In this document: positions 1-64,000 of the stretch, in pieces
Layout of the letters: each line of letters begins with the position of its first letter
How positions within the stretch are numbered: position 1 is the first letter of the stretch
Assembly (NCBI RefSeq): GCF_013407165.1
Contig: NZ_CP026994.1
Coordinates: 372,001 to 436,000, forward strand
Length of the DNA stretch: 64,000 nt
Reading direction: 5' to 3'
Source of the DNA: Nitrosopumilus oxyclinae
Lineage (GTDB): Archaea; Thermoproteota; Nitrososphaeria; Nitrososphaerales; Nitrosopumilaceae
Notes under the pieces: model-generated
What the model was told of the DNA's origin: nothing
What the model saw: only the letters and a program-made list of their open reading frames with translations
Database searches by the model: none
Position numbers and translations under genes: made by a program

Positions 1-1
1 A

Positions 2-868
2 ACTACACTTTCAGCAGACCCTAATAGAAAATTAATTGGAGACGATGAACATGGATGGTCTGATAATGGTACTTTTAATTTTGAAGGTGGATGTTATGCA
101 AAGTGCATTGACCTAAGTCAAGAGGCAGAACCTGAAATTTGGAATGCAATCAAACCAGGAGCTCTTTTAGAAAATGTTGTACTAAATGACAATGTTCCAG
201 ACTATGACGATAATACATTAACTGAAAATACTCGTGTTGGCTATCCACTTGATTTCATCCCAGGTGCTGTAATTCCAAGTGTTGGTGGCAATCCTCGAGT
301 GATTATATTTTTGACTGCAGATGCATTAGGGGTTTTACCTCCAGTTTCCCGACTTACAAAAGAAGGGGCAATGTATCATTTCATGTCCGGATATACCAGT
401 AAATTGGCAGGAACTGAGCGAGGAATTAAAGAGCCAAAATCTGTATTTTCTCAGTGTTTTGGAGCCCCATTCATGCCTAGACCAGCCTCAGTTTATGCAA
501 AACTACTCGGAGAAAAAATTAATCAGCATAATACCGTAGTTTACCTCGTCAACACTGGATGGTCTGGCGGTCCATATGGAGTTGGAAAAAGAATAAAGAT
601 CAAGTATAGTAGGGCAATGGTAACTGCTGCACTTTCAGGTGCACTTGACATTGTAAAGTATAGACATGATGATTTGTTTAATTTGGATATTCCAACTCAG
701 GTGGAAGGTGTCCCAGATGAAATTTTGGATCCAAAAAATACTTGGGTTGACAAAGACTCGTATGATCTTTCTGCAAAAAAATTAGCACAAATGTTTGTTG
801 AAAACTTTGCAAAGTTTGAAGACGTTTCACCTGAAATTATTAATGCTGGTCCTAAAAATCTAAAATAG
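2..868 (+). CDS. pckA: Phosphoenolpyruvate carboxykinase (ATP), C-terminal part
   Basis: The gene runs in from the left edge: the frame is open from base 2, so the N-terminal part and the phosphate-binding loop are missing. The visible part begins [19 protein letters not shown], the segment that directly follows the P-loop in ATP-dependent PEP carboxykinases. FEGGCYAKC, a region around [10 protein letters not shown], and [14 protein letters not shown] follow. The enzyme interconverts oxaloacetate plus ATP with phosphoenolpyruvate plus CO2 in the cytoplasm and supplies gluconeogenesis, which an autotroph needs to turn fixed carbon into sugars. A GTG at 299 is internal and is not the start. The stop codon sits inside a hairpin. 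Confident family call. Confidence 0.93.
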
Positions 869-872
869 ATTT
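856..872 (+). terminator. Hairpin spanning the pckA stop codon
   Basis: Perfect 7-bp arms (AAATCTA and TAGATTT) enclose a 3-nt loop. The TAG stop codon of pckA lies at the start of the right arm. A T-rich stretch (ATCTTCTTTTT) follows. The convergent protease gene ends at 871, so the element may serve both strands. Confidence 0.5.
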
Positions 873-2901
873 ATCTTCTTTTTAAAATTCCAAACATTCC
901 AATTCCAATTAAAATTATAGCTATTATGCCGATTTGTTTTTCTGGAATGTCTAGTATATCTGGTCTATTGATATTTTCATCTAGTGAGTTAATCTCAATT
1001 GTGTTAAATGCATTTGATGTGTTGCCATTTACTTGAATTTTAGTATCAATCCAATACAGTGAGTTTTCATAAATCTCAATTGATGCTTTTTTCTCAGGAG
1101 TTGTTGTAGTTGTTGTAGTTCTTCCATCTTTACTATTAATTACAGAAATTTTAGCAAAACTCCATTCTTCTGGATGATTAATCTCAAAGAAAAGATCCTG
1201 TTCTTGCTGAGTTACAGAAACTGAACCCTGGGTATAGTGTAGCAGAAATGGAACTCTGTATTGGATACCATCATGACTTATCATAATTAGTCCTTCATGT
1301 TCTCCGAAATTATCTTCTAGCATCTTCATTTTTATTTCTAAAATATTTCCATCTACAAGTTCTCCACTAAATGCAATGAATTCGGGTCCGTCAAAATTTA
1401 CCTCAAATCCGTCCCATGAGCCATCAATTGATTTTAGCTGGAATTGTCTTTCCACAATTTTATCATCAGATGATGCCATGGCAACAAAGTTTGGTGGCTC
1501 TATGATCAATTTTGCATTGTAGGCATTTCCGATATCTAATCTCCCTGCTCCTGCATCATGGATTGAAAACACCTGTCCGTAGGCATCAGATACCTCCTTG
1601 ACAGTAGTCAATAGTATGGATTTGATCTCATGATGGTGCAATTCTGGATTTTTCTGCAATAGTAGAGCCGCTGCACCACTGACATGAGGGGCAGCATAGC
1701 TTGTGCCACTGGTAAAGTTGTATCCTGCATTATTTTGTGTGGTGTTGATGTATGCACCTGGTGCTACAATTTCTGGTTTGATATAAAATGGAGATACTGG
1801 TCCTCTGGAACTAAAATGTGCTACAAAGTCTGGATTGTAAAACAGATGTAGTGTTCCTTCACTGTTGTTTTTTATTGATTTGACAATTTCTAATCCTTCT
1901 TCTCTGTCAATTGACACTACTGGAATCTGCGGTGAATATCCTTCTTCAATAAACTCGTGAATTAATTCACCCAAGAAAATTCCTGACTTGTCATTGTAAA
2001 CAATTAATGCTTTAGCTCCTGCATTTGCAGCATTTTTTTCTTTAATTGAAAAATATAACAACTCACCTTCTACATCACTTCCTCGCTCAACAATTACTAT
2101 TGCATTTTCTACATCAATGTTTTCAAAATCTTCAGCCTTTCCAAATCCGGCATAAACTATTTTTCCCGTAATTGCATTATCTAATTTTGAAGAACCAACC
2201 ATTGGAATTACAGTGTATGGTTTTTCATCAATTTCAAAAGTTGCAACCAAGCTTGAAGTTAGATTGTTATACGTTGCACCAACTGTTACTGATCCAAAAT
2301 TTCTTCCTGGACTGCCAATTGATTCTAATCCAGGTCCATCATTTCCTGCTGCAGTAACTACAAAGATCTCTTTCTCTAATGCTGCATTTACTGCACGGTC
2401 AATTTTTGAATTAGTCTTGTTTACACCTAAACTGATATTGATAATGTCTGCCTCATCCTCAATTGCTTTCTCTATTGCTCTAATTATCAAGTCCGATGAA
2501 ACGCCTTCGCCGTCTTCAGAAACTTTGTAAGCTAAAATTTTGGCCTTTGGTGCAATGCCGGTAATTTGCCCATCTGCTGCAATTACTCCAGCAACTTGAG
2601 TCCCATGGCCGTTTGTATCAAGTGGTGGTTTGCCTTCTTGTATAAAATTAAATCCTCCAATTACCTTGCCATCAGGTCCCCACCCCAAAAGATCTGGATG
2701 GTTAAAATCAACTCCCGTATCTATCACTGCAATCTTAATTCCAGAACCGTCTATCCCATCCATTCTAGGGATGTCTGTTCCAACAAATGGAACGCTTCTT
2801 TGCAGATAAGTTCTAAATTCATTTTCAGAGTCTAGTGGTTGCGATAAAATAAAAATTCCTAATAGTGCTATTGATACTGAGAAAATTACTAATATTTTCA
2901 C
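871..2901 (-). CDS. Secreted, membrane-anchored subtilisin-like serine protease with PA insert
   Basis: A 676-residue S8-family protease. The N-terminus is a hydrophobic signal or anchor segment (residues 1-20). The triad is visible: Asp61 in AVIDTGVDFNHPDL, His99 in DTNGHGTQVAG, and a Ser near residue 400 in GTSYAAPHVSGAAALL. Between His and Ser lies a protease-associated (PA)-like insert, around NAGAKALIVYND. The C-terminus has a beta-rich domain, a Thr-rich linker, and a final membrane helix followed by KRR. It should therefore act outside the cell, tethered to the membrane, degrading or processing surface proteins. The start is GTG. The gene is convergent with pckA. Confidence 0.9.
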   Translation of the reverse strand: MKILVIFSVSIALLGIFILSQPLDSENEFRTYLQRSVPFVGTDIPRMDGIDGSGIKIAVIDTGVDFNHPDLLGWGPDGKVIGGFNFIQEGKPPLDTNGHGTQVAGVIAADGQITGIAPKAKILAYKVSEDGEGVSSDLIIRAIEKAIEDEADIINISLGVNKTNSKIDRAVNAALEKEIFVVTAAGNDGPGLESIGSPGRNFGSVTVGATYNNLTSSLVATFEIDEKPYTVIPMVGSSKLDNAITGKIVYAGFGKAEDFENIDVENAIVIVERGSDVEGELLYFSIKEKNAANAGAKALIVYNDKSGIFLGELIHEFIEEGYSPQIPVVSIDREEGLEIVKSIKNNSEGTLHLFYNPDFVAHFSSRGPVSPFYIKPEIVAPGAYINTTQNNAGYNFTSGTSYAAPHVSGAAALLLQKNPELHHHEIKSILLTTVKEVSDAYGQVFSIHDAGAGRLDIGNAYNAKLIIEPPNFVAMASSDDKIVERQFQLKSIDGSWDGFEVNFDGPEFIAFSGELVDGNILEIKMKMLEDNFGEHEGLIMISHDGIQYRVPFLLHYTQGSVSVTQQEQDLFFEINHPEEWSFAKISVINSKDGRTTTTTTTPEKKASIEIYENSLYWIDTKIQVNGNTSNAFNTIEINSLDENINRPDILDIPEKQIGIIAIILIGIGMFGILKRR

Positions 2902-2979
2902 AAGTTTTGTAATCCATTTAACAAGTAAAAATGAATTGCTTGCTAAAGCAATAAATTGAATAAATCATCCTAGTCCTAT

Positions 2980-3600
2980 ATGGGAAAATACACTCTTCCT
3001 GAAATGCCATATGCATATGATGCATTGGAACCTCACATTGATGCAAAAACAATGGAGATTCATCACACAAAACATCATCAAGCATACACTGACAAACTAA
3101 ATGCAGCTCTTGAAGCATGTCCTGCTGATATCCAAGAAAAAGATATCCTTGACATCTTGTCTGATATTAATTCAGTACCAGAAGCTCAAAGAGGTGCAGT
3201 TAATTTCAACGGTGGTGGTTTTGACAACCATAGGTTATTTTGGAATAACATGAAAGCAAACGGAGGCGGTGAACCTGGAGGATCTATTGCAGATGCAATC
3301 AAAGAATCCTTTGGAAGCTTTGCTGACTTCAAAGAGAAATTTTCATCTACTACAGCTGTAATTCAAGGCAGCGGTTGGGGATGGTTAGTATACAATCCTA
3401 CTTCAAGTAAGGTTGAGTACAAATCAATGCCAAACCAAACTAGTCCACGAACTGTTGGATTAGTGCCATTACTAGGCTGTGATGTATGGGAACATGCATA
3501 CTATCTCAACTACCAAAACAAAAGACCTGCATATATTGAGGCATGGTGGAATGTTGTTAATTGGGATGAAGTAGAATCAAGATTCTCTAAAGCAAAATAA
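2980..3600 (+). CDS. sod: Superoxide dismutase (Fe/Mn family)
   Basis: A 206-residue Fe/Mn superoxide dismutase that converts superoxide to oxygen and peroxide, relevant to an aerobic ammonia oxidiser. The N-terminal helical domain carries the metal-ligand His region (MEIHHTKHHQAY). The C-terminal domain has GSGWGWLV and the signature DVWEHAYYLNYQNKRPAYIE, which holds the Asp and His ligands. Whether it uses iron or manganese cannot be read from sequence. The gene is monocistronic, with its own upstream AT-rich promoter region, and ends in a hairpin plus T-tract. Confidence 0.96.
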   Translation: MGKYTLPEMPYAYDALEPHIDAKTMEIHHTKHHQAYTDKLNAALEACPADIQEKDILDILSDINSVPEAQRGAVNFNGGGFDNHRLFWNNMKANGGGEPGGSIADAIKESFGSFADFKEKFSSTTAVIQGSGWGWLVYNPTSSKVEYKSMPNQTSPRTVGLVPLLGCDVWEHAYYLNYQNKRPAYIEAWWNVVNWDEVESRFSKAK

Positions 3601-3617
3601 AGTTAAATCTTTATTTT
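3594..3617 (+). terminator. Hairpin spanning the sod stop codon
   Basis: Arms AAAATAAAG and CTTTATTTT (9 bp) flank the loop TTAAAT. The TAA stop of sod is inside the left arm, and the right arm runs into a T-tract to about 3620. Confidence 0.55.
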
Positions 3618-3701
3618 TTTTATATTTCTTAATCTATTTTTAATTAGATTTTTCAAAATCCATGAATGAATTTATAACCATCTGGAAGATGTTGGTTGTA
3701 C

Positions 3702-4130
3702 ATGAGTGAAGAACAGGCAGAGCAATTAATGCAACAAATGCAAATGCTTGAACAGTATTTTTCTGATTTATCTCAAAGAGAAGCAACTTTTATGAATATT
3801 TTAAGAGAAGCAACAGCTTCGATTCAATCTATTCAATCACTTGGTAAAAATCCTGAATCTGAAACTCTAGTTCCAATAGGAATGGGCACATATGTTCCCA
3901 CAAAAATTTCATCTAGTTCTAAAATTGTTTTGAATATCGGTGCAGGAGTTGCAGTTGAAAAAGATTTTCCTTCTGCAATTAACTACCTAGAAGCAAGAAT
4001 CAAAGAAGTTGAAGTTGCAATACAAGATACTGCAGCAAAAAAACAAGATGCTTCTGCTAGATTAGAACAAGGCAAAGCCCAAATGAATCAAATGATGCAG
4101 GCAATGCAACAACCTCCAACTTCTGGATAA
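3702..4130 (+). CDS. pfdA: Prefoldin alpha subunit
   Basis: A 142-residue archaeal prefoldin alpha. The N- and C-terminal stretches are heptad-like coiled coils (MSEEQAEQLMQQMQMLEQY at the start, a Gln/Met-rich helix at the end) that bracket a beta-hairpin centre containing ETLVPIGMGTYVPTKI. Prefoldin holds unfolded proteins and passes them to the thermosome; the beta subunit is encoded at 42.8 kb. An in-frame TTG lies 6 bases upstream, but ATG 3702 is preferred. The gene sits 3 bases before ftsY, as is common in archaea. Confidence 0.93.
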   Translation: MSEEQAEQLMQQMQMLEQYFSDLSQREATFMNILREATASIQSIQSLGKNPESETLVPIGMGTYVPTKISSSSKIVLNIGAGVAVEKDFPSAINYLEARIKEVEVAIQDTAAKKQDASARLEQGKAQMNQMMQAMQQPPTSG

Positions 4131-4133
4131 ACT

Positions 4134-5525
4134 ATGTTTGATAAACTCCGAAGTGCATTCTCTAATGCTGCAAAAAGCTTAGGGGAAAAAGAACTTAATG
4201 AAAAAGATATTGAAGATATTTTATTTGAATTAGAAATATCTCTTTTAGAATCTGATGTTGCAACTGAAGTTATTGATTCAATCAAAGCTGATCTTAAAGA
4301 AAAACTAATTGGATCCAAAGTTGATAAACATGAAATAGAAAAATTTGTCAAAGATAGTTTGATTTCAAGTATCTCTACGCTCTTTGATGCTGCTGGAGAG
4401 TATGATATTTTTGAAAAAATAAATGAAAAAAAGAGTAAGGGAGAGCCTTTCTTGATTCTATTTGTAGGAATTAACGGTACTGGTAAAACCACTTCACTTG
4501 CAAAACTTGCATACTTGCTAAAAGAAGCAAAATATTCTGTAGTGATTGCAGCAGCTGACACATTTAGAGCAGGTGCAATTGAACAATTACGTGAACATGC
4601 AAATCGTCTAAACTTGAAACTTGTTGCACAAAATTACAATTCAGATCCTGCAGCTGTAGCACGTGATGCAGTACTGTATGCAAAATCTCACAAGACAGAT
4701 GTTGTGCTAATTGATACTGCAGGACGAATGCAAACAAGTGAAAACTTGATGCAACAGATTGAAAAAATTACCAAAGTAGTAAATCCTGACATGAAAATTT
4801 TTGTAGGTGATTCATTGGCTGGAAATGATACAGTAAACCAAGCACGTGAATTCTTTGAACATGTTCATTTTGATGGTTCAATTTTAACAAAGAGTGATGC
4901 AGATGCACGAGGTGGCGCTGCGCTATCTATTGTAAAAGTAACTACTACCCCAGTTCTCTATGTGGGAGTTGGTCAAGAATATTCTGATCTAAAACCATTT
5001 GATAAGGAAACTTTTCTAGAAACTGTTTTTGGTTCATTAGAAAATGTTGATTTGAAGAAAGAATCTGAACCAGAACCAACACCAGAACCAACACCAGAAC
5101 CAACACCAGAACCAACACCAGAACCAACACCAGAACCAACACCAGAACCAACACCAGAACCAACACCAGAACCAACACCAGAACCAACACCAGAACCAAC
5201 ACCAGAACCAACACCAGAACCAACACCAGAACCAACACCAGAACCAACACCAGAAGTACAATCAAACTCTGATGATCCATTTGATGGAATCAAAGACGAA
5301 GACATTGCAACATATTCTGATCTATTTGATATCCCTCCACCTGAAAATGACAACGACGCAATCAGTTTAGGAAACAAGATTCGTAAATGGATTAAAGATG
5401 GCAGACCTGAACCTGGAGCAACAAAAGATGATCAACATGACACAACAGATGAAGAAGAGATACAAAAACATGATAAGGAAGAACCTAAAAAGAAGAAAGG
5501 TAGGTTCGGGTTCTTTAAGAAATGA
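4134..5525 (+). CDS. ftsY: Signal recognition particle receptor FtsY with PTPE-repeat C-terminal tail
   Basis: An SRP GTPase that docks SRP-ribosome complexes at the membrane for SecY-dependent insertion. The N domain (about residues 1-100) is followed by the G domain: [10 protein letters not shown] near residue 112, [19 protein letters not shown] near 193, and [10 protein letters not shown] near 252. The catalytic NG core ends near residue 300. After it comes an unusual tail: 15 perfect PTPE repeats, an acidic segment ([12 protein letters not shown]) and a basic end, [12 protein letters not shown], that could touch membrane lipids. In bacteria the acidic A domain is N-terminal. The stop overlaps the argF start (ATGA). 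Confidence 0.93.
5076..5255 (+). repeat. 15 perfect tandem copies of a 12-bp unit in ftsY
   Basis: The unit CCAACACCAGAA is repeated 15 times without a single mismatch and encodes PTPE x15. Identity at synonymous positions points to recent slippage or unequal exchange. The copy number probably varies between strains. Confidence 0.97.
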
Positions 5526-6436
5526 AATTAAAAACAAAAAATTTACTCACTTTAGCGGAACTATCCTCAAAGGAATTTGTAGGACTAATTGATGAATCAA
5601 TCAAACTAAAAAAAGAACTCAAGAAAGGTGGAAACAAACCTGTTCTAAAAAATAAAACACTGACAATGATCTTCCAAAAGCCATCTACACGTACACGTGT
5701 TAGTTTTGAGATAGGAATGTATCAGTTGGGCGGACATGCAGTTAATCTATCATCTAATGAAATGCAACTCTCTCGTGGAGAATCAATTGAAGACACTGCA
5801 AAAACTCTTTCACGTTACTCAAACTGTATTATGGCACGTGTATATGATCATAAATTACTTGAAACATTATCTGAACATGCAAGTGTACCTGTGATTAACG
5901 GTCTCTCTGATACTTTTCATCCTTGCCAAATCTTGGCAGACTTTATGACGATTAAAGAGAAAAAGAAAAAACTAAAGGGATTAAAAATTGCCTGGATTGG
6001 TGATGGAAACAATGTATGCAACTCTATGATTTACGGTGCAGCACTAGCTGGTGCAAAAATATCTATTGCAACTCCGAAAGGGTTTGAACCAAACAAAACT
6101 GTAGTGACTCAAGCAAAAAAATCAACTACCGTTGAGCTAACAACTGATCCCTACACTGCATCTAAAAATGCAGATGTTATAGTTGCAGATACTTTTTCAT
6201 CGATTCATAATCTAGATAAAAAAAGATTACAAAAATTCTTACCAAAGTATCAAGTCAATGACAAACTAATGAAGTCTGCAAAAAAAGATGCGATCTTTTT
6301 ACATTGTCTTCCAGCAAAGAGGGGACAAGAAGTTACTGCATCTGTAATTGACGGTCCGCAATCAGTTGTTTGGGATGAGGCAGAAAATCGTTTACATACA
6401 CAGAAATCTTTGCTAGCTGCTCTAATTCACGCTTAA
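5522..6436 (+). CDS. argF: Ornithine carbamoyltransferase
   Basis: A 304-residue enzyme joining carbamoyl phosphate and ornithine to give citrulline in arginine synthesis. Carbamoyl-phosphate binding motif STRTR is at residues 55-59, HPCQ lies near 136, and the ornithine-side motif HCLPAKRG lies near 260. Length and motif spacing match the family. The start codon overlaps the ftsY stop by 4 bases, so the two are probably co-transcribed although functionally unrelated. Confidence 0.95.
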
Positions 6437-6438
6437 CG

Positions 6439-6445
6439 TATATAA
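6439..6445 (+). promoter_or_regulatory. TATA box for the uL18-SecY operon
   Basis: TATATAA lies 28-34 bases before the uL18 ATG, right after the argF stop. It marks a likely new transcription unit beginning at uL18. Confidence 0.55.
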
Positions 6446-6472
6446 GAGCAGATTCAAACTCGGTCTCTATAG

Positions 6473-6955
6473 ATGGCTTATTCGAAAATATTGAGACGTT
6501 TAAGAGAGGAAAAGACCAATTATAAAAAACGTGGAACCATGTTGATGGGAAAACGAGATTTTATCACTGTAAATATTACTAATGAAAATACCCAAGTCCA
6601 AATTCTAACACCTGGCATGACTGGTGACAAAGTTGTCGCCTCTGCTCATTCTAGATATCTAATTGAAAAAGGTTGGAAAGGTTCTAGAAAAAGTATTCCT
6701 GCAGCATATCTAACTGGATATTTGGCAGGAAAGAAAGCATTAGGAAAAGGTGCAAAGGGTGCAATCATGTATACTGGAACTAGAAGATTTACTCAAAGAA
6801 TGGCAGCATCCCTTAAAGGAATAATTGATGCAGGCCTTGAAGTCCCAGCAGATCCTGCAAGATTTCCAACTGAGGAGAGAATTAATGGTGATCACTTGAC
6901 AGTAAAAAATGAAGTTTCAAAAATAAAATCCGCAATTGATAGCGAGGTCAAATAG
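6473..6955 (+). CDS. rpl18: 50S ribosomal protein uL18
   Basis: A 160-residue archaeal L18 (the eukaryotic L5 family), which binds 5S rRNA in the large-subunit central protuberance. The start MAYSKILRRLREEKTNYKKR and the central SRYLIEKGWKG and GYLAGKKALGKGAKG stretches are typical. It leads the run uL18-uS5-uL30-uL15-secY. In many archaea uL6, eL32 and eL19 lie just upstream, but here argF does, so the spc cluster is split at this point. Confidence 0.95.
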   Translation: MAYSKILRRLREEKTNYKKRGTMLMGKRDFITVNITNENTQVQILTPGMTGDKVVASAHSRYLIEKGWKGSRKSIPAAYLTGYLAGKKALGKGAKGAIMYTGTRRFTQRMAASLKGIIDAGLEVPADPARFPTEERINGDHLTVKNEVSKIKSAIDSEVK

Positions 6956-6957
6956 AA

Positions 6958-7689
6958 ATGAGTCAAGCATCACAAACTAAACCAGGACAAAAACCAGGAC
7001 AAGGAGGACGAGGTAGAGGTCCACCAGTTTATGGTAGAGGACCACCAGGTGGAGCTAAAGGTGGAGACCGTCCAAGAAGACCAAGAAGAGAACCAGAAGA
7101 AGAAGTTTGGGTACCAAAAACTATTTTGGGACAAAAAGTTTCATCTGGAGAAATATCATCATTAGAAGAAATTATTGAATCTGGATTACGTATTCAAGAA
7201 TCTGGAATTATCAAGAAACTATTACCTGACTTGAAAAGTGAAGTAGTAGATGTAGGTATCATTCAAAAAATGACTTCAAACGGTCAATCAACTAGATTCA
7301 AAGCAATTGTTGCAACAGGTAATGAGAATGGATATTTGGGAATTGGTCAAGGTAAATCAAAACAAATGAGAATTGCAATTGAAAAAGCAACCAGTCAAGC
7401 TTTCCTAAACATACAACCAATCAAAATGGGATGTGGCAGTTGGGAATGCAGATGTGATCAAAAACATTCTGTACCATTCAAAGTAAAGGGTAAAGGTGGA
7501 AGTGTTACTATAGAAATTATTCCTGCACCTAGAGGATTAGGTCTTGTCGCAGGAGGTAAAATTAAACGATTATTGGAATTAGCCGGTCTCAAAGATGCAT
7601 GGACCACTGCTAAAGGTTCTACTCCAACTATGAACTCAACTTCTAAAGCCGTATTGGATTGTCTAAGACAGACATTTAGTCAGGGTTGA
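6958..7689 (+). CDS. rps5: 30S ribosomal protein uS5
   Basis: A 243-residue S5 with a Gly/Pro/Arg-rich, probably disordered N-terminal extension (about residues 1-45, with GRGRGPP and PRRPRREPEEE). The S5 RNA-binding domain follows, with ATGNENGYLGIGQGKSKQMR, then the C-terminal domain with PAPRGLGLVAGGKIKRLL. It contributes to decoding accuracy and the mRNA entry channel. It starts 2 bases after the uL18 stop. Confidence 0.95.
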   Translation: MSQASQTKPGQKPGQGGRGRGPPVYGRGPPGGAKGGDRPRRPRREPEEEVWVPKTILGQKVSSGEISSLEEIIESGLRIQESGIIKKLLPDLKSEVVDVGIIQKMTSNGQSTRFKAIVATGNENGYLGIGQGKSKQMRIAIEKATSQAFLNIQPIKMGCGSWECRCDQKHSVPFKVKGKGGSVTIEIIPAPRGLGLVAGGKIKRLLELAGLKDAWTTAKGSTPTMNSTSKAVLDCLRQTFSQG

Positions 7690-7695
7690 TAAATT

Positions 7696-8163
7696 ATGGT
7701 AAATGCATATCTTGTTGTTAGAATAAAAGGTCAAGCAGATTGTCCATACTGGGCAACCACCACTATGACTTTGTTGAAATTAGACAAAAAATATCGTGCA
7801 ACTATTCTTCCTGCCAAAGACAATACTTTGGGAATGCTTAGAAAAGTACAACACTATGTTTCTTGGGTTGAAATTGATGCATCTTTAGCAACTGAGTTGC
7901 TAGACAAGAAAGCAAGAAAAGGTGGTTATCAAAAAGTAACTGATGAAGATTTGAAAGAATTAGGATTTGCAAGTACTAAAGAACTTGGAGCAGCATTGGC
8001 TGAAGGTAAAGCAACATTATCAAAATTAAAACCACTCAAACCTTGGTTTGCTTTAGCACCACCTGTTCACGGATTCAAAAAAAGTACAAAGAAACTTTAT
8101 GGACAAAAAGGTGTTCTTGGACAAAATAAAGAACTTGACACTATAGTAAGGAGAATGATTTAA
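7696..8163 (+). CDS. rpl30: 50S ribosomal protein uL30
   Basis: A 155-residue archaeal L30, of the longer archaeal/eukaryotic (L7) form. LVVRIKGQADCPYWATTTM resembles the family N-terminus, and the C-terminal HGFKKSTKKLYGQKGVLGQN is the archaeal extension. It lies between uS5 and uL15, which is the conserved order. Confidence 0.93.
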   Translation: MVNAYLVVRIKGQADCPYWATTTMTLLKLDKKYRATILPAKDNTLGMLRKVQHYVSWVEIDASLATELLDKKARKGGYQKVTDEDLKELGFASTKELGAALAEGKATLSKLKPLKPWFALAPPVHGFKKSTKKLYGQKGVLGQNKELDTIVRRMI

Positions 8164-8164
8164 C

Positions 8165-8590
8165 ATGGCAACTAGATTAAGAAAAACAAGACGACTTAGA
8201 GGCGGACGACACATGGGATGGGGACAAGTAGGTCAACACCGTGCAAGTGGTCACAAAGGTGGTCTTGGAATTACTGGTATGAAAAAACATCATAGAAGTA
8301 CTATGATTAAAGAAGACCAAGATCATTATGGCCATGATATACCTAAAACACCTCACCCAAATATTATCAAAAACTGGGCAAGTCTTAGAGATCTAGATGA
8401 CCTGTTCATAAAATTCGGTAAAGAAGAAGGAGGCAAAAAAATTGTAGACCTTGCAAATGCAGGGTACAAAAAACTCCTCGGTGGCGGAAAGATAACAAAT
8501 GCTTATTCCGTCAAAGTTGAACAATTTACTGCATCTGCTGAAGAAAAACTAAAAGCTGTTGGGGGAGAAGTGTTAACTGAAAATGGCTGA
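8165..8590 (+). CDS. rpl15: 50S ribosomal protein uL15
   Basis: A 141-residue L15 with the basic, Gly-rich N-terminus typical of the family (TRLRKTRRLRGGRHMGWGQ). It helps assemble the large subunit. It starts one base after the uL30 stop, and its last 8 bases overlap secY, so translational coupling is likely. Confidence 0.95.
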   Translation: MATRLRKTRRLRGGRHMGWGQVGQHRASGHKGGLGITGMKKHHRSTMIKEDQDHYGHDIPKTPHPNIIKNWASLRDLDDLFIKFGKEEGGKKIVDLANAGYKKLLGGGKITNAYSVKVEQFTASAEEKLKAVGGEVLTENG

Positions 8591-10016
8591 GGGTACACTC
8601 ACTGCAACTATTCGAAAAATCGTTTTCAAAGCAGAACCATATTTACCACAAGTTCCAAAACCTAAAAAGAAAATTCCACTACAGGTAAGGCTACTCTGGT
8701 GTGGAATTGCATTACTTATCTACATGATAATGGGTCAGACTCCACTATTTGGAGCAACTGCACCTCAATTTGATTTCCTAGCCTTTGCTAGAGTTATTTT
8801 TGCATCACAACAAGGAACCCTAGTTGAACTGGGTATAGGGCCGATAGTTACAGCTGGACTCTTGATGCAATTGTTGAGAGGTTCAGACATTCTAAAATTT
8901 GATTTCAAAAAACCAGAAGAGAGAGGAATCTTTCAGACTGCAACTAAACTTGTAACATATGTCGTAATTGTTGCTGAATCAATTGTATACGCTATTGCAG
9001 TATACGGTCCTGGAGTTACAGAGCCATATGTCATGTATGTCCTGATAGGGCAGCTGATGGCAGCGTCGATTATCATCATGTTCCTCGATGAACTAATTCA
9101 GAAAGGATGGGGATTAGGAAGTGGAATCAGTCTGTTCATTATGGCAGGTGTAGCTCAGCAAATTCTTTGGAGTATGTTCAGTCCGTTGCCTGCTGGAGAT
9201 GGAGGAATGATTGGTATTATTCCATATCTTATCGAATCTTTGACTGGCAGTGGAAATATTGAAAATGTCTTCTTCCGTTCAAATCAATTGCCGAGTATCT
9301 TTGGATTGTTCCTTACCGCAGGAGTATTGCTAGTGCTTGTATTTACTCAAGGAATCAAAATTGAAATTCCAATTGTCTCTACAAAATACAGAGGATTTTC
9401 AGCAGTTTATCCTATCAAGTTAATGTACGTTTCAAACATTCCAGTAATTTTAGCATCAGCACTTACTGCAAACGCAGTTTTCATCTTCCAGATGCTGTGG
9501 GCAAACATGAACCCGCGTAACAATAATTTCTTCATGAACTTTGTCGCACAATTTGATCCTACTAGTCCTAACACTCCAGTTGGAGGTATCATTTACTACA
9601 TCACTCCGCCAAGAGGTTTGGATGTTGCAGCATTAGATCCAATGCGTGCAGTAGGTTATGTTCTGTTTATGATTGGAATTGTAATTGTGTTCGGTAGATT
9701 GTGGGTCGAGCTTGGTGGTTTGTCACCAAAGAGTGCGGCTCAAAACTTACTTGATGCAGATGTGCAAATTCCTGGATTTAGAAGATCAAATGCACCAGTT
9801 GAAGCATTACTAAACAAATACATCCCATCAGTTACCATCATTGGTTCTGCAATTTTGGGTGGATTAGCCGGAGTATCAGATGTCCTTGGCGTCTTTGGTT
9901 CTGGAATCGGTATTTTACTTATGGTCGATATTCTCATCAACTATTACACACAGTTAGTCCGAGAACAAGTTGAAGTCGTCATGCCGCGTTTGGGTGCTTT
10001 ACTTGGCAGAAAATAA
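8583..10016 (+). CDS. secY: Preprotein translocase SecY
   Basis: The 477-residue core of the protein-conducting channel (Sec61 alpha). About ten hydrophobic segments are seen. The plug and early helices include GIGPIVTAGLLMQLLRGSD, and the cytoplasmic loops include FTQGIKIEIPIVSTKYRG. It works with FtsY and the downstream EMC3-like protein in membrane protein insertion. The gene overlaps uL15 at its start and adk at its end. Confidence 0.97.
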   Translation: MAEGTLTATIRKIVFKAEPYLPQVPKPKKKIPLQVRLLWCGIALLIYMIMGQTPLFGATAPQFDFLAFARVIFASQQGTLVELGIGPIVTAGLLMQLLRGSDILKFDFKKPEERGIFQTATKLVTYVVIVAESIVYAIAVYGPGVTEPYVMYVLIGQLMAASIIIMFLDELIQKGWGLGSGISLFIMAGVAQQILWSMFSPLPAGDGGMIGIIPYLIESLTGSGNIENVFFRSNQLPSIFGLFLTAGVLLVLVFTQGIKIEIPIVSTKYRGFSAVYPIKLMYVSNIPVILASALTANAVFIFQMLWANMNPRNNNFFMNFVAQFDPTSPNTPVGGIIYYITPPRGLDVAALDPMRAVGYVLFMIGIVIVFGRLWVELGGLSPKSAAQNLLDADVQIPGFRRSNAPVEALLNKYIPSVTIIGSAILGGLAGVSDVLGVFGSGIGILLMVDILINYYTQLVREQVEVVMPRLGALLGRK

Positions 10017-10581
10017 AAAAGTTGTAATGGTAGGAATCCCGGGTGTTGGGAAAACCACATTGCTAACTAACATGGAGAAAATAATAAAAAATCATAAAAA
10101 AAGTGTCTGCGTTATTAGTTTTGGAACTTTGATGTTTGAGCTTGCAAAAGAAAATGGCATTAAAGATAGAGATGAGTTACGAAAACTATCTGTATCTGAA
10201 CAACAAAAACTACAAAAACTTGCAGCAGAAAAAATTGCCTTACATGATGAAGATGTCGTAATTATTGATACACATGCATTCATCAGTTCTTCAGAAGGAT
10301 ACTATCCTGGTTTACCTGAACACGTTCTCAAAATTATAAAACCTACAAACTTTGTCTCAGTTTCTGCAAAACCTGAAGAAATTTACAATAGACGAATGAA
10401 AGATGATACTCGAAATAGGGATAAAATCACTTTGGCCAACATTAAGAAGGAGTTAGATGCTCAATCAGGTATGATTTCAGCCTGCTCAGTAATTTCAGGC
10501 TCACCTGTTAAGCATATTCTAAATGGTGAGGGAAAGGTTGATGAGGCGGCTGATAAAATCATTAATGCAATAGGACTGTAA
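10003..10581 (+). CDS. adkA: Adenylate kinase (archaeal type)
   Basis: An archaeal AdkA of about 192 residues that interconverts AMP and ATP with two ADP. The P-loop GIPGVGKTT is close to the N-terminus. DTHAFISSSEGYYPGLP, NRRMKDDTRNRD and DAQSGM follow. The reading frame is open upstream to a TTG at 9970 inside secY, but a TTG at 10003 (overlapping secY by 14 bases) gives the expected short N-terminus; ATG 10027 is a third option. Conserved neighbour of SecY in archaea. Confidence 0.9.
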   Translation: MAENKKVVMVGIPGVGKTTLLTNMEKIIKNHKKSVCVISFGTLMFELAKENGIKDRDELRKLSVSEQQKLQKLAAEKIALHDEDVVIIDTHAFISSSEGYYPGLPEHVLKIIKPTNFVSVSAKPEEIYNRRMKDDTRNRDKITLANIKKELDAQSGMISACSVISGSPVKHILNGEGKVDEAADKIINAIGL

Positions 10582-10583
10582 AA

Positions 10584-11213
10584 ATGGATTTCAACTTTAT
10601 TCTACTCTTTATCGATGTAATACATCTCCAGATGCCAGACTTCCTCGGCGGTGAAAGAGGAGCTTTGGGCAGTGATGATCCTATTATCAAAGGAGTGATT
10701 CTCTCAATGTTTGCAGTATCTGGATTTGGTATCTTATTGAACATCTTCAATGCAGCAGTCAGAAAGAAAATGGTAGACCAAGTAAAACTAAAACGAATTA
10801 TGAAAGAGACTCGTGGATGGCAAAAAGAAAGAATGGCTGCAATGAGGGCAAAAGACCAAGCAAAGATTGCAGAACTTGGAAAAAAATCATCATACATGAA
10901 CAAAATGTCAATGGAGATGATGCAGATGAATATGAGACCAATGATGATTACATTTGTTCCTTTAATTTTGATCTTCTATCTAGTATTGCCACAACTATTT
11001 TCATACACTGTAGCTTTCTCCCCAATCCCTCTAAATGTAATTCCTGGAGACATGTTCCAATTGACATGTACTGCAGAACAAGCACTTGAAGAAGGACATC
11101 ATTGTTTTGGTAAAGAAAATGCTTTGTATCTGTGGGCTTGGTATTTCCTTTCATCTATTGCATTTAGTGGAATTATAATGAGACTCACCAAAACATCTAT
11201 GGATCTCAGTTGA
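10584..11213 (+). CDS. Oxa1/EMC3/TMCO1-like membrane insertase (DUF106)
   Basis: A 209-residue membrane protein of the archaeal DUF106 group, distant relatives of YidC/Oxa1, EMC3 and TMCO1. It has a first membrane helix near residues 33-52 and a positively charged cytoplasmic coiled coil rich in Met (KMSMEMMQMNMRP), then helices near 118-138 and 180-200. The family helps insert membrane proteins beside SecY, and the gene position between adk and cmk downstream of secY fits. The stop overlaps the cmk start. Confidence 0.88.
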   Translation: MDFNFILLFIDVIHLQMPDFLGGERGALGSDDPIIKGVILSMFAVSGFGILLNIFNAAVRKKMVDQVKLKRIMKETRGWQKERMAAMRAKDQAKIAELGKKSSYMNKMSMEMMQMNMRPMMITFVPLILIFYLVLPQLFSYTVAFSPIPLNVIPGDMFQLTCTAEQALEEGHHCFGKENALYLWAWYFLSSIAFSGIIMRLTKTSMDLS

Positions 11214-11770
11214 CCAAATCTATAGTTATTTCTGGTCCTCCCGCAGTAGGCAAAACAACTGTTGCTAAAGGATTAGCAGAAGAATTTCAATTAAAATATC
11301 TTAGTGGTGGCGATGTCCTAAAAGAAATGGCAGAAGAACACGGATTTGATTCTAAAGGTGATGATTGGTGGGATACAGAAGAGGGAATGAAGTTTCTCAA
11401 ACAACGCGAAGAAAATTCTGAATTTGATAAAAAACTAGATGAAAAATTAATTGATTTTTTTGACAAGGGTGGAATGGTAATTACCAGTTACACTTTGCCT
11501 TGGCTGATTAAAGATGGAATAAGAATTTGGCTTGAGGGTTCTCATGAAAGCAGCACTAAGAGAATGCAGTCAAGGGATAGTATGAGCCCAGAAGATGCAT
11601 ATGAGATTACAAAAAAAAGATTTGATAGGAATAAAGCATTGTACAAGAAATTATATGATTTTGATTTCGGAGAAGACAAATCAGTATTTGATTTAATTAT
11701 AAATACGGATAATTTAACAGCAAAACAAGTTATTGATGTAACTAAAGAAACTGTGAGAAAATTACTATGA
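11210..11770 (+). CDS. cmk: Cytidylate kinase (archaeal type)
   Basis: A 186-residue P-loop kinase that phosphorylates CMP/dCMP. The Walker A GPPAVGKTT starts near residue 8. The motif LSGGDVLKEMAEEHG and the lid region SRDSMSPEDAYEITKKRFD match archaeal Cmk. The start is a TTG overlapping the stop of the previous gene, and the stop overlaps the Cbf5 start by 4 bases. Confidence 0.9.
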   Translation: MTKSIVISGPPAVGKTTVAKGLAEEFQLKYLSGGDVLKEMAEEHGFDSKGDDWWDTEEGMKFLKQREENSEFDKKLDEKLIDFFDKGGMVITSYTLPWLIKDGIRIWLEGSHESSTKRMQSRDSMSPEDAYEITKKRFDRNKALYKKLYDFDFGEDKSVFDLIINTDNLTAKQVIDVTKETVRKLL

Positions 11771-12768
11771 CGCTAAAACAATTACAAAACCTTGTAGAAA
11801 TTGATCAAGACATCACTGATGATGCATACGGAACATATTATGATAAAAGATCAATTGAGCAATTACTAAATTACGGAATTATTCTTTTGGATAAACCTCC
11901 TGGTCCTACAAGTCATGAGACTGTTGCATGGACAAAACGACTCTTAAAACTTCCAAAGATTGGTCACAGTGGTACACTTGATCCTCAAGTTTCTGGAGTT
12001 TTACCTTTAGGTTTAGGTGAGGCAACAAAAGCACTGGGAGTTTTACTGTATGGTCCTAAAGAGTATCATGCACTAGGACGAGTTCATTCTCTTCCATCAA
12101 AAGAAAAATTAAATGAAATTGTTGAAATGTTTAGAGGAGAGATTTTCCAAAAGCCTCCACAACGTTCTGCAGTATTGAGACAAACAAGAACCAGAACCAT
12201 CTATGAATTTGAGATAATTGAACAAAAAGAGAGATTACTGTTAACTAGAATTTTATGCGAAGCTGGAACTTACATTAGAAAACTATACTATGATATCGGA
12301 GAAATTTTGGGCCCTGGTGCAACTATGGTTGAGCTTAGAAGAACTCGAGTTGATCAATTCTCTGAGCGTGATGGTTTGGTAACTTTGCATGAACTTGCAG
12401 ATGCATTTGCAATCTGGGAGGAGAAAAAAGACGATACTAAACTCTTGAAGATGATTAAACCCGTTGAATATGCTCTTAGTGAATTAAAATCTGTAGTAGT
12501 TAGAGATTCTGCAGTTGATGCAATGTGTCATGGTGCGCAACTGGCAATTCCTGGAATTTTACAAATCTCTCAAAATCTCAAAAAAGGCGATATCGTTGGA
12601 GTTTATACACAAAAAGGTGAAGCCGTAGCTTTGGCCGAAGCTACAATGTCTGAGGAGGAAATCAAAGATGCTACTAAAGGATATGCATTTGAAACAAAAA
12701 GAATTATCATGGCACCTAAAACTTATCCTAAAAAATGGAGAACAAAACCAACACCTCCAAAGGATTAA
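11767..12768 (+). CDS. cbf5: tRNA/rRNA pseudouridine synthase Cbf5 (TruB family)
   Basis: A 333-residue pseudouridine synthase, the catalytic subunit of archaeal H/ACA ribonucleoproteins. The catalytic Asp lies in SGTLDPQVSGVLPL, near residue 72. GILLDKPPGPTSH and AGTYIRKL are family motifs. A C-terminal PUA domain (about residues 245-310, with IPGILQISQNLKKGDIVGVY) binds the guide RNA or the CCA end. Last gene of the operon. Confidence 0.95.
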   Translation: MTLKQLQNLVEIDQDITDDAYGTYYDKRSIEQLLNYGIILLDKPPGPTSHETVAWTKRLLKLPKIGHSGTLDPQVSGVLPLGLGEATKALGVLLYGPKEYHALGRVHSLPSKEKLNEIVEMFRGEIFQKPPQRSAVLRQTRTRTIYEFEIIEQKERLLLTRILCEAGTYIRKLYYDIGEILGPGATMVELRRTRVDQFSERDGLVTLHELADAFAIWEEKKDDTKLLKMIKPVEYALSELKSVVVRDSAVDAMCHGAQLAIPGILQISQNLKKGDIVGVYTQKGEAVALAEATMSEEEIKDATKGYAFETKRIIMAPKTYPKKWRTKPTPPKD

Positions 12769-12794
12769 AAAATCAAGAATTATTTTAAAAGAAA

Positions 12795-13247
12795 TTGTTA
12801 GCAAAAAGCCTTGTACTCTTTATTGGAATTGGCGTGGTTGCAGGTCTTGGTTTTGGAATATATCTAGTTGATTTTAAAAGTACAAGTCATTTAGTTTTTG
12901 TTGAAGGGCCTTCAGTTTCAATAGTTACTGAAAAATCTGATTTTAAAAAAGGTGAGACAATACTTATTCGAATTGTAAACTCTGGAACAGTTCCACTATT
13001 ATTTTCTGATTCATCATATGGACTTCGAATAACTGGATTGTCTGGAATTCTGATGTTTTCACCTGCAGTTTCAGAGAAACAAGGAATGTCAAATTTAGAA
13101 CCTGGTGATGAAGTTTCTTTTTCATGGAATCAAATAAAAAATGATGGAGATACAGCTTTGGAAGGTCTTTACAAAATATCCACAAAAGGAATCGACGATC
13201 AAGGAAATAATGTAGAGAAATCCACAACTATTACGATTTGGAAATAG
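12795..13247 (+). CDS. Membrane-anchored protein with Ig-like/BsuPI-like domain
   Basis: A 150-residue protein of unknown function. An N-terminal hydrophobic anchor (LAKSLVLFIGIGVVAGLGFG) is followed by a beta-rich extracellular domain (KGETILIRIVNSGTVPLLF, then LEPGDEVSFSW, then GLYKISTKGIDDQGN). This layout resembles the Ig-like fold of BsuPI/intracellular protease inhibitor-type domains, but that match is only by pattern. The start is TTG. Confidence 0.65.
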   Translation: MLAKSLVLFIGIGVVAGLGFGIYLVDFKSTSHLVFVEGPSVSIVTEKSDFKKGETILIRIVNSGTVPLLFSDSSYGLRITGLSGILMFSPAVSEKQGMSNLEPGDEVSFSWNQIKNDGDTALEGLYKISTKGIDDQGNNVEKSTTITIWK

Positions 13248-13306
13248 TTTCTCAGTAACATAATTTATAATCACAAATTACAGAACATCAATGTCGCAAG
13301 ACTAGT

Positions 13307-13407
13307 GCCGGGGTCGCCTAGCCTGGTAGGGCGCGCGCCTGGAAATAATTAACCATAAAGCGCGTTCTCGCAAGGGAACGGGAGTTCAAATCTCCCTCCC
13401 GGCGCCA
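13307..13407 (+). tRNA. tRNA-Ser (GGA) with intron
   Basis: A class II tRNA. Acceptor GCCGGGG (13307-13313) pairs with TCCCGGC, followed by discriminator G and an encoded CCA. The D stem is GCCT/GGGC, the anticodon stem CGCGC/GCGCG, and the anticodon GGA is at 13341-13343. The long variable arm TTCTC-GCAA-GGGAA is diagnostic of Ser, and the T arm is GGGAG-TTCAAAT-CTCCC. Fourteen extra bases (about 13345-13358) separate position 37 from 38, the canonical archaeal intron site. A TATA-like box (AATTTATAA) lies about 40 bases upstream. Confidence 0.93.
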
Positions 13408-13449
13408 TTTTTAATTTGAATTTTATATGAACACCTTTACGAATAATCA

Positions 13450-14505
13450 TTGAATACTCTGGAATCTTCTGAAATCTCATCAACTGAATGGATATCTATC
13501 AATCAGTTTATTCATGAGATAAAATCAATCAACTCTACATGTGTGTCTGTCTATTATCCATACGGTAAGGGATCTGAAATAATTTCTTTACTAACAGAAA
13601 ACAAACGTAGTGAAACTGTTGAGAGAATTGAATCTAAAATAGAGAAAAGAATTCTAGAATTAAAAAAGGACCCATCATTACTTGGAAAATTTGCAGAAAC
13701 TCTTTGTATTTTTGGTTGGGTAAATAATGATAAAATAATAATTAAAGAGATTGGAACATCAAAAAAACTTCCTTACATCTACATGAAAAGTAAAAAACCA
13801 TACATCAAGCCATTCAATGATGTTCTAAAAACAAATTATGATGTTTTGTTAGTAACCCTTGATCAAAAGACTGCAAGAATACAAAAATTTCATGGCAGTC
13901 AGATTTTACAAGAAGCAAAACTCAAAATTGATTTACAGGGTAGGCATAAAAAAGGAGGACAAAGTCAGGGGAGATTTTTGAGGGCAAGGCAAACAAAAAT
14001 TCATGTTTTCTTTAAGAAAGTTGCAAATAAAATTAAAACAATGGATTCTAATTCAGAATTACTTTTGTTGGGTGGTTCTGGTCCTGCAAAAACAGAATTT
14101 TTCGATGAACTTGATTCAGAATTAATGAAAAAATGCAGATTTGTAGAAAACCTGTCTTTTTCAACTCCGTCTAAAGAAATCCATGAGAAAATTATCCATC
14201 ATCTATACCAGCATAGGAGAAAACATGTAGTTGAGTTGCTTGCAAAATATGAAACTCTAGTCAAGGATGGGCTAACTGCAAAAAGAAATGCTGTCATTTA
14301 CAAAGCACTGGAAAAGGGAGCAGTTGATATCTTGATAGTTTCAGCCAATTATCACACCAATTCTCAATTCAAAAATATTGTAAAAATGCTTGAACTTGCA
14401 AAAAATACTTCTTGCAAAATAGAATTTGCAGTATCTCCAAATGTCATTAAAAAATTAGAGATTGATAATTCTGTTTTGGCAATTCTCAGATATAGAATAA
14501 AATAA
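13450..14505 (+). CDS. Release-factor-like GGQ protein (aRF1/Vms1-like), no NIKS motif
   Basis: A 351-residue relative of archaeal release factor aRF1. The peptidyl-tRNA hydrolysis motif GGQ is intact (HKKGGQSQGRFLRARQ, GGQ near residue 169). The C-terminal domain (VDILIVSANYHTNSQF, then IEFAVSPNV) has the eRF1-domain-3 pattern. The N-terminal domain is short and lacks NIKS: where aRF1 has it, this protein reads TENKRSETVERIE. The protein is also shorter than canonical aRF1 (about 400-415). This resembles the Vms1/ANKZF1-like group that releases peptides from stalled ribosomes without reading a stop codon. The start is TTG. Confidence 0.75.
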   Translation: MNTLESSEISSTEWISINQFIHEIKSINSTCVSVYYPYGKGSEIISLLTENKRSETVERIESKIEKRILELKKDPSLLGKFAETLCIFGWVNNDKIIIKEIGTSKKLPYIYMKSKKPYIKPFNDVLKTNYDVLLVTLDQKTARIQKFHGSQILQEAKLKIDLQGRHKKGGQSQGRFLRARQTKIHVFFKKVANKIKTMDSNSELLLLGGSGPAKTEFFDELDSELMKKCRFVENLSFSTPSKEIHEKIIHHLYQHRRKHVVELLAKYETLVKDGLTAKRNAVIYKALEKGAVDILIVSANYHTNSQFKNIVKMLELAKNTSCKIEFAVSPNVIKKLEIDNSVLAILRYRIK

Positions 14506-14516
14506 AATTCATTAAT

Positions 14517-15824
14517 CTAGTGTATTTTTTGGATTATTTCATTGAACTTCCAAGGACCGCATTGCGCTTCAGTGTCTTCACATTGAAAGAATCCTTCCTC
14601 ATGTAGATGATTTACAATGTGTGCAGCAAATGGCAAAGCACCTGTTGCCCCTGGTGAATTATAATTTAAAATATGAAATGATGCTTCATCATCAATCTGA
14701 ATTACATCTGGCACAAATTTCCCTCCCTCATCGATGATTGAAGATCTTATTCCTGCTGTACCTTTTTCAGTTATTTTGTCAGCATCTATTTTCGGCAAGA
14801 ATTTTTTTACTCTATTGACCATTGCACTTTTTGACATGGATGATTGTATTTCATTTACTGCAAGTTCTTGAAATTGTTTATCAAAAATTGCTTTTCTTGC
14901 ACCAGAGCCTAACATCTCTAGCATCTTTGGAAAGAATTCTTTGATGTTTTCTACCTTATCGTATCCGTATGGGCTGAATACAGGTACTGCATTGGGACCA
15001 ATCTCACAACTGCCATCTACTCTGAGAATCCAATGTGGATCTAAGAATGGATAATCTGGAAATTCAGGTACTGAATACACGCTAGATTTTGTAAGGTTGT
15101 TGTATGCTTTGGGAACTTTCCAATACTCACCTCTGAAATGTACATCTGTAACTTTTTTTGCAACTCCCATACTGTGTGCAATGTCTACTGCTTCTCCTCC
15201 TGCAGCATTGATTAGAAATTTTGTATGAATTTCATGTTCACCATCTATTGTAATTGTCCATCTATCTTTTCCTTTTCTTATCTTTGTAACTCTCGTATCA
15301 AGCAAAAGTGTTGTACCATTTTTTTCACTGTCTTTCATTATTGAATTTGTAAATAAAGAATAATCTGTAGATGCATCTTTGTAAACACATAATGCAGATT
15401 CACATTTAATTTCCGGCTCTGTTTTTTTTATTTCTTCTTTGTTTAATAGTTCGATGTCGCTATCTTCTAAACCATTTTCTTTTCCCCACTTTAGATATTT
15501 TTCAAGAACCTTGATTCCTTTATCATCTAATGCAACTTCGATTACTCCATCTTTTTTGAATGGTAATTTTTTTAGTTTTGCATATGTTTCCCACATCTCA
15601 TAACCATGAAATGCTGATTTTGCAAATAATTTTTTCTTTATTGGATTGTATAGATATGGAGCATGAACTTTTCCAGTATTTCTTCCACTTGTATGAAAAG
15701 CAACCTTGTGAGCTTGTTCAATAACTGCTATTTTTTTTGATTTATTTAGAGATGATAAAAAATACGATATCGAAGTTCCAAGAATTCCCCCTCCGATAAT
15801 AATAACATCAAAACTATGTGCCAA
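14517..15824 (-). CDS. FAD-dependent oxidoreductase, L-2-hydroxyglutarate dehydrogenase-like
   Basis: A 435-residue DAO-superfamily flavoprotein. The N-terminal dinucleotide motif is IIGGGILGTSISYFL. TSGRNTGKVHAP near residue 47 and NAAGGEAVDIAHSMG near 208 are typical of L-2-hydroxyglutarate oxidase/dehydrogenase (LhgO/YgaF), and NSPGATGALPFAAHIV near the C-terminus closes the FAD site. It probably oxidises a 2-hydroxy acid and passes electrons to quinone or oxygen; the exact substrate is an inference. The start appears to be TTG. Confidence 0.8.
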   Translation of the reverse strand: MAHSFDVIIIGGGILGTSISYFLSSLNKSKKIAVIEQAHKVAFHTSGRNTGKVHAPYLYNPIKKKLFAKSAFHGYEMWETYAKLKKLPFKKDGVIEVALDDKGIKVLEKYLKWGKENGLEDSDIELLNKEEIKKTEPEIKCESALCVYKDASTDYSLFTNSIMKDSEKNGTTLLLDTRVTKIRKGKDRWTITIDGEHEIHTKFLINAAGGEAVDIAHSMGVAKKVTDVHFRGEYWKVPKAYNNLTKSSVYSVPEFPDYPFLDPHWILRVDGSCEIGPNAVPVFSPYGYDKVENIKEFFPKMLEMLGSGARKAIFDKQFQELAVNEIQSSMSKSAMVNRVKKFLPKIDADKITEKGTAGIRSSIIDEGGKFVPDVIQIDDEASFHILNYNSPGATGALPFAAHIVNHLHEEGFFQCEDTEAQCGPWKFNEIIQKIH

Positions 15825-15912
15825 TAACTTTCAATTATAATTTGATCAAGTTGATAATAAATTGAATCTATGACAATCAAGATTAATAACCAATAAAATT
15901 CTAAATCAAACC

Positions 15913-16194
15913 ATGCTACCTGACAAGTGCTCAGTAACAGAAGAAGGAAAACAATGCGTTAATCCTCCTCACTTTATCGTATCGATTGTTTCTAGTTCTG
16001 ATGAGTATATGGTTGGAGTAACTTGCCAAAAACACAAGCACATTGTATCTGGTAAAATAGGCATTTTACAAAAAGAAGGTAAGATGCATGATGGAAAAAT
16101 TAGTTTTGAACCAGTAAAAGCAATTGGAACTGATTGTGTTCATGGTGATACTGATGATTTTGTCCAAATTGACATGAATCGTTCCAAAAATTGA
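15913..16194 (+). CDS. Small Cys/His-rich protein of unknown function
   Basis: A 93-residue protein I do not recognise. Cysteines lie at the start (DKCSVTEEGKQCVNPPHF), in the middle (TCQKHKH) and late (DCVHGD), with histidines nearby, so it may bind zinc in a single domain. No membrane segment or signal peptide is seen. It lies 26 bases before the next unknown gene on the same strand. Confidence 0.6.
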   Translation: MLPDKCSVTEEGKQCVNPPHFIVSIVSSSDEYMVGVTCQKHKHIVSGKIGILQKEGKMHDGKISFEPVKAIGTDCVHGDTDDFVQIDMNRSKN

Positions 16195-16220
16195 AATAAT
16201 TTACTTTCATAGAACTAGTA

Positions 16221-16595
16221 ATGCTTTTAGAATTATTATCTGATTTGATAAAAATTGATGATATTTTACTTATCATAAAAAATAATGGCGCCACAAGTGA
16301 GATTCGAAGTGATTCTCTTAGTATTAGACAAAAGGACAAATGGATTACTATTGGAGATAATGACGGACCAGCACACATGCATCTAAACTCTGAGGTAGTA
16401 AAATCCGCAGAATTTATTCAAGAACAGAAACCTGACAAAATTAGTTTCAGTGTCAGATTCTTTGATGAAGGCGGTGAACGTATTCTTGCAGCATTTTTTA
16501 CAAAGATGTATGATGATTCAAAACAATTGGTTGCTGAAAGAAAAAAACTCTATGATCAACTAAACCAAAAATTTTCTTCTAGTATTAAATTTTAA
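16221..16595 (+). CDS. Conserved-looking hypothetical protein
   Basis: A 124-residue soluble alpha/beta protein of unknown function. An N-terminal helix (LLELLSDLIKIDDILLIIK) is followed by beta strands with a central GDNDGPAHMHLN and ISFSVRFFDEGGERILAAFF, then a charged C-terminal helix. Codon use matches its neighbours. No family is recognised. Confidence 0.55.
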   Translation: MLLELLSDLIKIDDILLIIKNNGATSEIRSDSLSIRQKDKWITIGDNDGPAHMHLNSEVVKSAEFIQEQKPDKISFSVRFFDEGGERILAAFFTKMYDDSKQLVAERKKLYDQLNQKFSSSIKF

Positions 16596-16602
16596 AAAAA
16601 AC

Positions 16603-16623
16603 CCTTGTCTGAAAAAGACAAGG
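16603..16623. terminator. Hairpin between convergent genes
   Basis: Perfect arms CCTTGTC and GACAAGG (7 bp) enclose loop TGAAAAA. It is preceded by an A-tract, which gives a T-tract when read on the minus strand. Position between a plus-strand gene ending at 16595 and a minus-strand small frame ending at 16634 fits a bidirectional terminator. Confidence 0.45.
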
Positions 16624-16633
16624 AGGAAAAATG

Positions 16634-16723
16634 TTATTCTTCAGATTCTTTTCTTTTCTTTTCTTTTTCAGATTGAACCTTTGCTAATTCTAATTCTTCA
16701 TTCGTATGTTTGAATTTTTTCAT
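16634..16723 (-). CDS. Possible 29-residue highly charged peptide
   Basis: A short frame MKKFKHTNEELELAKVQSEK continuing with Lys/Glu-rich residues. A TATA-like TTTTTATAT box lies about 26-30 bases before the ATG on the minus strand, as at other apparently leaderless genes here. The composition is low-complexity, so chance is possible. Confidence 0.35.
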   Translation of the reverse strand: MKKFKHTNEELELAKVQSEKEKKRKESEE

Positions 16724-16792
16724 TCTGATTTTAGATTGCAATTTAGATATAAAAACTGCGCATTATACTCGGTGCCAACTCATGCGTGAAAA

Positions 16793-17761
16793 TCAATATC
16801 CTACTGAATAGATTGGTTTTTTTCCATTAATTCCTAGATTCAAATTCTTTACTGTAATTTCAGCCATTTTCATCCTTGTCTCTTTTGTAGAGCTTCCTAT
16901 GTGTGGGGCAAGTATGATGTTTGGTAATTTTACAAATGGGTGGTTTTTCTTGATTGGTTCGTTTTCAAAAACATCCAAGCCTGCACCTGAAATGATTTTT
17001 TTCTTTAATGCTGTGGCAAGATCTTTCTCATTTACTACTTTTCCCCTTGATGTGTTGATTAGAAATGATGTTTTTTTCATTTTTTTTAAAATTTTCATGT
17101 CAAACAATCTGTCTGTCTCTTTTGTGTGAGGCACATGTATTGAAAGAAAATCACTCTCAGCGATTAGCTTTTCAAATGAGACATATTTTGCACCAAGGGA
17201 TTTTTCTTTAGATTTTGAAGCATGTTTTCTGTTGTGATATATTATTTTCATATCAAATGCCTTTGCTCGCTTTGCAAGTGTACTGCCGATTCTACCTAAA
17301 CCTAAAATCCCAATTGTTTTTCCTTGAAGGTCTACACCAACATAATCATATGCACCGTAGATTTCTCTCCATCTGCCATCTCTGATGATTCTATCTCCTT
17401 CAGTTGTTCTTCTAGCAATATCAAGCAATAATGAAAAAGCTAAATCTGCTGTCGCATCTGTTAAAACTTCTGGGGTGTACCCTATGCGGATTTTCTTTTC
17501 TTTAGCGTATAGAGTATCTATATGATCAAAACCTACACTGTATGTACTGATAACTTTGAGATTTTTACCCTCATCAATCATCTCTTTGTTGATTTTATCA
17601 TATGGAAAACAAATCAATCCGTCAATATCTTTAATCTTTGATCGTAGCTTAGTTTGTGGAATTGGGATTTGACCTGAATGAATTTCAATTTGATATTTTT
17701 TTCTCAACTCTTTTAGTGCAAAATCATGTAAAGTCCTTGTAAGGAAAACTTTCTTTTTCAT
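16793..17761 (-). CDS. D-isomer-specific 2-hydroxyacid dehydrogenase
   Basis: A 322-residue NAD(P)-dependent dehydrogenase of the glyoxylate/hydroxypyruvate/phosphoglycerate dehydrogenase family. The Rossmann motif is GILGLGRIGSTLAKRAKAF. Family catalytic segments are present: INTSRGKVVNEKDL (Arg), GLDVFENEP (Glu) and LAPHIGSSTKETR (His). There is no C-terminal ACT domain, so glyoxylate or hydroxypyruvate reduction is likelier than serine synthesis, but the substrate is open. An in-frame ATG at 17773 exists; 17761 is chosen because the TATA-like box lies about 28 bases before it. Confidence 0.88.
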   Translation of the reverse strand: MKKKVFLTRTLHDFALKELRKKYQIEIHSGQIPIPQTKLRSKIKDIDGLICFPYDKINKEMIDEGKNLKVISTYSVGFDHIDTLYAKEKKIRIGYTPEVLTDATADLAFSLLLDIARRTTEGDRIIRDGRWREIYGAYDYVGVDLQGKTIGILGLGRIGSTLAKRAKAFDMKIIYHNRKHASKSKEKSLGAKYVSFEKLIAESDFLSIHVPHTKETDRLFDMKILKKMKKTSFLINTSRGKVVNEKDLATALKKKIISGAGLDVFENEPIKKNHPFVKLPNIILAPHIGSSTKETRMKMAEITVKNLNLGINGKKPIYSVGY

Positions 17762-17786
17762 CAGTCTTGACATTCATCTCAAACCA

Positions 17787-17792
17787 TTTATA
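17787..17792. promoter_or_regulatory. Shared TATA element for two divergent genes
   Basis: TTTATA on the plus strand reads TATAAA on the minus strand. It is centred about 28 bases from the dehydrogenase ATG (minus) and about 26 bases from a GTG at 17815 (plus), so one element could position TBP for both directions. Confidence 0.5.
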
Positions 17793-17814
17793 CGATTTCC
17801 TTGTACTTTTAGTA

Positions 17815-17958
17815 GTGGCTTCTAACGTTGAAGAGGAAGAATTTGCTATTTGTGTTGAATGTGGAAATTCGATTGAAAAATGTATTTGTGTATGTCCTTA
17901 TTGTGGTGAACGTGATAAATGTGAATGTGCATTGTTTGATGCAGCCACTGGAGGTTAG
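17815..17958 (+). CDS. Small zinc-ribbon protein
   Basis: A protein of about 47 residues with eight Cys in pairs: CVECGNS, then EKCICVCPYCG, then CECALF. It is a likely two-zinc or rubredoxin-like ribbon. The frame is open upstream to an ATG at 17767, but GTG 17815 is chosen because it sits about 26 bases after the TATA element and begins the soluble Cys-rich part. Function unknown. Confidence 0.6.
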   Translation: MASNVEEEEFAICVECGNSIEKCICVCPYCGERDKCECALFDAATGG

Positions 17959-18007
17959 AAGAAATGAACCATCTTACTATTAAAATTCAGGAAATGTGTG
18001 AATCGTT

Positions 18008-19918
18008 GTGAGTTCAGTTGATTTTACTTGGCTAATTGGAGGCCCTCAAGGCAGCGGTGTTGAATCAGGTGCCAATATTTTCTCCAAAGTATGTGCTGAA
18101 ATGGGCTATCAAATATTTGGAAAACGTGAATTCTACTCTAACATTAAGGGTGAACACAGTTACTTTGCAGTTAGAGTAACTGATAAAAAAATCAATTCAA
18201 ATGTTAATGATGTAAATTTAATGGCGTCCTTTGACGCTGAAACAATCTTTCGTCATTATGATGAGGTAGTATCTGGTGGAGGAATAATTTATGATTCTGA
18301 TTTAGATGTGATTAAAACAGACTCTGTTCATACACTTGATGCTCCATTTAAAGAAAGATTACACAAGGAGCTTGAATCTAAAAATAAACCGTTAACAATT
18401 GCAGGGGTTTTAGAGATTGCAAAAGAAAATGGTGTTAAACTATTCCCTGTATCTTTTAAATCAATTCTTGAATCATTAGCTGAAGAGACTGAGAATCCTC
18501 GATTGAAAGGATTGATTAGAATGTATAATGTAATTGGAGTTTCTTTGTCTTTAGGATTAGTCAAGATGCCTACTGGTTCACTGATAAATGCAGTTGGAGA
18601 AATCTTTTCTTCAAAACCTGAAATTGCAAAAATAAATCAACAAGCTGCAAACTATTCTTACAATTATGTTACTGCAAAATATGAAAACTTTGAACATGTC
18701 TTGTCTGGAACAGAGAAAGAACCTGGAACTATTTTGGCTCAAGGTTTTCAGGGAACTGCACTAGGAAAAATGGCATGCGGATGCAGATTCCAACCGTACT
18801 ATCCAATTACTCCTGCATCTGATGAATCTGTATTTCTTGAATCAAATGAAATTTTAGAAATCTCAGGTGATAGACCTGGATCAACTGCAGTTATCCAAAC
18901 TGAAGATGAAATTTCTGCAATGGGAATGACTATTGGTGGAGCACTAACTGGAACTCGCTCAGCTACATGTACATCTGGACCTGGATTTGCATTGATGGCT
19001 GAAATGTTGGGTTGGGCAGGAATTAATGAAGTGCCCGTTGTAATTACAAATTATCAAAGAAGCGGACCATCAACTGGTCTACCTACACGACATGGCCAGG
19101 ATGATTTACTTTTTGCAGTACATGCAGGCCATGGTGATTTTCCAAAAATTGTTTATGCTTCAGGTGATATTGAGGAGAGTTTCTATGATACTGGAAATTG
19201 TTTCAACTATGCAGAAATTTTCCAAGTGCCATTAATCCATCTTATGGATAAATTCATGGCAAGTTCTGTAATTACTTGCAAGAGATTTGATCCTGCAAAA
19301 ATTACAATCAATAGAGGAAAACTATTGGAAAAAGTAGATGATGGGTACAGACGATTTGAATTTACTGATGATGGGATATCCCCTCGTTCTAAATTGGGAT
19401 TAGATAATGGAATTTTTTGGAATACTGGGGATGAGTCTGATGAAATAGGTCACATTACTGAGGATCCAATTTTACGTGTAAAAATGATGGATAAGAGGAT
19501 GTCTAGATTGGATTTAATTCTAAAGGAGATACCTGTTGATGAGCAAGTAAAGTCTTTTGGCATTGAAGAGCACACAATAATTTCCTGGGGATCTGCAAAA
19601 GGTCCAATTCTTGATGCAATAGAGATGCTCAAAAAAGAGGGAATATCCATAGGATTTGTTCAACTAAAATTATTACATCCATTTCCAGGTGATTATGTTG
19701 ATTCTTTATTGAAAGATGCAAAAACGATCATTGACATTGAGGCAAATCATTCAGGTCAAATGGGAAAACTTTTCAAACAAAATACATCCCGTGATATTGA
19801 CTACTTTATCTTAAAATACAATGGACGAGCAATGACTAGTACTGAAGTTTATGATTCACTTAAGAAAATTATTGAAAAGAAAGCAGACAAACGTGAGGTT
19901 CTAATGCATGGCGCTTAA
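18008..19918 (+). CDS. korA: 2-oxoacid:ferredoxin oxidoreductase, fused gamma-alpha subunit
   Basis: A 636-residue subunit. The N-terminal gamma domain (about residues 1-200, with [16 protein letters not shown]) is fused to the alpha/pyrimidine domain (with [12 protein letters not shown], then [11 protein letters not shown], then [16 protein letters not shown]). With the beta subunit downstream it interconverts 2-oxoglutarate or pyruvate plus CoA with acyl-CoA, CO2 and reduced ferredoxin. This supplies biosynthetic intermediates from the autotrophic carbon cycle. Start GTG. It overlaps korB by 11 bases. Confidence 0.92.
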
Positions 19919-20870
19919 ACTAGCAGATTACAAGACAGACGTTCACAATGATTGGTGTGCCGGATGTGGTGATTTTGGTATAGTCAATGCAATTCAGATG
20001 GCATTAGCTGAGATGGGTGTTGAAAGGGATAAAGCTGTAATGTTTTCTGGAATTGGTTGCTCTGGTAAGACATCGCATTTCATTAACACATATGGTGTGC
20101 ACACATTGCATGGACGGGTTTTGACATTTGCACAAGGCGCAAAAATTGCAAATCCTGATCTTACTGTTGTTGCAGTAGGTGGAGATGGTGATGGTTTGGG
20201 AATTGGTGCTGGTCATTTTGTTGCAGCCGGTAGACGAAATGTGGATATGACTTACATTATTTTTGATAACGGGGTTTACGGTTTAACCAAAGGTCAAGCA
20301 TCCCCAACTTTGAAATTAGGAGAAAAAACAAAATCATTACCTTCACCAAATACAAATTCTAATGTTAATCCAATCGGATTGGCAATTGCAAGTGGTTTTA
20401 CATTTGTAGCTCGTGGTTATTCCTATGATGTTAGACATCTCAAAGATTTGATTGTGCAGGCAGTAAATCACAAAGGTCTGTCATTTCTTGATGTATTGCA
20501 ACCATGTCCAACTTACAATGATCTTAACACTCGCGATTGGTATGCTGGTGCTGATTTAATGGATGAGGCTCAAAAAAGACATTCTAGAATTTACAAACTA
20601 GAAGATCAAAAGTTTGACCCGCTAGTCCACTATGGTTCTGAAGTTGAAGTAAATGAAAAACTATCTCAGGCCTTGATTAAATCACTTGAATGGGGAAACA
20701 AAATCCCAACTGGTGTATTTTACAAAAATGAACTGACATCCCCATACACTCAAAGAATTAAAGATAAAATTCCAAATTATTTGGAAAATCCTCCTGCAAA
20801 ACAAAAAATTTCAGAAAATGGTACTCCTAATACTGATATTTCAAAAATATTGGATTCACTAGAAGTCTAA
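19908..20870 (+). CDS. korB: 2-oxoacid:ferredoxin oxidoreductase, beta subunit
   Basis: The 320-residue thiamine-diphosphate-binding subunit. [18 protein letters not shown] near the N-terminus and [11 protein letters not shown] carry Cys residues expected to bind the 4Fe-4S cluster. The ThDP/Mg motif is [20 protein letters not shown], ending at [15 protein letters not shown] supplies a further cluster Cys. Family members of this two-subunit type lack a ferredoxin-like delta subunit; a Zfx-type ferredoxin is encoded at 46.5 kb. Confidence 0.93.
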
Positions 20871-20921
20871 ATTTCACTCAGTAACCTAACAAGTTATAGG
20901 CAAGTTTCGTAGAATATTATT

Positions 20922-21362
20922 TTGCATTTGAATATTAACGAGGCAAATAAAATATTTCGAAAATCTATCATAAAGGGTTTCTTTGAACCTGAATTAGTTA
21001 ATTTAGATTTTCAAAAATCATCCATCAAACATCCTGTGATTAATGATGATGGTCTTATGCAGTCTGATTTACTGCATGTGTTTTTTGATGTGGAGACTGG
21101 TTCTGATTATCCGGACGGTGATGAATGGTTTATTGTAGATATGCTATTTCCTCATGATGTAAAATTACCTGATTCATTAAAGGGTACTGATTATTTTACC
21201 ACGTTGTCTGTTGATGACAAGCAAACATTTTGGCATCATAGGGAATTGATTCGCTTCAAATATGGAAAATCAAAAAAACTTGTTGATGCATTGGAGTTTT
21301 TAGAGTCAAAGTATAAAGAACTGCATGAATTATTAGAGCCTTTACAAAAAGATCTCAAGTAA
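20922..21362 (+). CDS. Hypothetical acidic soluble protein
   Basis: A 146-residue protein I do not recognise. It is mixed alpha/beta, with an aromatic and Asp-rich centre (HVFFDVETGSDYPDGDEWF) and a C-terminal helix. A TTG start about 26 bases after a TATA-like GTTATA fits a leaderless message. It overlaps the next convergent gene by 8 bases. Confidence 0.55.
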   Translation: MHLNINEANKIFRKSIIKGFFEPELVNLDFQKSSIKHPVINDDGLMQSDLLHVFFDVETGSDYPDGDEWFIVDMLFPHDVKLPDSLKGTDYFTTLSVDDKQTFWHHRELIRFKYGKSKKLVDALEFLESKYKELHELLEPLQKDLK

Positions 21363-21888
21363 TCTCTTTCCAGGAATCTCCACTGAATGTGTATTTTTTA
21401 TTTTCAGATGAGGCAGTATCAAGACGCCATCTAATTGACTCTGGATCAAACCTGTAAATTATTTTAGAGATACCTGATGGGATTTTTTCTGGATCTAGGT
21501 GATATGGAAGTAGTTCTAAAACAAAATCAATTTTTTCTAATGCATTATCAAACCATTGTTTATCTTCGATATCTATTATGAAAATAATTTTTGGATAACC
21601 GGAAAAATTAATTACAATTTTTAAAGCATTTCCGGTACCTCTTCGTCTCTTCATTTCCTTGAACACTGCTTTGATTTGTTCCCAACGTTTGAAATCAAAC
21701 CACTGGAAAAATTCTTCATTGAATTGCAGTGGAATATCAATGTCTAAGGAACTAACAAAATTTTCATCATCTGCCTCTATTTCATCTTGAATTATGGTAA
21801 AGCGGGAATTTAGATATCCATATAGAACTTCAATCTCCCAAGGTGAGATACCATAGTATCGTAATGTCGTCTTTACATTTTCTGACAA
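21355..21888 (-). CDS. Hypothetical protein
   Basis: A 177-residue soluble protein of unknown function. It has a helical N-terminus (SENVKTTLRYYGISPWEIEV), a Trp/Phe-rich middle (EEFFQWFDFKRWEQIKAVF) and a beta-rich hydrophobic part (KIVINFSGYPKIIFIIDI). Start TTG. Tail-to-tail with the previous gene. Confidence 0.55.
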   Translation of the reverse strand: MSENVKTTLRYYGISPWEIEVLYGYLNSRFTIIQDEIEADDENFVSSLDIDIPLQFNEEFFQWFDFKRWEQIKAVFKEMKRRRGTGNALKIVINFSGYPKIIFIIDIEDKQWFDNALEKIDFVLELLPYHLDPEKIPSGISKIIYRFDPESIRWRLDTASSENKKYTFSGDSWKEIT

Positions 21889-21992
21889 TGATTTAAAATT
21901 CTAAAAATTGTAATTAAAGCTTCAATCTTGCCTGATCTAGTGCAATTTGACCTTAAAACTAAAATTATATTGAATAACACCCTATTGTAGAT

Positions 21993-22319
21993 ATGAAGAA
22001 AGAATTTGTAGTAAAAAGCATTGATTCTGCACCTGACGGAGCACCATATGTTGTAGTTTCACTATCTTCTCTAAAAGATCTAAAGGAAGGAACTCCAACT
22101 CAACAACCACCATTTGGAGCACCCAAAGTAATGGGATTTTCAAACATGAATGATATGATGAAAGACTTGAACAAGATGATGTCTGGAATGGGTGGAGCAG
22201 GAATGCAATCAGGAGTTACTCAATTGAAACTTGAAATGCATGAGTACAAAGAGATGGGTCTCTCAGTTGGTGATAAGGTATTCTTAGAACTAAGTAAGGC
22301 TGAAACTCTCGGCGTTTAA
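21993..22319 (+). CDS. Hypothetical protein with Met/Gly-rich middle
   Basis: A 108-residue protein with a beta N-terminus (FVVKSIDSAPDGAPYVVVS), a flexible Met/Gly/Pro linker (KDLNKMMSGMGGAGMQSGV) and a C-terminal strand region ending VGDKVFLELSKAE. The pattern suggests a small beta-barrel with a disordered loop. A TATA-like box lies 26 bases before the ATG. No function assigned. Confidence 0.6.
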   Translation: MKKEFVVKSIDSAPDGAPYVVVSLSSLKDLKEGTPTQQPPFGAPKVMGFSNMNDMMKDLNKMMSGMGGAGMQSGVTQLKLEMHEYKEMGLSVGDKVFLELSKAETLGV

Positions 22320-22321
22320 TC

Positions 22322-22876
22322 CTACCAGATTGTGTTAAAGTATTTCCAACCATAAAATGCTGCTATAGTGCCAATTACAAACAACATTGGTTTCCATGCA
22401 AACACTGGAATGCTCGGTGTTGCAAGTTTTACTTTATAATTATCAACTATGGCAGTTACATTTTTCTTAATTTTATCATGCCAAATATTATAGTCTACTT
22501 GATATTTTTTTAAAATTTCTTCTACTTCGTAAACTACTGGTGTTCTTTGAGAAAACAAATGTTGCAGATAGTCCCTTGAAACTTCGACTTCTGCATGAAT
22601 GCCGATTAATCCTTTTTTCAAATCAACCATTCGCACATGCATCTCCCAAGGTTTTTTTAATTTTAAATTCAAACCACTTCCAATTTGATCTGGTTGTTTG
22701 TGTTCTAGCTTTACTTTGGTAAATCCTTCAGCTGCAAATATTTTTGTCAACTCTTCAAAACTTTTCTTTACTACAATGTGGAGTTGCTCTACACCGTCTT
22801 TACTATCAACATCGATCTTGTGTTTTATTCCATCAAAGAAAGACACTGTTTTGGGATATGTGGTGAGATATTCCAT
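22322..22876 (-). CDS. Tail-anchored hypothetical protein
   Basis: A 184-residue protein: soluble alpha/beta N-terminal part and one C-terminal membrane helix (PMLFVIGTIAAFYGWKYF). This suggests a cytoplasmic domain tethered to the membrane. ATG 22876 is chosen because TTTAAATAG lies about 27 bases upstream; a GTG at 22888 would add four residues. Ends 2 bases from the convergent neighbour. Confidence 0.58.
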   Translation of the reverse strand: MEYLTTYPKTVSFFDGIKHKIDVDSKDGVEQLHIVVKKSFEELTKIFAAEGFTKVKLEHKQPDQIGSGLNLKLKKPWEMHVRMVDLKKGLIGIHAEVEVSRDYLQHLFSQRTPVVYEVEEILKKYQVDYNIWHDKIKKNVTAIVDNYKVKLATPSIPVFAWKPMLFVIGTIAAFYGWKYFNTIW

Positions 22877-22924
22877 TGAGTCTTTCACCGGATTCCTCTA
22901 TTTAAAGCAGAACCGGATTTTAGG

Positions 22925-23701
22925 TTAAACCTTTGGAGGATTTGACAGACCTCTGACGTAAACGCATTGATCAGGAGAAATTGCCATCTCTGATGGACTG
23001 ATTTTTCTATCTGTGAGAACAGCTTCAGAATTTCTAACTATTGCAAATGGTTTTGATTCTGCTCCTTCTCCCATCTTGTGGTTTGCAATTGTTGCAAGAT
23101 TATCTACAACTGCTTGAAATGTAACCTTTAATGGATTGCCATCAAGATCTTTTTTTGCTCTCATATCTAAAACTGGTTCAATACCTGCACAAGATATTGC
23201 AACACCTGATGTGCCGATTCTTGCAGGCATTAGTCTGCTATCTACAAGAATAACTCCTACATGAATGAAAAATTTTAAGAAAATTTTTCTACGAATTTCT
23301 TCTGCTGTTTGATATGGGTTAGTTGGGTAAAGTATGGCAAGACCTTTTTTTGCATTTGATTTGTCAATTCCTGCATTTGGTGCCATGATGTTGTCAGCTG
23401 ATGTAATCACAAATCCTCCAATTCCGCCGAAAATTTTATCTGATTCTCTGATTATTATTTCTGCAATTTCTGGTTTTAGTTGATATTCCTTTGATACTTT
23501 GTTTCCTTCCTCTGATGTGATAATTTTCTCCAAATCTACGATTCTTCCTTGTGAGTTTGAGATGTATTTTGTAGATATTACCAAAACATCTCCATCTTGT
23601 AAAGACTCGTTGTTGTTTTCTAATGTTTTTAGCAATGTTTCAAAAACATCAAATTTTGAATCCATTCTTTCTGCTAATAGTGGGAAAACCGTTAATTGCA
23701 C
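22925..23701 (-). CDS. cofE: Coenzyme F420-0:L-glutamate ligase
   Basis: A 258-residue CofE, which uses GTP to add glutamates to F420-0. Recognised by DGDVLVISTKYISNSQGR near residue 38, FVITSADNIMAPNAGID, DSRLMPARIGTSGVAISCAG and VDNLATIANHKMGEGAESKP. It lacks the C-terminal nitroreductase domain of actinobacterial FbiB, as in archaea. Presence of F420 is known in this phylum. Start GTG. No other F420 gene is in the window. Confidence 0.93.
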   Translation of the reverse strand: MQLTVFPLLAERMDSKFDVFETLLKTLENNNESLQDGDVLVISTKYISNSQGRIVDLEKIITSEEGNKVSKEYQLKPEIAEIIIRESDKIFGGIGGFVITSADNIMAPNAGIDKSNAKKGLAILYPTNPYQTAEEIRRKIFLKFFIHVGVILVDSRLMPARIGTSGVAISCAGIEPVLDMRAKKDLDGNPLKVTFQAVVDNLATIANHKMGEGAESKPFAIVRNSEAVLTDRKISPSEMAISPDQCVYVRGLSNPPKV

Positions 23702-23766
23702 AATGTTTCTAGTGTTCCTTTTCTTTTTTATTGTTGTGAATAATTAGAATATTGTAGGTATTAGAG

Positions 23767-23982
23767 ATGGAACAAAACGAAATTGATGAAATTTTAGAAC
23801 ACATCAACACCAAAGTGGCAGAAAATGTTCCCAGTCTTGTAAAAATGATTGTTAGAAAAAAGCTTGGCAGTTTTCAATCATTTGAGGCTGAATCCTTGCC
23901 TGAATCTCTGAGAAATTGTTCTGTTGAGGAGTTAATCTCTATAGTTAAACACGGTCTTGATACTGGAAAATTAAAAATCTAA
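23767..23982 (+). CDS. Small acidic helical protein
   Basis: A 71-residue soluble protein, probably all-helical (EQNEIDEILEHINTKVAENV, then SVEELISIVKHGLDTGKLKI). No motif is recognised. Confidence 0.5.
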   Translation: MEQNEIDEILEHINTKVAENVPSLVKMIVRKKLGSFQSFEAESLPESLRNCSVEELISIVKHGLDTGKLKI

Positions 23983-24001
23983 GTCTGAAAATAATTTTCA
24001 T

Positions 24002-24049
24002 GGATCATTTGTTCATTAAGGTTTTAAACAAATTATGCTAATCTATGTC
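24002..24049 (+). promoter_or_regulatory. 48-bp promoter block shared with 61590-61637
   Basis: It begins GGATCATTTGTTC and contains a TTTTAA box about 26 bases before the ATG at 24050. It matches the block before the gene at 61638 at 36 of 48 positions with no gap, including the exact distance to the ATG. Confidence 0.7.
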
Positions 24050-24121
24050 ATGTCAAATGATAAATCTGAATCTTGGGAACAACTACTTGGTCTATCTTGG
24101 ACTATAATTGATGAAGAATAA
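24050..24121 (+). CDS. 23-residue peptide, short partner of the 61638 gene
   Basis: Encodes MSNDKSESWEQLLGLSW followed by TIIDEE. The segment LLGLSW followed by acidic residues resembles MVGLTW in the peptide at 61638, and both follow the same promoter block. The shared promoter makes this more convincing than length alone allows. Function unknown. Confidence 0.5.
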   Translation: MSNDKSESWEQLLGLSWTIIDEE

Positions 24122-24145
24122 ACTAAAGGATAGCATTCTTTATCA

Positions 24146-25588
24146 GTGAGGAAAAATTTTCAACCGTTATTGATGCCTAGAATTTTTGTATTTGCCGTAT
24201 TGCTACTAATTGGATTTGTGGCTGCATTTCAAACAGGTTATGCTCAGACTACAGAGCAGACAACAATTTCTGATGACTTGGAGAATAATCCAGTTGCTCA
24301 GGATATTTTGAGAAAAATAGAGCAGACAAAAAAATGGATTGCAGAATTAGAGGAGCGAAACTATGAGAATTTAGAAAAACAAAAAGAGTTGGAGGATAAA
24401 AGAGCTCAATCCCTTGAAAGACTAAATCAAGACCTTACTGATTGGGAAAATTTGTGGGAATATTATTCGCCATACAACTCTTTTGAGCGCTTTGTAGATA
24501 AAATTCCTGACTCTCAGGTGCAAGATGTGTTTTGGGATCAGTTTGAATTCAAAGAACAAAAAGTAAAGGCAGGACGAGATGCGCTAAAACAAGTATTGGC
24601 TGATGGGGGGACAAGACGTGCAGCATTCCAAGCATATCTTGCAGCTGCTGAAACTAAAAGAATTGAACTAATTGAAACCAATTCACAGTTTAATGTTAAA
24701 CACAACTTGGCATACTATTCACAGCAAATTCTATTTGATGTGGATGGAAAATTTGTAGATTCACCAGTAACTGGAGAGCAATTAAGACAATACTATGAGG
24801 ATTATAGAACAAATCCTGCATATCTGCAGGCAAATCCTGATGATGCCTTATCTTGGGATGATCTTGGAAAAACAAATCCTGATACAGAATGCAGAGATGG
24901 ACAAATAGTTGTGTACCGATACCATGCCGAGGATTATGTTTGTGTATCCGTATCTACTGCTGAGATGTGGATAAGACACGGAATGGGTGAAATTACAGGA
25001 GATGTACAAAATCGTTTTGCTTCTGAACCAATTACACCACTAACAAAATGCAATGATGGATTTATTGTAATCTACAATGTTGATACTGAAAAATATTCAT
25101 GTGTGTTAAATGAAACTGCACAAGAGTGGGTGGAGTCAGGAATTGCTGAAATTCATACTACTGATAACTATATCCAAACTAGTATAGAGAAAAAGGATGT
25201 AGACCTTAGAATTGCTGAAATTTCAATACAAATTCAAGATATGGAGCGTGAATTTGAAGATAGCCAATTAGAATTAAAAAAATTCTACGATAAAGTATAT
25301 GCTGATTTGCTATTCCAGTCAAAACTTGATGAGAAAAATGCTACACTAGACTATAATCAGAGTTCTGATATTACCAAAGAAGAACTAAGTATTAGGATTG
25401 CCGAGATTCGAGAAAATTATGAGACTGAGCAAGACTCTATCCTTGATGAAAAAATTGATGATTTGAAAGAACTTGAAACCAAATTTGAAGATAGCATGGA
25501 TGATCTTGTATCTCTTTATGAGCAAGATCCATACATTGAGGTAAAACTAGATTCTGATGGCATTGCATATGTAGTTCTAAGAGATTAA
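24146..25588 (+). CDS. Secreted coiled-coil protein with duplicated two-Cys domain
   Basis: A 480-residue exported protein. The signal peptide ends near GYAQ (residue 34). A coiled coil (about residues 50-100, TKKWIAELEERNYENLEKQK) and a second one at the C-terminus (about residues 340-460) flank two repeats of about 37 residues: TECRDGQIVVYRYHAEDYVC near 248 and TKCNDGFIVIYNVDTEKYSC near 301, each followed by a Trp helix (AEMWIRHGMGEI, AQEWVESGIAEI). Each repeat holds two Cys that could form a disulfide outside the cell. GTG start. Function unknown. Confidence 0.7.
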   Translation: MRKNFQPLLMPRIFVFAVLLLIGFVAAFQTGYAQTTEQTTISDDLENNPVAQDILRKIEQTKKWIAELEERNYENLEKQKELEDKRAQSLERLNQDLTDWENLWEYYSPYNSFERFVDKIPDSQVQDVFWDQFEFKEQKVKAGRDALKQVLADGGTRRAAFQAYLAAAETKRIELIETNSQFNVKHNLAYYSQQILFDVDGKFVDSPVTGEQLRQYYEDYRTNPAYLQANPDDALSWDDLGKTNPDTECRDGQIVVYRYHAEDYVCVSVSTAEMWIRHGMGEITGDVQNRFASEPITPLTKCNDGFIVIYNVDTEKYSCVLNETAQEWVESGIAEIHTTDNYIQTSIEKKDVDLRIAEISIQIQDMEREFEDSQLELKKFYDKVYADLLFQSKLDEKNATLDYNQSSDITKEELSIRIAEIRENYETEQDSILDEKIDDLKELETKFEDSMDDLVSLYEQDPYIEVKLDSDGIAYVVLRD

Positions 25589-25598
25589 TCTCGATATT

Positions 25599-25763
25599 AT
25601 GGATATCTGGAATAAATTACAAAATATCAGTTTCAAAAAAATGTCTATAATTTTTCTAATATTACTTGGAATTACGTTTCTTGGAATCTATGCTACTTGT
25701 GGAACTCTTTACAAAGTTGACTGCCATGAAGTATTATTACGTAAATTTCCAAGAGGATTTTGA
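25599..25763 (+). CDS. 54-residue single-helix membrane protein
   Basis: Encodes MDIWNKLQNISFKKMS, then a membrane helix IIFLILLGITFLGIYATCG and a short Cys-containing tail (KVDCHEVLLRKF). It begins 10 bases after the stop of the previous gene and ends 10 bases before the next, so it is probably the first small gene of the 25.6-27.9 kb operon. Confidence 0.6.
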   Translation: MDIWNKLQNISFKKMSIIFLILLGITFLGIYATCGTLYKVDCHEVLLRKFPRGF

Positions 25764-25773
25764 AAGTTAAAAA

Positions 25774-26124
25774 ATGAAAATAATTTTGTTTGATGATCAT
25801 CTGAGGGTAAATTTGAACCTACTTGAAAAAATTGGTGCTGCTAAAGGCTCATTTTACATTCCATATGATGATATTGTATCTGTCTTTTCAGAATCTCCTC
25901 ATTCTCAGTCGGGACTAAAAATTGCAGGAACAAATCTTCCGCGTATATTGGAACTTGGAACATATTTTGCAGATAAACAAAAACAATTTTGGTATACTAA
26001 GAAAAGAAAATATGATTTTCTTGTGTTGGTATTGAAATCAAATTTTTATTCTAAAATAATTTTAGAGCTGGCAGACAGTAAAGAAATTGCAAGTGAGCTC
26101 AATAAACTATTGGAGAAAAAATGA
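25774..26124 (+). CDS. PH-like domain protein (tentative)
   Basis: A 116-residue protein of mainly beta strands with a C-terminal helix. The order FYIPYDDIVSVF, then a strand with GTNLPRILELGTYF, KQFWYTKKRKYDFLVLVL, then IILELADSKEIASELNKLL matches the layout of bacterial PH-like (bPH) domains found with membrane proteins. The match is by pattern only. Second gene of an unknown membrane operon. Confidence 0.55.
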   Translation: MKIILFDDHLRVNLNLLEKIGAAKGSFYIPYDDIVSVFSESPHSQSGLKIAGTNLPRILELGTYFADKQKQFWYTKKRKYDFLVLVLKSNFYSKIILELADSKEIASELNKLLEKK

Positions 26125-26157
26125 AAATTAGATTTTTAATAAAATTGGAGCAAAACT

Positions 26158-26370
26158 ATGTTAGAATATAATATTGCAATTGTTGTAATTTTAGGAATAG
26201 TTCTGCTAATTGCAATAATATCTACAGTGAAAAATCATCGTAAGAAAACAAATTCTAATCAAGAAACATGTATTTCTTGTAGAGGTATGGGTTTTATTCC
26301 CACATATACAAGTAAACCAATTCCTCCATGTAAACGCTGTAATGGAACAGGATATGTGGATAGAAAATGA
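26158..26370 (+). CDS. Membrane-anchored DnaJ-type zinc-finger protein
   Basis: A 70-residue protein: one N-terminal membrane helix (NIAIVVILGIVLLIAIIS), a basic linker, then two CxxCxGxG motifs (CISCRGMG and CKRCNGTG), as in half of the DnaJ zinc-binding domain. No J domain is present. It could bind unfolded protein or scaffold its operon partners at the membrane. The stop overlaps the next start (ATGA). Confidence 0.7.
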   Translation: MLEYNIAIVVILGIVLLIAIISTVKNHRKKTNSNQETCISCRGMGFIPTYTSKPIPPCKRCNGTGYVDRK

Positions 26371-27320
26371 AAACAGAACACAAAATTATTCTGGTGATGA
26401 TATTCTTAACATCCTCTACATTGGTTCTGATTTACCAAAATCCTGATGGCGTTCCAAAATCCATATCATTTGAAAAACATTCTGATGATCTAGTTGCAAT
26501 GAATCAACTATCCAAAAAATATCAATTGACTGATGATGAGCAGAAATTTGAAAATTCAAAAAGACTGATGCAAGAAAAATTAAAAGAAATTTCCTTAGAC
26601 TATATGGGTCTAAAAATCACACATGTGGAATTACTTGAAGGGTACTATCCATTTCAAAACAGTACTCATTGGGCAGAAAGATTTGATTTAGAGCCTTCAT
26701 CTGTATGTGACTTTGAGCGTAAGATACCTCTGCATATGCAAAAACTCATGCAAACTGAAAATTTTAAAATATTTACAAAAAAATACGCCTCACACGACCT
26801 TGAATTATCAATACAGGATGAAAGAAGCCAGCAGTCCAATATTCATTATGGATTGTTTGCAACAAATAACAAAAATCAGAGTGCATCAACTTACTTTCAT
26901 CTGAGTTCATGCACTGATGAAATAACTGACAAGGAACCGTTGTATTTGCATTGTTTTGATGGTAGTACTGGCTATCGATATAACACACACACCTATGATG
27001 ATATAATTTCCAGTTATTCAAATGGAGAATTTTGTAATATTATTTTAGACCCGTGGAGACAATCTCTTTATGATTACTCTCAAACATTACGTGAAAAACT
27101 AAGACAGTTAGAGCAAGAATCTATGGGGAATACTTTTGATCAAGAATCACATTGGAAGTTTTTCTCAGAGATGAATAAGCAAGGAGAATTAAGAAACATT
27201 GTTGGAGCAATGATTCACGGTAAATTTGATGAGCAACGTACACAGGATATGATAAAGCAGTATGAAAAACAGTATGGTAGTCTGTCAGATGAATTATTGG
27301 AGTTAATTGAGAAGAGATGA
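26367..27320 (+). CDS. Membrane-anchored extracytoplasmic protein, unknown
   Basis: A 317-residue protein with an N-terminal hydrophobic helix (HKIILVMIFLTSSTLVLIY) and a large, probably extracytoplasmic part. That part has Cys residues in pairs (SVCDFERK, LSSCTDE, LHCFDG, EFCNIIL) that could form disulfides, and a Gln/Glu-rich C-terminal helical region. No family recognised. Overlaps both neighbours by 4 bases, so translation is probably coupled. Confidence 0.6.
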   Translation: MKTEHKIILVMIFLTSSTLVLIYQNPDGVPKSISFEKHSDDLVAMNQLSKKYQLTDDEQKFENSKRLMQEKLKEISLDYMGLKITHVELLEGYYPFQNSTHWAERFDLEPSSVCDFERKIPLHMQKLMQTENFKIFTKKYASHDLELSIQDERSQQSNIHYGLFATNNKNQSASTYFHLSSCTDEITDKEPLYLHCFDGSTGYRYNTHTYDDIISSYSNGEFCNIILDPWRQSLYDYSQTLREKLRQLEQESMGNTFDQESHWKFFSEMNKQGELRNIVGAMIHGKFDEQRTQDMIKQYEKQYGSLSDELLELIEKR

Positions 27321-27931
27321 AAACTAGTTTTAATTACTTTTTCACTCCAGTTGGTCCTGAATACAAGAAAAAGTTTGCAAGAAATGTTGGTGTTATAGTT
27401 TTAATTCTCTTTGCATTTTATGGTGTTATGAGTTTGATTGGTAGTGTCTCAGAATCTGAAAAAATTGAGATGATAGATGATGTTTCTCTAACCATTCCGT
27501 CTGCACAAGAATTTTTAGTAATGGACTGCGAATCTCTTAGTCATATTTATCCTGATTTTCCTAGTGAGGAGGTTGCAGACGCATGGATTACTAGAATGCA
27601 TGAATGTCTAAATGAACAAGAAAAAGAAAATGTTGCACCTAAAGTAATTGAACTGTTCAAAAATATTCCAGAAGTACAGGCATTTCAAATGCAATATGAA
27701 GATGCACAGATATCAGTAAGAAATGATCACGTGTCATATTTTTCTGGAAGTGAAGATGGTTATCTTGCTAGGATGAATCTATATTTTGATGAAAATTATA
27801 TTCTAGACCATATCGAATTTCATTGCTATTATCAAAAAGTTCATCAGATTGAGCTTCCTCAAGAGGATCTAGCATCAAAAATAAAAAAATTTGGCTGTAA
27901 AGAATATGCCGAGTCAAAAAATGAAAACTAG
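27317..27931 (+). CDS. Membrane-anchored protein, unknown
   Basis: A 204-residue protein. The basic N-terminus is followed by one membrane helix (NVGVIVLILFAFYGVMSLIG, residues 24-43), then a soluble part with four Cys (VMDCESL, MHECLNE, EFHCYYQ, KFGCKEY). It is the last gene of the operon and ends 1 base before the convergent regulator. Confidence 0.58.
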   Translation: MKTSFNYFFTPVGPEYKKKFARNVGVIVLILFAFYGVMSLIGSVSESEKIEMIDDVSLTIPSAQEFLVMDCESLSHIYPDFPSEEVADAWITRMHECLNEQEKENVAPKVIELFKNIPEVQAFQMQYEDAQISVRNDHVSYFSGSEDGYLARMNLYFDENYILDHIEFHCYYQKVHQIELPQEDLASKIKKFGCKEYAESKNEN

Positions 27932-27932
27932 C

Positions 27933-28502
27933 CTATGGAGTCTCTTCTGAGATATCATTAATGGTGACATAGACACGAAATTCACTCTCATCAATTTTCA
28001 CTGAGATATCATCAATTGTTGAATAGTATTTTTTGTTCTCATCTGTGTCCTTCAAGTCCAGTGTTGTGAGTAATCCGTGAGATATTAGATATGATATGTT
28101 CTCAGATAATGAAAAACTACCATATCTTGCCCTTGATGCAATCTCCCACAGTGTCAGAGGATAATCAAATGCAATATCCATAATGTGTTTTTTGAGTGGA
28201 TCATCATAAGAGTTTAAGATTGCATTTTTGAGCAATTCGTCTTTGATTTCTATTTTGTGTTTTGATTGGGGCTCCATGTGACATATCTTATCTAATGTCT
28301 TTCTGATTGTAGATGAGCCATCATGGCCCATAATTTTCTCTGTAATGCATTCAAACTTTTCAAAGTCTTTCAGTGATGATGCAAGCGTAATTTGATACTG
28401 TTCAAATAAATTGTTTTTAATTTTTGTAATGTCGTCTTTGTCTACAAAATCTGTAAATGTTTTCTCAAAAGGAGTGGCAAGGAGAGTCTCCATTGCAGTC
28501 AT
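27933..28502 (-). CDS. Helix-turn-helix regulator, second of a pair
   Basis: A 189-residue protein. The C-terminal half has a winged-helix pattern (PLKKHIMDIAFDYPLTLWEI, then a recognition-helix-like stretch SLSENISYLISHGLLTTL). The N-terminal half (ETLLATPFEKTFTDFV, then FECITEKIMGHDGSSTIRK) may be a thaumarchaeal sensor or output domain of the NitrOD type; that is a weak pattern match. The start overlaps the stop of the upstream regulator gene by 4 bases. Confidence 0.6.
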   Translation of the reverse strand: MTAMETLLATPFEKTFTDFVDKDDITKIKNNLFEQYQITLASSLKDFEKFECITEKIMGHDGSSTIRKTLDKICHMEPQSKHKIEIKDELLKNAILNSYDDPLKKHIMDIAFDYPLTLWEIASRARYGSFSLSENISYLISHGLLTTLDLKDTDENKKYYSTIDDISVKIDESEFRVYVTINDISEETP

Positions 28503-29005
28503 GGGTAGACTACTCCTAATCTTGCTTTGGGCAAACGTGATAGGTTTACCTGCAATCTTATCTGGCTGATTTTAGTTGATACACTAAACTCTGCCTTTGA
28601 AATTATTTTGTCAAACACTCTAACACGTTTTTCTGATTTTGTATATCCAACTGGCAAGATAAATCCGTCATGTAACAACTCGTTGAACTTGCGGTATGCA
28701 GAAGACAATGAAACTCCACACTTTTCAAGCAGCTCATCTTTTGCAATTGGTTTGTCAATGTGCAATAGAATCTTGCGCTTTACAGAATCACTGTAGATGT
28801 CTATAATTTTTTCTGCAAGACTGTGCTCGTACAGCTCAATCCACAAGGTATAGTCATGATCCTTGCTTATTGCAAGAGCTGATTTTATTGCATGTCTTGG
28901 AAGTTTATTCTCACATGCAAGCATTGTTCTCTCACCTGGTTCTAAGTTGTCATTTGCATTTCGAATCGTATCCATGCATAATAGCTGGGAAAACTGGTTT
29001 GGCAT
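28499..29005 (-). CDS. Winged helix-turn-helix regulator (ArsR-like)
   Basis: A 168-residue protein. The DNA-binding domain is near residues 70-125: SVKRKILLHIDKPIAKDELL, then CGVSLSSAYRKFNELLHDGF as turn and recognition helix, and a wing (KRVRVFDKIIS). The N-terminal part may sense a ligand or partner. Translationally coupled to the second regulator, with which it may form a heteromer. Confidence 0.68.
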   Translation of the reverse strand: MPNQFSQLLCMDTIRNANDNLEPGERTMLACENKLPRHAIKSALAISKDHDYTLWIELYEHSLAEKIIDIYSDSVKRKILLHIDKPIAKDELLEKCGVSLSSAYRKFNELLHDGFILPVGYTKSEKRVRVFDKIISKAEFSVSTKISQIRLQVNLSRLPKARLGVVYP

Positions 29006-29103
29006 TGTACCATAATATAGGTCAAAATCTTACTTAAGAAATTCTACTTTTTGTTATTTTTGAAAAAAAGATTATTGCTTATATAGAAGAGAAAATTTGT
29101 GCC

Positions 29104-29126
29104 TAAAAAAGAGGGGTTTAGCCCCT
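29104..29126 (-). terminator. Hairpin spanning a stop codon, with T-tract
   Basis: Read on the minus strand: arm AGGGG, loop CTAAA, arm CCCCT, then CTTTTTT. The TAA stop of the membrane protein gene (29118-29417) is in the loop. Confidence 0.6.
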
Positions 29127-29417
29127 TCCCATTGCGGCATACTTGCCTTTTCTACCTCGAAGGAAGAACATTGTTGCAACTCCGCCAAATACTCCAGCAG
29201 ACAAGATGGATGCTCCAACTATTCCATCAGCTGCAAATACAGGAGTGCCAGAACCTGTTGCATCTTTTTGTGTTGCAATCTCTACTTTGATTCTAGAGTC
29301 TTTCATTCCTTCATACAGTCCTTTTTCAGAAATATCATACTGTGCAAAGGCTGGCTGTATCATAACAACTAGCAATGCAAGTGATATGCCTGTAAACAAA
29401 ACAGATTGTTTTTGCAT
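29118..29417 (-). CDS. Small secreted protein with C-terminal membrane anchor
   Basis: A 99-residue protein. A signal peptide (cleavage likely after PAFA, residue 25) is followed by a short outside segment, a second hydrophobic helix (GIVGASILSAGVFGGVATMF) and a basic tail (LRGRKGKYAAMGRG). This type I topology is the same as in the divergent gene at 29517. CTTTTATCAT about 26 bases before the ATG is the probable TATA box. Confidence 0.7.
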   Translation of the reverse strand: MQKQSVLFTGISLALLVVMIQPAFAQYDISEKGLYEGMKDSRIKVEIATQKDATGSGTPVFAADGIVGASILSAGVFGGVATMFFLRGRKGKYAAMGRG

Positions 29418-29516
29418 GAGAGGTTAATTACATCTGTATGATAAAAGACACAGATCATTTTCTCAATTAAAATAATTTCTTATTGTTGTTTTATGTGATT
29501 GTAACCTAAATGAGAC

Positions 29517-30626
29517 ATGTACAAAGCGATTGTCCTACTTTTGGTATTGATAGTGTCAATATCATCAGCTAATCATGTATCTGCTGCACAATTGGATGCT
29601 GCAATTGCCAAGGATTCAGATGAATTTATCCCAACTTATCAGTTTACAAGAATTATTACAATAAACCATGATGGTGATGCAGAACTACAAAGATTGGTGG
29701 GTGATGGTATCAAGGTATCATTTGATATTGACAAATCAAATGCTGACTCTATAATATCTCAGATAAACGCAGAACTGGAGAAAAAATCTTTTGCAAAGGT
29801 TACTGATGTCTCTGGAAAATATTCTGCACTTGTATCTGTGCAGGAAAAATCAATTGGTATAGAGTATAGGATAGTCCTAAACCCTACAATTCAGAATCAC
29901 TATGTTGGAGATTCAAGTACTTTGGATTCTCAGTGGAGAGGATTCTCAATTGAGGGAGTAATTCCTGTAGATACTGAATATGGAGAATATGACATCAACT
30001 CTCCAAGTAGTGTTCTTGCAGTATCTCATGGTATGGTGCTAGAATATTTATCTGGTAGTGAGGCAATGGAGATACTAGAGAGTCCTCTAATTGATGCTGC
30101 AGGAATTTCTGAATTTCCATTACATAGATGGGAATCAATGTTTGATCCTACTGCCAAGATGAGTGAGACTGTAGATTTCAAGTTTTCAGGCACAGTAATC
30201 ACCAATTATTCAATGGGAATCTGTACTGTATACATTGGATTCTGTGAAGACAAAAAGATGTATCAGGAATTTACAATTGACGGAGAAGAATATTCTATTC
30301 GCTCAATAGAGTCCCAGGATGATGCAACAATAGTCATTGAAGGATATGTCAATGAGTCTAGAATAGGAAAAGTTGAGGTGTTTGCAATTCAGGATGATGC
30401 ACCAGTTATTGTAAAAGAAGATGACATGCAGGTAGTTGCAATGTATGGTATATCTGGACTTGGGGTTGCAGCAGCTGTCGGATTCTTTGTAATTAGTGAC
30501 CGAAAGGCAAAGAGAACGAGTTCCGAGCAATCCGGAATTGATCCTGCACATTTGGAGTCAGTTCCAATATCAAGTTCTGTCGGAGGATACCGGACAAACA
30601 GAGGAACATCACAACTAAAGACCTAG
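29517..30626 (+). CDS. Type I membrane protein with large outside domain
   Basis: A 369-residue protein. A signal peptide (LLLVLIVSISSANHVSAAQ) is followed by about 260 residues of mostly beta outside domain, with a possible disulfide (GICTVYIGFCED). A membrane helix near residues 303-324 (YGISGLGVAAAVGFFVI) and a basic, Ser-rich cytoplasmic tail follow. It is divergent from a smaller protein of the same topology, and a TATA-like box (TTTTATGTG) lies about 26 bases before the ATG. Function unknown. Confidence 0.68.
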   Translation: MYKAIVLLLVLIVSISSANHVSAAQLDAAIAKDSDEFIPTYQFTRIITINHDGDAELQRLVGDGIKVSFDIDKSNADSIISQINAELEKKSFAKVTDVSGKYSALVSVQEKSIGIEYRIVLNPTIQNHYVGDSSTLDSQWRGFSIEGVIPVDTEYGEYDINSPSSVLAVSHGMVLEYLSGSEAMEILESPLIDAAGISEFPLHRWESMFDPTAKMSETVDFKFSGTVITNYSMGICTVYIGFCEDKKMYQEFTIDGEEYSIRSIESQDDATIVIEGYVNESRIGKVEVFAIQDDAPVIVKEDDMQVVAMYGISGLGVAAAVGFFVISDRKAKRTSSEQSGIDPAHLESVPISSSVGGYRTNRGTSQLKT

Positions 30627-30640
30627 AATTAGTATTTTTT
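30614..30640 (+). terminator. Weak hairpin around a stop codon, with T-tract
   Basis: Arms ACTAA and TTAGT flank a 10-nt loop that holds the TAG stop of the preceding gene; TATTTTTTTT follows. Confidence 0.4.
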
Positions 30641-30766
30641 TTAAATTTTTTTATAATTGAATTTTCATTAATGCATCTGGAATGAATTACAAATTAAGAA
30701 TTAAACAAGTTTAAAATAAAAAATGAATATATTGCAGACTGATTAGCACACGAGTATCTGATTATT

Positions 30767-31036
30767 ATGAAATGCAAATATTGCGGTAAAAATTTTAATG
30801 CAAAAAATTCTATTTTTTGTTCTAAAAAATGTAACACTTACCATTCTGCAGAATTAGAACGTAAAACTAATTTGAAATCTGTAACTGTAACAATAAAGAT
30901 GGACCAAGATGTATCTAATGGCCTTAGAAAAATTCAATCAGATCTTATTCGAAATGCGACTGAGAACATCTCTTTTTCATATGTTGTGAATCTCGTACTA
31001 AAAGAAGGAATTAAAAATAAAAAATTAGCATCCTGA
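30767..31036 (+). CDS. Zinc-ribbon plus ribbon-helix-helix-like DNA-binding protein
   Basis: An 89-residue protein. The N-terminus is a zinc ribbon (MKCKYCGKNF, then IFCSKKCNTYH). The second half (KSVTVTIKMDQDVSNGLRKI, then a helix ending VVNLVLKEGI) has the strand-helix-helix pattern of small MetJ/Arc-type regulators. It probably binds DNA as a dimer. Monocistronic. Confidence 0.62.
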   Translation: MKCKYCGKNFNAKNSIFCSKKCNTYHSAELERKTNLKSVTVTIKMDQDVSNGLRKIQSDLIRNATENISFSYVVNLVLKEGIKNKKLAS

Positions 31037-31117
31037 GTTGTTTTAATTGAAATATTGATTTCTTTGGAGAATTGGAATTACAATTATAAGTAATATGTTC
31101 ATAAATGATGCATATTG

Positions 31118-31492
31118 ATGAAATCTAAAGTTTTTCTGATTGTACTATCATCTTTAGTGATAATCTCAACTGGAGTTGTATTGTATTTCTTTGAGTTTCA
31201 AGATCCTAGAATAACTAATCTCACTTTTAACAACGTCAAAGTATCAAAAATTACCGAAACTGGTGCTATTTTTGAATCTACGACTGATTATCCAATCAAG
31301 TGTTATGTAGAATATTTTGAAAAAGATTCACCGACAAATATCATTGAGAAAGATCATTCCAACCTTCCTCATGAAGTTCATAAAATTGTGGTCATGGATT
31401 TGAAACCTGATACTGAATATTCGTATAGATTTACAACAATGTTTGATGGACATACAATTGCTCCTGAATGGATGTCTTTTAGAACCCTGTAG
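31118..31492 (+). CDS. Membrane-anchored fibronectin type III-like protein
   Basis: A 124-residue protein: N-terminal anchor (VFLIVLSSLVIISTGVVLYF), then one outside beta-sandwich domain. The signature VVMDLKPDTEYSYRFTTMFD is typical of FN3 and purple-acid-phosphatase N-terminal domains. ATG 31118 is preferred over the TTG directly before it. Likely surface binding role. Confidence 0.65.
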   Translation: MKSKVFLIVLSSLVIISTGVVLYFFEFQDPRITNLTFNNVKVSKITETGAIFESTTDYPIKCYVEYFEKDSPTNIIEKDHSNLPHEVHKIVVMDLKPDTEYSYRFTTMFDGHTIAPEWMSFRTL

Positions 31493-31511
31493 AGGGGCAG
31501 TATTAGATAAG

Positions 31512-31607
31512 ATGAAAACTAGACTTTTGGCAATACTTGGAATTATCTTGGGTTTTGGTGTCTTAATTTCAATTCTATTTTTAGAATGGGTTTCACAATT
31601 TGAATAA
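31512..31607 (+). CDS. 31-residue single-helix membrane peptide
   Basis: Encodes MKTRLLAILGIILGFGVLIS, then ILFLEWVSQFE: a short basic start and one membrane helix. It begins 19 bases after the FN3-like gene and is probably co-transcribed. Small size keeps confidence moderate. Confidence 0.45.
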   Translation: MKTRLLAILGIILGFGVLISILFLEWVSQFE

Positions 31608-31696
31608 TTCTTTTTTCATATCTAATCCTTGGAATTGTAATATTTGATCGCTGACAGATGATCTGGTTTAAATCGACTTTAAATTTTTAATTTCTA

Positions 31697-32677
31697 ATGA
31701 CAAGTAAAACAATCATTGCAGGACTTGTGGCTTTAGCATTTGTCGCAGGTACTATAATGACAGGAACAACGGTATATGCCGAACATAAACCTGGCCACCA
31801 AACAAATTCTGGTGGATTAGGTGATTTGCAAAAACAAGTTGATGAAAATTCTGGACATATTACAGTTCTCAAAGGACAAGCTGATGGATTTGATACTGAA
31901 ATGGTACAATTGCAAGCACGTGCAAGTGCTCTAGAGGAGTCACAGGCATCTGTAGATTCATTCTTTGATATTTTCATAGAATTTTATGAATCTCCTGATA
32001 GCTTCTTTGACATCTTCACAGATGCATCTGGAAATCGTATTGATTCATTCTTTGATGTCTTTACAGAGATTTCAGTACATGATGCTGATGTGGAAAGAAT
32101 TGATACTGAAATAGTATCACTTGATCTACGGATTGATGATCAACAAGATCAAATTGATGCACTAGTAACTAACCCTCCATCTGAATCTGCCTCTACTTCA
32201 GCATACATCAAATTTGATGGTGTTGATGGTGAAGCAATAGATAAGGATCACCAAGGTTGGAGTGATTTATTATCATTTGACCAAGGATTACATCAACCTG
32301 GAGGAGCTGCAACTGGTAGTACACGTACACGTGGTGATGTAGTAATGGATGATGTTGTAATTGTAAAAGAATTAGACAAAGCTAGTCCAAAAATTGCTGA
32401 ATCTGTAGCTTTAGGAAAAGTATATCCAAAAGTTGAGATTAATTTAACCGCAACGTATGGTGATGCAGGTCGACTTACTTACTATGCATATGAACTAACA
32501 AATGTTCTAGTAACAAGCTATAACATTAGTGGTTCAGGTCAAGGAGAAGATGTTCCAGCTGAGAGTTTCTCATTAAACTTTGAGGAAATCAAGGTAACAT
32601 ATACCGAACGTGATTCTAACGGTGATAAGAAAGGCAACGTAGAATACTCATGGAAAGTTGAGGAAGGAACTTCCTAA
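31697..32677 (+). CDS. Exported protein with C-terminal Hcp-like (type VI tube) domain
   Basis: A 326-residue protein. A signal peptide (IIAGLVALAFVAGTIMTGT, cleavage near VYAE, residue 29) is followed by a heptad-like region (DLQKQVDENSGHITVLKGQA). Three short repeats come next (VDSFFDIFIEF, PDSFFDIFTD, IDSFFDVFTE, about residues 85-130), then a second coiled-coil stretch. From about residue 168 to the end lies an Hcp-family pattern: YIKFDGVDGEAIDKDHQGW, DKASPKIAESVALGKVYPKV, NVLVTSYNISGSGQ, AESFSLNFEEIKVTYTERD. In bacteria Hcp rings form the type VI secretion tube and have no signal peptide. No other type VI gene is present here. Confidence 0.82.
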   Translation: MTSKTIIAGLVALAFVAGTIMTGTTVYAEHKPGHQTNSGGLGDLQKQVDENSGHITVLKGQADGFDTEMVQLQARASALEESQASVDSFFDIFIEFYESPDSFFDIFTDASGNRIDSFFDVFTEISVHDADVERIDTEIVSLDLRIDDQQDQIDALVTNPPSESASTSAYIKFDGVDGEAIDKDHQGWSDLLSFDQGLHQPGGAATGSTRTRGDVVMDDVVIVKELDKASPKIAESVALGKVYPKVEINLTATYGDAGRLTYYAYELTNVLVTSYNISGSGQGEDVPAESFSLNFEEIKVTYTERDSNGDKKGNVEYSWKVEEGTS

Positions 32678-32700
32678 TTTTTTCTTTTTTTCTTTTAATT
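32661..32700 (+). terminator. Hairpin next to the Hcp gene stop codon, with T-tract
   Basis: Arms AGGAAG and CTTCCT (6 bp) flank loop GAA; the right arm ends in the first base of the TAA stop. ATTTTTTCTTTTTTTCTTTT follows. Confidence 0.55.
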
Positions 32701-32762
32701 AAAAATTCAAACTTTTTCCATTTGTGACTAATTTTGGAAAATATTGAAAAAACAAATGTTTT

Positions 32763-32784
32763 AGATATTGCCGTTTTAATATCT
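32763..32784. promoter_or_regulatory. Inverted repeat upstream of leuCD operon
   Basis: Perfect 7-bp arms AGATATT and AATATCT with an 8-bp spacer, about 50 bases before the leuC start and upstream of its TATA-like CTTTTAATC. A candidate operator for amino-acid control; it could be chance in AT-rich DNA. Confidence 0.35.
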
Positions 32785-32836
32785 GACATACGGACATCTG
32801 AAAAGCTTTTAATCTGTAGAACAAGCTTTTTTCATT

Positions 32837-34108
32837 ATGAATCTTGTAGAGAAGATCCTCGCACGTGGTGCTGGAAAGTCATCTGTTTCCCCAGATGATG
32901 TAGTTTTTGCCAATGTGGATAAGGTAATGATGCATGATGTGTCCGGACCAGGCGTGATTAAGGTATTTGACAAGCTAAAGAAACAAGGATTTTCAGTAGA
33001 CAAACTATGGGATCCTACCAAAGTTTGGGTTGCCGAAGACCATTTTGTGCCATCTGCTGAAAAAGTATCTGCTGAAAATATAGTAAAATTATCAAAATTT
33101 ACCAAACAATATGGAATTGAAAAGCATTTCAAATATGGAATGGGTCAGTATGGAATTTGCCATACAATTTCTCATGAAGAGGCAATGGTGTTGCCCGGAG
33201 AAATTTATGTTGGTGGGGACTCTCACACAAACACAACAGGTGCTTTGGGGGCTTTTGCTTGCGGTCTAGGACACACTGATATTGCTTATGTTTTGTTAAA
33301 TGGAAAAATTTGGTTCAAGGTCCCTGAAACTTATTACTTTAAGCTAAATGGGAAATTACCTGATCATGTGATGGCCAAAGATGTAATTCTAAAAATTATT
33401 GGAGATATTGGAAATGATGGAGGATCTTATAGAACTATGCAGTTTGGCGGAAGTGGCATTGATGAAATGTCAGTTGAGAGCAGATTGACATTATGCAACA
33501 TGACAACAGAGGCTGGCGCAAAGAATGGTATTGTAGAGGCAGACCAAAAAGTGGCAGACTATCTTACTCAAAGAGGTGCAACTAACATGAATTTGGTTAA
33601 AGGTGATGCAGATTCTGAATATGCAAAAACGTTTGAGTATGAAGCATCAGAGTTGGAGCCAACTGTTGCAAAACCATTTTCTCCTGAAAACATTTGTGTA
33701 GTGCGAGAAGCTCCTTCTGTTGAATTAGATAAATCATACATTGGTTCTTGCACTGGTGCAAAATACGAAGACTTGGTAGCAGCAGCCAGTGTACTCAAAG
33801 GAAGAAAGGTAAAGATTCGAACAGAAATTTTACCTGCAGCAATTTCAATTTATCAGAGAGCCATGGAGAATGGATTATTAAAAATATTCTTAGATGCCGG
33901 AGTTACAGTTGGACCACCAACTTGTGGTGCCTGCTGTGGTGCCCATATGGGAGTTTTGGCAAAAGATGAAATTTGTATCAGTACTACCAACAGAAATTTC
34001 CCTGGCAGAATGGGACATGTAGAGTCTCAGACATATCTCTCATCGCCTCTAGTGGCAGCAGCTTCTGCAGTAACTGGAAAAATCACAGATCCGAGGGATT
34101 TGAAATGA
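32837..34108 (+). CDS. leuC: 3-isopropylmalate dehydratase large subunit, archaeal type (or homoaconitase)
   Basis: A 423-residue aconitase-family large subunit. VGGDSHTNTTGALGAFACGL and the Fe-S cysteines are visible (YIGSCTGAKYEDL and PPTCGACCGAHMG, the second followed by STTNRNFPGRMG). The length of about 420 is that of the archaeal LeuC/HacA/LysT group. It dehydrates and rehydrates isopropylmalate in leucine synthesis, or homocitrate-type substrates in the LysW lysine route. The stop overlaps the small-subunit start. Confidence 0.88.
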   Translation: MNLVEKILARGAGKSSVSPDDVVFANVDKVMMHDVSGPGVIKVFDKLKKQGFSVDKLWDPTKVWVAEDHFVPSAEKVSAENIVKLSKFTKQYGIEKHFKYGMGQYGICHTISHEEAMVLPGEIYVGGDSHTNTTGALGAFACGLGHTDIAYVLLNGKIWFKVPETYYFKLNGKLPDHVMAKDVILKIIGDIGNDGGSYRTMQFGGSGIDEMSVESRLTLCNMTTEAGAKNGIVEADQKVADYLTQRGATNMNLVKGDADSEYAKTFEYEASELEPTVAKPFSPENICVVREAPSVELDKSYIGSCTGAKYEDLVAAASVLKGRKVKIRTEILPAAISIYQRAMENGLLKIFLDAGVTVGPPTCGACCGAHMGVLAKDEICISTTNRNFPGRMGHVESQTYLSSPLVAAASAVTGKITDPRDLK

Positions 34109-34596
34109 AAGGCAACGTCATAAAATACGCACGAGACAACATTGACACTGATGTTATCATTCCTGGCACATATCTCAAAATTCACGATTATGCAGAACTT
34201 GCAACACATGCAATGGAGGGATTAGACCCTGACTTTCATTCCAAAGTAAAAGAAGGAGATTTTATTTTATCAGGTAAGAATTTTGGTTGTGGCTCATCAC
34301 GTGAACACGCTCCAATTGCTTTGGCCCATTCTGGAATAAAGGCAGTGCTTGCATTATCCTTTGCAAGAATCTTTTATCGAAATGCAGTTGATGGGGCATT
34401 TTTGTTACCAATTGAGATTGAACAGGATGCATATGAAGGAATTTCAGAAAGTGATGAGATTGAAATTGATGTAACTAAAAATGAAATTAAAAATATTACA
34501 AAAAATCAAACATACAAAATGAAACCATTCTCAGAAATTATTGGAAAGATAATTGCTGCAGGTGGTTTATTCAAGTACAAGCCAGACCAGGATTAA
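34105..34596 (+). CDS. leuD: 3-isopropylmalate dehydratase small subunit, archaeal type
   Basis: A 163-residue swivel-domain subunit ([51 protein letters not shown]). Partner of the large subunit just upstream. The frame continues upstream inside leuC, but ATG 34105, which overlaps the leuC stop as ATGA, gives the normal length. The residues between the DTD-IIP motif and the SREHA motif set substrate specificity in this family, and I cannot assign the substrate from them. Confidence 0.88.
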
Positions 34597-34597
34597 A

Positions 34598-36013
34598 ATG
34601 GGAAAAACACTTTTTGAAAAAATCTGGGAATCCCACATTGTTGTTGAAAAACAAAATAATCCATCATTAATCTACATAGACAGACATCTAGTCCATGAAG
34701 TAACTTCTCCACAAGCCTTTGAAGGCTTGCGAATGAATAACAGAAAAGTCAGACGACCTGATCTTACCATAGCTACTATGGATCACAATGTTCCAACAAC
34801 TGACCGCTCTCTTCCAATGTTAGATGAAATATCCTCTGTTCAAATTAAAACTCTGGAAAAAAATTGTAAAGATTTTGGAATTAAATTATTTGGAATTAAC
34901 AGTCCTAATCAAGGGATAGTTCATGTAATTGGTCCTCAGCTAGGAATTACACTCCCTGGCTCTACCATTGTTTGCGGTGATAGTCATACATCTACACATG
35001 GCGCTTTTGGAGCATTAGCTTTAGGAATTGGAACCAGTGATGTGGAGCATGTCTTGGCATCTCAAACTATGTGGCTCGAAAAACCAAAACCATTTGAAAT
35101 TAGAGTTGAAGGAAAACGAAAAAACTCTCATGCAGTTACTGCAAAAGATATCGTTCTATCAATTATCAAAAATATAGGGACAGGCGGTGGAACAGGCACT
35201 GTAATTGAGTATCGTGGTGAGGGAATCACTGATTTATCCATGGAGCAGCGAATGACTATCTGTAACATGTCTATTGAGGCAGGGGCTCGTGCTGGTTTGA
35301 TAGCACCTGATGAAAAAACCTTTGATTATCTACGAGATAGAGAGTACACTCCAAAGAACTATGAATCTCTCGTTGATTCTTGGAAGGATCATTTGAAGAC
35401 TGATAGTGATGCCCAGTTTGAGAAAGAATTTACCTTACACATTGATGAGATTGCTCCACAAGTAAGTTGGGGAACCAATCCTGGCATGACATGCAATGTA
35501 TCTGACTCTATTCCATCCCCTGATGAATTTTCTAAAGGTGATTCAAATCAAAAGAGAGGTGCTGAAAAAGCACTAGAGTATATGGATTTGAAACCTGGAA
35601 CTTTGATTGAAGATATCAAAATAGATAGAGTATTCATTGGCTCATGCACTAATGCTCGATTGGAAGATTTGATTGAAGCATCCAAAGTGATCAAGGGGCA
35701 AAAAATTTCTCCAAATGTTCAAGCAATGGTGGTTCCTGGTTCTCAAATGGTAAAAAAACAAGCAGAAGATATGGGCTTGGATAAAATTTTCATTGATGCT
35801 AATTTTGAATGGAGAGAAGCTGGTTGCAGTATGTGTCTTGGAATGAACCCTGATATTTTATCTCCAGGAGAGCGATGTGCAAGTACATCAAATAGAAATT
35901 TTGAAGGAAGACAAGGAACTGGGGGACGAACTCATTTGGTTAGTCCTGTGATGGCAGCAGCTGCTGCAATTCATGGACATTTTGTAGATGTAAGGAAGAT
36001 GGATTTGAATTAA
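34598..36013 (+). CDS. leuC: 3-isopropylmalate dehydratase large subunit, bacterial type
   Basis: A 471-residue LeuC of the longer bacterial type: [78 protein letters not shown] (Fe-S Cys) and [12 protein letters not shown]. It catalyses isopropylmalate isomerisation in leucine synthesis. ATG 34598 is used, one base after the preceding stop. Only distantly similar to the LeuC encoded just upstream. Confidence 0.92.
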
Positions 36014-36014
36014 G

Positions 36015-36599
36015 ATGGATTGTTTTAAAAAAATAACTAGCATTGTTACTCCACTTGATAAAGTAAATGTGGATACTGATCAGATTGTTCCAAAACAATT
36101 CTTAAAGCTAGTTCAAAAATCAGGATTTGGAGAATTTTTATTTTTTGATTGGAGATACGATGAGCAGAAAAATAAAAAATCTGATTTTGTCTTGAATGAT
36201 TCAAAATATGAAAATTCACAGATTCTAGTAGCAGGAGATAATTTTGGCTGCGGTTCTAGTCGTGAACATGCTGTTTGGGCCTTACTTGACTATGGATTTG
36301 CAGTAATCATTGCCCCTTCATTTGCAGATATTTTCTTTAGCAATTGTTTCAAAAACGGAGTTTTACCAATTATCTTGGATCAGAGCATTGTGGAAAAACT
36401 ACTACAAGAGACTGGTAAAATTGAAGTAGATTTAGAGGGCCAAACTATCAAAACTCCAACAGATGAAATATCCTTTGAGATTGACTCTTACCAGAAAAAA
36501 ATTCTTTTAGAAGGGTTGGATGATATTGCAATTACATATCAATATGAAGATAAAATTTCAGCTTTTGAAAAACAGTCTAAAATCCCATCTGTTTTATAA
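36015..36599 (+). CDS. leuD: 3-isopropylmalate dehydratase small subunit, bacterial type
   Basis: A 194-residue small subunit of bacterial length: [59 protein letters not shown]. Paired with the bacterial-type LeuC one base upstream. The last 23 bases overlap the convergent nucleotidyltransferase gene. Confidence 0.92.
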   Translation: MDCFKKITSIVTPLDKVNVDTDQIVPKQFLKLVQKSGFGEFLFFDWRYDEQKNKKSDFVLNDSKYENSQILVAGDNFGCGSSREHAVWALLDYGFAVIIAPSFADIFFSNCFKNGVLPIILDQSIVEKLLQETGKIEVDLEGQTIKTPTDEISFEIDSYQKKILLEGLDDIAITYQYEDKISAFEKQSKIPSVL

Positions 36600-37296
36600 T
36601 CTTCTTTACTCTTTTCTCGTTTCTCTCTAAGACCATTGGGGATTCAGCATCAATCCATTCTTTATCACCAATATCAAAGGCGCTAATTTTTCCTTCTTTG
36701 GATAGGTCTTGTAAAATATCAAATGATAGATTGATTTCCTTTTGTTTTTGTTTTGCTTTAATTTTTTTAATAATATCATTTCCTAACATGTAAACTCCAA
36801 GACACTCTGATAGTTGTAATTTCATTACTGGTTTTTCTTTAAACTCTTTTATGATTCCATTCTCTACTGTTGCAAACCCTGTCTCTTCTTTTCTTTTAGT
36901 TCTAGTTGCAACACACGCAGAACTTTTTTTCTCTTTGAAAACTTTTTTCATGTTACCAAGATCTATTGCACACAAGTTATCTACAAACCATAATACAAAT
37001 TCTGATTCGTTTTTGAGTTTGTCTGCAATGTGTAACAGGTCTCCCCCTGTACCGCTTTGTGAGTCTTGAACAAATGAAATGTTTTTTTGTTTTCCGTAAT
37101 AGTTTTTGATTTGCCCTCCCAATCCATTAAAATCTGAAATGATGATTACCTCATTTACAAAACTAAATGATTTTAGATATCTTACAATGTAATCAATCAT
37201 TGGCTTTCCATTGATTGGAGTCATTGCTTTTGGAAAATATTCAGTATATGGTTTGCCTCTGGTTCCCTTGCCGCCTGCAAGAATTACAGCCTTCAC
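36577..37296 (-). CDS. Sugar-phosphate nucleotidyltransferase
   Basis: A 239-residue GT-A-fold nucleotidyltransferase: MKAVILAGGKGTRGKPYTEY (nucleotide loop), PKAMTPINGKPMIDYIVRYL, SGTGGDLLHIADKL. It activates a sugar phosphate with NTP for glycan or nucleotide-sugar synthesis. There is no C-terminal left-handed beta-helix acetyltransferase, unlike GlmU. The specific sugar is unknown. It starts 4 bases after uS9, where many archaea have RNA polymerase subunit N. Confidence 0.85.
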   Translation of the reverse strand: MKAVILAGGKGTRGKPYTEYFPKAMTPINGKPMIDYIVRYLKSFSFVNEVIIISDFNGLGGQIKNYYGKQKNISFVQDSQSGTGGDLLHIADKLKNESEFVLWFVDNLCAIDLGNMKKVFKEKKSSACVATRTKRKEETGFATVENGIIKEFKEKPVMKLQLSECLGVYMLGNDIIKKIKAKQKQKEINLSFDILQDLSKEGKISAFDIGDKEWIDAESPMVLERNEKRVKKIIKQMGF

Positions 37297-37299
37297 AGC

Positions 37300-37749
37300 C
37301 TAACGGTATGATTTCTGCTTTCTTCTTCTTGCACCAGGTCCGCCAAATTTCTTTGGTTCTCTTCTTCTGGCATCTCCACTGACTAGGTATTTATCAAAAT
37401 CAGTGATTCGTTTTCTAAGGTCTTCTCTAGTTGATTTTGGGAAAGGATGATCTTTTGGTTCTTTTTTAGATTTGGTCCATCCTGTTAGTGCTCTTGAAAT
37501 TCCAGTTGCTATTGCACTTGCTTGACCCATAAAGCCACCGCCTCTAACTCTAACAGAAATATCGATTTTGTCTCTCAAATCTCCTGTAATCTCTAATGGT
37601 GCTAGAATAACTTCACGAGCAGTCTCTTGTGGAATCATCTCTACTGGAACGTTGTTAATTCTAACTTTGCCTTTTCCTTTAGTAATGTAAACATGTGCAC
37701 TAGCTGTTTTTCTAGTTGCAAAATAAATTTCAGTTTTTGGAGTTGTCAT
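37300..37749 (-). CDS. rps9: 30S ribosomal protein uS9
   Basis: A 149-residue S9: TRKTASAHVYITKGKGKVRI near the N-terminus, RGGGFMGQASAIATGISRAL in the middle, and the basic tail GGPGARRRKQKSYR that reaches the P-site tRNA. Overlaps uL13 by 4 bases. Confidence 0.96.
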   Translation of the reverse strand: MTTPKTEIYFATRKTASAHVYITKGKGKVRINNVPVEMIPQETAREVILAPLEITGDLRDKIDISVRVRGGGFMGQASAIATGISRALTGWTKSKKEPKDHPFPKSTREDLRKRITDFDKYLVSGDARRREPKKFGGPGARRRKQKSYR

Positions 37750-38255
37750 TCAGTCCACCCAATTATTCTACATAGTTCGCCTAGTGCTGTATAGTTTGAT
37801 GCAGTTTTTCTAATCAATGCTTTTTCAAATTGAATTTTTTCTAGTGATTTAATTTCTTGAGGGGAACCAATGTATGTTCTAAGTCTTTGATGTGCTTCTT
37901 TACCTGATGGTTTTCTATCGTATGGTAACATTTGACGAATCATTTTTGCCATCAAGGTATCTGGTCTTCTATAGTGTACAGGACCGTGTTTGTAATTGAT
38001 GATACTGTTAATTTCTAAAAATTCTCTTTGTTCTTTAATCTGATTACTTCTTGTTCCACTCATCATGATTTTTTCACAATTAACAACTGAAACTCTGTGT
38101 CCTTGCATTAGTAATTTTGCAACATTTGATGCTAGTCTTCCTGCAATGTGATTAGTTGCATCAACTACAATTGGTCTATCAGTTCGAATTACAACTTCTT
38201 GTTTGGAAGTGTTTGAATTTCTTCCAGCTGGTCTGTTGATTCTTCCATTAGCCAA
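37746..38255 (-). CDS. rpl13: 50S ribosomal protein uL13
   Basis: A 169-residue L13 with a short basic extension of about 25 residues before the domain start (VVDATNHIAGRLASNVAKLL). NYKHGPVHYRRPDTLMAKMI and MLPYDRKPSGKEA are typical. Middle gene of eL18-uL13-uS9. Confidence 0.94.
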   Translation of the reverse strand: MANGRINRPAGRNSNTSKQEVVIRTDRPIVVDATNHIAGRLASNVAKLLMQGHRVSVVNCEKIMMSGTRSNQIKEQREFLEINSIINYKHGPVHYRRPDTLMAKMIRQMLPYDRKPSGKEAHQRLRTYIGSPQEIKSLEKIQFEKALIRKTASNYTALGELCRIIGWTE

Positions 38256-38595
38256 GTAAAACGACTCCTTTTCCAGTTGGGTTTTGTTCGATTAAGTCTG
38301 AATGAGTGATTAGTTTGCCACCTTTCTCAACAATTTTTGCTGCTGCAGAACTTGAAATTGAAAATGAGAATAATGTGATTTTGTGAGAAATATTTCCTGT
38401 TCCGAGGACCTTTCCTGGGAATACTACAATGTCGTTTTCTTTGGTTAATTGATCGATTCTATTCAAATTGAGATCTCTTCTTGCAATGGATGGTTTTAGT
38501 GCATATTCTGCCAATTTTCCCCAAATTGCGGCATCATTTTTTGCTGATGCTTTCTTTAGATCTTTTGCCATGTGTATTACGACTTGACTAGTCAT
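38248..38595 (-). CDS. rpl18e: 50S ribosomal protein eL18
   Basis: A 115-residue L18e. The domain runs from LAEYALKPSIARRDLNLNRI through VVFPGKVLGTGNISHKITLF to the end. ATATAAT about 29 bases before ATG 38595 supports this start, although an internal ATG at 38571 would give the more usual MAKDLKKA beginning. First gene of the unit, with rpo3 just upstream on the same strand. Confidence 0.9.
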   Translation of the reverse strand: MTSQVVIHMAKDLKKASAKNDAAIWGKLAEYALKPSIARRDLNLNRIDQLTKENDIVVFPGKVLGTGNISHKITLFSFSISSSAAAKIVEKGGKLITHSDLIEQNPTGKGVVLLG

Positions 38596-38639
38596 GTGAA
38601 TAATGCGGTTTGAAACCCAAATATAATGTCTATGCTTAA

Positions 38640-39305
38640 TTACGCTTCAACTTGGTCAATCATTTCTTTAAATTGACCAATTCTATTGGTGACCTCGTCA
38701 ACTCCAGAAACTATGATTTGCTCTGGTTTGAGGGCTCCAGTTGATTCTACAGTTAGTACTTTGACATCTTCTTTGTCAGTATCTGTAAGTGTTGAGATGT
38801 TTGCAGAATTCCATTTTGCGTGTTCAGTTCCACGTCCTAGTCTTGCATAGCACTCAACTTTGATTCTTTGACCTGGTGCTAGATGAACGATTGGAATTTT
38901 ATCTGAAACTGGTTTAATTGTATCATCTTCTGATGATAACTCGTTAGATAGAACGGTTCTTGTAACGTCTGAATCACCAGAGTCTAAAACTAACATAACT
39001 TTGCAGTTTGAACATCCTGTCTCACTTTGACACTCACATTTTGATGGTTCATTGAATCTGCTCAAATCTGTAGTAATTGGAATTAGCCCTAATCTGTGTG
39101 CTAGTCCTTCATCTGGTAATACTGATGAATTTTCAATAACATCTACAGTATCAATTGCAAAAACTGGAACTCCGTTTAGACAAACTCGTCTAAGGGCGTT
39201 TGCATACTGTAATGGTATGCCTTTTAGCTTTACAGCTATCTTATCATTATCTTTGCTAATTACTTCTAAGGATGACAAATCTTGAAGAAAATCTTCAAAG
39301 TCCAC
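38640..39305 (-). CDS. rpo3: DNA-directed RNA polymerase subunit D (Rpo3)
   Basis: A 221-residue Rpo3, the archaeal alpha/Rpb3 homologue that nucleates polymerase assembly. LKGIPLQYANALRRVCLNGV, DEGLAHRLGLIPI and RLGRGTEHAKWNSAN are typical. A four-Cys cluster, KCECQSETGCSNCKV near residue 90-103, could bind an Fe-S cluster, as known in some archaeal D subunits. Start GTG. Divergent from the SBDS gene. Confidence 0.95.
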   Translation of the reverse strand: MDFEDFLQDLSSLEVISKDNDKIAVKLKGIPLQYANALRRVCLNGVPVFAIDTVDVIENSSVLPDEGLAHRLGLIPITTDLSRFNEPSKCECQSETGCSNCKVMLVLDSGDSDVTRTVLSNELSSEDDTIKPVSDKIPIVHLAPGQRIKVECYARLGRGTEHAKWNSANISTLTDTDKEDVKVLTVESTGALKPEQIIVSGVDEVTNRIGQFKEMIDQVEA

Positions 39306-39365
39306 ATAAAAATCTAGCTGGTTTTACGTATAGATAAATACCAAATTACCATAGATGTAATAGAA

Positions 39366-40052
39366 ATGGCAGACTATACGTTGGTTAGATATTCCTTTGA
39401 AGGTGAAAAGTTTGAAATTATGGTAAAGCCTGATCCTGCACTTGATTACAGATTGGGTAAGAAAAAGGATATTGCTTCAATCTTGGTTTCTGATGAAATT
39501 TACACTGATGCCAGCAAGGGTACAAGACCTGCTGCTGAAAAATTACTCCATGCTTTCAAAACCGAAGATCAAGCTGAAATTGCAGAAATTATTCTCAAGA
39601 AAGGTGATCTGAATCTTACAACTGATCAAAGACGAAAGATGATTGAAGAGAAGAAAAAACAGATTGTCACATTTATTGCCAAAACTTACGTTGATCCTAG
39701 AACTCACTTACCACATCCTCCAGTTAGAATTGAGCAAGCAATGAAAGATGCACGAGTATCAATTGATCCTCACAAAACAGTCGATGAGCAGGTAAAAGAT
39801 CTTGTAGAACAACTACGTTCTATAATTGCTCTAAAGTCTGAGAATCTCAAATTGGAGATTATCGTCCCTGCACAATATGCATCTCAATCATATGCAGTTC
39901 TAAAATCTGTAGGTTCTCTAAGTTCAGAAGAATGGCAAAATAATGGTTCATTAAAAGCAATACTTGAAATACCCGCTGCAGCAAGGCCAAACGTGATAGA
40001 CAGATTAGGTTCTATAACCAAGGGCTCTGCTTCAGTCGAGGTAGTTCAATAA
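39366..40052 (+). CDS. Ribosome maturation protein SBDS (Sdo1)
   Basis: A 228-residue archaeal SBDS. Domain I (FEIMVKPDPALDYRLGKKKD, then DLNLTTDQRRKMIEEKKKQI), domain II (HLPHPPVRIEQAMKDARVSI) and domain III (KLEIIVPAQYASQSYAVLKS) are all present. It helps release the anti-association factor aIF6 from the large subunit. First gene of the exosome operon, as in other archaea. Confidence 0.95.
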   Translation: MADYTLVRYSFEGEKFEIMVKPDPALDYRLGKKKDIASILVSDEIYTDASKGTRPAAEKLLHAFKTEDQAEIAEIILKKGDLNLTTDQRRKMIEEKKKQIVTFIAKTYVDPRTHLPHPPVRIEQAMKDARVSIDPHKTVDEQVKDLVEQLRSIIALKSENLKLEIIVPAQYASQSYAVLKSVGSLSSEEWQNNGSLKAILEIPAAARPNVIDRLGSITKGSASVEVVQ

Positions 40053-40735
40053 TGGATAATAAGCGAAAATATGTTATTCCAGGCGATGTTGTAACTACTG
40101 GTCCATTCAGACCTGAGCAAAATGTAATCCTTGAAGGCGAAAAGATAATTTCTACAACCATTGGTATTTCTGAAATTTATGAAGATTCAGTTCGTGTAAT
40201 TACATTAACTGGAAAATATATCCCTAAAATCGATGATCTTGTTATTGGTAAAGTAAATTCACACACTTCCTTGTCCTGGGAGTTGGACATCAATTCATGC
40301 TATGTTGGATTTTTGCCTGCACAAGATGTTTTTGGACGAGATTTTTCTGCTCATGCTGATGAACTTTCTACTAAACTAAAAACAGGAGATCTAGTGGCAG
40401 CAAGAATTGCTAATTTTGATAGAACAAGAGATCCTCTAGTTACAATCTCTGATAGAGACTTGGGTGCAATTGACTCTGGTGAATTGGTAGAAATCTCACC
40501 AAGTAAGGTTCCACGCCTAATTGGAAAGAGAGGTAGCATGATTCAGATGATAGAGATGGCAACAAATGCTGCAGTTACAATTGGTCAGAACGGCTGGGTT
40601 GTAGTTTCATGTGAGAGTCCCGAGGGATTATTAAAGGCTAAAAAAGCAATTGAAATGGTTAATCAAAAGGCACATGTTGCTAATTTGACTGACCAAATTA
40701 AAGAAATGTTAGAAATAAAGGATGATGAAACTTAA
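40052..40735 (+). CDS. rrp4: Exosome RNA-binding subunit Rrp4
   Basis: A 227-residue cap subunit of the archaeal exosome. The N-terminal domain (KYVIPGDVVTTGPFRPEQN), the S1 domain (VGFLPAQDVFGRDFSA region) and the KH domain (SPSKVPRLIGKRGSMIQMI) are in order. It feeds RNA into the Rrp41/Rrp42 ring. Its start overlaps the last base of SBDS and its end overlaps rrp41. Confidence 0.95.
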   Translation: MDNKRKYVIPGDVVTTGPFRPEQNVILEGEKIISTTIGISEIYEDSVRVITLTGKYIPKIDDLVIGKVNSHTSLSWELDINSCYVGFLPAQDVFGRDFSAHADELSTKLKTGDLVAARIANFDRTRDPLVTISDRDLGAIDSGELVEISPSKVPRLIGKRGSMIQMIEMATNAAVTIGQNGWVVVSCESPEGLLKAKKAIEMVNQKAHVANLTDQIKEMLEIKDDET

Positions 40736-41469
40736 TGGGCGGAAGAGACGCAACAATGGTCCTATTGGACGAGAATGGTATTCGCTGTGATGGTCGTAAA
40801 GTAGACGAGACACGACGAATAATGATTAGAGCCGGTGGACTAAAAAACGCTGATGGTTCTGCTTACATTGAATTTGGTGATAACAAAATTTTGGTCGGAG
40901 TTTTCGGTCCAAGAGATGTACATCCAAAACACATGTCAAACACTGATACTGGAATTTTAAGAGTTAGATATCACATGGAACCCTTCTCTGTTGGTGATAG
41001 AAAAAATCCTGCACCTTCAAGAAGAGAAATTGAAATATCCAAAGTAATCAAAGAAGCTTTAGAGCCTGCAGTAATGTTGGAGAATTTCCCAAGAACTGCA
41101 GTTGATGTATTTATCGAAGTATTACAAGCCGATGGTGGAACTAGATGTGCTGCACTTACTGCAGCATCTGTTGCACTAGCTGATGCTGGAATCCCAATGC
41201 GAGATATGGTTGCAGCAGTTGCAGCAGGAAAAGTTGCAGATACAATAATCCTTGATGTTAACAATGAAGAAGACCAAGCAGGTCAAGCAGATATGCCAAT
41301 TGGTTACATGCCAAGTCTTGATAAAATTACACTATTACAATTAGATGGAGTTTTGACTCCAGAAGAATACAAAAAATGTGTTGATGTTGGAGTAAAGGGC
41401 TGCAAAGTTGTTTACGAACTACAAAAGAAAGCACTAAAAGACAAATACTTTGGAAATGGAGGAGACTAA
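40735..41469 (+). CDS. rrp41: Exosome catalytic subunit Rrp41
   Basis: A 244-residue RNase PH-fold phosphorolytic subunit. LLDENGIRCDGRKVDETR, GVFGPRDVHPKHMSNTDTGI, VFIEVLQADGGTRCAALTAA and QADMPIGYMPSLDKITLLQL match Rrp41. It degrades RNA 3' to 5' with phosphate or adds A-rich tails. Confidence 0.96.
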   Translation: MGGRDATMVLLDENGIRCDGRKVDETRRIMIRAGGLKNADGSAYIEFGDNKILVGVFGPRDVHPKHMSNTDTGILRVRYHMEPFSVGDRKNPAPSRREIEISKVIKEALEPAVMLENFPRTAVDVFIEVLQADGGTRCAALTAASVALADAGIPMRDMVAAVAAGKVADTIILDVNNEEDQAGQADMPIGYMPSLDKITLLQLDGVLTPEEYKKCVDVGVKGCKVVYELQKKALKDKYFGNGGD

Positions 41470-41471
41470 AA

Positions 41472-42290
41472 TTGACATCTGTTTCTGTTATTGATGAACT
41501 AAAGAGAACACAAATTCTTGAATTATTAGAACAAGGAAAACGTGTTGATGGACGTGCACTTGATGAACCACGTGAACTTAAAATTGAAATTAATGCAATT
41601 CCACACGCTAATGGATCAGCCCGAGTCTATCTTGGTGATACTGAAACAATCTGTGGGGTAAAAATTAAACCTGATAGACCATTCCCAGACACTGGAGATA
41701 GAGGCCTTTTCATTTGTACTGCTGAACTCTTACCATTATCTCATCCAACTGTAGAGACTGGTCCACCACAACCACCTGTTATTGAATTAGCAAGAGTTAC
41801 TGATAGAGGAATTAGAGAAAGTCACATGGTTGATGTTTCTCAATTAGTTATTGAAAAAGACAAATCCGTAATTGGTGTATTTGCTGATATTGTTGTTGTT
41901 GATTATGATGGCAATCTCTTTGATGCATGCTCTTATGCTGCAACTGCCGCTTTACTTACATCAACTACTCCAAAATGGACTTGGACTGATGAACAACCAA
42001 CACTAGTTGAAGGTGAAGAAACTCCTTTGCCAATAACTACAATCCCAGTATCTGTAACTATGGGAAAAATTGGTAAACATATCCTAGTTGATCCAAATGG
42101 AGATGAATGGGCTAGTATGGATGCTCGTGTTACAATTACAACTGATTCTGATGGAAATATCTGCGCATTGCAAAAAGGTGGCAGTGATGGATTCACACAA
42201 GATGAAATTAATCAATGTGGTGACATCTCTGTACGTGTAGGTGCACAGATAAGAGAAAAAATAAAAGCAGCTCAAAAGGATAGTCAGTAA
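41472..42290 (+). CDS. rrp42: Exosome subunit Rrp42
   Basis: A 272-residue non-catalytic RNase PH-like partner of Rrp41 in the hexameric ring. LLEQGKRVDGRALDEPRELK, ICGVKIKPDRPFPDTGDRG and SPKW-like TTPKWTWTDEQP are visible. Start TTG two bases after rrp41. Followed by eL43 and pcc1. Confidence 0.95.
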   Translation: MTSVSVIDELKRTQILELLEQGKRVDGRALDEPRELKIEINAIPHANGSARVYLGDTETICGVKIKPDRPFPDTGDRGLFICTAELLPLSHPTVETGPPQPPVIELARVTDRGIRESHMVDVSQLVIEKDKSVIGVFADIVVVDYDGNLFDACSYAATAALLTSTTPKWTWTDEQPTLVEGEETPLPITTIPVSVTMGKIGKHILVDPNGDEWASMDARVTITTDSDGNICALQKGGSDGFTQDEINQCGDISVRVGAQIREKIKAAQKDSQ

Positions 42291-42291
42291 A

Positions 42292-42513
42292 ATGGTTAAA
42301 CACTCTAAAGCAAAAAAAGCCCTTAAAGGATTAGGTGCTCGTTACGGAATTAAACTTAGAAAACAATATTCTAAAGTTCATTTTACATTAAAAGAAAAAC
42401 GAACTTGCCCTGAGTGTGGTTCACAAAACTTTGGACGTGATGCCGTTGGAATTTGGTCTTGTAAAAAATGCAGCTATAAAGTAGCCGGAACTGCATATGA
42501 CATTAAACTTTAG
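42292..42513 (+). CDS. rpl37ae: 50S ribosomal protein eL43 (L37Ae)
   Basis: A 73-residue zinc-ribbon protein: GLGARYGIKLRKQYSKVHF, then CPECGSQNFGRD and WSCKKCSYKVAGTAY, which give the four zinc Cys. Overlaps pcc1 by 17 bases. Confidence 0.95.
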   Translation: MVKHSKAKKALKGLGARYGIKLRKQYSKVHFTLKEKRTCPECGSQNFGRDAVGIWSCKKCSYKVAGTAYDIKL

Positions 42514-42742
42514 TGCAAAAATCACAGTTGATGCAAAAGACAAGACAAAAGCAATTTTTGAATCTGTAAATACAGACAATGAATTTTATCCTGAAAATCC
42601 TGTAAAAACAAAGATGACTTTTGATAAAAAAATCACCATTGCTGTTGAAACTGATCAATTACCTCATCTTCGAGCAAACTTGAACTCTACTCTTCGATTA
42701 ATTCAAGCAAGTTATGATTCAATAGAATCGGTAAAGATATAA
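42497..42742 (+). CDS. pcc1: KEOPS complex subunit Pcc1
   Basis: An 81-residue Pcc1. The strand-helix pattern and the C-terminal LRANLNSTLRLIQASYDSI are typical. It dimerises Kae1 in the KEOPS complex that makes t6A37 in tRNA. Located after eL43, as in many archaea. Confidence 0.88.
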   Translation: MTLNFSAKITVDAKDKTKAIFESVNTDNEFYPENPVKTKMTFDKKITIAVETDQLPHLRANLNSTLRLIQASYDSIESVKI

Positions 42743-42765
42743 TGAAACAAATTTTTTGGTAAATA

Positions 42766-43167
42766 ATGTCAGCAGGACAAATGCCACCATGGCTTCAAGA
42801 GCAAATTATGAAATTACAACAAGCACAGCAGAGTCTTCAATCAGTAATGACTCAAAAACAACATCTTGAAATTGAAAATGCAGAAACAGAAAAAGCCCTT
42901 GAAGAATTACGCAAAGTTGCTGATGGTGATGCAGTGTTCAAACAAGCTGGTACTGTTTTGATTAAATCAAAAAAAGAAGAGTTGATTGCTGAATTAGAAG
43001 AACGAATTGAACTAACTAAAACACGTGCAACAGTTCTTGAAAAACAAGAAACACGTCTAAAAGAATCACTAAAAGAGCAAGAAGCAAAAATTACTGAACA
43101 AATGAAAGGTGGTGCTGCCGGTACTCCTCCAAATTCACCTCCTGTAGAAGACAACCCTAGAAAATAA
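42766..43167 (+). CDS. pfdB: Prefoldin beta subunit
   Basis: A 133-residue coiled-coil protein with a central beta-hairpin (AVFKQAGTVLIKSKKEELIA), typical of prefoldin beta. The Pro/Gly-rich tail after residue 115 is probably disordered. Partner of the alpha subunit at 3.7 kb. Confidence 0.93.
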   Translation: MSAGQMPPWLQEQIMKLQQAQQSLQSVMTQKQHLEIENAETEKALEELRKVADGDAVFKQAGTVLIKSKKEELIAELEERIELTKTRATVLEKQETRLKESLKEQEAKITEQMKGGAAGTPPNSPPVEDNPRK

Positions 43168-43214
43168 TTTCCTAGTTTCATACAAGATATTAACAATTCT
43201 TTTGTAGCAATGTT

Positions 43215-43901
43215 GTGAATTTAGAAAATCTTAGAATTGTAGTAGATGAGCGGGAGCGGAAAAGTGGAATTCCTGATTTGTTAAAATCTATTGGATTAAA
43301 CATTGAAATGAAAACACTTCCGATTGGAGATTACATTGTTGCACCTGAAACAATAGTTGAGAGAAAAAGTATTCGTGATCTTATGGCTTCTGTTTTTGAT
43401 GGTAGATTGTTTGATCAATGCTCAAGATTGAAAGAACATTTTGAGCACCCAGTAGTTCTCATGGAAGGTAATGTTGATGAAATTGAAGAGATTACTGAAA
43501 ACCCTCTGATTTTTTATGGCGCTCTCTCAACTGTAGTTTTAGATTTTAACATCCCTGTAATTCCAACACCTAGTGCTGCACATACTGCTAAACTTTTGGT
43601 TTCAATGTGCTCCAGAAAAGATACTCCTAAAGGCCCATATCTAAAAAAGATAAAAAAATCATCTGATCTGGAAAAACAACAACTTTCAGTTCTTTGCAGT
43701 TTACCTGGAATAGGAGAAAAATTTGCAGTTAGAATGCTAACTAAGTTTGGAACTCCTCTGAAAGTTTTCAGTGCCACTGCTGCAGAATTGGCAAAAGTTG
43801 AAGGTCTAGGTGATGCTCGTGCAAAAAAAATCAAAAAAACACTTGCTACTAAAAGTAAATTACTAAAAACATCAAACCAACAAACACTACACGACACTTG
43901 A
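43215..43901 (+). CDS. XPF/ERCC4-type DNA repair nuclease (short archaeal form)
   Basis: A 228-residue structure-specific endonuclease. The nuclease domain carries VDERERKSGIPDLL and the catalytic GDY...VERKS...DL pattern (IGDYIVAPETIVERKSI). The C-terminal tandem helix-hairpin-helix has LPGIGEKFAVRMLTKFG and VEGLGDARAKKIKK. There is no helicase domain, as in Crenarchaeota and this phylum, where the enzyme works with PCNA. Start GTG. Confidence 0.93.
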   Translation: MNLENLRIVVDERERKSGIPDLLKSIGLNIEMKTLPIGDYIVAPETIVERKSIRDLMASVFDGRLFDQCSRLKEHFEHPVVLMEGNVDEIEEITENPLIFYGALSTVVLDFNIPVIPTPSAAHTAKLLVSMCSRKDTPKGPYLKKIKKSSDLEKQQLSVLCSLPGIGEKFAVRMLTKFGTPLKVFSATAAELAKVEGLGDARAKKIKKTLATKSKLLKTSNQQTLHDT

Positions 43902-43934
43902 TTGAATTAATTTTCAAATTCTAACTGTATAGTT

Positions 43935-44420
43935 TTAGCTGATTTGTTTGAGTAATTTTCTTTTTAATGGAGTTCCACACATTGGACACTCTGTTCCAGT
44001 TGTGTGATTAGTTCTACATCCTGGGCAATAATGAACCCATTTTCCAACATCTGCGATACCCTTAGTCATGATAGGCCTAATTTCTAAACCTAGATTCTTG
44101 GCAACGTTTGAAATTGCAAAATCATCACTAATTATCTGACCCTTCATTTCAATACCTAATGCAATAATTGAGATATCTTGTTTTGATAACTGGGGAAAAT
44201 CTCCTGTATCTTTTGATGATTTGATTGCAGCTTTTATTGATTCAGAATCTGGTTCTCTGATTTTTAATCTGTTAGTTTCAAGTAAAGTTCCTAATGCATC
44301 ATGGTTTTTCTTTATGTGTTTAATTTCTTCATAAACTAGTGAGGTTGTGTAGCAATCATCTGATGATCTAAACGGTACTCCTGCATAAAATGCACTGGCG
44401 TCTAAAATTCTAAAATCCAA
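43935..44420 (-). CDS. nob1: rRNA maturation endonuclease Nob1
   Basis: A 161-residue PIN-domain nuclease plus zinc ribbon that trims the 16S rRNA 3' end. The first PIN Asp is in RILDASAFYAG. Other acidic residues are at TSLVYEEIKHI and LSKQDISIIALG / ISDDFAISNVAKNLG. The zinc ribbon is HYCPGCRTNH and ECPMCGTPL. Overlaps NAD kinase by 11 bases. Confidence 0.92.
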   Translation of the reverse strand: MDFRILDASAFYAGVPFRSSDDCYTTSLVYEEIKHIKKNHDALGTLLETNRLKIREPDSESIKAAIKSSKDTGDFPQLSKQDISIIALGIEMKGQIISDDFAISNVAKNLGLEIRPIMTKGIADVGKWVHYCPGCRTNHTTGTECPMCGTPLKRKLLKQIS

Positions 44421-45225
44421 GCTTGCTCATCTGTCTTAGTCCTCTCTTCTTTAATCTTAGAAAGACTGCATGTTTTTTGTATCTTTTAATGGTGATTGGT
44501 TCTCCATATCCTGCCGATTTGACTACTTGTGCATCCATTGCAATATGGCAATCATGAGTAGATGTAATTTCTATTTTTTCATCTGGAACAATCAATGATG
44601 CTAATCTGTACACTGGTGCGACAGGTGTTATGATTAAAACATCTAAACTTTCATGCAGAATTGGACCTCCTAATGAAAAAGAATGACCTGTAGAACCACT
44701 TGGTGTTGCAATTATCACTCCATCCATTTTTTGCTTTACTGTGTCGTCTTGAAATTTAATTGTAATCTCTGCAGTTTTAGTCAAGTTTGTTCTAGTGATG
44801 TAAATTTCATTTAGTGCTGGTGGAAATTCTTTTCCTCCACAAGATGCAACAACTCTAATTCTTTTATCTAAAAAGAAATTATCTTTTACAATTTGTTCAA
44901 TTGCATCATCAATTTCTTCAATTGTTATTTCTGCTAAAATCCCTCTATTTCCTCCTACGTTGATAGTCAGAATTGGAGTCTCATTTTCCAAGTTTCTAAA
45001 TACACGAAGTGTTGTTCCATCTCCCCCTAAGGTGATGACCAGGTCTAGTCTTTCCTTTTTTAATTCCTCCAAGGCCTCTATCTGTTTTGCGCCCTCAACT
45101 TCAATTGGAGAAATAGTAAATACTGTAATTTTTTTTGCTAATAGCTTTTTTGTAACGTCTTTTGCAGCTTGCTCTGAATCTTTGGACCCTACCTTGCTAA
45201 CTACTGCTACTTTTTCTAATTTCAA
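44410..45225 (-). CDS. nadK: NAD kinase
   Basis: A 271-residue enzyme that phosphorylates NAD to NADP. The GGDGT motif (ITLGGDGTTLRVFRN, near residue 67), NVGGNRGILAEI, and GVIIATPSGSTGHSFSLGGP are present. Start TTG, with an ATTTTTAAG box about 26-33 bases upstream. Confidence 0.94.
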   Translation of the reverse strand: MKLEKVAVVSKVGSKDSEQAAKDVTKKLLAKKITVFTISPIEVEGAKQIEALEELKKERLDLVITLGGDGTTLRVFRNLENETPILTINVGGNRGILAEITIEEIDDAIEQIVKDNFFLDKRIRVVASCGGKEFPPALNEIYITRTNLTKTAEITIKFQDDTVKQKMDGVIIATPSGSTGHSFSLGGPILHESLDVLIITPVAPVYRLASLIVPDEKIEITSTHDCHIAMDAQVVKSAGYGEPITIKRYKKHAVFLRLKKRGLRQMSKLGF

Positions 45226-45315
45226 GCAGTTCTTCTGAATCGTATTTACTTAAAAATGATATTTTTCCTATCCTTTGGAAAAACAAATAAGTATGAAAAC
45301 AAATCCGTACAAATT

Positions 45316-46161
45316 ATGAGTTACGCACATCCTGAAGTTTTAGTCGATACCGAATGGGTATCACAGAATCCTCCTAATGAAAAAAGAAAATTAGTTGAAG
45401 TTGATTATGATCCTGTAAATGGATATCAAAAAGGCCACATTAATGGTGCCAGTTTAATTTGGTGGAAACGAGACATCAATGATCCAGTAACTCGAGATAT
45501 CATTAGTAAAAAAGAATTTGAAGCATTAATGGCTAAAAACGGAATCACTGCAGATACTGAAGTTATTCTTTATGGTGACTTTAACAACTGGTTTGCAGCA
45601 TTTGCTTTCTGGGTTTTCAAAATTTACGGTCATGAAAATTTAAAGATCATGAACGGTGGACGAAAAAAATGGGAATTGGAAAATAAAGATTACACTACTG
45701 ACGAACCTCAAATAGCTTCGACAACTTATGTTGCACAACCTACAGATGAGGGATTACGTGCATATCTATTTGATGTTAGTAGAGCTTTAGGAAAAGAAGA
45801 CACTGTAATGGTGGATGTAAGATCACCTGCAGAATTTACTGGTCAAATTACTGCACCTCCAGAATATCCAATGGAGCATGCACAAAGAGGTGGCCATATT
45901 CCTGATGCAAATAATATTCCTTGGGCAACTGCAGTTAATGATGCTGATGGTACTTTCAAAGCAGTTGAAGAATTAAAACAAAATTATGAACCAAAAGGAG
46001 TCACTCCTGACAAAGATGTAATTTGTTATTGCAGAATTGGAGAGCGTTCTTCACACAGTTGGTTTGTATTGAAATATCTACTTGGATACCCAAAAGTTAG
46101 AAACTATGATGGTTCTTGGACTGAATGGGGAAACATGATAGGAAATCCTGTGGAAAAATAA
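45316..46161 (+). CDS. Thiosulfate/3-mercaptopyruvate sulfurtransferase (two rhodanese domains)
   Basis: A 281-residue tandem rhodanese. The N-terminal domain (KLVEVDYDPVNGYQKGHING) is inactive-like, and the C-terminal one carries the active-site Cys loop YCRIGERSSHSW near residue 238 (CRxGxR type). It transfers sulfane sulfur from thiosulfate or mercaptopyruvate. The frame is open upstream to 45256, but ATG 45316 with AAATAAGTA about 28 bases upstream gives the normal N-terminus. Confidence 0.92.
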   Translation: MSYAHPEVLVDTEWVSQNPPNEKRKLVEVDYDPVNGYQKGHINGASLIWWKRDINDPVTRDIISKKEFEALMAKNGITADTEVILYGDFNNWFAAFAFWVFKIYGHENLKIMNGGRKKWELENKDYTTDEPQIASTTYVAQPTDEGLRAYLFDVSRALGKEDTVMVDVRSPAEFTGQITAPPEYPMEHAQRGGHIPDANNIPWATAVNDADGTFKAVEELKQNYEPKGVTPDKDVICYCRIGERSSHSWFVLKYLLGYPKVRNYDGSWTEWGNMIGNPVEK

Positions 46162-46162
46162 A

Positions 46163-46474
46163 TTGCTTTTAGACCTTCCTGTTCTTGAGAAAGGTACTTT
46201 CTATTTTATCAAAGACGGCGAGTCTGATATTATCTTAGAGGACAAAACTAAACGTGGTCTTGAAATTAAAGAAACCTCTATTGATGAAAAAATCAATGTC
46301 AAAGCCGATAAAGGAATGATCCATGATATGGATGGAATTGGACACTGGGTTCCAATTCGTTGGTATTTTGCAAAAGATTCCTTTGATCTATCTCAGGTAT
46401 TGGTTCACGCAGAAGCAATGGATGAAAAGTACACCAAACTTCGAGAACTCACATGTCCTGATGATGAGGACTGA
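46163..46474 (+). CDS. Hypothetical small protein in the rhodanese operon
   Basis: A 103-residue soluble, beta-rich acidic protein (KGTFYFIKDGESDIILEDK; HDMDGIGHWVPIRWYFAKD). TTG start one base after the rhodanese stop, so probably co-transcribed and functionally linked. No family recognised. Confidence 0.62.
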   Translation: MLLDLPVLEKGTFYFIKDGESDIILEDKTKRGLEIKETSIDEKINVKADKGMIHDMDGIGHWVPIRWYFAKDSFDLSQVLVHAEAMDEKYTKLRELTCPDDED

Positions 46475-46510
46475 TAACCTTTTTATCTAAAATAAAATGA
46501 ATAGACACAG

Positions 46511-47461
46511 ATGTCTTTACTCCTAAAAGATCGAGTTTGGTCAATGGAGGCCGCAACTGCAAAACGTGGCGTTTATCCTTTACATGGATTCAAACTTGGC
46601 TTGTATCGATTACCAATAAAACTCGAAGATCCAGTTGAACTAAAATCTGTTCATGATGGTCTCAAAAAGGCATTTGAAATGGACATGTATGCTGATAGAA
46701 TTTACGCAACATATCGTTGGAAAGAACAAAACATGGATGATCCTGATGCTAAAGGATATCAAGAAGTTGATTTGTCAGTTACAGTTGAAATTGTAAGTGG
46801 CGAAGTTGTAGATATTATTTATCAAATTTTCCCAATTGAAAAGTTCGGTGATCCTAATTGGGTTAAAGATTATAGAAAAAAGGCTGACCATTTTGCTAAA
46901 ATGGTAATTGATACTATTTTACGAAATACTATTTTGGCTGACAAAATGATTTCATATTTTGCAAAAACTGAAAAAATTTCTGAAGTTGCAGCTATTCAAA
47001 AACTAGAAGAACTAACTCCTCTTGCAAAAATTGTTCTTGGTGCAAAACCAAAACCAGTTGAGGCAAAAGACGATGAAGAGGGTGAAGAAGATGATAGTGC
47101 TATTGAAATTCCAGATGGAGCAAAACCTGGACCAATTGATGTTGATTACAAATCAAAAATGAAACCAACTACACCATACGAAGCCCCTGAACACACAATC
47201 AAAACTTGGGGTAGAAGAGGTACAAGTAATGGTATCATGGGTGTATGGGGAGAATTTGTTTCAGTAGACTATGATATTTGTGTAGCCGATGGTGGATGCA
47301 TTGAAGCATGTCCTGTCGCTGTATACGAATGGTTTGACACTCCTGGCAATCCTGCATCTGAGAAAAAGCCGTTAATGTCAAAAGAACCTGATTGTATTTT
47401 CTGTCTTGCATGTGAAGGCGTATGTCCTCCACAAGCAATCAAGATTTATGAGCAAAAATAA
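46511..47461 (+). CDS. Zfx-like ferredoxin with large N-terminal extension
   Basis: A 316-residue protein. The C-terminal part (from about residue 235) matches archaeal zinc-containing ferredoxins: GVWGEFVSVDYDICVADGGC, IEACPVAVYEWFDTPGNP, then CIFCLACEGVCPPQAI. Seven to eight Cys support two Fe-S clusters. Before it lies an acidic linker (AKDDEEGEEDDSAIEIPDG) and an alpha/beta domain of about 185 residues that I do not recognise. Typical Zfx is about 100 residues, so this is a fusion. It could carry electrons for KorAB and other ferredoxin enzymes. Confidence 0.8.
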   Translation: MSLLLKDRVWSMEAATAKRGVYPLHGFKLGLYRLPIKLEDPVELKSVHDGLKKAFEMDMYADRIYATYRWKEQNMDDPDAKGYQEVDLSVTVEIVSGEVVDIIYQIFPIEKFGDPNWVKDYRKKADHFAKMVIDTILRNTILADKMISYFAKTEKISEVAAIQKLEELTPLAKIVLGAKPKPVEAKDDEEGEEDDSAIEIPDGAKPGPIDVDYKSKMKPTTPYEAPEHTIKTWGRRGTSNGIMGVWGEFVSVDYDICVADGGCIEACPVAVYEWFDTPGNPASEKKPLMSKEPDCIFCLACEGVCPPQAIKIYEQK

Positions 47462-47514
47462 ATTTAATTTCTTTCCACTTAAATAGCGATTAGCAATTCC
47501 TTGAATTTAGTGAT

Positions 47515-49575
47515 ATGACAATCAATCCTTTCACCTCATTTGTATTTGATCTGTTTATTTTATCTGCCATAATTATTACTGCATACACAGTTAATTTTTA
47601 CTATCTTGCATTTCTTTCAAGAACAAGAAAAGAATCTCATCCTACAATTGATTGGGGCACTCCAACTATTACAATACAATTACCAATTTACAATGAAAAG
47701 TATGTAGCAAAACGACTCGTTGATGCAGTTTGTCATATGGATTATCCAAAAGACAAAATGAGAATAATGGTATGCGATGATTCAGATGATGATACAGTTG
47801 AATTACTAAAAAATGTAGTTGATGGTTACAAAAAAGATGGGTATCTAATTGAACATGTGCGACGTGGAACAAGAGTAGGTTACAAGGCTGGTGCATTAAA
47901 ACATGCAATGAAAACAACTGACACCGAACTTGTTGCAATATTTGATGCTGATTTTATTCCTCCCACTTGGTTTCTTAAACGAGCAATACCGCATTTTGCA
48001 ACATCAAAAATTGGTCTAGTTCAATGCAGGTGGGGCCATGTCAATGAAAATTACTCTACCATTACTCAAGTGCAAGCCCTCAGTATTGATTTTCATTTTC
48101 TTGTAGAGCAGAAAGCAAAAAGCAATTCTCATCTCTTCATGAATTTTAACGGTACTGCTGGTATTTGGAGACGTGATTGTATTGAAGATGCTGGAGGTTG
48201 GCATACTGCCACACTTGTAGAGGATCTTGATCTAAGCTATCGTGCACAAATGAAAGGTTGGAAGTGTTTGTTTTTACCTGATATTGTAGTTGATGCTGAA
48301 TTGCCTGCACAAATGAATGGGGCAAAAAGACAACAATTCCGTTGGGCAAAGGGATCAATTCAATGTGCAATTAAATTACTTTCTGATGTTGCTCTAAAAC
48401 GTCATGTTGCAATTGAAGCTAAACTTCAGGCATTCATTCAACTTACTCGTCATATTGTTTATCCTCTAGTGTTGATACAATTTTTATCATTACCTGTATT
48501 GCTTGCAGCCCAAGTCAATCTTTATGTTGTAAGTGTTCTACCGGCATTAACAATTGCAACATATCTTGCAATGGGACCTGGCGCATATGTTTTAGTGATT
48601 CAGGGAATGTATGGTAAAACCTGGAAATCTAAAGCAAAACTACTTCCGGCATTACTAATTTACAATGCTGGAATGTCTGTAAATAACACAGTAGCAGTAT
48701 TTGATGCAGTACTAGGAAAGAAAAATGAATTTCACAGAACTCCAAAATACGGACTAGTAACAAAAAAAGATGATTGGAAAGACAAGGCCTATAATTTACC
48801 ATTTACACAAACAACTCTGCTAGAAATATTCTTTGGAGTTTATGGAGTAATGGGAATTTTCATTGCAATTTTTTCAAACAATCCTGTGTTTGTACCAATC
48901 ATTGCTCTTCAAACAATTGGCTTTTTTTTCATTGCATACCTGAGTTTGTCTCATACTAAATTTAAAAGAAATAAATCAAGTGATAATCGAGCAAAAACTA
49001 AGAAGGAAAAAATGGCAAATACTGTTTACAAACTTTCCATGATTGGAATACTTGGAATAATTATTTTTGGAGGATATATGGCAATTTCTGGTTACAATTC
49101 TGATATTTACCCTCTTGATAGAATACGAGGAAATCTTGATGGTATTGTGTCTTCATCAGATCCACAAATGATTCGTGATCATTTAGTTGCAATCCAAGCA
49201 GATTTGGATATTGTAATGGTGAATTTACCTGATACCTGGGATACTGAAGGTAACATAATTTCAAAAAATCCTGTTTGGATATTTGGAACAGAATCTACTA
49301 ACTTTCTTAGAATTCAAAATAACATAGATACAATGTTTACAGGAGTTAATGAAATATCCAATATTCCTAAAGATAATTCTGCATATCATACAGGTATGTT
49401 GGATATCAAGGAAAGGGCAGCATTGCTAAAAATCAACATCATGGATGCAACTCCGTACATGTATGTCAGTCCTGCAAACATGATGCTTAGTGGTATTTGG
49501 ATTGCTGCAATTATAGGAATTTTTGCAGCATTAAAACGAAAGAAAGAACAACTCAATAAAACTGATCAAGAATAA
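47515..49575 (+). CDS. Processive family 2 glycosyltransferase (cellulose synthase-like)
   Basis: A 686-residue membrane glycosyltransferase. The GT-A core has ITIQLPIYNEKYVAKRLVDA, VCDDSDDDTVELL, AIFDADFIPP (the metal-binding DxD) and the processive-type motif QQFRWAKGS (QxxRW). N-terminal and several C-terminal membrane helices surround it. After about residue 510 comes a further membrane pair with an outside helical domain. It probably makes and exports a beta-linked surface polysaccharide or glycosylates lipids. Confidence 0.9.
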   Translation: MTINPFTSFVFDLFILSAIIITAYTVNFYYLAFLSRTRKESHPTIDWGTPTITIQLPIYNEKYVAKRLVDAVCHMDYPKDKMRIMVCDDSDDDTVELLKNVVDGYKKDGYLIEHVRRGTRVGYKAGALKHAMKTTDTELVAIFDADFIPPTWFLKRAIPHFATSKIGLVQCRWGHVNENYSTITQVQALSIDFHFLVEQKAKSNSHLFMNFNGTAGIWRRDCIEDAGGWHTATLVEDLDLSYRAQMKGWKCLFLPDIVVDAELPAQMNGAKRQQFRWAKGSIQCAIKLLSDVALKRHVAIEAKLQAFIQLTRHIVYPLVLIQFLSLPVLLAAQVNLYVVSVLPALTIATYLAMGPGAYVLVIQGMYGKTWKSKAKLLPALLIYNAGMSVNNTVAVFDAVLGKKNEFHRTPKYGLVTKKDDWKDKAYNLPFTQTTLLEIFFGVYGVMGIFIAIFSNNPVFVPIIALQTIGFFFIAYLSLSHTKFKRNKSSDNRAKTKKEKMANTVYKLSMIGILGIIIFGGYMAISGYNSDIYPLDRIRGNLDGIVSSSDPQMIRDHLVAIQADLDIVMVNLPDTWDTEGNIISKNPVWIFGTESTNFLRIQNNIDTMFTGVNEISNIPKDNSAYHTGMLDIKERAALLKINIMDATPYMYVSPANMMLSGIWIAAIIGIFAALKRKKEQLNKTDQE

Positions 49576-51081
49576 TTAAGAAATATTTAGATCTTTTCTA
49601 ATTTCATCAACAGCTCTTATTCCATAAATGTCTCGCACTTGTTGAATTCTTATTGATTCTTTTAACATGTCTCTGCCAATGGCGTTTGTTAAAATTGAAT
49701 ATACATCACTGAATCTTACTTCCCACTTGTCTGCGCAATCTAATATTTTACTAACAGCCCACTGTCGAACTTCATGAGGTAGAGGAATTTTCTCTCCAGA
49801 CTCTACTGAAATTCGATCAAAGAGATTTACAATATCTGCGGTTTGAGATGCCATTTTTTCTATGTCTTTTGATACTCCATATTTTGATTCGGCATTCATT
49901 CTAATGTTTGATTGGTATTCAGATAGCTTCAACAAAGCCATCATCTCTTTAGATGAATCACTAGATGCCTTGTTGGTGACATCTTTGACTGTTTGTAACT
50001 CTTGAAATAGTCTTTCAGATTTTTTATGAAATTCTATTGTAGATTCGTCTTGTCTTTTTAGGGTGTCAGACACTGATGATATTTTTTGCTCAATACTGTT
50101 TGTTTTATCAAATACATTTTGTTTGAAATTTGAAACTTCCTCCTGAACTGATTTTAGCCCTTCTCCTACAAATGCTGTGGAATCAGCCCTCTGTGCTAGT
50201 GCTCCAATCTCTGTTTCAATTTTATCAATCTTACCTCCTAGTTCTTTTATTGATTCTAGGCTCAAATTATCTATGGAATTTGCTTTGGATGAAATGGAAT
50301 CAAACTGTTGTTTTAGTCCATCAATTACTCCTGCTAAAGAATCAATTTTTGATGCTTTTGATGATATTGCATCAATTGTGATTTTAATGGCATCAAGCTC
50401 AGCATTTAGATTTGAACTAGATGCTGCCCCTTCTGAAATTCTTCCTAATTCTAGTTTGAGACTTTCAATAATTTGAGTACCTGTATCTAATTTTGCTGTT
50501 TTTCCAGATATTTCTTCAATTGTATTTTTTAGATTATCCATCTCAGAACCAATCTCTAAGAATGAATCTGTTTTTCCAGAAACTTTTCTTAAATCATCTC
50601 TAACTTCGTCAATTCTTTGTGCAATTTTGATTATCATTTGAGAATTATTTTTAATTGAGTTCATGCTTTCTTCAACTCGCTCTGATATGTCTTGAGATTT
50701 TGATGATTTTTGTAATTCTGAAATTTTACTGATCTCTTTTTCTAATTTAGAAGTCTGGTCATTAATTTTATTAACTAAATTTGATTGTGATCTGACTTGA
50801 TTTAATCCTGCATAGAGTTTTTGGGTATCATCCTCTATTATGTTAATTTGTTTTGATTGTTTTTGAATATGTTCTAGTGTGGATGTTAATGTGTCAATCA
50901 TTCCTTTCATGGATACTAGCACTTTTTGATTTTCGCCAAAGATTTTTGACATTACTTTAATTTCTTTTTGTAATGCTTTGTTTGAATCTGAGACTGATGC
51001 TACCTTTTTTAACAACACTGATGGATTAGGCTCTTTCTTTGCCTTGACTGGTGTTTTCTTTTTTGTAGTTTTGGTAGCCAT
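49576..51081 (-). CDS. Long coiled-coil protein with basic N-terminus
   Basis: A 501-residue protein of unknown function. Basic, Lys-rich start (TKKKTPVKAKKEPNPS), then about 370 residues of coiled coil with repeated ISSKASKIDSLAGV-like segments, then a globular C-terminal domain (HEVRQWAVSKILDCADKWEV, ending ALVDEI-like RAVDEIRKDLNIS). No membrane helix. The layout suggests a cytoplasmic scaffold or chromosome-associated protein, which is inference only. Confidence 0.7.
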   Translation of the reverse strand: MATKTTKKKTPVKAKKEPNPSVLLKKVASVSDSNKALQKEIKVMSKIFGENQKVLVSMKGMIDTLTSTLEHIQKQSKQINIIEDDTQKLYAGLNQVRSQSNLVNKINDQTSKLEKEISKISELQKSSKSQDISERVEESMNSIKNNSQMIIKIAQRIDEVRDDLRKVSGKTDSFLEIGSEMDNLKNTIEEISGKTAKLDTGTQIIESLKLELGRISEGAASSSNLNAELDAIKITIDAISSKASKIDSLAGVIDGLKQQFDSISSKANSIDNLSLESIKELGGKIDKIETEIGALAQRADSTAFVGEGLKSVQEEVSNFKQNVFDKTNSIEQKISSVSDTLKRQDESTIEFHKKSERLFQELQTVKDVTNKASSDSSKEMMALLKLSEYQSNIRMNAESKYGVSKDIEKMASQTADIVNLFDRISVESGEKIPLPHEVRQWAVSKILDCADKWEVRFSDVYSILTNAIGRDMLKESIRIQQVRDIYGIRAVDEIRKDLNIS

Positions 51082-51141
51082 ATGAAATCATTTAAAATTT
51101 AAAGATAAAAAAGTTGGGTGTAAAAATAAAAATGTAAAGAG

Positions 51142-51249
51142 TTACTTGTTTACAACTTCTGGTTCATGAAGTAATTCATGAAATGTCTTTTCAGCCAATC
51201 CATTCACTGTTTCAATAAACCCTCTTGGACAATATTCGCATTGAATCAT
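51142..51249 (-). CDS. 35-residue zinc-finger-like peptide under operator control
   Basis: Encodes MIQCEYCPRGFIETVNGLAE, then KTFHELLHEPEVVNK. One CxxC (CEYC) and a later HxxxH (HELLH) make a C2H2-like zinc finger. The ATG directly abuts a perfect palindrome, and a TATTAATA box lies 27 bases upstream on the minus strand. These features support a real, regulated gene. Confidence 0.6.
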   Translation of the reverse strand: MIQCEYCPRGFIETVNGLAEKTFHELLHEPEVVNK

Positions 51250-51274
51250 ATAGTACGGTATGGTACCGTACTAT
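51250..51274 (-). promoter_or_regulatory. Perfect palindromic operator
   Basis: ATAGTACGGTA and TACCGTACTAT are exact inverted 11-bp arms around TGG. The element fills the space between the TATA box and the start codon of the minus-strand peptide gene, a position from which a bound repressor would block transcription. Confidence 0.75.
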
Positions 51275-51305
51275 TAATAGTAAGGTGATTGCAAAATAAC
51301 CAATT

Positions 51306-51395
51306 ATGCAGTCAGATACCCCAGGTCATATCTCTTCATTTAATTCAGATGACCTAATCATCACTCTGCACATGAATTATGTTGTTTGGGCATAA
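51306..51395 (+). CDS. Possible 29-residue peptide
   Basis: Encodes MQSDTPGHISSFNSDDLIIT, then LHMNYVVWA. It is divergent from the zinc-finger peptide, and a symmetric TATTAATA (51272-51279) lies about 30 bases before its ATG. Short, so chance is possible. The remaining 100 bases before the antiporter gene hold only its promoter. Confidence 0.35.
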   Translation: MQSDTPGHISSFNSDDLIITLHMNYVVWA

Positions 51396-51498
51396 AGAGG
51401 TTAAAGATTTTCAAAATTGCCGAGCCTAACATTATCTCTGGAACATTCCAAAATTGCAATTCGCAATCATTTTTTAAACAAATTTGTTTATTGATTAC

Positions 51499-52824
51499 AT
51501 GCAAAACATTCCACTTCAGATTACTGGTGGAATTCAAAATACCCTAAACAACACTGTAACTAGTTTAATTGAGCAAATAACTCCTGAATTACCTCACACA
51601 AGTTTTGTCACTGATTTGGCATTCATTATGATTATTGGCGCTGTTGTAACTCTGGCTTTTTTTAAAATCAAACAACCATTGATCATCGGCTATCTTTTTG
51701 CAGGAATGTTGATTGGTCCACTTTCTCCGTTTTGGTCTTGGGTCTTACCTGAAGGAGGTCCGTCTGGTGATGTGTTGGGCGGAGTTGGGATTTTATCTGA
51801 TATCTCTGCATTGAATCTTTTTGCTGAAATTGGAGTCATCTTACTTCTCTTTGTAATTGGAATAGAGTTTCCATATGCAAAAATTAAAAATATTGGACGA
51901 GTAGCTGTTGGAGTTGGAACTATAGGATTGTTTTCAACCTTGGGTGTGCTGTTCTATACTGCTACAGCCCTTGGATTGGGATTCATGGATGCTTTGTTTA
52001 TTTCTGCAGCCTTGTCAATATCTAGTACTGCAATTATCGTAAAGTTGTTAGAGGATATGGGAAAAATCAAAAAAGAATCATCCATTATGGTTCTTGGTAT
52101 TTTGATTGTAGAGGACGTGATAGCTGTCATCTTAATTTCATCTTTGCAATCCATTGCATTGGTTGGAACTGTATCTATAGAATCAATCATTGTAGTTGTA
52201 TTGGTTGCAACTGGTCTTATTGTCGGTACATTTACTATTGGAACTCGCGTAATTCCACCTCTAATTGATAGAGTTGCAGCAGCAGAACATCGTGAGATTC
52301 TTCTGTTAAGTGTACTGGGTCTTTGCTTTGGTTATGCATTATTTGCAAATATTGTAGGATTATCTGTAGCAATTGGGGCATTTTTAGCAGGCGTTTTAGT
52401 GGCCGAATCTAAATCTGCTGAGGTAGCAAAGTTACTTTCAAGTCCAATCAAAGACATGTTTGTTGCTATCTTTTTCATTTCAGTTGGAGCCTTGATGGAT
52501 GTCTCACAGCTAGAAAATTATATTTTTATTGCAATTGCTTTGATTGCAGTTGCAACCGGGATGAAATTTGGAGGCAATATGATTGGAAATTTCATTTTCA
52601 GACAGAAACGTGGCAAGGCACTTCGTTCAGCATTCACTTTGGCTGCACCTCGAGGGGAATTCTCTATTGTCATTGTAAAAGTTGGAGTGGATATTGGGGC
52701 AGTTAGTGCATTCTTGTTCCCGTTAGTTGGTATAATTTCAATTATCACTGCTTTCATCTCCCCATTTTTGATGAAGGCCGGTGACAAAATAATCCCTGTA
52801 TTGGAAAAAAAAGAAAATGTCTGA
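51499..52824 (+). CDS. CPA2-family cation/proton antiporter
   Basis: A 441-residue Kef/NapA-type transporter with about 12-13 membrane helices. AEIGVILLLFVIGIEF and AALSISSTAIIVKLLED match the core, and GAFLAGVLVAES and APRGEFSIVIVKVG are typical. It exchanges Na+ or K+ for H+. There is no RCK/TrkA-N domain. The frame is open to TTG 51484, but ATG 51499 has a TTTTTTAAAC box about 26 bases upstream. Confidence 0.9.
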   Translation: MQNIPLQITGGIQNTLNNTVTSLIEQITPELPHTSFVTDLAFIMIIGAVVTLAFFKIKQPLIIGYLFAGMLIGPLSPFWSWVLPEGGPSGDVLGGVGILSDISALNLFAEIGVILLLFVIGIEFPYAKIKNIGRVAVGVGTIGLFSTLGVLFYTATALGLGFMDALFISAALSISSTAIIVKLLEDMGKIKKESSIMVLGILIVEDVIAVILISSLQSIALVGTVSIESIIVVVLVATGLIVGTFTIGTRVIPPLIDRVAAAEHREILLLSVLGLCFGYALFANIVGLSVAIGAFLAGVLVAESKSAEVAKLLSSPIKDMFVAIFFISVGALMDVSQLENYIFIAIALIAVATGMKFGGNMIGNFIFRQKRGKALRSAFTLAAPRGEFSIVIVKVGVDIGAVSAFLFPLVGIISIITAFISPFLMKAGDKIIPVLEKKENV

Positions 52825-53245
52825 TGAACTCAAAGAATTCTTAGATAGGGTACATAATGGAATCACTACTTTTGATTTTGAAGGAAACGAGACGCCTTGT
52901 ATTGAATTGGAGGAGAAAAGATATGATGAGATATTGTCTAAGGTTGCAGGACAACCATTGTCAATTAACACTGATTTGAATATTTTGCAAGATGGATTGG
53001 GTAATACATTTGTTGAAGTAAAATTGACTTTTTCAACTGGAAATATCACTGAAACGTTTCTGGTGAATGCAAAAACTCACCTTGCTTTTTTCAAATCTCT
53101 TGCAAAAACATCCATGCTTGCCCTCACTTCACCAAAATCTAATTTTGGAAAAGATAAGGTGTTTATGATTCAATTACCACGTCCAGAAAAAGCTCAAGAT
53201 GCACTTGAAATTATACAAAATGCATTGATTCCAAAGAACAAATAA
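52817..53245 (+). CDS. Hypothetical protein coupled to the antiporter
   Basis: A 142-residue soluble alpha/beta protein (KEFLDRVHNGITTFDFEGNE; NTFVEVKLTFSTGNITETF; VFMIQLPRPEKAQDALEII). Its start overlaps the antiporter end by 8 bases, so translation is probably coupled and it may regulate or modify the transporter. No family recognised. Confidence 0.6.
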   Translation: MSDELKEFLDRVHNGITTFDFEGNETPCIELEEKRYDEILSKVAGQPLSINTDLNILQDGLGNTFVEVKLTFSTGNITETFLVNAKTHLAFFKSLAKTSMLALTSPKSNFGKDKVFMIQLPRPEKAQDALEIIQNALIPKNK

Positions 53246-53247
53246 AG

Positions 53248-53324
53248 TGGTGCAGTTACCGGGATTTGAACCCGGGTCACGTACTTGGCAAGCACGAGTA
53301 CTAACCAGACTGTACTATAACTGC
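53248..53324 (-). tRNA. tRNA-Gly (GCC)
   Basis: Read on the minus strand: acceptor GCAGTTA/TAACTGC, D stem GTAC/GTAC, anticodon stem CGTGC/GTACG with loop TTGCCAA (anticodon GCC), a 4-base variable region, T arm CCGGG-TTCAAAT-CCCGG, discriminator A and an encoded CCA. No intron. It lies 2 bases from the convergent protein gene. Confidence 0.94.
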
Positions 53325-53387
53325 AACAAACCTCAAGGCTGAATTTGGATATTAAACTGTTTTTAACTATTTCAATTAAGATCATTT

Positions 53388-53651
53388 ATGGATGAAACTC
53401 TTCTAAAGAAAATTGAGCAAAAAATTCAAGATTCTATATCAAATAAAGATGAAATTAAACAATTGATCAAATCACTATCTGTAATTGATGATTCAAACTC
53501 TTTTGCTTTGGGAATTGTTGTGGGAAGAATCTATAACACATTTTATTATCAATCTAAAAGAATTCTAAATAGAGAACCAACAAAACAAGAATTTCAAGAA
53601 TTTTTAGAATTTGTTAAAAATAAGAAATCTGATTTAGATAACTTATGGTGA
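53388..53651 (+). CDS. Small helical hypothetical protein
   Basis: An 87-residue, probably all-helical protein (LLKKIEQKIQDSISNKDEIK; LGIVVGRIYNTFYYQSKRIL; EFQEFLEFVKNKKSDLDNLW). Function unknown. It overlaps the uL16 gene tail to tail by 9 bases. Confidence 0.6.
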   Translation: MDETLLKKIEQKIQDSISNKDEIKQLIKSLSVIDDSNSFALGIVVGRIYNTFYYQSKRILNREPTKQEFQEFLEFVKNKKSDLDNLW

Positions 53652-54152
53652 TAGTTTGTTCCAATCAATTACTTTGATTAGTGGTGTTCCTGGTAATTTT
53701 ACACATGAACCATGTAGTGCTTTTTTTGCAGCAGTTAGATGAGCATCACCATTTACGTATAATTCCATAATGCATTGTCCTTGTTTTACCCTAGCCCCTA
53801 GACTTACTGCTTTTCCCCATGATCTTCGCATTCCTTCTGAAACTCTATCTGCACCTGCAGTTGCAATTTGTTTGTTTTCTCTGAGAAGATTGTGTGGGTA
53901 AATCCTTAATCTTGAATAATATCCTGATTCACCAGTTGTTTTTTCTAGTGTTTTGTTTGCAGCTAGTCTTGTAGATTCAATAGCCATATGTCTAATCTGA
54001 ATTTTTTCGTTTAACAATAATTGAACACAGTACTGGTATGTTCCTCTTTTGCCACCTTGAAATTTTGCAATTTTGATTTGTGGTTTACCTTTGATGTATT
54101 CTTTTCTTGTAAAGACTTGACCTTTTCCATCTCGATAATTAGCACCATGCAT
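53643..54152 (-). CDS. rpl10e: 50S ribosomal protein uL16 (L10e)
   Basis: A 169-residue archaeal L10e that lines the A/P tRNA sites. MHGANYRDGKGQVFTRKEYI at the start, HMAIESTRLAANKTLEK, RIYPHNLLRENKQIATAGAD and GRVKQGQ-like GARVKQGQCIMELYV match. An in-frame ATG at 54215 would add 21 unusual residues. ATG 54152 is chosen because AAATATG lies about 26 bases before it. Confidence 0.93.
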   Translation of the reverse strand: MHGANYRDGKGQVFTRKEYIKGKPQIKIAKFQGGKRGTYQYCVQLLLNEKIQIRHMAIESTRLAANKTLEKTTGESGYYSRLRIYPHNLLRENKQIATAGADRVSEGMRRSWGKAVSLGARVKQGQCIMELYVNGDAHLTAAKKALHGSCVKLPGTPLIKVIDWNKLSP

Positions 54153-54250
54153 GATATTTTCAAGCCAGAATGCCCATATTTTAACGGTTAGCAGGGTATC
54201 TCTCATATTCTCCAATGCTTATATGGAAATCCTTTGATTTTCACTTTATT

Positions 54251-54814
54251 ATGGATGATACCCCATTAGTTCATGGAGAGTTAGTTTCAGATCAAACATG
54301 TATCACACAAAAGAACATGATTCATGAATTAGAATTAAAGGGGTTTGGAGAAATTGAAGAAAAAAAATTATTCCTAAAATCATTTGAAACACTTTACTTG
54401 TTGTATGCAAAAAGACTGATTCTAAAAAAGAACAAAAAACAAATTAATTTTGATATTTTCATGAATATTTGTCAAAAAACTGATTCTGAGACTCTTACAA
54501 AGTTTTTGATTTATCGTGATCTTAGGAATAGGGGCTATGTTGTAAAAGATGGATTTGGATTTGGTTCTGATTTTCGAGTGTATGAGAGGGGTCATTATGG
54601 TGAAAAAGGTGCAAAATTCCTAATCTTTGGACTCAATGAGGGTCAACAAGAAAAGATGGGAAATCTACAAAAAAAGATTGAAGAAATTACTCAAATGGGA
54701 AAAGAACCAATCATTGCAGTAATAGAACGCCGTGGTGAAGTTATCTACTATAAAATCAATAAAATGGATTTTGCAGAAAACAAATCAAGACTTGAAGAAC
54801 CCTTTGATCTCTAA
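54251..54814 (+). CDS. endA: tRNA-splicing endonuclease
   Basis: A 187-residue EndA that cuts archaeal introns at bulge-helix-bulge sites. The catalytic domain has YRDLRNRGYVVKDGFGFGSD, then FRVYERGHYGEKGAKFLIFG, and the Lys region is VIYYKINKM. The catalytic His is less clear: the only nearby His is in RGHYGEKGAKF, closer to the Tyr than usual. ATG 54251 with TTATATG about 26 bases upstream is preferred over ATG 54215. A substrate, the tRNA-Ser intron, is at 13.3 kb. Confidence 0.88.
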   Translation: MDDTPLVHGELVSDQTCITQKNMIHELELKGFGEIEEKKLFLKSFETLYLLYAKRLILKKNKKQINFDIFMNICQKTDSETLTKFLIYRDLRNRGYVVKDGFGFGSDFRVYERGHYGEKGAKFLIFGLNEGQQEKMGNLQKKIEEITQMGKEPIIAVIERRGEVIYYKINKMDFAENKSRLEEPFDL

Positions 54815-55467
54815 TCTTTCATAATCCATTCTGAAGAATATTTTAAAAGATTATTTTCTTCAGCATACATAAAATCATACACTTCCACATGTTTTGTTTT
54901 ATTTTGCCACAAGTCTTCAAAGTCTTTTACTTTTCTTTCAACTCTGGATTTATCATTCCATGAAGTAAAGACATCCACTGATTCAAAATCTCTAGATTGT
55001 GCAGAAAATGATTCTTTGGATGTTCCTGTAAATGCAACTGTTTGGTCTTCATCATCTCTGAAAATCCCAATTCTTTCTGAAAATGTATCTGTTATGCTTT
55101 CTGAATTTGGTATTGCGATTTTTAATTCAACTTGTCCGTTATTTACAATGTCTTGAAGCTTTTGGATTTTTGCATCTTTGATTAATTTTCCATTAAATGA
55201 CTTTGTATATTTTTCAGAAAAGAGTTTTGTAAATAAATTGAGATCACTAGTTCTAAATCTGTGTCCTGTAATCATTCTCAATTTTGCTTTTCCTTCTGCA
55301 AATCTATCAAATGCTACTGAGAATGTTGATAATGTCTGAATGGATAAAAAATCAACACATCTGTCATATTCAATACAATTACTTAGACAGGGAAGGAAGA
55401 ACTCTGAAACAATATCGTCTTTGTCTGAACGATATTCTTCTTTTAATTGAATTTCTCTTAGGCCCAA
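54811..55467 (-). CDS. Orphan PLD-like domain protein (helicase-associated type)
   Basis: A 218-residue protein. LREIQLKEEYRSDKDDIVSE, then CVDFLSIQTLSTFSVAFDRF, RMITGHRFRTSDLN, and IGIFRDDEDQTVAFTGTSKE SFSA with ESVDVFTSW match the phospholipase D-like domain found at the N-terminus of large SNF2/DEAD helicases, many linked to phage defence or restriction. No helicase follows, and the classical HxK residues are not obvious. It may be a stand-alone nuclease-fold protein or a remnant. Confidence 0.6.
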   Translation of the reverse strand: MGLREIQLKEEYRSDKDDIVSEFFLPCLSNCIEYDRCVDFLSIQTLSTFSVAFDRFAEGKAKLRMITGHRFRTSDLNLFTKLFSEKYTKSFNGKLIKDAKIQKLQDIVNNGQVELKIAIPNSESITDTFSERIGIFRDDEDQTVAFTGTSKESFSAQSRDFESVDVFTSWNDKSRVERKVKDFEDLWQNKTKHVEVYDFMYAEENNLLKYSSEWIMKD

Positions 55468-55535
55468 TAAATTTAATTAAAAATTTTGTTATTTAAAGAA
55501 ACAATTTTAAAATTAGTATATCATTGGAGCGCTTT

Positions 55536-55548
55536 TGTACAGTGTACA
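55536..55548. promoter_or_regulatory. TGTACA-G-TGTACA palindrome
   Basis: Two perfect TGTACA arms around one G, in the 146-base gap between a divergent gene pair (55467 minus, 55614 plus). A possible operator; no regulator is assigned. Confidence 0.35.
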
Positions 55549-55613
55549 TCATCACGATATTGGCTAAAATTTTAATTTACTATTAAATTAACAAAATCGT
55601 GGTTTTTAAAATA

Positions 55614-55829
55614 ATGTACAAATTCCAAGATGATGATAAATCATATACTTGCTATGTGACACATTCACAGTACATCAATTTCAAAAATTTACCTTCAATC
55701 AAAGAAATTATTATTCTTAAGAGAAATCAGATGGAGATGAAACAATATGAGGAGGAAATGCAGCGCTCAATTGATGAAGCATTTGCAAATAGTACTTCTC
55801 ACATAAAAAATCTCTCTGATGAACTTTGA
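55614..55829 (+). CDS. Small hypothetical protein
   Basis: A 71-residue protein: beta-rich start (MYKFQDDDKSYTCYVTHSQY), then an acidic helix (NQMEMKQYEEEMQRSIDEAF). The frame is open to a GTG at 55599. ATG 55614 is chosen because TATTAAATTA lies about 29 bases upstream. Function unknown. Confidence 0.5.
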   Translation: MYKFQDDDKSYTCYVTHSQYINFKNLPSIKEIIILKRNQMEMKQYEEEMQRSIDEAFANSTSHIKNLSDEL

Positions 55830-55906
55830 GAATTTTTCTCCAAAATAGGTTCAACATCAATGAACTCAAACCTATGAGTAGAATGTCCCTGTGTATCTAG
55901 AATCAT
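55799..55906 (-). CDS. Possible 35-residue peptide
   Basis: Encodes MILDTQGHSTHRFEFIDVEP, then ILEKNSQSSSERFFM. The residue pattern looks protein-like, and a TTTTTTTATT box lies near 26 bases upstream. It overlaps the end of the plus-strand gene, so support is weak. Confidence 0.28.
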   Translation of the reverse strand: MILDTQGHSTHRFEFIDVEPILEKNSQSSSERFFM

Positions 55907-55924
55907 AACTTGTAATTCCTGACT

Positions 55925-55977
55925 AATAAAAAAAGAAAAAAGATGTAGATGAATTACTGTACAGTAAATTCATCTAC
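55925..55977 (-). terminator. Long hairpin spanning a stop codon, with T-tract
   Basis: GTAGATGAATTACTGT and ACAGTAAATTCATCTAC form 16 pairs with a single bulged base and no loop. The stop codon of the exported protein gene is inside. On the minus strand it is followed by TCTTTTTTCTTTTTTTATT. Confidence 0.7.
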
Positions 55978-56586
55978 GAACTTTTCATAATCATTTGTTG
56001 ATGGGTCTACTGCTTCAACATTTACTAATCCACTCTGAATCAATGGCATGTGTATGCCGTTTTGTGCTGAATGAATTTTTGCTGCTGTAAAGGCCATCAC
56101 AAATGTTCCTTGCTCATCATATACTGGTGTATAATGTCCTCTTAGAATAATTCTAAAGGATTCACCTGAATCTAATGTGCCAGTACCATGAAGTTTGATT
56201 TTACCATTGATTGCTTTACCTTTTAATTCTAATTTTGCATGGCGGTCTGCTGCAGAAATCTCTGCATCAGATGAAACTCTCCATACGCCATTATCATTAC
56301 GTACTGCTTTTCCATCAATAGCAATTTTTGCTTCATGTGCTTGACCTGCTATAATTGCCCAGCCACTTGTAGTTCCATCAAATTGAACTTGTGGTCTAAC
56401 TACAGTGTCTACAGGACGTTCTGCTGCTACACTTGTGGAAATGCTAGCATCTGCAGATACTCCTGCTACATTTGTAGTTGTAGCAACGTTACTGTCTGCA
56501 TCTATGGCTAATGCCATAGGTGAGAAAGCAACTGCCATTATTGCAACTAGTGCAATCATAGCGGGTAACGTTTGTTTTGTTTTCAT
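55954..56586 (-). CDS. Exported protein of unknown function
   Basis: A 210-residue protein with a clear signal peptide (LPAMIALVAIMAVAFSPMALA, trimmed near residue 27), a Ser/Thr/Ala-rich low-complexity stretch, then a beta-rich domain (GWAIIAGQAHEAKIAIDGKA; HAKLELKGKAINGKIKLHGT). No membrane anchor at the C-terminus, so it is likely released or surface-bound. ATG 56586 preferred over TTG 56592. A GTAAC-N3-GTTAC site lies about 50 bases upstream. Confidence 0.65.
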   Translation of the reverse strand: MKTKQTLPAMIALVAIMAVAFSPMALAIDADSNVATTTNVAGVSADASISTSVAAERPVDTVVRPQVQFDGTTSGWAIIAGQAHEAKIAIDGKAVRNDNGVWRVSSDAEISAADRHAKLELKGKAINGKIKLHGTGTLDSGESFRIILRGHYTPVYDEQGTFVMAFTAAKIHSAQNGIHMPLIQSGLVNVEAVDPSTNDYEKFVDEFTVQ

Positions 56587-56635
56587 TGACAACTAGATGA
56601 GAAATTGAATTTAAAGGCTAGCTAACAATTGTAAC

Positions 56636-56648
56636 GTAACAAAGTTAC
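56636..56648. promoter_or_regulatory. GTAAC-AAA-GTTAC site
   Basis: Inverted 5-bp arms with a 3-bp spacer between the divergent genes starting at 56586 (minus) and 56686 (plus). The same motif recurs at 57210 and, in degenerate form, at 57761-57786. Confidence 0.5.
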
Positions 56649-56685
56649 TTTGTCTTTATGTGATGAAAAGTAATTCAATGATTCA

Positions 56686-56877
56686 TTGACACAGATTTGT
56701 AAGGGCATATGTGGCCAGAAAAAAGCAATTTCAATGCCAAATAATTTACGATATAAATCTGGACAGAAAAGATGTGGTACCTGTGATTGCTATTTTTATA
56801 CTGAAGAAATTAACTGTCCTTGCTGTGCAACTAGACTTCGAACAAAACCGAGAAGTAAGAGAATATGGGAACAGTAA
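56686..56877 (+). CDS. Small zinc-ribbon protein of a thaumarchaeal type
   Basis: A 63-residue protein: ICKGICGQKKA, then KRCGTCDCYF and CPCCATRLRTKPRSKRIWEQ. The CKGIC start and the CPCC-RLRTKPR end are, from memory, typical of small multi-copy zinc proteins in this phylum. TTG start. May bind nucleic acid. Confidence 0.7.
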   Translation: MTQICKGICGQKKAISMPNNLRYKSGQKRCGTCDCYFYTEEINCPCCATRLRTKPRSKRIWEQ

Positions 56878-56915
56878 TGTTCTAATCTATTCTAATTCAA
56901 AAGAGAGGGATTAAT

Positions 56916-57206
56916 CTGGCGCGTGAATATAGAGATAGAATTTACATTCGAAAAGATATTTTGCTCAAGCTATACGAGTACGGTGAGCTAAATCAAAGCA
57001 AATTGATGAGTATATGCGGATTAAACAATGCAAAACACAAAGGAATCTTAGATGATATGATTGAAAAAGGGATTTTATCTTTAGAAAAAGAACCTTGGGG
57101 AAATAAAGTGATTTTAAAATACAAGATTTCTGAAAAAGGTATTCGTATTATGAAAGAAGTTTTGGATCCATATGAGGAACTATTCCCAAGGGAGGACAAA
57201 AAATGA
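56916..57206 (+). CDS. Winged-helix protein, probable CTG start
   Basis: A protein of about 96 residues if started at CTG 56916 (LAREYRDRIYIRKDILLKLY). From the first standard start (TTG 56961) it would be 81 residues and lose a helix that looks part of the fold. The winged-helix core is ELNQSKLMSICGLNNAKHKG (helix-turn-helix), LDDMIEKGILSLEKEP and the wing KVILKYKISEKG. Thaumarchaeal regulators of this type commonly begin with an AREYRDR-like segment (recollection). Candidate regulator of the adjacent GTAAC sites. Confidence 0.62.
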   Translation: MAREYRDRIYIRKDILLKLYEYGELNQSKLMSICGLNNAKHKGILDDMIEKGILSLEKEPWGNKVILKYKISEKGIRIMKEVLDPYEELFPREDKK

Positions 57207-57209
57207 CAA

Positions 57210-57222
57210 GTAACATTGTTAC
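57210..57222 (+). promoter_or_regulatory. GTAAC-ATT-GTTAC site
   Basis: Perfect inverted arms just upstream of a TTTTTAAT box (57230-57237) that lies about 26 bases before ATG 57258. Confidence 0.55.
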
Positions 57223-57257
57223 TCAAGCGTTTTTAATGAAAAATGGGAGATTTAATC

Positions 57258-57710
57258 ATGAGTAATTCGGGTAACGGCTCTGAAAAACGAGAAAATATCT
57301 TTGAAATTCTAGATGGAATCATGTTCCAGATGGGAAATACAAAAAAAATCTTTATGATAATGATTTTGACAACTTTGATTTTACCTCCGTTGGCCTTACT
57401 TGTAATGACTAGTGTATTTGACTCTCCATTTGATGAAAAATTAGATGTGCGTTTACAAATTCATTTGAGTAATGGTGACATTACAGAGGAGGAATATGAA
57501 AATATTAAATCCAAAGTAATAGACCGTGGACGAACTAACTTGTTTCTGAATCCTCCACAGCTAATAATTTTTGCAATCTCCCTTGTTTGGTTGGGTGTAG
57601 GAGTTAGGCAATGGTTTGTCTTATCGAAATGGGATAAAAAATATGAGCGCTTTAAAGCAAAACAAGCAGATATTGACAAGAAACTATCTGATGATTCTGC
57701 TGAAGAATGA
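57258..57710 (+). CDS. Two-helix membrane protein
   Basis: A 150-residue protein with two membrane helices (FMIMILTTLILPPLALLVMT near residue 38-58 and IIFAISLVWLGVGVRQWFVL near 100-120). The loop between them contains LSNGDITEEEYENIKSKV, a SHOCT-like short helix pair; the C-terminal tail is charged. ATG 57258 is preferred over 57243 by TATA spacing. Function unknown. Confidence 0.6.
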   Translation: MSNSGNGSEKRENIFEILDGIMFQMGNTKKIFMIMILTTLILPPLALLVMTSVFDSPFDEKLDVRLQIHLSNGDITEEEYENIKSKVIDRGRTNLFLNPPQLIIFAISLVWLGVGVRQWFVLSKWDKKYERFKAKQADIDKKLSDDSAEE

Positions 57711-57760
57711 TTAAGAATATTTTTTAGAATAGAATATCTCCAAGCTAGTTGAATTGTATG

Positions 57761-57786
57761 GTAACATTGTTCCCTAACATAGTTAC
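57761..57786 (+). promoter_or_regulatory. Tandem degenerate GTAAC-N3-GTTAC sites
   Basis: GTAACATTGTTCC is followed directly by CTAACATAGTTAC; each differs from GTAACATTGTTAC by two bases. They sit just before the TTTTAAA box about 26 bases upstream of the 57823 start. Confidence 0.5.
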
Positions 57787-57822
57787 AAAAGTGTTTTAAA
57801 TCACAAAATTCGTTTATCCTTC

Positions 57823-59715
57823 ATGATGAAAACAGGCTATGCGATATTTTTGCTTTTAGTTCTAGTTACAGGCTTTTCTAGCTCATCATACAGTGTTGCC
57901 TTTGCCGATAATCATCTTGATTCTAAAAGTGCTAATTCTATTTCTTCTGATCAGATGACTGCTGAAGAAAAACGTAAGATGGCTCAACAAGAAGAAGAAC
58001 GTAGACAACAAGAACAAGACAGAATTGAAGAACGTAAACAACAAGCCAGAGACCAACTAGAAGAACGTAGACAACAAGAACAAGACAGAATTGAAGAACG
58101 AAAACAGCAAGCCAGAGACCAACTAGAAGAACGCAGACAACAAGCACAAGACCAGCTAGAAAAGCGTAAAGAACTAGCTAGGGAAAAACTAGAAGAACGT
58201 AAACAACAAGCTAGAGACCAATTAGAAGAACGAAAACAGCAAGCCAGAGATAAACTAGAAGAACGCAGACAACAAGCACAAGACCAGCTAGAAAAGCGTA
58301 AACAACAAGCTCGGGAAAATCTAGAAGAACGTAAACAACAAGTCCGAGAAAAAATAGAAGAAAAACGTGCAGAATTACAAGAAAAAGCCAAACAAAAAAG
58401 AGCTCAAATTCATGATAATATTCAAGATAGAAAAGATGCAATAAAGGATAGAATTGCAGAAAAAAGAGATCAAATTCGAGATAATCTTTCTGATAGAAAA
58501 GATGAGATTCAATCCAAAATTTTAGATAAACGCTCTGATCTAAGGGAGAAATTTCAAAACAAAAAAGATGCAATTATTTCAAATCTAAAAGACAAAGCAC
58601 AAGATAAACGAGCTGAAGTAAAGGAGCGAATTCAAGATAAACGAGCTGAAGTAAAGGAGCGAATTCAAGATAAAAGAGATAACATTCAAGAATTTCGTGA
58701 TACTGTAAAAGATAGAATATCTGACAAAGTCAAAGATAGAGTTGCATTAGAAATTAGAGACAAAGTTCAAGATGCTGTTAAAGACCGAGTACAAGATAAA
58801 GTTAGTCAACAAGTACGAGATACAATTAAAGATAAAATTCATGATAGAGTAGAATTTAGAACCGATTTAATCAAATCAAAAATCCAAGAAGTTGGTAAAG
58901 ACAAATTTAGAGAAATCGTATTAGAGCACAAAGAGAAAATTCGTGCCGAAGTTAAAGATAGAATTGATTCAATTAGAGACAAAGTAAGATCATCTGATTT
59001 GATTGATAAAGTTGAAGATGGAAGTTACTATGGCGATATAGTAGAACTTCCTGAAGAAGACATTACAAATTATGTTCTTAGTTTCCAAGGTGATGCTTTT
59101 AGCACTTCAAATGAAAATGATGTAAAAACAGTTTCAGGAGATGTTAATCTGGAGTTAGTGAGATTGGGTGATTCTGGTGCAACTCTGAAAATTATTGGTG
59201 GACAAATCGTCATAGAGGATGCAACTACTGGTGAATTACACAATGTACATGATGTAGCATTTGGACGAAGTAGAGCCAACTTTGAGAATGATTCATTGCA
59301 AGTTACAATAAACACAGTCGATACTAGTGGCCAACCACATACATTTGCAATGCAAATAAAGATGGATGGAATATTTCCTACAGAATTAGGAGCATCAGTT
59401 GATATTGTTGCTAAAGATGGCAAGAGTAAATCTGGAACACTATGGATTCTGGACTTTGTAGGTTCACTTTCAGTTGATGATCCTGTACCAATTACTGCCT
59501 TTGAAGACGTTGAGGAATTATCTGAAGTAAATGAAGTAGTTGAGGAATCAATTGATGATTGCTATGAAATGACACTTGCTGATTTCTATACTGATGCAGA
59601 TTTGGAGGGATTGTCTGACTCAGAACTAGTTGAACTGGAAGCAGATCTTTTGGCAGAAGTTTGTGCTGAAGTGAGCAATGAAGTGGAGCAGGAGATGGTT
59701 GGAGACTCTACATGA
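57823..59715 (+). CDS. Secreted protein with long 11-residue-repeat coiled coil
   Basis: A 630-residue exported protein. A signal peptide (IFLLLVLVTGFSSSSYSVAF, ending near ADNH) is followed by about 330 residues of extremely charged helix. Its first part repeats EERKQQARDQL-like units of 11 residues, and later parts keep the 11-residue period (QDRKDAIKDRI, AEKRDQIRDNL). Then comes a beta-rich globular domain (about residues 410-560) and an acidic tail with two Cys (DDCYEMT, AEVCAEV). It could form a rigid stalk on the cell surface. The stop overlaps the start of the next gene by 4 bases. Confidence 0.78.
   Translation: MMKTGYAIFLLLVLVTGFSSSSYSVAFADNHLDSKSANSISSDQMTAEEKRKMAQQEEERRQQEQDRIEERKQQARDQLEERRQQEQDRIEERKQQARDQLEERRQQAQDQLEKRKELAREKLEERKQQARDQLEERKQQARDKLEERRQQAQDQLEKRKQQARENLEERKQQVREKIEEKRAELQEKAKQKRAQIHDNIQDRKDAIKDRIAEKRDQIRDNLSDRKDEIQSKILDKRSDLREKFQNKKDAIISNLKDKAQDKRAEVKERIQDKRAEVKERIQDKRDNIQEFRDTVKDRISDKVKDRVALEIRDKVQDAVKDRVQDKVSQQVRDTIKDKIHDRVEFRTDLIKSKIQEVGKDKFREIVLEHKEKIRAEVKDRIDSIRDKVRSSDLIDKVEDGSYYGDIVELPEEDITNYVLSFQGDAFSTSNENDVKTVSGDVNLELVRLGDSGATLKIIGGQIVIEDATTGELHNVHDVAFGRSRANFENDSLQVTINTVDTSGQPHTFAMQIKMDGIFPTELGASVDIVAKDGKSKSGTLWILDFVGSLSVDDPVPITAFEDVEELSEVNEVVEESIDDCYEMTLADFYTDADLEGLSDSELVELEADLLAEVCAEVSNEVEQEMVGDST
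57994..58362 (+). repeat. 33-bp tandem coding repeats
   Basis: About 11 units of 33 bp encode the 11-residue coiled-coil unit. They are similar but not identical, with runs such as AGAAGAACGTAAACAACAAG recurring. No spacer structure is present. Confidence 0.85.
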
Positions 59716-60386
59716 TATTCAAGCCATTATTTGTTCTGACTGCCGCTTTGTTTCTTGTTTCTTTTAATTTAGTATATGCTGAGGCCAGTTTGTATGATAT
59801 TTTAGATTATGATGTAGGTTATGATATTGAAAATGGCGAAATCCTTGTAATGAATTTGGATGTTGATTCCACCTCTCTAATTATAGAAATTGTTTCTTTT
59901 GATGATGGCTTTATAGAACTTAATATTCCACGAGGATTAATTGATGCAACATTTGATGATGAGGATGATATCTTTTTTGTATTAATTGATGGAACAGAGT
60001 CAGATTATCTTGAAATTAATTCAGCTGATAACACTAGAACTTTGATAATTCCATTTTACACTAATGATCAAGAAATTGAAATTTTAGGTACTAGTGTATT
60101 ATCTGCTACTCCAACTACTGTAGAAATTCCATCATGGGTAAAAAATAATGCAGGATGGTGGTCTGGTGGATTGCTAGAGGATTCAGACTTTGTTGCAGGG
60201 TTAAATTATATGATTACTAATGGCATTATCGTAATTCCTCCAACTGAAGCTGCTGAGACTGTCAATAAAGAAATCCCATCATGGGTAAAAAATAATGCCG
60301 GATGGTGGTCTGAAGGCTTGTTAGAAGATTCAGACTTTATTGCAGGAATCCAATATATGATTTCAAATGGAATTTTGGTAATCTAG
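59712..60386 (+). CDS. Secreted protein with two IPSWVKNNAGWW repeats
   Basis: A 224-residue protein. A signal peptide (PLFVLTAALFLVSFNLVYAE) is followed by a beta domain of about 110 residues, then two copies of a roughly 45-residue unit: EIPSWVKNNAGWWSGGLLED near residue 138 and EIPSWVKNNAGWWSEGLLED near 189, each followed by SDF.AG..YMI.NGI. This unit is widespread in secreted proteins of this phylum and is probably a surface-binding module. Co-transcribed with the coiled-coil stalk gene. Confidence 0.8.
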   Translation: MIFKPLFVLTAALFLVSFNLVYAEASLYDILDYDVGYDIENGEILVMNLDVDSTSLIIEIVSFDDGFIELNIPRGLIDATFDDEDDIFFVLIDGTESDYLEINSADNTRTLIIPFYTNDQEIEILGTSVLSATPTTVEIPSWVKNNAGWWSGGLLEDSDFVAGLNYMITNGIIVIPPTEAAETVNKEIPSWVKNNAGWWSEGLLEDSDFIAGIQYMISNGILVI

Positions 60387-60459
60387 TTACTATCTGTGTC
60401 CATTTCTGTGCCGTGAGGATGCACATTTTTGCTGAATGTATTTAGACAAAAAATTTGTT

Positions 60460-61215
60460 TTAATCACTGTCTACTTCATTTTTCTTTTTATTGAATTTGT
60501 TGTATCCTTCTTGATTGTATCCTTCTTTGTCGTAACCTAGGTGATCATATCCTAGTCCGTCATACCCGTTACTATCATACCCATTCTCATCATACCCGTC
60601 TAAATTGTATCCTTCTTGATTGTATTCATCTTCATCATACCCGTTACTATCATACCCATTCTCATCATAACCGTCTTTGTTAAACCCGTCTTTGTTGAAT
60701 CCTTTCTTATCATAACCGTCTAGGTCATACCCATTCTTGTTAAATCCATTTTTGTTAAACCCGTCTTTGGTGTATCCTTTTTTGTCATACCCATTTTTGT
60801 TAAACCCTTTTTTGTCGTACCCATTTTTGTTAAACCCGTCTTCATTAAAAGCAATTTTTGTATCTATGTGAATCCCATCTATGGAAAAACCTCGATTGTC
60901 ATAACCGTCTTTATCGTATCCCTTTTTGTCATACCCATTTTTGTTAAATCCCTCTTTATTGTAACCCTTGAAATCAAATCCATCTTCATCATACCCGTCT
61001 TTGTATCCTTTTTTGTCATACCCTTTTTTGTCGTATCCTTTTTTGTCATACCCATTTTTGTTAAACCCTTTTTTGTCGTACCCATTTTTGTTAAACCCTT
61101 TTTTGTCATACCCATTTTTGTTAAACCCCTTTTTGTCATACCCGTCCTTGTCGTACCCATCTAGGTCATACCCATACTTGTCAAACGTACGACTAAATCT
61201 ATCCAACAAACCCAT
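60460..61215 (-). CDS. Pentapeptide GYDKK/GFNKN repeat protein
   Basis: A 251-residue protein built almost wholly of a 5-residue unit, G-[YF]-[DN]-x-x, about 45 times (GYDKKGFNKNGYDKKGFNKN is typical). Two breaks occur: a shortened unit (GYKDGYDEDG) and a non-repeat insert (GIHIDTKIAFNEDG) near residue 110. There is no signal peptide or membrane helix. The basic N-terminal half becomes acidic toward the end (GYDENGYDSNGYDED). Function unknown; possible metal-binding or solenoid filament. Confidence 0.72.
   Translation of the reverse strand: MGLLDRFSRTFDKYGYDLDGYDKDGYDKKGFNKNGYDKKGFNKNGYDKKGFNKNGYDKKGYDKKGYDKKGYKDGYDEDGFDFKGYNKEGFNKNGYDKKGYDKDGYDNRGFSIDGIHIDTKIAFNEDGFNKNGYDKKGFNKNGYDKKGYTKDGFNKNGFNKNGYDLDGYDKKGFNKDGFNKDGYDENGYDSNGYDEDEYNQEGYNLDGYDENGYDSNGYDGLGYDHLGYDKEGYNQEGYNKFNKKKNEVDSD
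60510..61180 (-). repeat. 15-bp tandem coding repeats
   Basis: A 15-bp unit (for example TTTTTGTCATACCCA on the plus strand) is repeated through nearly the whole gene, with more variation toward its 3' end. Near-identical blocks point to recent expansion. Confidence 0.9.
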
Positions 61216-61589
61216 AATGGAATTTCATGAATTCAATTCAGATAAGCATTTTCATGCCTATCTACGTCTAATTTTATCCCATTTTGATGGATGAATCATA
61301 GTGGAGTATTATTATGAAAGATTGGGCCAAAATTGCCCAATCCTCGGACGATGGTAAACTAGTAGATAATTCTTGTAGGAAACCATCATTTCTTTGAGAA
61401 TTCTACATAAAAGAAACTAGTAGAAATTATCAGTACAAATCATCAGTACGAACTAAATACTTTTTTTGAATACTAAATTCAATTGAAACTGTCACCAAAC
61501 AACTAATCGTTGCTGGTCTTAAGATTCAATTTTTATTATTTTTTAGTTATACATTCAAAACTATCTCAAAAAGCAATTCAAATCTTTAA
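61216..61589. ncRNA. Gene-free stretch with hairpins, possible non-coding RNA
   Basis: About 370 bases without a convincing gene. A perfect 8-bp hairpin (GATTGGGC, loop CAAAATT, GCCCAATC; 61320-61342) lies just after a TATTATTATG stretch. GATGGT at 61350 can pair with ACCATC at 61382, and AACTAGTAGA recurs twice. This could be a structured RNA or a long leader; strand is not determined. Confidence 0.3.
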
Positions 61590-61637
61590 GGATCATTTGT
61601 TCGTTAATCTTTTAAGTAAATTTTGTATAACTAAATC
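61590..61637 (+). promoter_or_regulatory. 48-bp promoter block shared with 24002-24049
   Basis: Starts GGATCATTTGTTCGTTAA and includes a TTTTAA box about 26 bases before ATG 61638. It aligns without gaps to the block at 24002, identical at 36 of 48 positions. Confidence 0.7.
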
Positions 61638-61805
61638 ATGTCAACATTAATGCAATACAAACATGAACCTGTTCAAAACCAGTCCATTTCTCTGGTTAAA
61701 CGTGAATCTGAAACTCCAATTTCATCTAGAATAACTGCAATGGATATGGTTGGTCTTACATGGATATTTAAAAAAGACGAAGACCTACTTGATGAATTTA
61801 GGTAA
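61638..61805 (+). CDS. 55-residue peptide sharing promoter with the 24050 gene
   Basis: Encodes MSTLMQYKHEPVQNQSISLV and ends with AMDMVGLTWIFKKDEDLLDE FR. The MVGLTW segment followed by charged residues resembles LLGLSW in the 23-residue peptide at 24050. Its TATA box is correctly placed for a leaderless message. Function unknown. Confidence 0.6.
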   Translation: MSTLMQYKHEPVQNQSISLVKRESETPISSRITAMDMVGLTWIFKKDEDLLDEFR

Positions 61806-61891
61806 TCTATACTATTTCTAAATACTATTTTTATAATATTCTAGATTTCTGTAGCCATTTTATCTCCAAATTAGCAGGCAAGTTCATTGAG

Positions 61892-61922
61892 ACAGTGTAA
61901 TATACGGTAAAAGCCACACTGT
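61892..61922 (+). promoter_or_regulatory. Inverted repeat straddling the CDGSH gene promoter
   Basis: ACAGTGT (61892) and ACACTGT (61916) are exact 7-bp inverted arms, 17 bases apart. The TAATATA box (61898-61904) overlaps the left arm and the start codon (61926) follows the right arm, so a bound protein could block initiation. Confidence 0.45.
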
Positions 61923-61925
61923 GAT

Positions 61926-62102
61926 ATGGTAAAAGTAACAATCAGTGCAAAAGAAAACGGTCCATTAATTGTAGAAACTGATGGAAAGAGATTATGTGCA
62001 TTATGCAGATGTACTGCATCTGAAAACAAACCAAATTGTGATGGCTCACATGCAAAATCTGGTTTCAAAGCAGAAGCATCAGAAATCAAAGTCTGTGATT
62101 AA
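61926..62102 (+). CDS. CDGSH iron-sulfur domain protein
   Basis: A 58-residue protein. CRCTASENKPNCDGSHAKSG fits the CDGSH motif C-x-C-x2-S-x3-P-x-C-D-G-S-H that holds a 2Fe-2S cluster with three Cys and one His. LIVETDGKRLCALCRC precedes it. Single CDGSH domain, mitoNEET type, soluble. Such proteins act in redox sensing or cluster transfer. Confidence 0.9.
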   Translation: MVKVTISAKENGPLIVETDGKRLCALCRCTASENKPNCDGSHAKSGFKAEASEIKVCD

Positions 62103-62185
62103 GTTTACAAGACCTTTTTTCTTATTTTCCGACTATCTACGTTCGTTTTTATCCTTAATTTGGGTACTTTTATTGATTAAATTAG

Positions 62186-62341
62186 ATGGTGAAAAAGGAA
62201 ATCACAAAAGAAAAATTTTGTATGAGCTGTAAATCAAAAAATAATCTACAAGCTAGCATTAATCTCCTCAGCGATCCCGCCTATCTTTGCAGTAAATGTA
62301 TTTCAGATTATGATACCTGGAAAAAGAAAAAAAGACTCTAG
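62186..62341 (+). CDS. 51-residue zinc-ribbon protein
   Basis: Encodes MVKKEITKEKFCMSCKSKNN, then a middle with YLCSKCISDYDTW and a Lys-rich end. Two CxxC pairs (CMSC, CSKC) 22 residues apart suggest one zinc site. Function unknown. Confidence 0.6.
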   Translation: MVKKEITKEKFCMSCKSKNNLQASINLLSDPAYLCSKCISDYDTWKKKKRL

Positions 62342-62414
62342 AGATGTAACACAAAATGCATTATCGAGCTGTAACAAAGATCATTCTTAATTCTTAGTTT
62401 GTTTTGAATGTATT

Positions 62415-62525
62415 ATGGCTTTTACTAGATGTGGCAAATGTGGGGAACTAAGATTTGATGGAAAAATTAATCTTTGTGCAAATTGTGGTCATAGAATCAC
62501 AAAGACTGCTAAGACATTTGAGTGA
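62415..62525 (+). CDS. 36-residue zinc-ribbon protein
   Basis: Encodes MAFTRCGKCGELRFDGKINL, then CANCGHRITKTAKTFE. Two CxxC knuckles (CGKC, CANC) in the RPB12/zinc-ribbon style. A TAATTCTTA box lies about 26 bases upstream. Function unknown. Confidence 0.6.
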   Translation: MAFTRCGKCGELRFDGKINLCANCGHRITKTAKTFE

Positions 62526-62536
62526 AATTAGAGATC

Positions 62537-62731
62537 TTAAACTTTTTCCTTGCAATCTTTCTTGTGTTTTCTTAGATCATCCGTAGTGTGAAATTCAGAA
62601 CCACATGCTCTGCATTTTTCCTTTTTCTTGTTATGTGCAATCTCTTTATGTTTTTTCAGTCTTTCAGGATACTTGAACCGTGATCCACATTTATCACATT
62701 TTAGTTTCCTTACACTTTCATCAAATACCAT
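62537..62731 (-). CDS. Two-finger C2H2 zinc-finger protein
   Basis: A 64-residue protein with a classical finger (CDKCGSRFKYPERLKKHKEI, then AH) and a second (CRACGSEFHTTDDLRKHKKD with a final Cys, C2HC). This is the eukaryote-like C2H2 spacing. ATG 62731 is used; a TTG at 62764 would add 11 residues. Likely DNA- or RNA-binding. Confidence 0.78.
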   Translation of the reverse strand: MVFDESVRKLKCDKCGSRFKYPERLKKHKEIAHNKKKEKCRACGSEFHTTDDLRKHKKDCKEKV

Positions 62732-62828
62732 ACTATGCTTGATATCTTCTAGTACTAAAACCAATTCTAACCTATGTACTAGTTAAATTCTGAAAAAATC
62801 ATTAAAGTCATGATGATTCTATCTTGCT

Positions 62829-63281
62829 ATGGATAGTGTTGTAGTTAGACCATCATCTGGAAAAGATATCCCGATGATCCTTGGATTGTTGTATGAACTA
62901 GGGCGTCCAAAACCCCAAAAAGACTCTGAGGTTGAAACATTTCGTAAACTAGTTACAAAATATGTGAAAGATTCAGACAAAACAATCCTTGTTGCCGAAC
63001 TTGATAGTGTGAGAATTATTGGTATGGTAAGTGTAGTGTATTTGTCAAGATTAAATCAATCAACATTGGAGATGTATATTCCAGAGTTAATTGTTCTTGA
63101 AAAATATCAAAATAATGGAACAGGCAAAAAACTAATCAATTATTGCATTACCCTTACAAAAGAGAAAAAATGTCATAGAATTAGATTGGAATCTGGAAAT
63201 CAACGCAAGGAATCTCATAAATTCTATGAACATTTAGGGTTTGAGCAATCTGCTCGTTCATTTACATTAAATCTAGATTAA
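62829..63281 (+). CDS. GNAT-family N-acetyltransferase
   Basis: A 150-residue acetyltransferase. The acetyl-CoA loop is LEKYQNNGTGKKLINYCITL (Q-x-x-G-x-G type), and the C-terminal NQRKESHKFYEHLGFEQSAR is typical. The substrate (amine, protein N-terminus or small molecule) is not readable. Confidence 0.88.
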   Translation: MDSVVVRPSSGKDIPMILGLLYELGRPKPQKDSEVETFRKLVTKYVKDSDKTILVAELDSVRIIGMVSVVYLSRLNQSTLEMYIPELIVLEKYQNNGTGKKLINYCITLTKEKKCHRIRLESGNQRKESHKFYEHLGFEQSARSFTLNLD

Positions 63282-63361
63282 TTCAAAAATAGTACAAGCC
63301 GCAGCAAGTCTGATTTAATTACATGCAAAGCTATAAAGACAAATTGAGATTGATGAATGTG

Positions 63362-64000
63362 ATGAAAAGTAAGTTAATTTTATTTTCAATAATTGTTCTA
63401 AGTTTAGTATCCTTTGGTATTGCTTCAGTAGGTATGTCAGATAATGCATTTGCTCAAACTGGAGTGAATGTAGGTGTTGAGACTGAAACCGAAGTAAAGA
63501 TTGGTGAAAAATCCGACGATGGTGAATCAAATGTATCCGTAGAGGGAAAAACAGAAACATCAGTAGAGGCAAAGGCCCAAACATCTTCAGAGACAAAGGC
63601 TGAAGAAAAATCATCAGAGGAAACATCTGAGACTAGTGCAAAGGCTGAATCTCAAGTACAGTTGGCAATCAAATCATCTTATCCTAAAGTTAAAGCCAGT
63701 TCTGAAAATTCATTTGCAGTTCAATCAAAACAAAAGTTGTATCAACCAGGTGAGATGATAAGAGTTGAAGGTTCTTTATTTTCTGGTTTAATGACACAAC
63801 TTGGCGCTTCTAACACAGTAAATGTCCAAATATTTGACAACAAAGGAATGATGGTTAAAGAAAGCACTGTCCAAATGAAAAGTGGTGGGGGCTTTGATGC
63901 TGAAGTATTGTTACCATCAAACTCTGTTAACGGTGAATACACAATAAAATCAAAAATTATTTCAGACTCTTCAGTACTTGGAACTCTTAGTGCAGAAACT
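63362..64000 (+). CDS. Secreted protein, N-terminal part (runs off the window)
   Basis: The frame is open to the right edge (213 codons visible). A signal peptide (LILFSIIVLSLVSFGIASVG, cleavage near AFAQ, residue 34) is followed by a Glu/Lys/Ser/Thr-rich low-complexity region (SETKAEEKSSEETSETSAKA). A beta domain then begins with KLYQPGEMIRVEGSL and DNKGMMVKESTVQM, a macroglobulin MG2-like pattern common in surface proteins of this phylum. ATG 63362 chosen by TATA spacing (CTATAAAG, 28 bases); ATG 63353 is in frame. Confidence 0.75.
   Translation, partial: MKSKLILFSIIVLSLVSFGIASVGMSDNAFAQTGVNVGVETETEVKIGEKSDDGESNVSVEGKTETSVEAKAQTSSETKAEEKSSEETSETSAKAESQVQLAIKSSYPKVKASSENSFAVQSKQKLYQPGEMIRVEGSLFSGLMTQLGASNTVNVQIFDNKGMMVKESTVQMKSGGGFDAEVLLPSNSVNGEYTIKSKIISDSSVLGTLSAET

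What the first reader, a model, noticed from the sequence alone, without database searches (positions are those of the whole stretch)
31697..32677. Exported Hcp-like (type VI tube) protein in an archaeon without type VI genes
The C-terminal 155 residues carry the Hcp pattern almost end to end (start DGVDGE, core DKASPKI, late NVLVTSYNISGSG and SLNFEEIKVTY). Unlike bacterial Hcp, it has a signal peptide, coiled-coil stretches and three DSFFD(I/V)F repeats before the domain. Exported Hcp-fold proteins outside type VI systems could form rings or tubes on the cell surface. Nothing else in the window looks like TssB/C, VgrG or ClpV.
Basis: partly seen in the sequence, partly recalled or inferred. 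Interest (0 to 1): 0.8.

Follow-up and report, generated by a model that had tools for sequence, protein, structure and literature searches.

The report
Exported type-VI tube protein in archaeon
A marine ammonia-oxidising archaeon that lacks the type VI secretion "syringe" encodes an export-type protein whose C-terminal domain is about 77% identical to the syringe's tube subunit from planctomycete bacteria, and similar exported tube proteins recur in other archaea and bacteria, which suggests a ring-building block reused on cell surfaces.

Summary
Window 31697-32677 (+) encodes 326 aa: a signal peptide, a helical stalk with three DSFFD(I/V)F repeats, and a full Hcp domain (PF05638 E 2e-30; AlphaFold pLDDT mostly 93-98; best fold matches all solved T6SS Hcps). 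The genome (one contig, 99.75% complete) has no TssB, TssC, VgrG or phage-type sheath. New here: (1) the domain is 74-79% identical to cytosolic T6SS Hcps of Planctomycetota and Desulfobacterota encoded beside VgrG/ClpV/TssF/TssG, and nests among them in trees, so it was probably acquired laterally. (2) It lies in a 9.06-kb accessory region with a clean empty site (cofE|leuC) in relatives. (3) The genome has two more exported Hcps, a short-plus-long tandem pair 8 kb beyond the window. (4) Exported Hcps occur in 22 of 250 Nitrosopumilaceae genomes and in many bacteria, repeatedly as short-then-long cassettes; 0 of 23 bacterial exported loci lie near T6SS genes against 42 of 53 cytosolic ones, and they are not one clade. 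(5) The stalk motif is reused before a phage-collar head. Best reading: a T6SS tube protein recruited as an exported, stalk-borne, probably ring-forming surface module. Ring formation, surface location and function are inferred.

The parts
31697..32677 (+). Exported Hcp-domain protein, 326 aa
   Evidence: Intact ORF, PF05638 E 2.2e-30
31697..31780 (+). Signal peptide, residues 1-28 (TTVYA|EH)
   Evidence: Hydrophobic stretch, maximum 12-residue hydropathy 2.88; residues 1-30 are 67% identical to the start of another secreted-type protein of the family, in G032. Not run through a dedicated predictor.
31781..32191 (+). Helical, coiled-coil-like stalk, residues 29-165
   Evidence: Helices 67-98, 118-126 and 132-157 at moderate confidence; a 34-residue part is 62% identical to a secreted stalk-collagen-Collar protein of G012
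31955..31985 (+). DSFFDIF repeat 1
31997..32027 (+). DSFFDIF repeat 2
32042..32072 (+). DSFFDVF repeat 3
32192..32665 (+). Hcp domain, residues 166-323
   Evidence: Pfam, NCBIfam, PDB sequence and fold matches; 74-79% identical to T6SS Hcps
31667..31673 (+). TATA-like TTTAAAT about 27 nt upstream of the ATG; would fit a leaderless archaeal transcript
   Evidence: Read from the sequence; inference only
23741..32796 (.). 9,056-bp accessory region that holds the Hcp gene; absent from close relatives, where cofE and leuC are adjacent
   Evidence: Window 23740 joins 32797 directly in G091, G133 and G088; variable content in other relatives

Best explanation
The gene encodes an exported, T6SS-independent Hcp. 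A bacterial type VI tube subunit was acquired laterally (shown by similarity and trees; direction inferred) and sits behind an archaeal signal peptide and a stalk module (shown). After Sec export the stalk would oligomerise and hold the Hcp barrel outside the membrane, where it most likely assembles into hexameric rings, possibly short stacks, that act as a structural or adhesive head on the cell surface (inferred). The protein belongs to a wider, polyphyletic set of export-type Hcps in archaea and bacteria, mostly without T6SS, often encoded as a short Hcp followed by a long Hcp that may carry adhesin-type domains (shown). That organisation suggests a polymeric surface assembly in which the short form builds and the long form caps or anchors (inferred). 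In the window gene the fused stalk would play the anchoring part (inferred).
For: Hcp profile and fold. No TssB, TssC, VgrG or sheath in the genome. 74-79% identity to cytosolic Hcps that sit beside VgrG, ClpV-like, TssF, TssG and TssC genes and nesting among them. All 24 columns conserved in T6SS Hcps are kept; the hexamer-contact residues P71, E75, G80, Q38, V152, Y139 and W156 of Acinetobacter Hcp (PMC4469607) correspond to P231, E235, G240, Q200, V315, Y302 and W319 via the alignment. Exported Hcps: 0 of 23 bacterial loci near T6SS genes against 42 of 53 cytosolic (p 1.7e-11); TssC in 1 of 22 genomes against 3 of 3 controls. Short-then-long gene order in all 11 co-directional archaeal pairs and in bacterial pairs. 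Long partners carry TSP3, HYR or Big_3_5 domains. Hcp also sits behind collagen-like repeats, and the window's stalk motif sits before a phage Collar head elsewhere.
Against: No structure, localisation or expression data. Coiled-coil and collagen stalks are usually trimeric while Hcp rings are hexameric. R37, W74 and K155 of the reference ring differ here (H199, A234, S318). The stalk is modelled at low to moderate confidence. The gene is strain-variable and missing from most relatives, so its role is not essential to the group. Support for the nearest node is moderate (80/89).
Confidence: 0.5

Rival explanations
1. The Hcp barrel is only a stable binding or adhesive head on a trimeric fibre, comparable to the Collar head of phage tail fibres, and no ring or tube forms.
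For: The stalk motif is shared with a Collar-headed collagen protein. Other archaeal proteins put Hcp behind collagen-like repeats, which imply trimers. The older archaeal exported Hcps have lost about half of the T6SS-conserved columns.
Against: The window copy keeps all T6SS-conserved columns and most published ring contacts, hard to explain without some constraint, although it may simply be a recent arrival. Short exported Hcps without any stalk are common.
Confidence: 0.33
2. It is a decoy or sink that binds Hcp-carried effectors or tube parts delivered by the T6SS of neighbouring planctomycetes or desulfobacteria.
For: Very high identity to T6SS Hcps of such bacteria. T6SS Hcp is described as a transporter and chaperone of effectors (PMC4469607).
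Against: Exported Hcps are widespread, diverse and often fused or paired with adhesin-type domains. No immunity-type genes were recognised beside it. An archaeon is not a known T6SS target.
Confidence: 0.06
3. It is the tube of an unrecognised T6SS, extracellular contractile system or tailed virus in the archaeon.
For: Hcp fold, with distant fold similarity to phage tube proteins.
Against: No VipB, VipA, VgrG or phage-type sheath in the whole genome. The signal peptide would send it out by Sec. No viral contig encodes a confirmed relative.
Confidence: 0.03
4. It is a transient, functionless acquisition in a variable region.
For: The region is absent from close relatives.
Against: Intact ORF, native codon use (CAI 0.72 against 0.68 for leuC), fitted signal peptide and stalk, all T6SS-conserved columns kept, and two more exported Hcps in the same genome.
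Confidence: 0.08

Closest known systems
Cytosolic T6SS Hcp/TssD of Planctomycetota and Desulfobacterota (Rhodopirellula, Stieleria, Desulfosarcina; L082-L093, L098, L099, L112)
   Same: 74-79% identity over the whole domain, all conserved columns, Hcp fold
   Different: No signal peptide or stalk there; encoded beside VgrG, ClpV-like, TssF, TssG genes, which are absent here
Solved T6SS Hcps (4w64, 1y12, 3eaa, 8yun)
   Same: Same fold (TMt 0.80-0.92), most of the ring-contact residues of 4w64
   Different: 22-34% identity; cytosolic tube subunits of a contractile machine
Exported Hcp cassette of a Verrucomicrobiales MAG (L094)
   Same: Signal peptide, about 75% identical Hcp domain, nearest neighbour in the tree, no T6SS genes nearby
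   Different: No coiled-coil stalk; followed by a long second exported Hcp; its MAG also has a separate T6SS locus
Exported short-plus-long Hcp pairs of Nitrosopumilaceae (L007 in this genome, L067, L061 and others)
   Same: Signal peptide, Hcp domain, no T6SS
   Different: Two-gene cassette, long partner with TSP3, HYR or Ig-like domains; the pair in this genome is in a different, more divergent clade
Secreted stalk-collagen-Collar protein of G012 (L164, 308 aa)
   Same: Signal peptide and DSFFD(I/V)F stalk motif (62% identity over 34 residues)
   Different: Collagen repeats and a phage tail Collar head instead of Hcp

Membership tests
T6SS Hcp/TssD | Matches the curated Hcp profiles above cut-off | tested here: met
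   PF05638 106 against 23.5 bits; TIGR03344 60.4 against 58.9
T6SS Hcp/TssD | Hcp fold: beta-barrel, one helix, extended loop | tested here: met
   Model pLDDT 93-98 outside the loop; Foldseek hits to solved Hcps
T6SS Hcp/TssD | Hexameric ring that stacks to a tube | tested here: inconclusive
T6SS Hcp/TssD | Cytosolic protein without signal peptide | tested here: not met
   N-terminal hydrophobic signal-type sequence and stalk
T6SS Hcp/TssD | Encoded in a genome with sheath (TssB/C) and VgrG | tested here: not met
   None found in a 99.75% complete genome
Phage tail or extracellular contractile system tube | Accompanied by a phage-type contractile sheath | tested here: not met
   No PF04984 match in this genome
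Exported, T6SS-independent Hcp (grouping proposed here) | Signal-type N-terminus, Hcp domain, no T6SS genes within about 5 kb | tested here: met
Exported, T6SS-independent Hcp (grouping proposed here) | Short-plus-long cassette | tested here: not met
   The window gene stands alone, fused to its own stalk; the cassette form is at L007 in the same genome
Exported, T6SS-independent Hcp (grouping proposed here) | Single evolutionary origin | tested here: not met
   One clade rejected, p-AU 3e-59: a functional grouping, not a monophyletic family
Exported, T6SS-independent Hcp (grouping proposed here) | Extracellular or cell-surface location | not testable with these tools
   Needs proteomics or microscopy

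The most novel reading that the evidence does not exclude
Exported Hcps form a previously unrecognised, cross-domain class of extracellular ring or tube assemblies, built from short-plus-long Hcp cassettes or from stalked Hcps, that reuse the type VI tube subunit repeatedly and independently of any contractile machine.
Probability: 0.33. Interest if true: 0.85.

Novelty: new variant of a known kind. Interest (0 to 1): 0.66.

Why it matters
Hcp is treated as a marker of type VI secretion. Here a domain about 77% identical to a genuine T6SS tube subunit is fitted for export in an archaeon that has no such machine, and export-type Hcps recur across archaea and bacteria, mostly in genomes where no T6SS sheath gene was found. 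This warns against calling a T6SS from Hcp hits. It points to a reusable extracellular, probably ring-forming module that moves between domains of life, and it offers small proteins whose assembly can be tested directly by electron microscopy.

Tried and rejected
T6SS, phage-tail and eCIS readings: searched for VipB, VipA, VgrG and phage-type sheath across this genome and 21 other Hcp-positive archaeal genomes; none in this genome. Viral origin: no confirmed relative in viral contigs; viral fold hits are only distant tube and baseplate proteins. Contamination: rejected, as the genome is one contig, codon use is native and the flanks are archaeal cofE and leuC. tRNA- or integrase-mediated island: no tRNA near the junction and no recombinase domain recognised. 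Prior description: nine searches of the open-access library found no paper on archaeal or exported T6SS-independent Hcp; subscription papers are not covered. A 14-sequence alignment was too diverse to scan with. Two neighbour clusters (11 and 14) were dropped from the T6SS-neighbour count because they were not verified. The TolA_bind_tri and SpiroCoCo hits to the stalk are below cut-off and were ignored. Sigma-70-type promoter matches near the gene are no more than chance.

Full report
Observation. The ORF at 31697-32677 is intact (326 aa). It has a hydrophobic signal-type N-terminus, a helical stalk and a C-terminal Hcp domain. PF05638 covers residues 170-302 over the entire model (E 2.2e-30), TIGR03344 passes its cut-off, and phmmer finds solved Hcps (4w64 2.4e-22, 1y12 5.6e-20). 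AlphaFold, run on an alignment of 44 proteins, gives pLDDT 93-98 for the barrel and helix, less for the extended loop (block means 66 and 84), and about 53-77 for residues 61-170. Foldseek returns T6SS Hcps (TMt up to 0.93). The three DSFFD(I/V)F repeats are spaced 42 and 45 nt (14 and 15 aa, about two heptads) and exceed chance.

No T6SS. The genome (1,585,110 bp, one contig, 99.75% complete) has no VipB, VipA, VgrG or phage-type sheath, while positive controls rang. VipB and VgrG are also missing from 21 other Hcp-positive archaeal genomes. One of these (G224) has a sub-cut-off VipA hit, and G037 has a phage-type sheath.

Not alone. Two more Hcps lie 8.2-9.3 kb beyond the window end: a 197-aa signal-peptide Hcp and, 63 bp downstream, a 977-aa signal-peptide Hcp with TSP3, Cu-binding MopE and HYR domains. 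In the family, 22 of 250 genomes have Hcp above cut-off; no other same-genus genome listed has one. In the phylum sample it is 11 of 398. Nearly all complete archaeal copies carry a signal-peptide-like N-terminus. Thirteen archaeal loci are short-plus-long pairs, and in the 11 co-directional ones the short gene is always first. Bacterial pairs with the same order occur (L094, L119, L128, L142, L150), and the Verrucomicrobiota family of L094 shows further neighbouring Hcp pairs, with open frames of 186+991, 202+1002 and 216+409 aa.

Origin. A scan of 85,000 species genomes shows the window domain 74-79% identical to Hcps that begin MAA..., without signal peptide, in Rhodopirellula, Stieleria, other Planctomycetota and Desulfobacterota. 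Representatives of their neighbours are VgrG, a ClpV-like ATPase, TssF, TssG, TssC and gp25/TssE by Pfam. In trees the window domain joins an exported Verrucomicrobiales Hcp (L094; ultrafast bootstrap 80, SH-aLRT 89) inside that cytosolic T6SS group. Holding all exported Hcps together is rejected (p-AU 3e-59), as is holding three archaeal ones together (3.6e-5); both tests share the model's long-branch limits. The pair in the same genome falls in another, all-exported archaeal group. So Hcp was recruited for export, or moved between lineages, more than once, and the window copy looks like a comparatively recent arrival. Its codon use is already native (CAI 0.72, leuC 0.68).

Exported against cytosolic. 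In the bacterial loci, T6SS genes lie within about 5 kb of 42 of 53 cytosolic but 0 of 23 exported Hcps (p 1.7e-11). Some loci are cut by contig ends, and related loci are not independent, so the p-value is indicative. Whole-genome TssC is present in 3 of 3 T6SS controls but in 1 of 22 exported-Hcp genomes. The one positive, the MAG of L094, keeps a separate Hcp (184-aa open frame) about 0.5 kb from its TssC on another contig. Many of these genomes are MAGs, and the labels of some contigs (for example L128 'Nanoarchaeia', L148 'Woesearchaeota') should not be trusted without checks. Export was scored by N-terminal hydropathy, not by a dedicated predictor.

Accessory region. In close relatives cofE and leuC are adjacent: window 23740 joins 32797 directly in G091, G133 and G088. 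Hence 23741-32796 (9,056 bp) is extra in this strain. Other relatives carry different or rearranged content at the same place (G164 has parts of 26410-29098), so the site is variable. No integrase or tRNA was recognised there. G088 has the length I remember for Nitrosopumilus maritimus SCM1 (1,645,259 bp); the genus name is therefore an inference from memory.

Stalk. A 34-residue segment with the DSFFD repeats is 62% identical to a 308-aa secreted-type protein of G012 that continues into collagen repeats and a phage tail Collar head. Three other archaeal proteins place Hcp behind collagen-like repeats (L059, L068, L074; the Pfam Collagen hit on L059 is below cut-off). So Hcp appears to be used as an exchangeable head on surface stalks.

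Ring capacity. Of 24 columns at least 90% conserved in 50 T6SS-type Hcps, the window protein keeps all 24; the pair in the same genome keeps 46-54%. Residues that PMC4469607 reports at the hexamer interface (P71, E75, G80, Q38, V152, Y139, W156) correspond to P231, E235, G240, Q200, V315, Y302 and W319 through the alignment. R37, W74 and K155 differ (H199, A234, S318); the paper itself notes that W74 is not conserved. This makes a hexameric ring likely for the window copy but does not show it.

Mechanism. Shown: an export-type Hcp with stalk, no T6SS, accessory location, close bacterial T6SS relatives, cross-domain recurrence, short/long cassettes. Inferred: Sec export, surface display, ring assembly, structural or adhesive role. 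The main weakness is symmetry, since a collagen-type or coiled-coil stalk is usually trimeric and an Hcp ring hexameric; two stalk trimers per ring, or a ring-free head, are both possible.

Novelty. No paper on archaeal or exported T6SS-independent Hcp was found in the open-access library; subscription literature was not searched. The domain family is known; the exported, stalked and cassette form outside T6SS is the variant.

Noticed in passing
L007:8156-11746 (genome C1:444156-447746, outside the window): Tandem pair of exported Hcps, 197 and 977 aa; the long one carries TSP3, MopE copper-binding and HYR domains.
   Followed up: yes
L007:4935-8012: 1025-aa SdrD_B-type surface protein upstream of the Hcp pair; it and the long Hcp end in a similar helical tail (EIDKANKEM..., DKAIDxxKKAWKHAQKA) followed by an acidic D/E-rich stretch, perhaps a shared surface-anchoring signal.
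   Followed up: no
L007:13421-14941, L050, L051, L053, L064, L067, L078: Repeated C-terminal motif VPxWIKNNAxWWADGxIxDxxFVxGIxFLIxxGII, with no Pfam match, on many secreted archaeal proteins including long Hcp partners.
   Followed up: no
L059:3031-4068, L068:8616-9668, L074:8559-9599: Signal peptide, roughly 130 aa without a Pfam match, collagen-like GPxGPA repeats, then Hcp: a second stalked-Hcp architecture.
   Followed up: partly
L164:865-1791: Secreted protein with the same DSFFD stalk motif, then collagen repeats and a phage tail Collar domain.
   Followed up: partly
window 23741-32796: Variable accessory region between cofE and leuC without recognised integrase; relatives carry other or rearranged content at the same spot.
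   Followed up: partly
L030-L035 (G065-G068, G072, G073, one genus): Sub-cut-off Hcp matches in frames with 2-3 TAG codons, repeated in six genomes: decayed genes, or chance matches.
   Followed up: no
L211 (G037:C3:21898-22233): Phage-type contractile sheath gene above cut-off in an Hcp-positive archaeal genome; provirus or contractile system not examined.
   Followed up: no
L131:2402-4561: Planctomycetota Hcp followed by 534 further residues, beside a ClpV-like gene; possibly an Hcp with a C-terminal extension.
   Followed up: no

Follow-up and report, generated by a model that had tools for sequence, protein, structure and literature searches.

Architecture of the peptide locus

The window analysed here, bases 372001–436000 of the single-contig 1.585-Mb genome of Nitrosopumilus oxyclinae (64,000 nucleotides), contains a minus-strand gene for a 35-residue peptide that is preceded by a perfect palindrome, a TATA box and a conserved noncoding block. 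These features, together with the promoters elsewhere in the genome that carry the same site, are collected in Table 1.

Table 1 Features of the peptide locus, other features of the window, and promoters carrying the operator in the genome
Feature	Position in window	Strand	Layout or basis
35-aa peptide, C4-x2-C7-x16-H24-x3-H28 (MIQCEYCPRGFIETVNGLAEKTFHELLHEPEVVNK), presumed leaderless; operator locus 1	51142–51249	−	Homologue search and alignment; site fills TATA–ATG gap
Putative operator, perfect palindrome ATAGTACGGTA-TGG-TACCGTACTAT	51250–51274	.	Conservation in 79 genomes; one of five sites in the genome
TATA box TATTAATA, conserved core ATTAATAG	51272–51279	−	~26 nt upstream of the ATG of the 35-aa gene
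Imperfect dyad GGTTAC...GTAATCACC	51284–51301		Between sRNA and TATA box; well conserved
Predicted C/D-box sRNA	51305–51372	−	Boxes, stem and conservation; immediately upstream of the peptide promoter
29-aa frame	51306–51395	+	Antisense to the C/D-box sRNA
Second strong inverted repeat GTAGATGAATTACTGTACAGTAAATTCATCTAC	55945–55977		11-bp arms, 11-nt loop; on the 3′ side of the 212-aa ORF
212-aa ORF	55954–56592	−	
Locus 2: radA			TTATAAAG, then site, then presumed leaderless ATG
Locus 3: 118-aa winged-helix protein			Site between TATA and ATG
Locus 4: trpEG			TATAAAG, then site directly; trpE GTG start 114–117 nt after site
Locus 4: divergent 62-aa Cys/His protein			Site on upstream side of TATA
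Locus 5: 128-aa Cys/His protein			Site between TATATAC and TTG start

The peptide gene occurs as a single copy in 79 of 90 genomes of the same genus, a set that comprises 90 of the 150 nearest genomes. Named records with same-gene matches come from Nitrosopumilus, Nitrosarchaeum and other Nitrosopumilaceae. A profile search for orthologues in other families gave no convincing hit. Alignment of 12 diverse homologues showed no variation at the four prospective ligand residues (C4, C7, H24 and H28). No model in Pfam or NCBIfam recognises the peptide, zf-C2H2 included, and its PDB matches to zinc fingers are weak (E 0.18 and worse). Classical C2H2 fingers have 12 residues between the Cys pair and the His pair; the peptide exceeds this with 16. 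Archaeal and viral single C2H2 proteins, of which AFV1 provides an example, are likewise very small and share the C2H2-type ligand set, but the peptide differs from them in its x16 separation and in matching no Pfam family (PMC3541406). Judged by its homologues, the 35-residue ORF is a real and conserved gene, putatively zinc-finger-like, which bears out the initial annotation of a small zinc-finger-type gene beside the palindrome.

An inverted-repeat search of the window recovered the palindrome with the exact 11-bp arms that had been described, around a 3-nt centre. One end adjoins the peptide ATG and the other overlaps the TATA box by 3 bases, so that the palindrome fills the TATA–ATG gap, again as annotated. 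The TATA-to-ATG spacing is as expected for a leaderless gene, which we presume this to be from the positions of the TATA box and the site. Within the palindrome lies a core dyad, GTACnGTA-N3-TACnGTAC, made of two self-palindromic TACnGTA heptamers with centres 10 bp apart.

The peptide promoter is kept in essentially all 79 genomes with the gene, and ATTAATAGTACGGTAccaTACCGTACTAT-ATG is nearly fixed among them. Across the 79 genomes, mean column identity falls from 0.957 for the operator to 0.92 for the TATA box, 0.82 for the adjoining spacer and 0.67 for the distal spacer, which places the operator well above flanking DNA in relatives. Symmetric positions are complementary in 75–79 of the 79 sequences at 10 of the 11 positions; the remaining one corresponds to the heptamer's free centre and is complementary in 57 sequences. 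Because this centre varies, the motif is written TACnGTA-N3-TACnGTA, and G and C usually flank it.

It had also been suggested that the TATA box, being itself palindromic, could serve a 29-residue frame on the plus strand. This did not hold. The first T of TATTAATA is kept in only ~80% of sequences, so the symmetry of the box is incidental, and a shared bidirectional palindromic TATA is ruled out. The frame begins with ATG, GTG or TTG or has no start codon, depending on the species, and this instability, together with its position antisense to a conserved sRNA, rules it out as a gene. On the minus strand the conserved block (mean conservation 0.92) carries, in order, the boxes C GTGATGA, D′ CTGA, C′ ATGAAGA and D CTGA, with a predicted terminal stem GTGCAG/CTGCAT and a fold z-score of −3.3. 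The C box RTGATGA is present in 78 of 79 loci; the full C/D′/C′/D order was recovered by strict pattern in 43 loci, and the others carry box variants. In Rfam, this strand gives weak matches to several CD-box families, none of which reaches the gathering score. On these features the block is a predicted C/D-box sRNA and not a protein gene, and it lies outside the operator circuit. With the block assigned to an sRNA and the 29-aa frame discarded, a bidirectional palindromic TATA is unnecessary. The imperfect dyad at 51284–51301 may represent an additional regulatory element.

Five proposed operator sites in the genome and their conservation in the genus

The genome-wide motif search that the initial annotation had proposed was run with GTACnGTA-N3-TACnGTAC. 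Allowing at most 1 mismatch, it found five sites in the genome, where the reversed control pattern gave no match; the four copies beyond the peptide gene lie at radA, at trpEG and the divergent 62-aa gene, at the winged-helix gene and at the 128-aa gene. With up to 2 mismatches the same five loci stand out and the extras are chance-level matches, apart from a third, imperfect heptamer picked up at the winged-helix promoter. If trpE is taken as the target at locus 4, the dyad has TATA on one side and the presumed start on the other at all five loci, with the peptide gene as one target among them. The 62-aa gene at trpEG departs from this layout, the site being located upstream of its TATA.

Dyad sites occur in 92 of 95 genus genomes, and in 55 of 56 among good assemblies. 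The radA gene, identified by the NCBIfam RadA equivalog model (502 bits), carries the operator with 1–2 mismatches in 35 of 35 core-genus promoters tallied, compared with 0 of 10 radA promoters examined from other families. At trpE the operator is exact in 22 of the 23 loci with an identified start; at the remaining locus the contig breaks off beside the start. The 128-aa gene has it with 0–1 mismatch in 29 of 29 genus loci. At the winged-helix promoter the site was seen by inspection in 43 of 43 loci, including homologues only 41–64% identical, and within 1 mismatch in 79 of 80 named records, the other record being cut off. The likeliest interpretation of these sequences is that together the five loci make up a single compact regulon, retained throughout Nitrosopumilus and in close relatives. 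We found no publication on the motif or the regulon in open-access papers, and the operator and its control circuit are apparently undescribed.

A long 5′ leader (~95 nt) precedes trpE, with a conserved RTGCCT soon after the operator (L144, ~2100–2200, and orthologues), and leader-level control is possible there.

A candidate winged-helix regulator and its rivals

The AlphaFold model of the 118-aa protein contains a confident winged helix from residue 41 (pLDDT ~90 for residues 41–110). Its best PDB matches are the winged-helix DNA-binding proteins AspA and Sso10a-2, with MarR, HxlR and RosR also among them, and the best Foldseek E value was 1.2e-3. In Pfam and NCBIfam the protein falls into no family above cut-off, with sub-threshold hits to HTH_45 and Sso10a only. 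The gene is limited to the same genome group as the full dyad, and it tends to be absent together with the peptide (odds ratio 14.6, p 0.0005, with no correction for phylogeny).

Autoregulated archaeal winged-helix repressors of the MarR/Sso10a/RosR type bind between TATA and the start site. The arrangement described here would resemble theirs in combining a small winged-helix protein that has its own operator, a palindromic site placed to block polymerase, and leaderless promoters. It differs in that Pfam and NCBIfam leave the 118-aa family unassigned, in its different and apparently undescribed operator, and in targets that include radA and tiny Cys/His proteins.

We favour, with moderate confidence, a reading in which the palindrome is the repressor operator of a five-locus regulon and the winged-helix protein its autoregulating regulator. 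If, as we infer, a protein binds the palindrome and a signal releases it, the bound repressor would cover the DNA that separates the TATA box from the presumed start of the leaderless mRNA and would keep RNA polymerase off the start site. The winged-helix protein acting on its own promoter would form a negative feedback loop, and release of the repressor would allow RadA, the small Cys/His proteins and TrpEG to rise together. A repressor is the simplest reading because the site covers the TATA-to-start DNA that polymerase must open, and it is this position that points to repression rather than activation.

Chance had been called very unlikely when the palindrome was first noticed, and that judgement stands on different grounds from those first given. 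For perfect 11-bp arms around a 3-nt loop the chance expectation is 0.03 occurrences in 64 kb; it rises to 0.54 once any loop of 0–12 nt is allowed, and the window does hold a second strong inverted repeat; rarity is therefore only moderate evidence and is insufficient as proof of function. It is conservation across 79 genomes, unlike rarity, that is decisive and refutes a chance palindrome. The initial annotation had named loss of the palindrome from sister genomes that retain the peptide as the refuting outcome, and when this was checked the palindrome proved to be kept in the sister genomes. Chance is also contradicted by the same spacing at four other promoters, and an RNA hairpin by a position upstream of the presumed leaderless start, hence outside the mRNA, which leaves either account barely credible. 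That the site instead binds an activator, or some general or architectural factor, and so serves to switch the five genes on, seems to us distinctly improbable. The site just upstream of the TATA box of the 62-aa gene is compatible in position with activation, and in Halobacterium radA1 and other UV-B-induced genes have another motif in common, which precedes TATA (PMC2556686). At the other genes, however, the operator takes up the TATA-to-start region, which RNA polymerase has to open, and a general factor is unlikely because each genome has only five sites.

A rather unlikely alternative, which deserves fuller consideration, accepts the operator and regulon but assigns regulation to the 128-aa Cys/His protein (MPKAGFKSITVSE...), leaving the winged-helix gene as only a target. 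The N-terminus of this protein shows a strand-helix-helix sequence pattern reminiscent of the ribbon-helix-helix class, whose members recognise short palindromes spaced roughly one helical turn apart; the TACnGTA heptamer is palindromic and repeats every 10 bp, with its third imperfect copy at the winged-helix promoter. The 128-aa protein is also more widely distributed (17 of 29 genera), its own promoter carries the site in every one of the 29 genus loci, and its orthologues extend to genomes without the winged-helix protein. Some of these have a related sequence between TATA and ATG, and the distant orthologues L508 and L512 each reach a shuffle p of ~0.02, but most orthologues from outside the genus show no significant resemblance by the shuffle test. 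Its site is moreover the weakest of the five, often with 1 mismatch, and Pfam assigns the protein to no DNA-binding family. The predicted model contains helices at 13–25 and 38–52, a low-confidence N-terminal strand and no significant PDB match, and does not confirm a ribbon-helix-helix fold.

The radA promoters of genomes without the winged-helix gene bear on the same choice. In three such genomes (G030, G055 and G066) half-sites (TACCGTAC) lie around the radA TATA box. At the radA loci L347, L348 and L349, GTACCGTAC and TATACCGTAC half-sites flank TATA on both sides and replace the full dyad; these three winged-helix-less genomes also lack the peptide. Since the half-sites persist without the winged-helix gene, something else may read them, which favours the 128-aa protein. 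Four fairly complete genomes (G016, G028, G062 and G083) keep the radA operator with no winged-helix gene detected, possibly as a result of assembly gaps. Gene absence cannot separate the two candidates because both are missing from some incomplete genomes. On the sequences and models available, the winged-helix protein is most likely the regulator, with better odds than the 128-aa protein.

Known circuits and further copies of the dyad

The haloarchaeal CdrS/CdrL circuit of ribbon-helix-helix proteins is, like the one proposed here, a compact archaeal circuit built on small DNA-binding proteins, although it controls ftsZ2 and not radA (PMC7439475). CdrL joins a ribbon-helix-helix domain to a zinc ribbon (PMC7439475), a pairing that the 128-aa protein may, by analogy, resemble.

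Bacterial LexA/SOS offers a second parallel, as it uses a single palindromic operator both for the recombinase gene of the RecA family and for a DNA-binding protein that regulates itself, and in Nitrosopumilus the RecA-family gene radA does carry the operator. In contrast to LexA/SOS, the regulon described here includes trpEG and no repair gene other than radA has the site; searches of Pfam and NCBIfam gave no LexA or peptidase family match in either candidate regulator. With no LexA-like protein and only one repair gene among the five loci, this is not a LexA SOS regulon. Archaea have been described as being without a coordinated SOS response (PMC2556686). In Halobacterium a UV-B motif, TTTCACTTTCA, lies upstream of TATA at radA1 and has a proposed role in UV induction (PMC2556686). 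It resembles the dyad as a promoter motif common to an archaeal radA and a few other genes, but it is not palindromic, sits upstream of TATA and is unlike the Nitrosopumilus dyad in sequence. One could imagine an SOS-like circuit assembled in the Nitrosopumilus group from unrelated parts, in which a non-LexA repressor would act through the shared palindrome on itself, RadA and several tiny Cys/His proteins and be released by DNA damage or replication stress; we consider this unlikely.

Among the open-access papers searched we found none that defines a transcription regulon in this abundant group of marine ammonia oxidizers. The deeply conserved operator that radA shares with the genes of tiny Cys/His proteins and of a DNA-binding protein that probably regulates itself outlines a small putative circuit that is now testable, and it lets one ask precisely whether homologous recombination has dedicated control in these archaea. 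For the 35-residue gene, which annotation pipelines may overlook, the operator supplies a regulatory setting.

Exact copies of the dyad were seen in two other settings. On a 4.5-kb contig (G048 contig 25; L166, 2081–2099) the dyad GTACCGTAATTTACGGTAC lies a single base ahead of the ATG of a 339-aa Cys/His-containing protein, possibly an extra target or a mobile element. A scan of IMG/VR returned at least 120 exact matches, approximately the chance level for 14 fixed bases in a large collection, and among the matches listed only L263 had a plausible archaeal promoter layout. On this thaumarchaeal-virus-like contig the exact dyad, which may be there by chance, lies between TTATAAG and ATG near the contig end (5511–5529).
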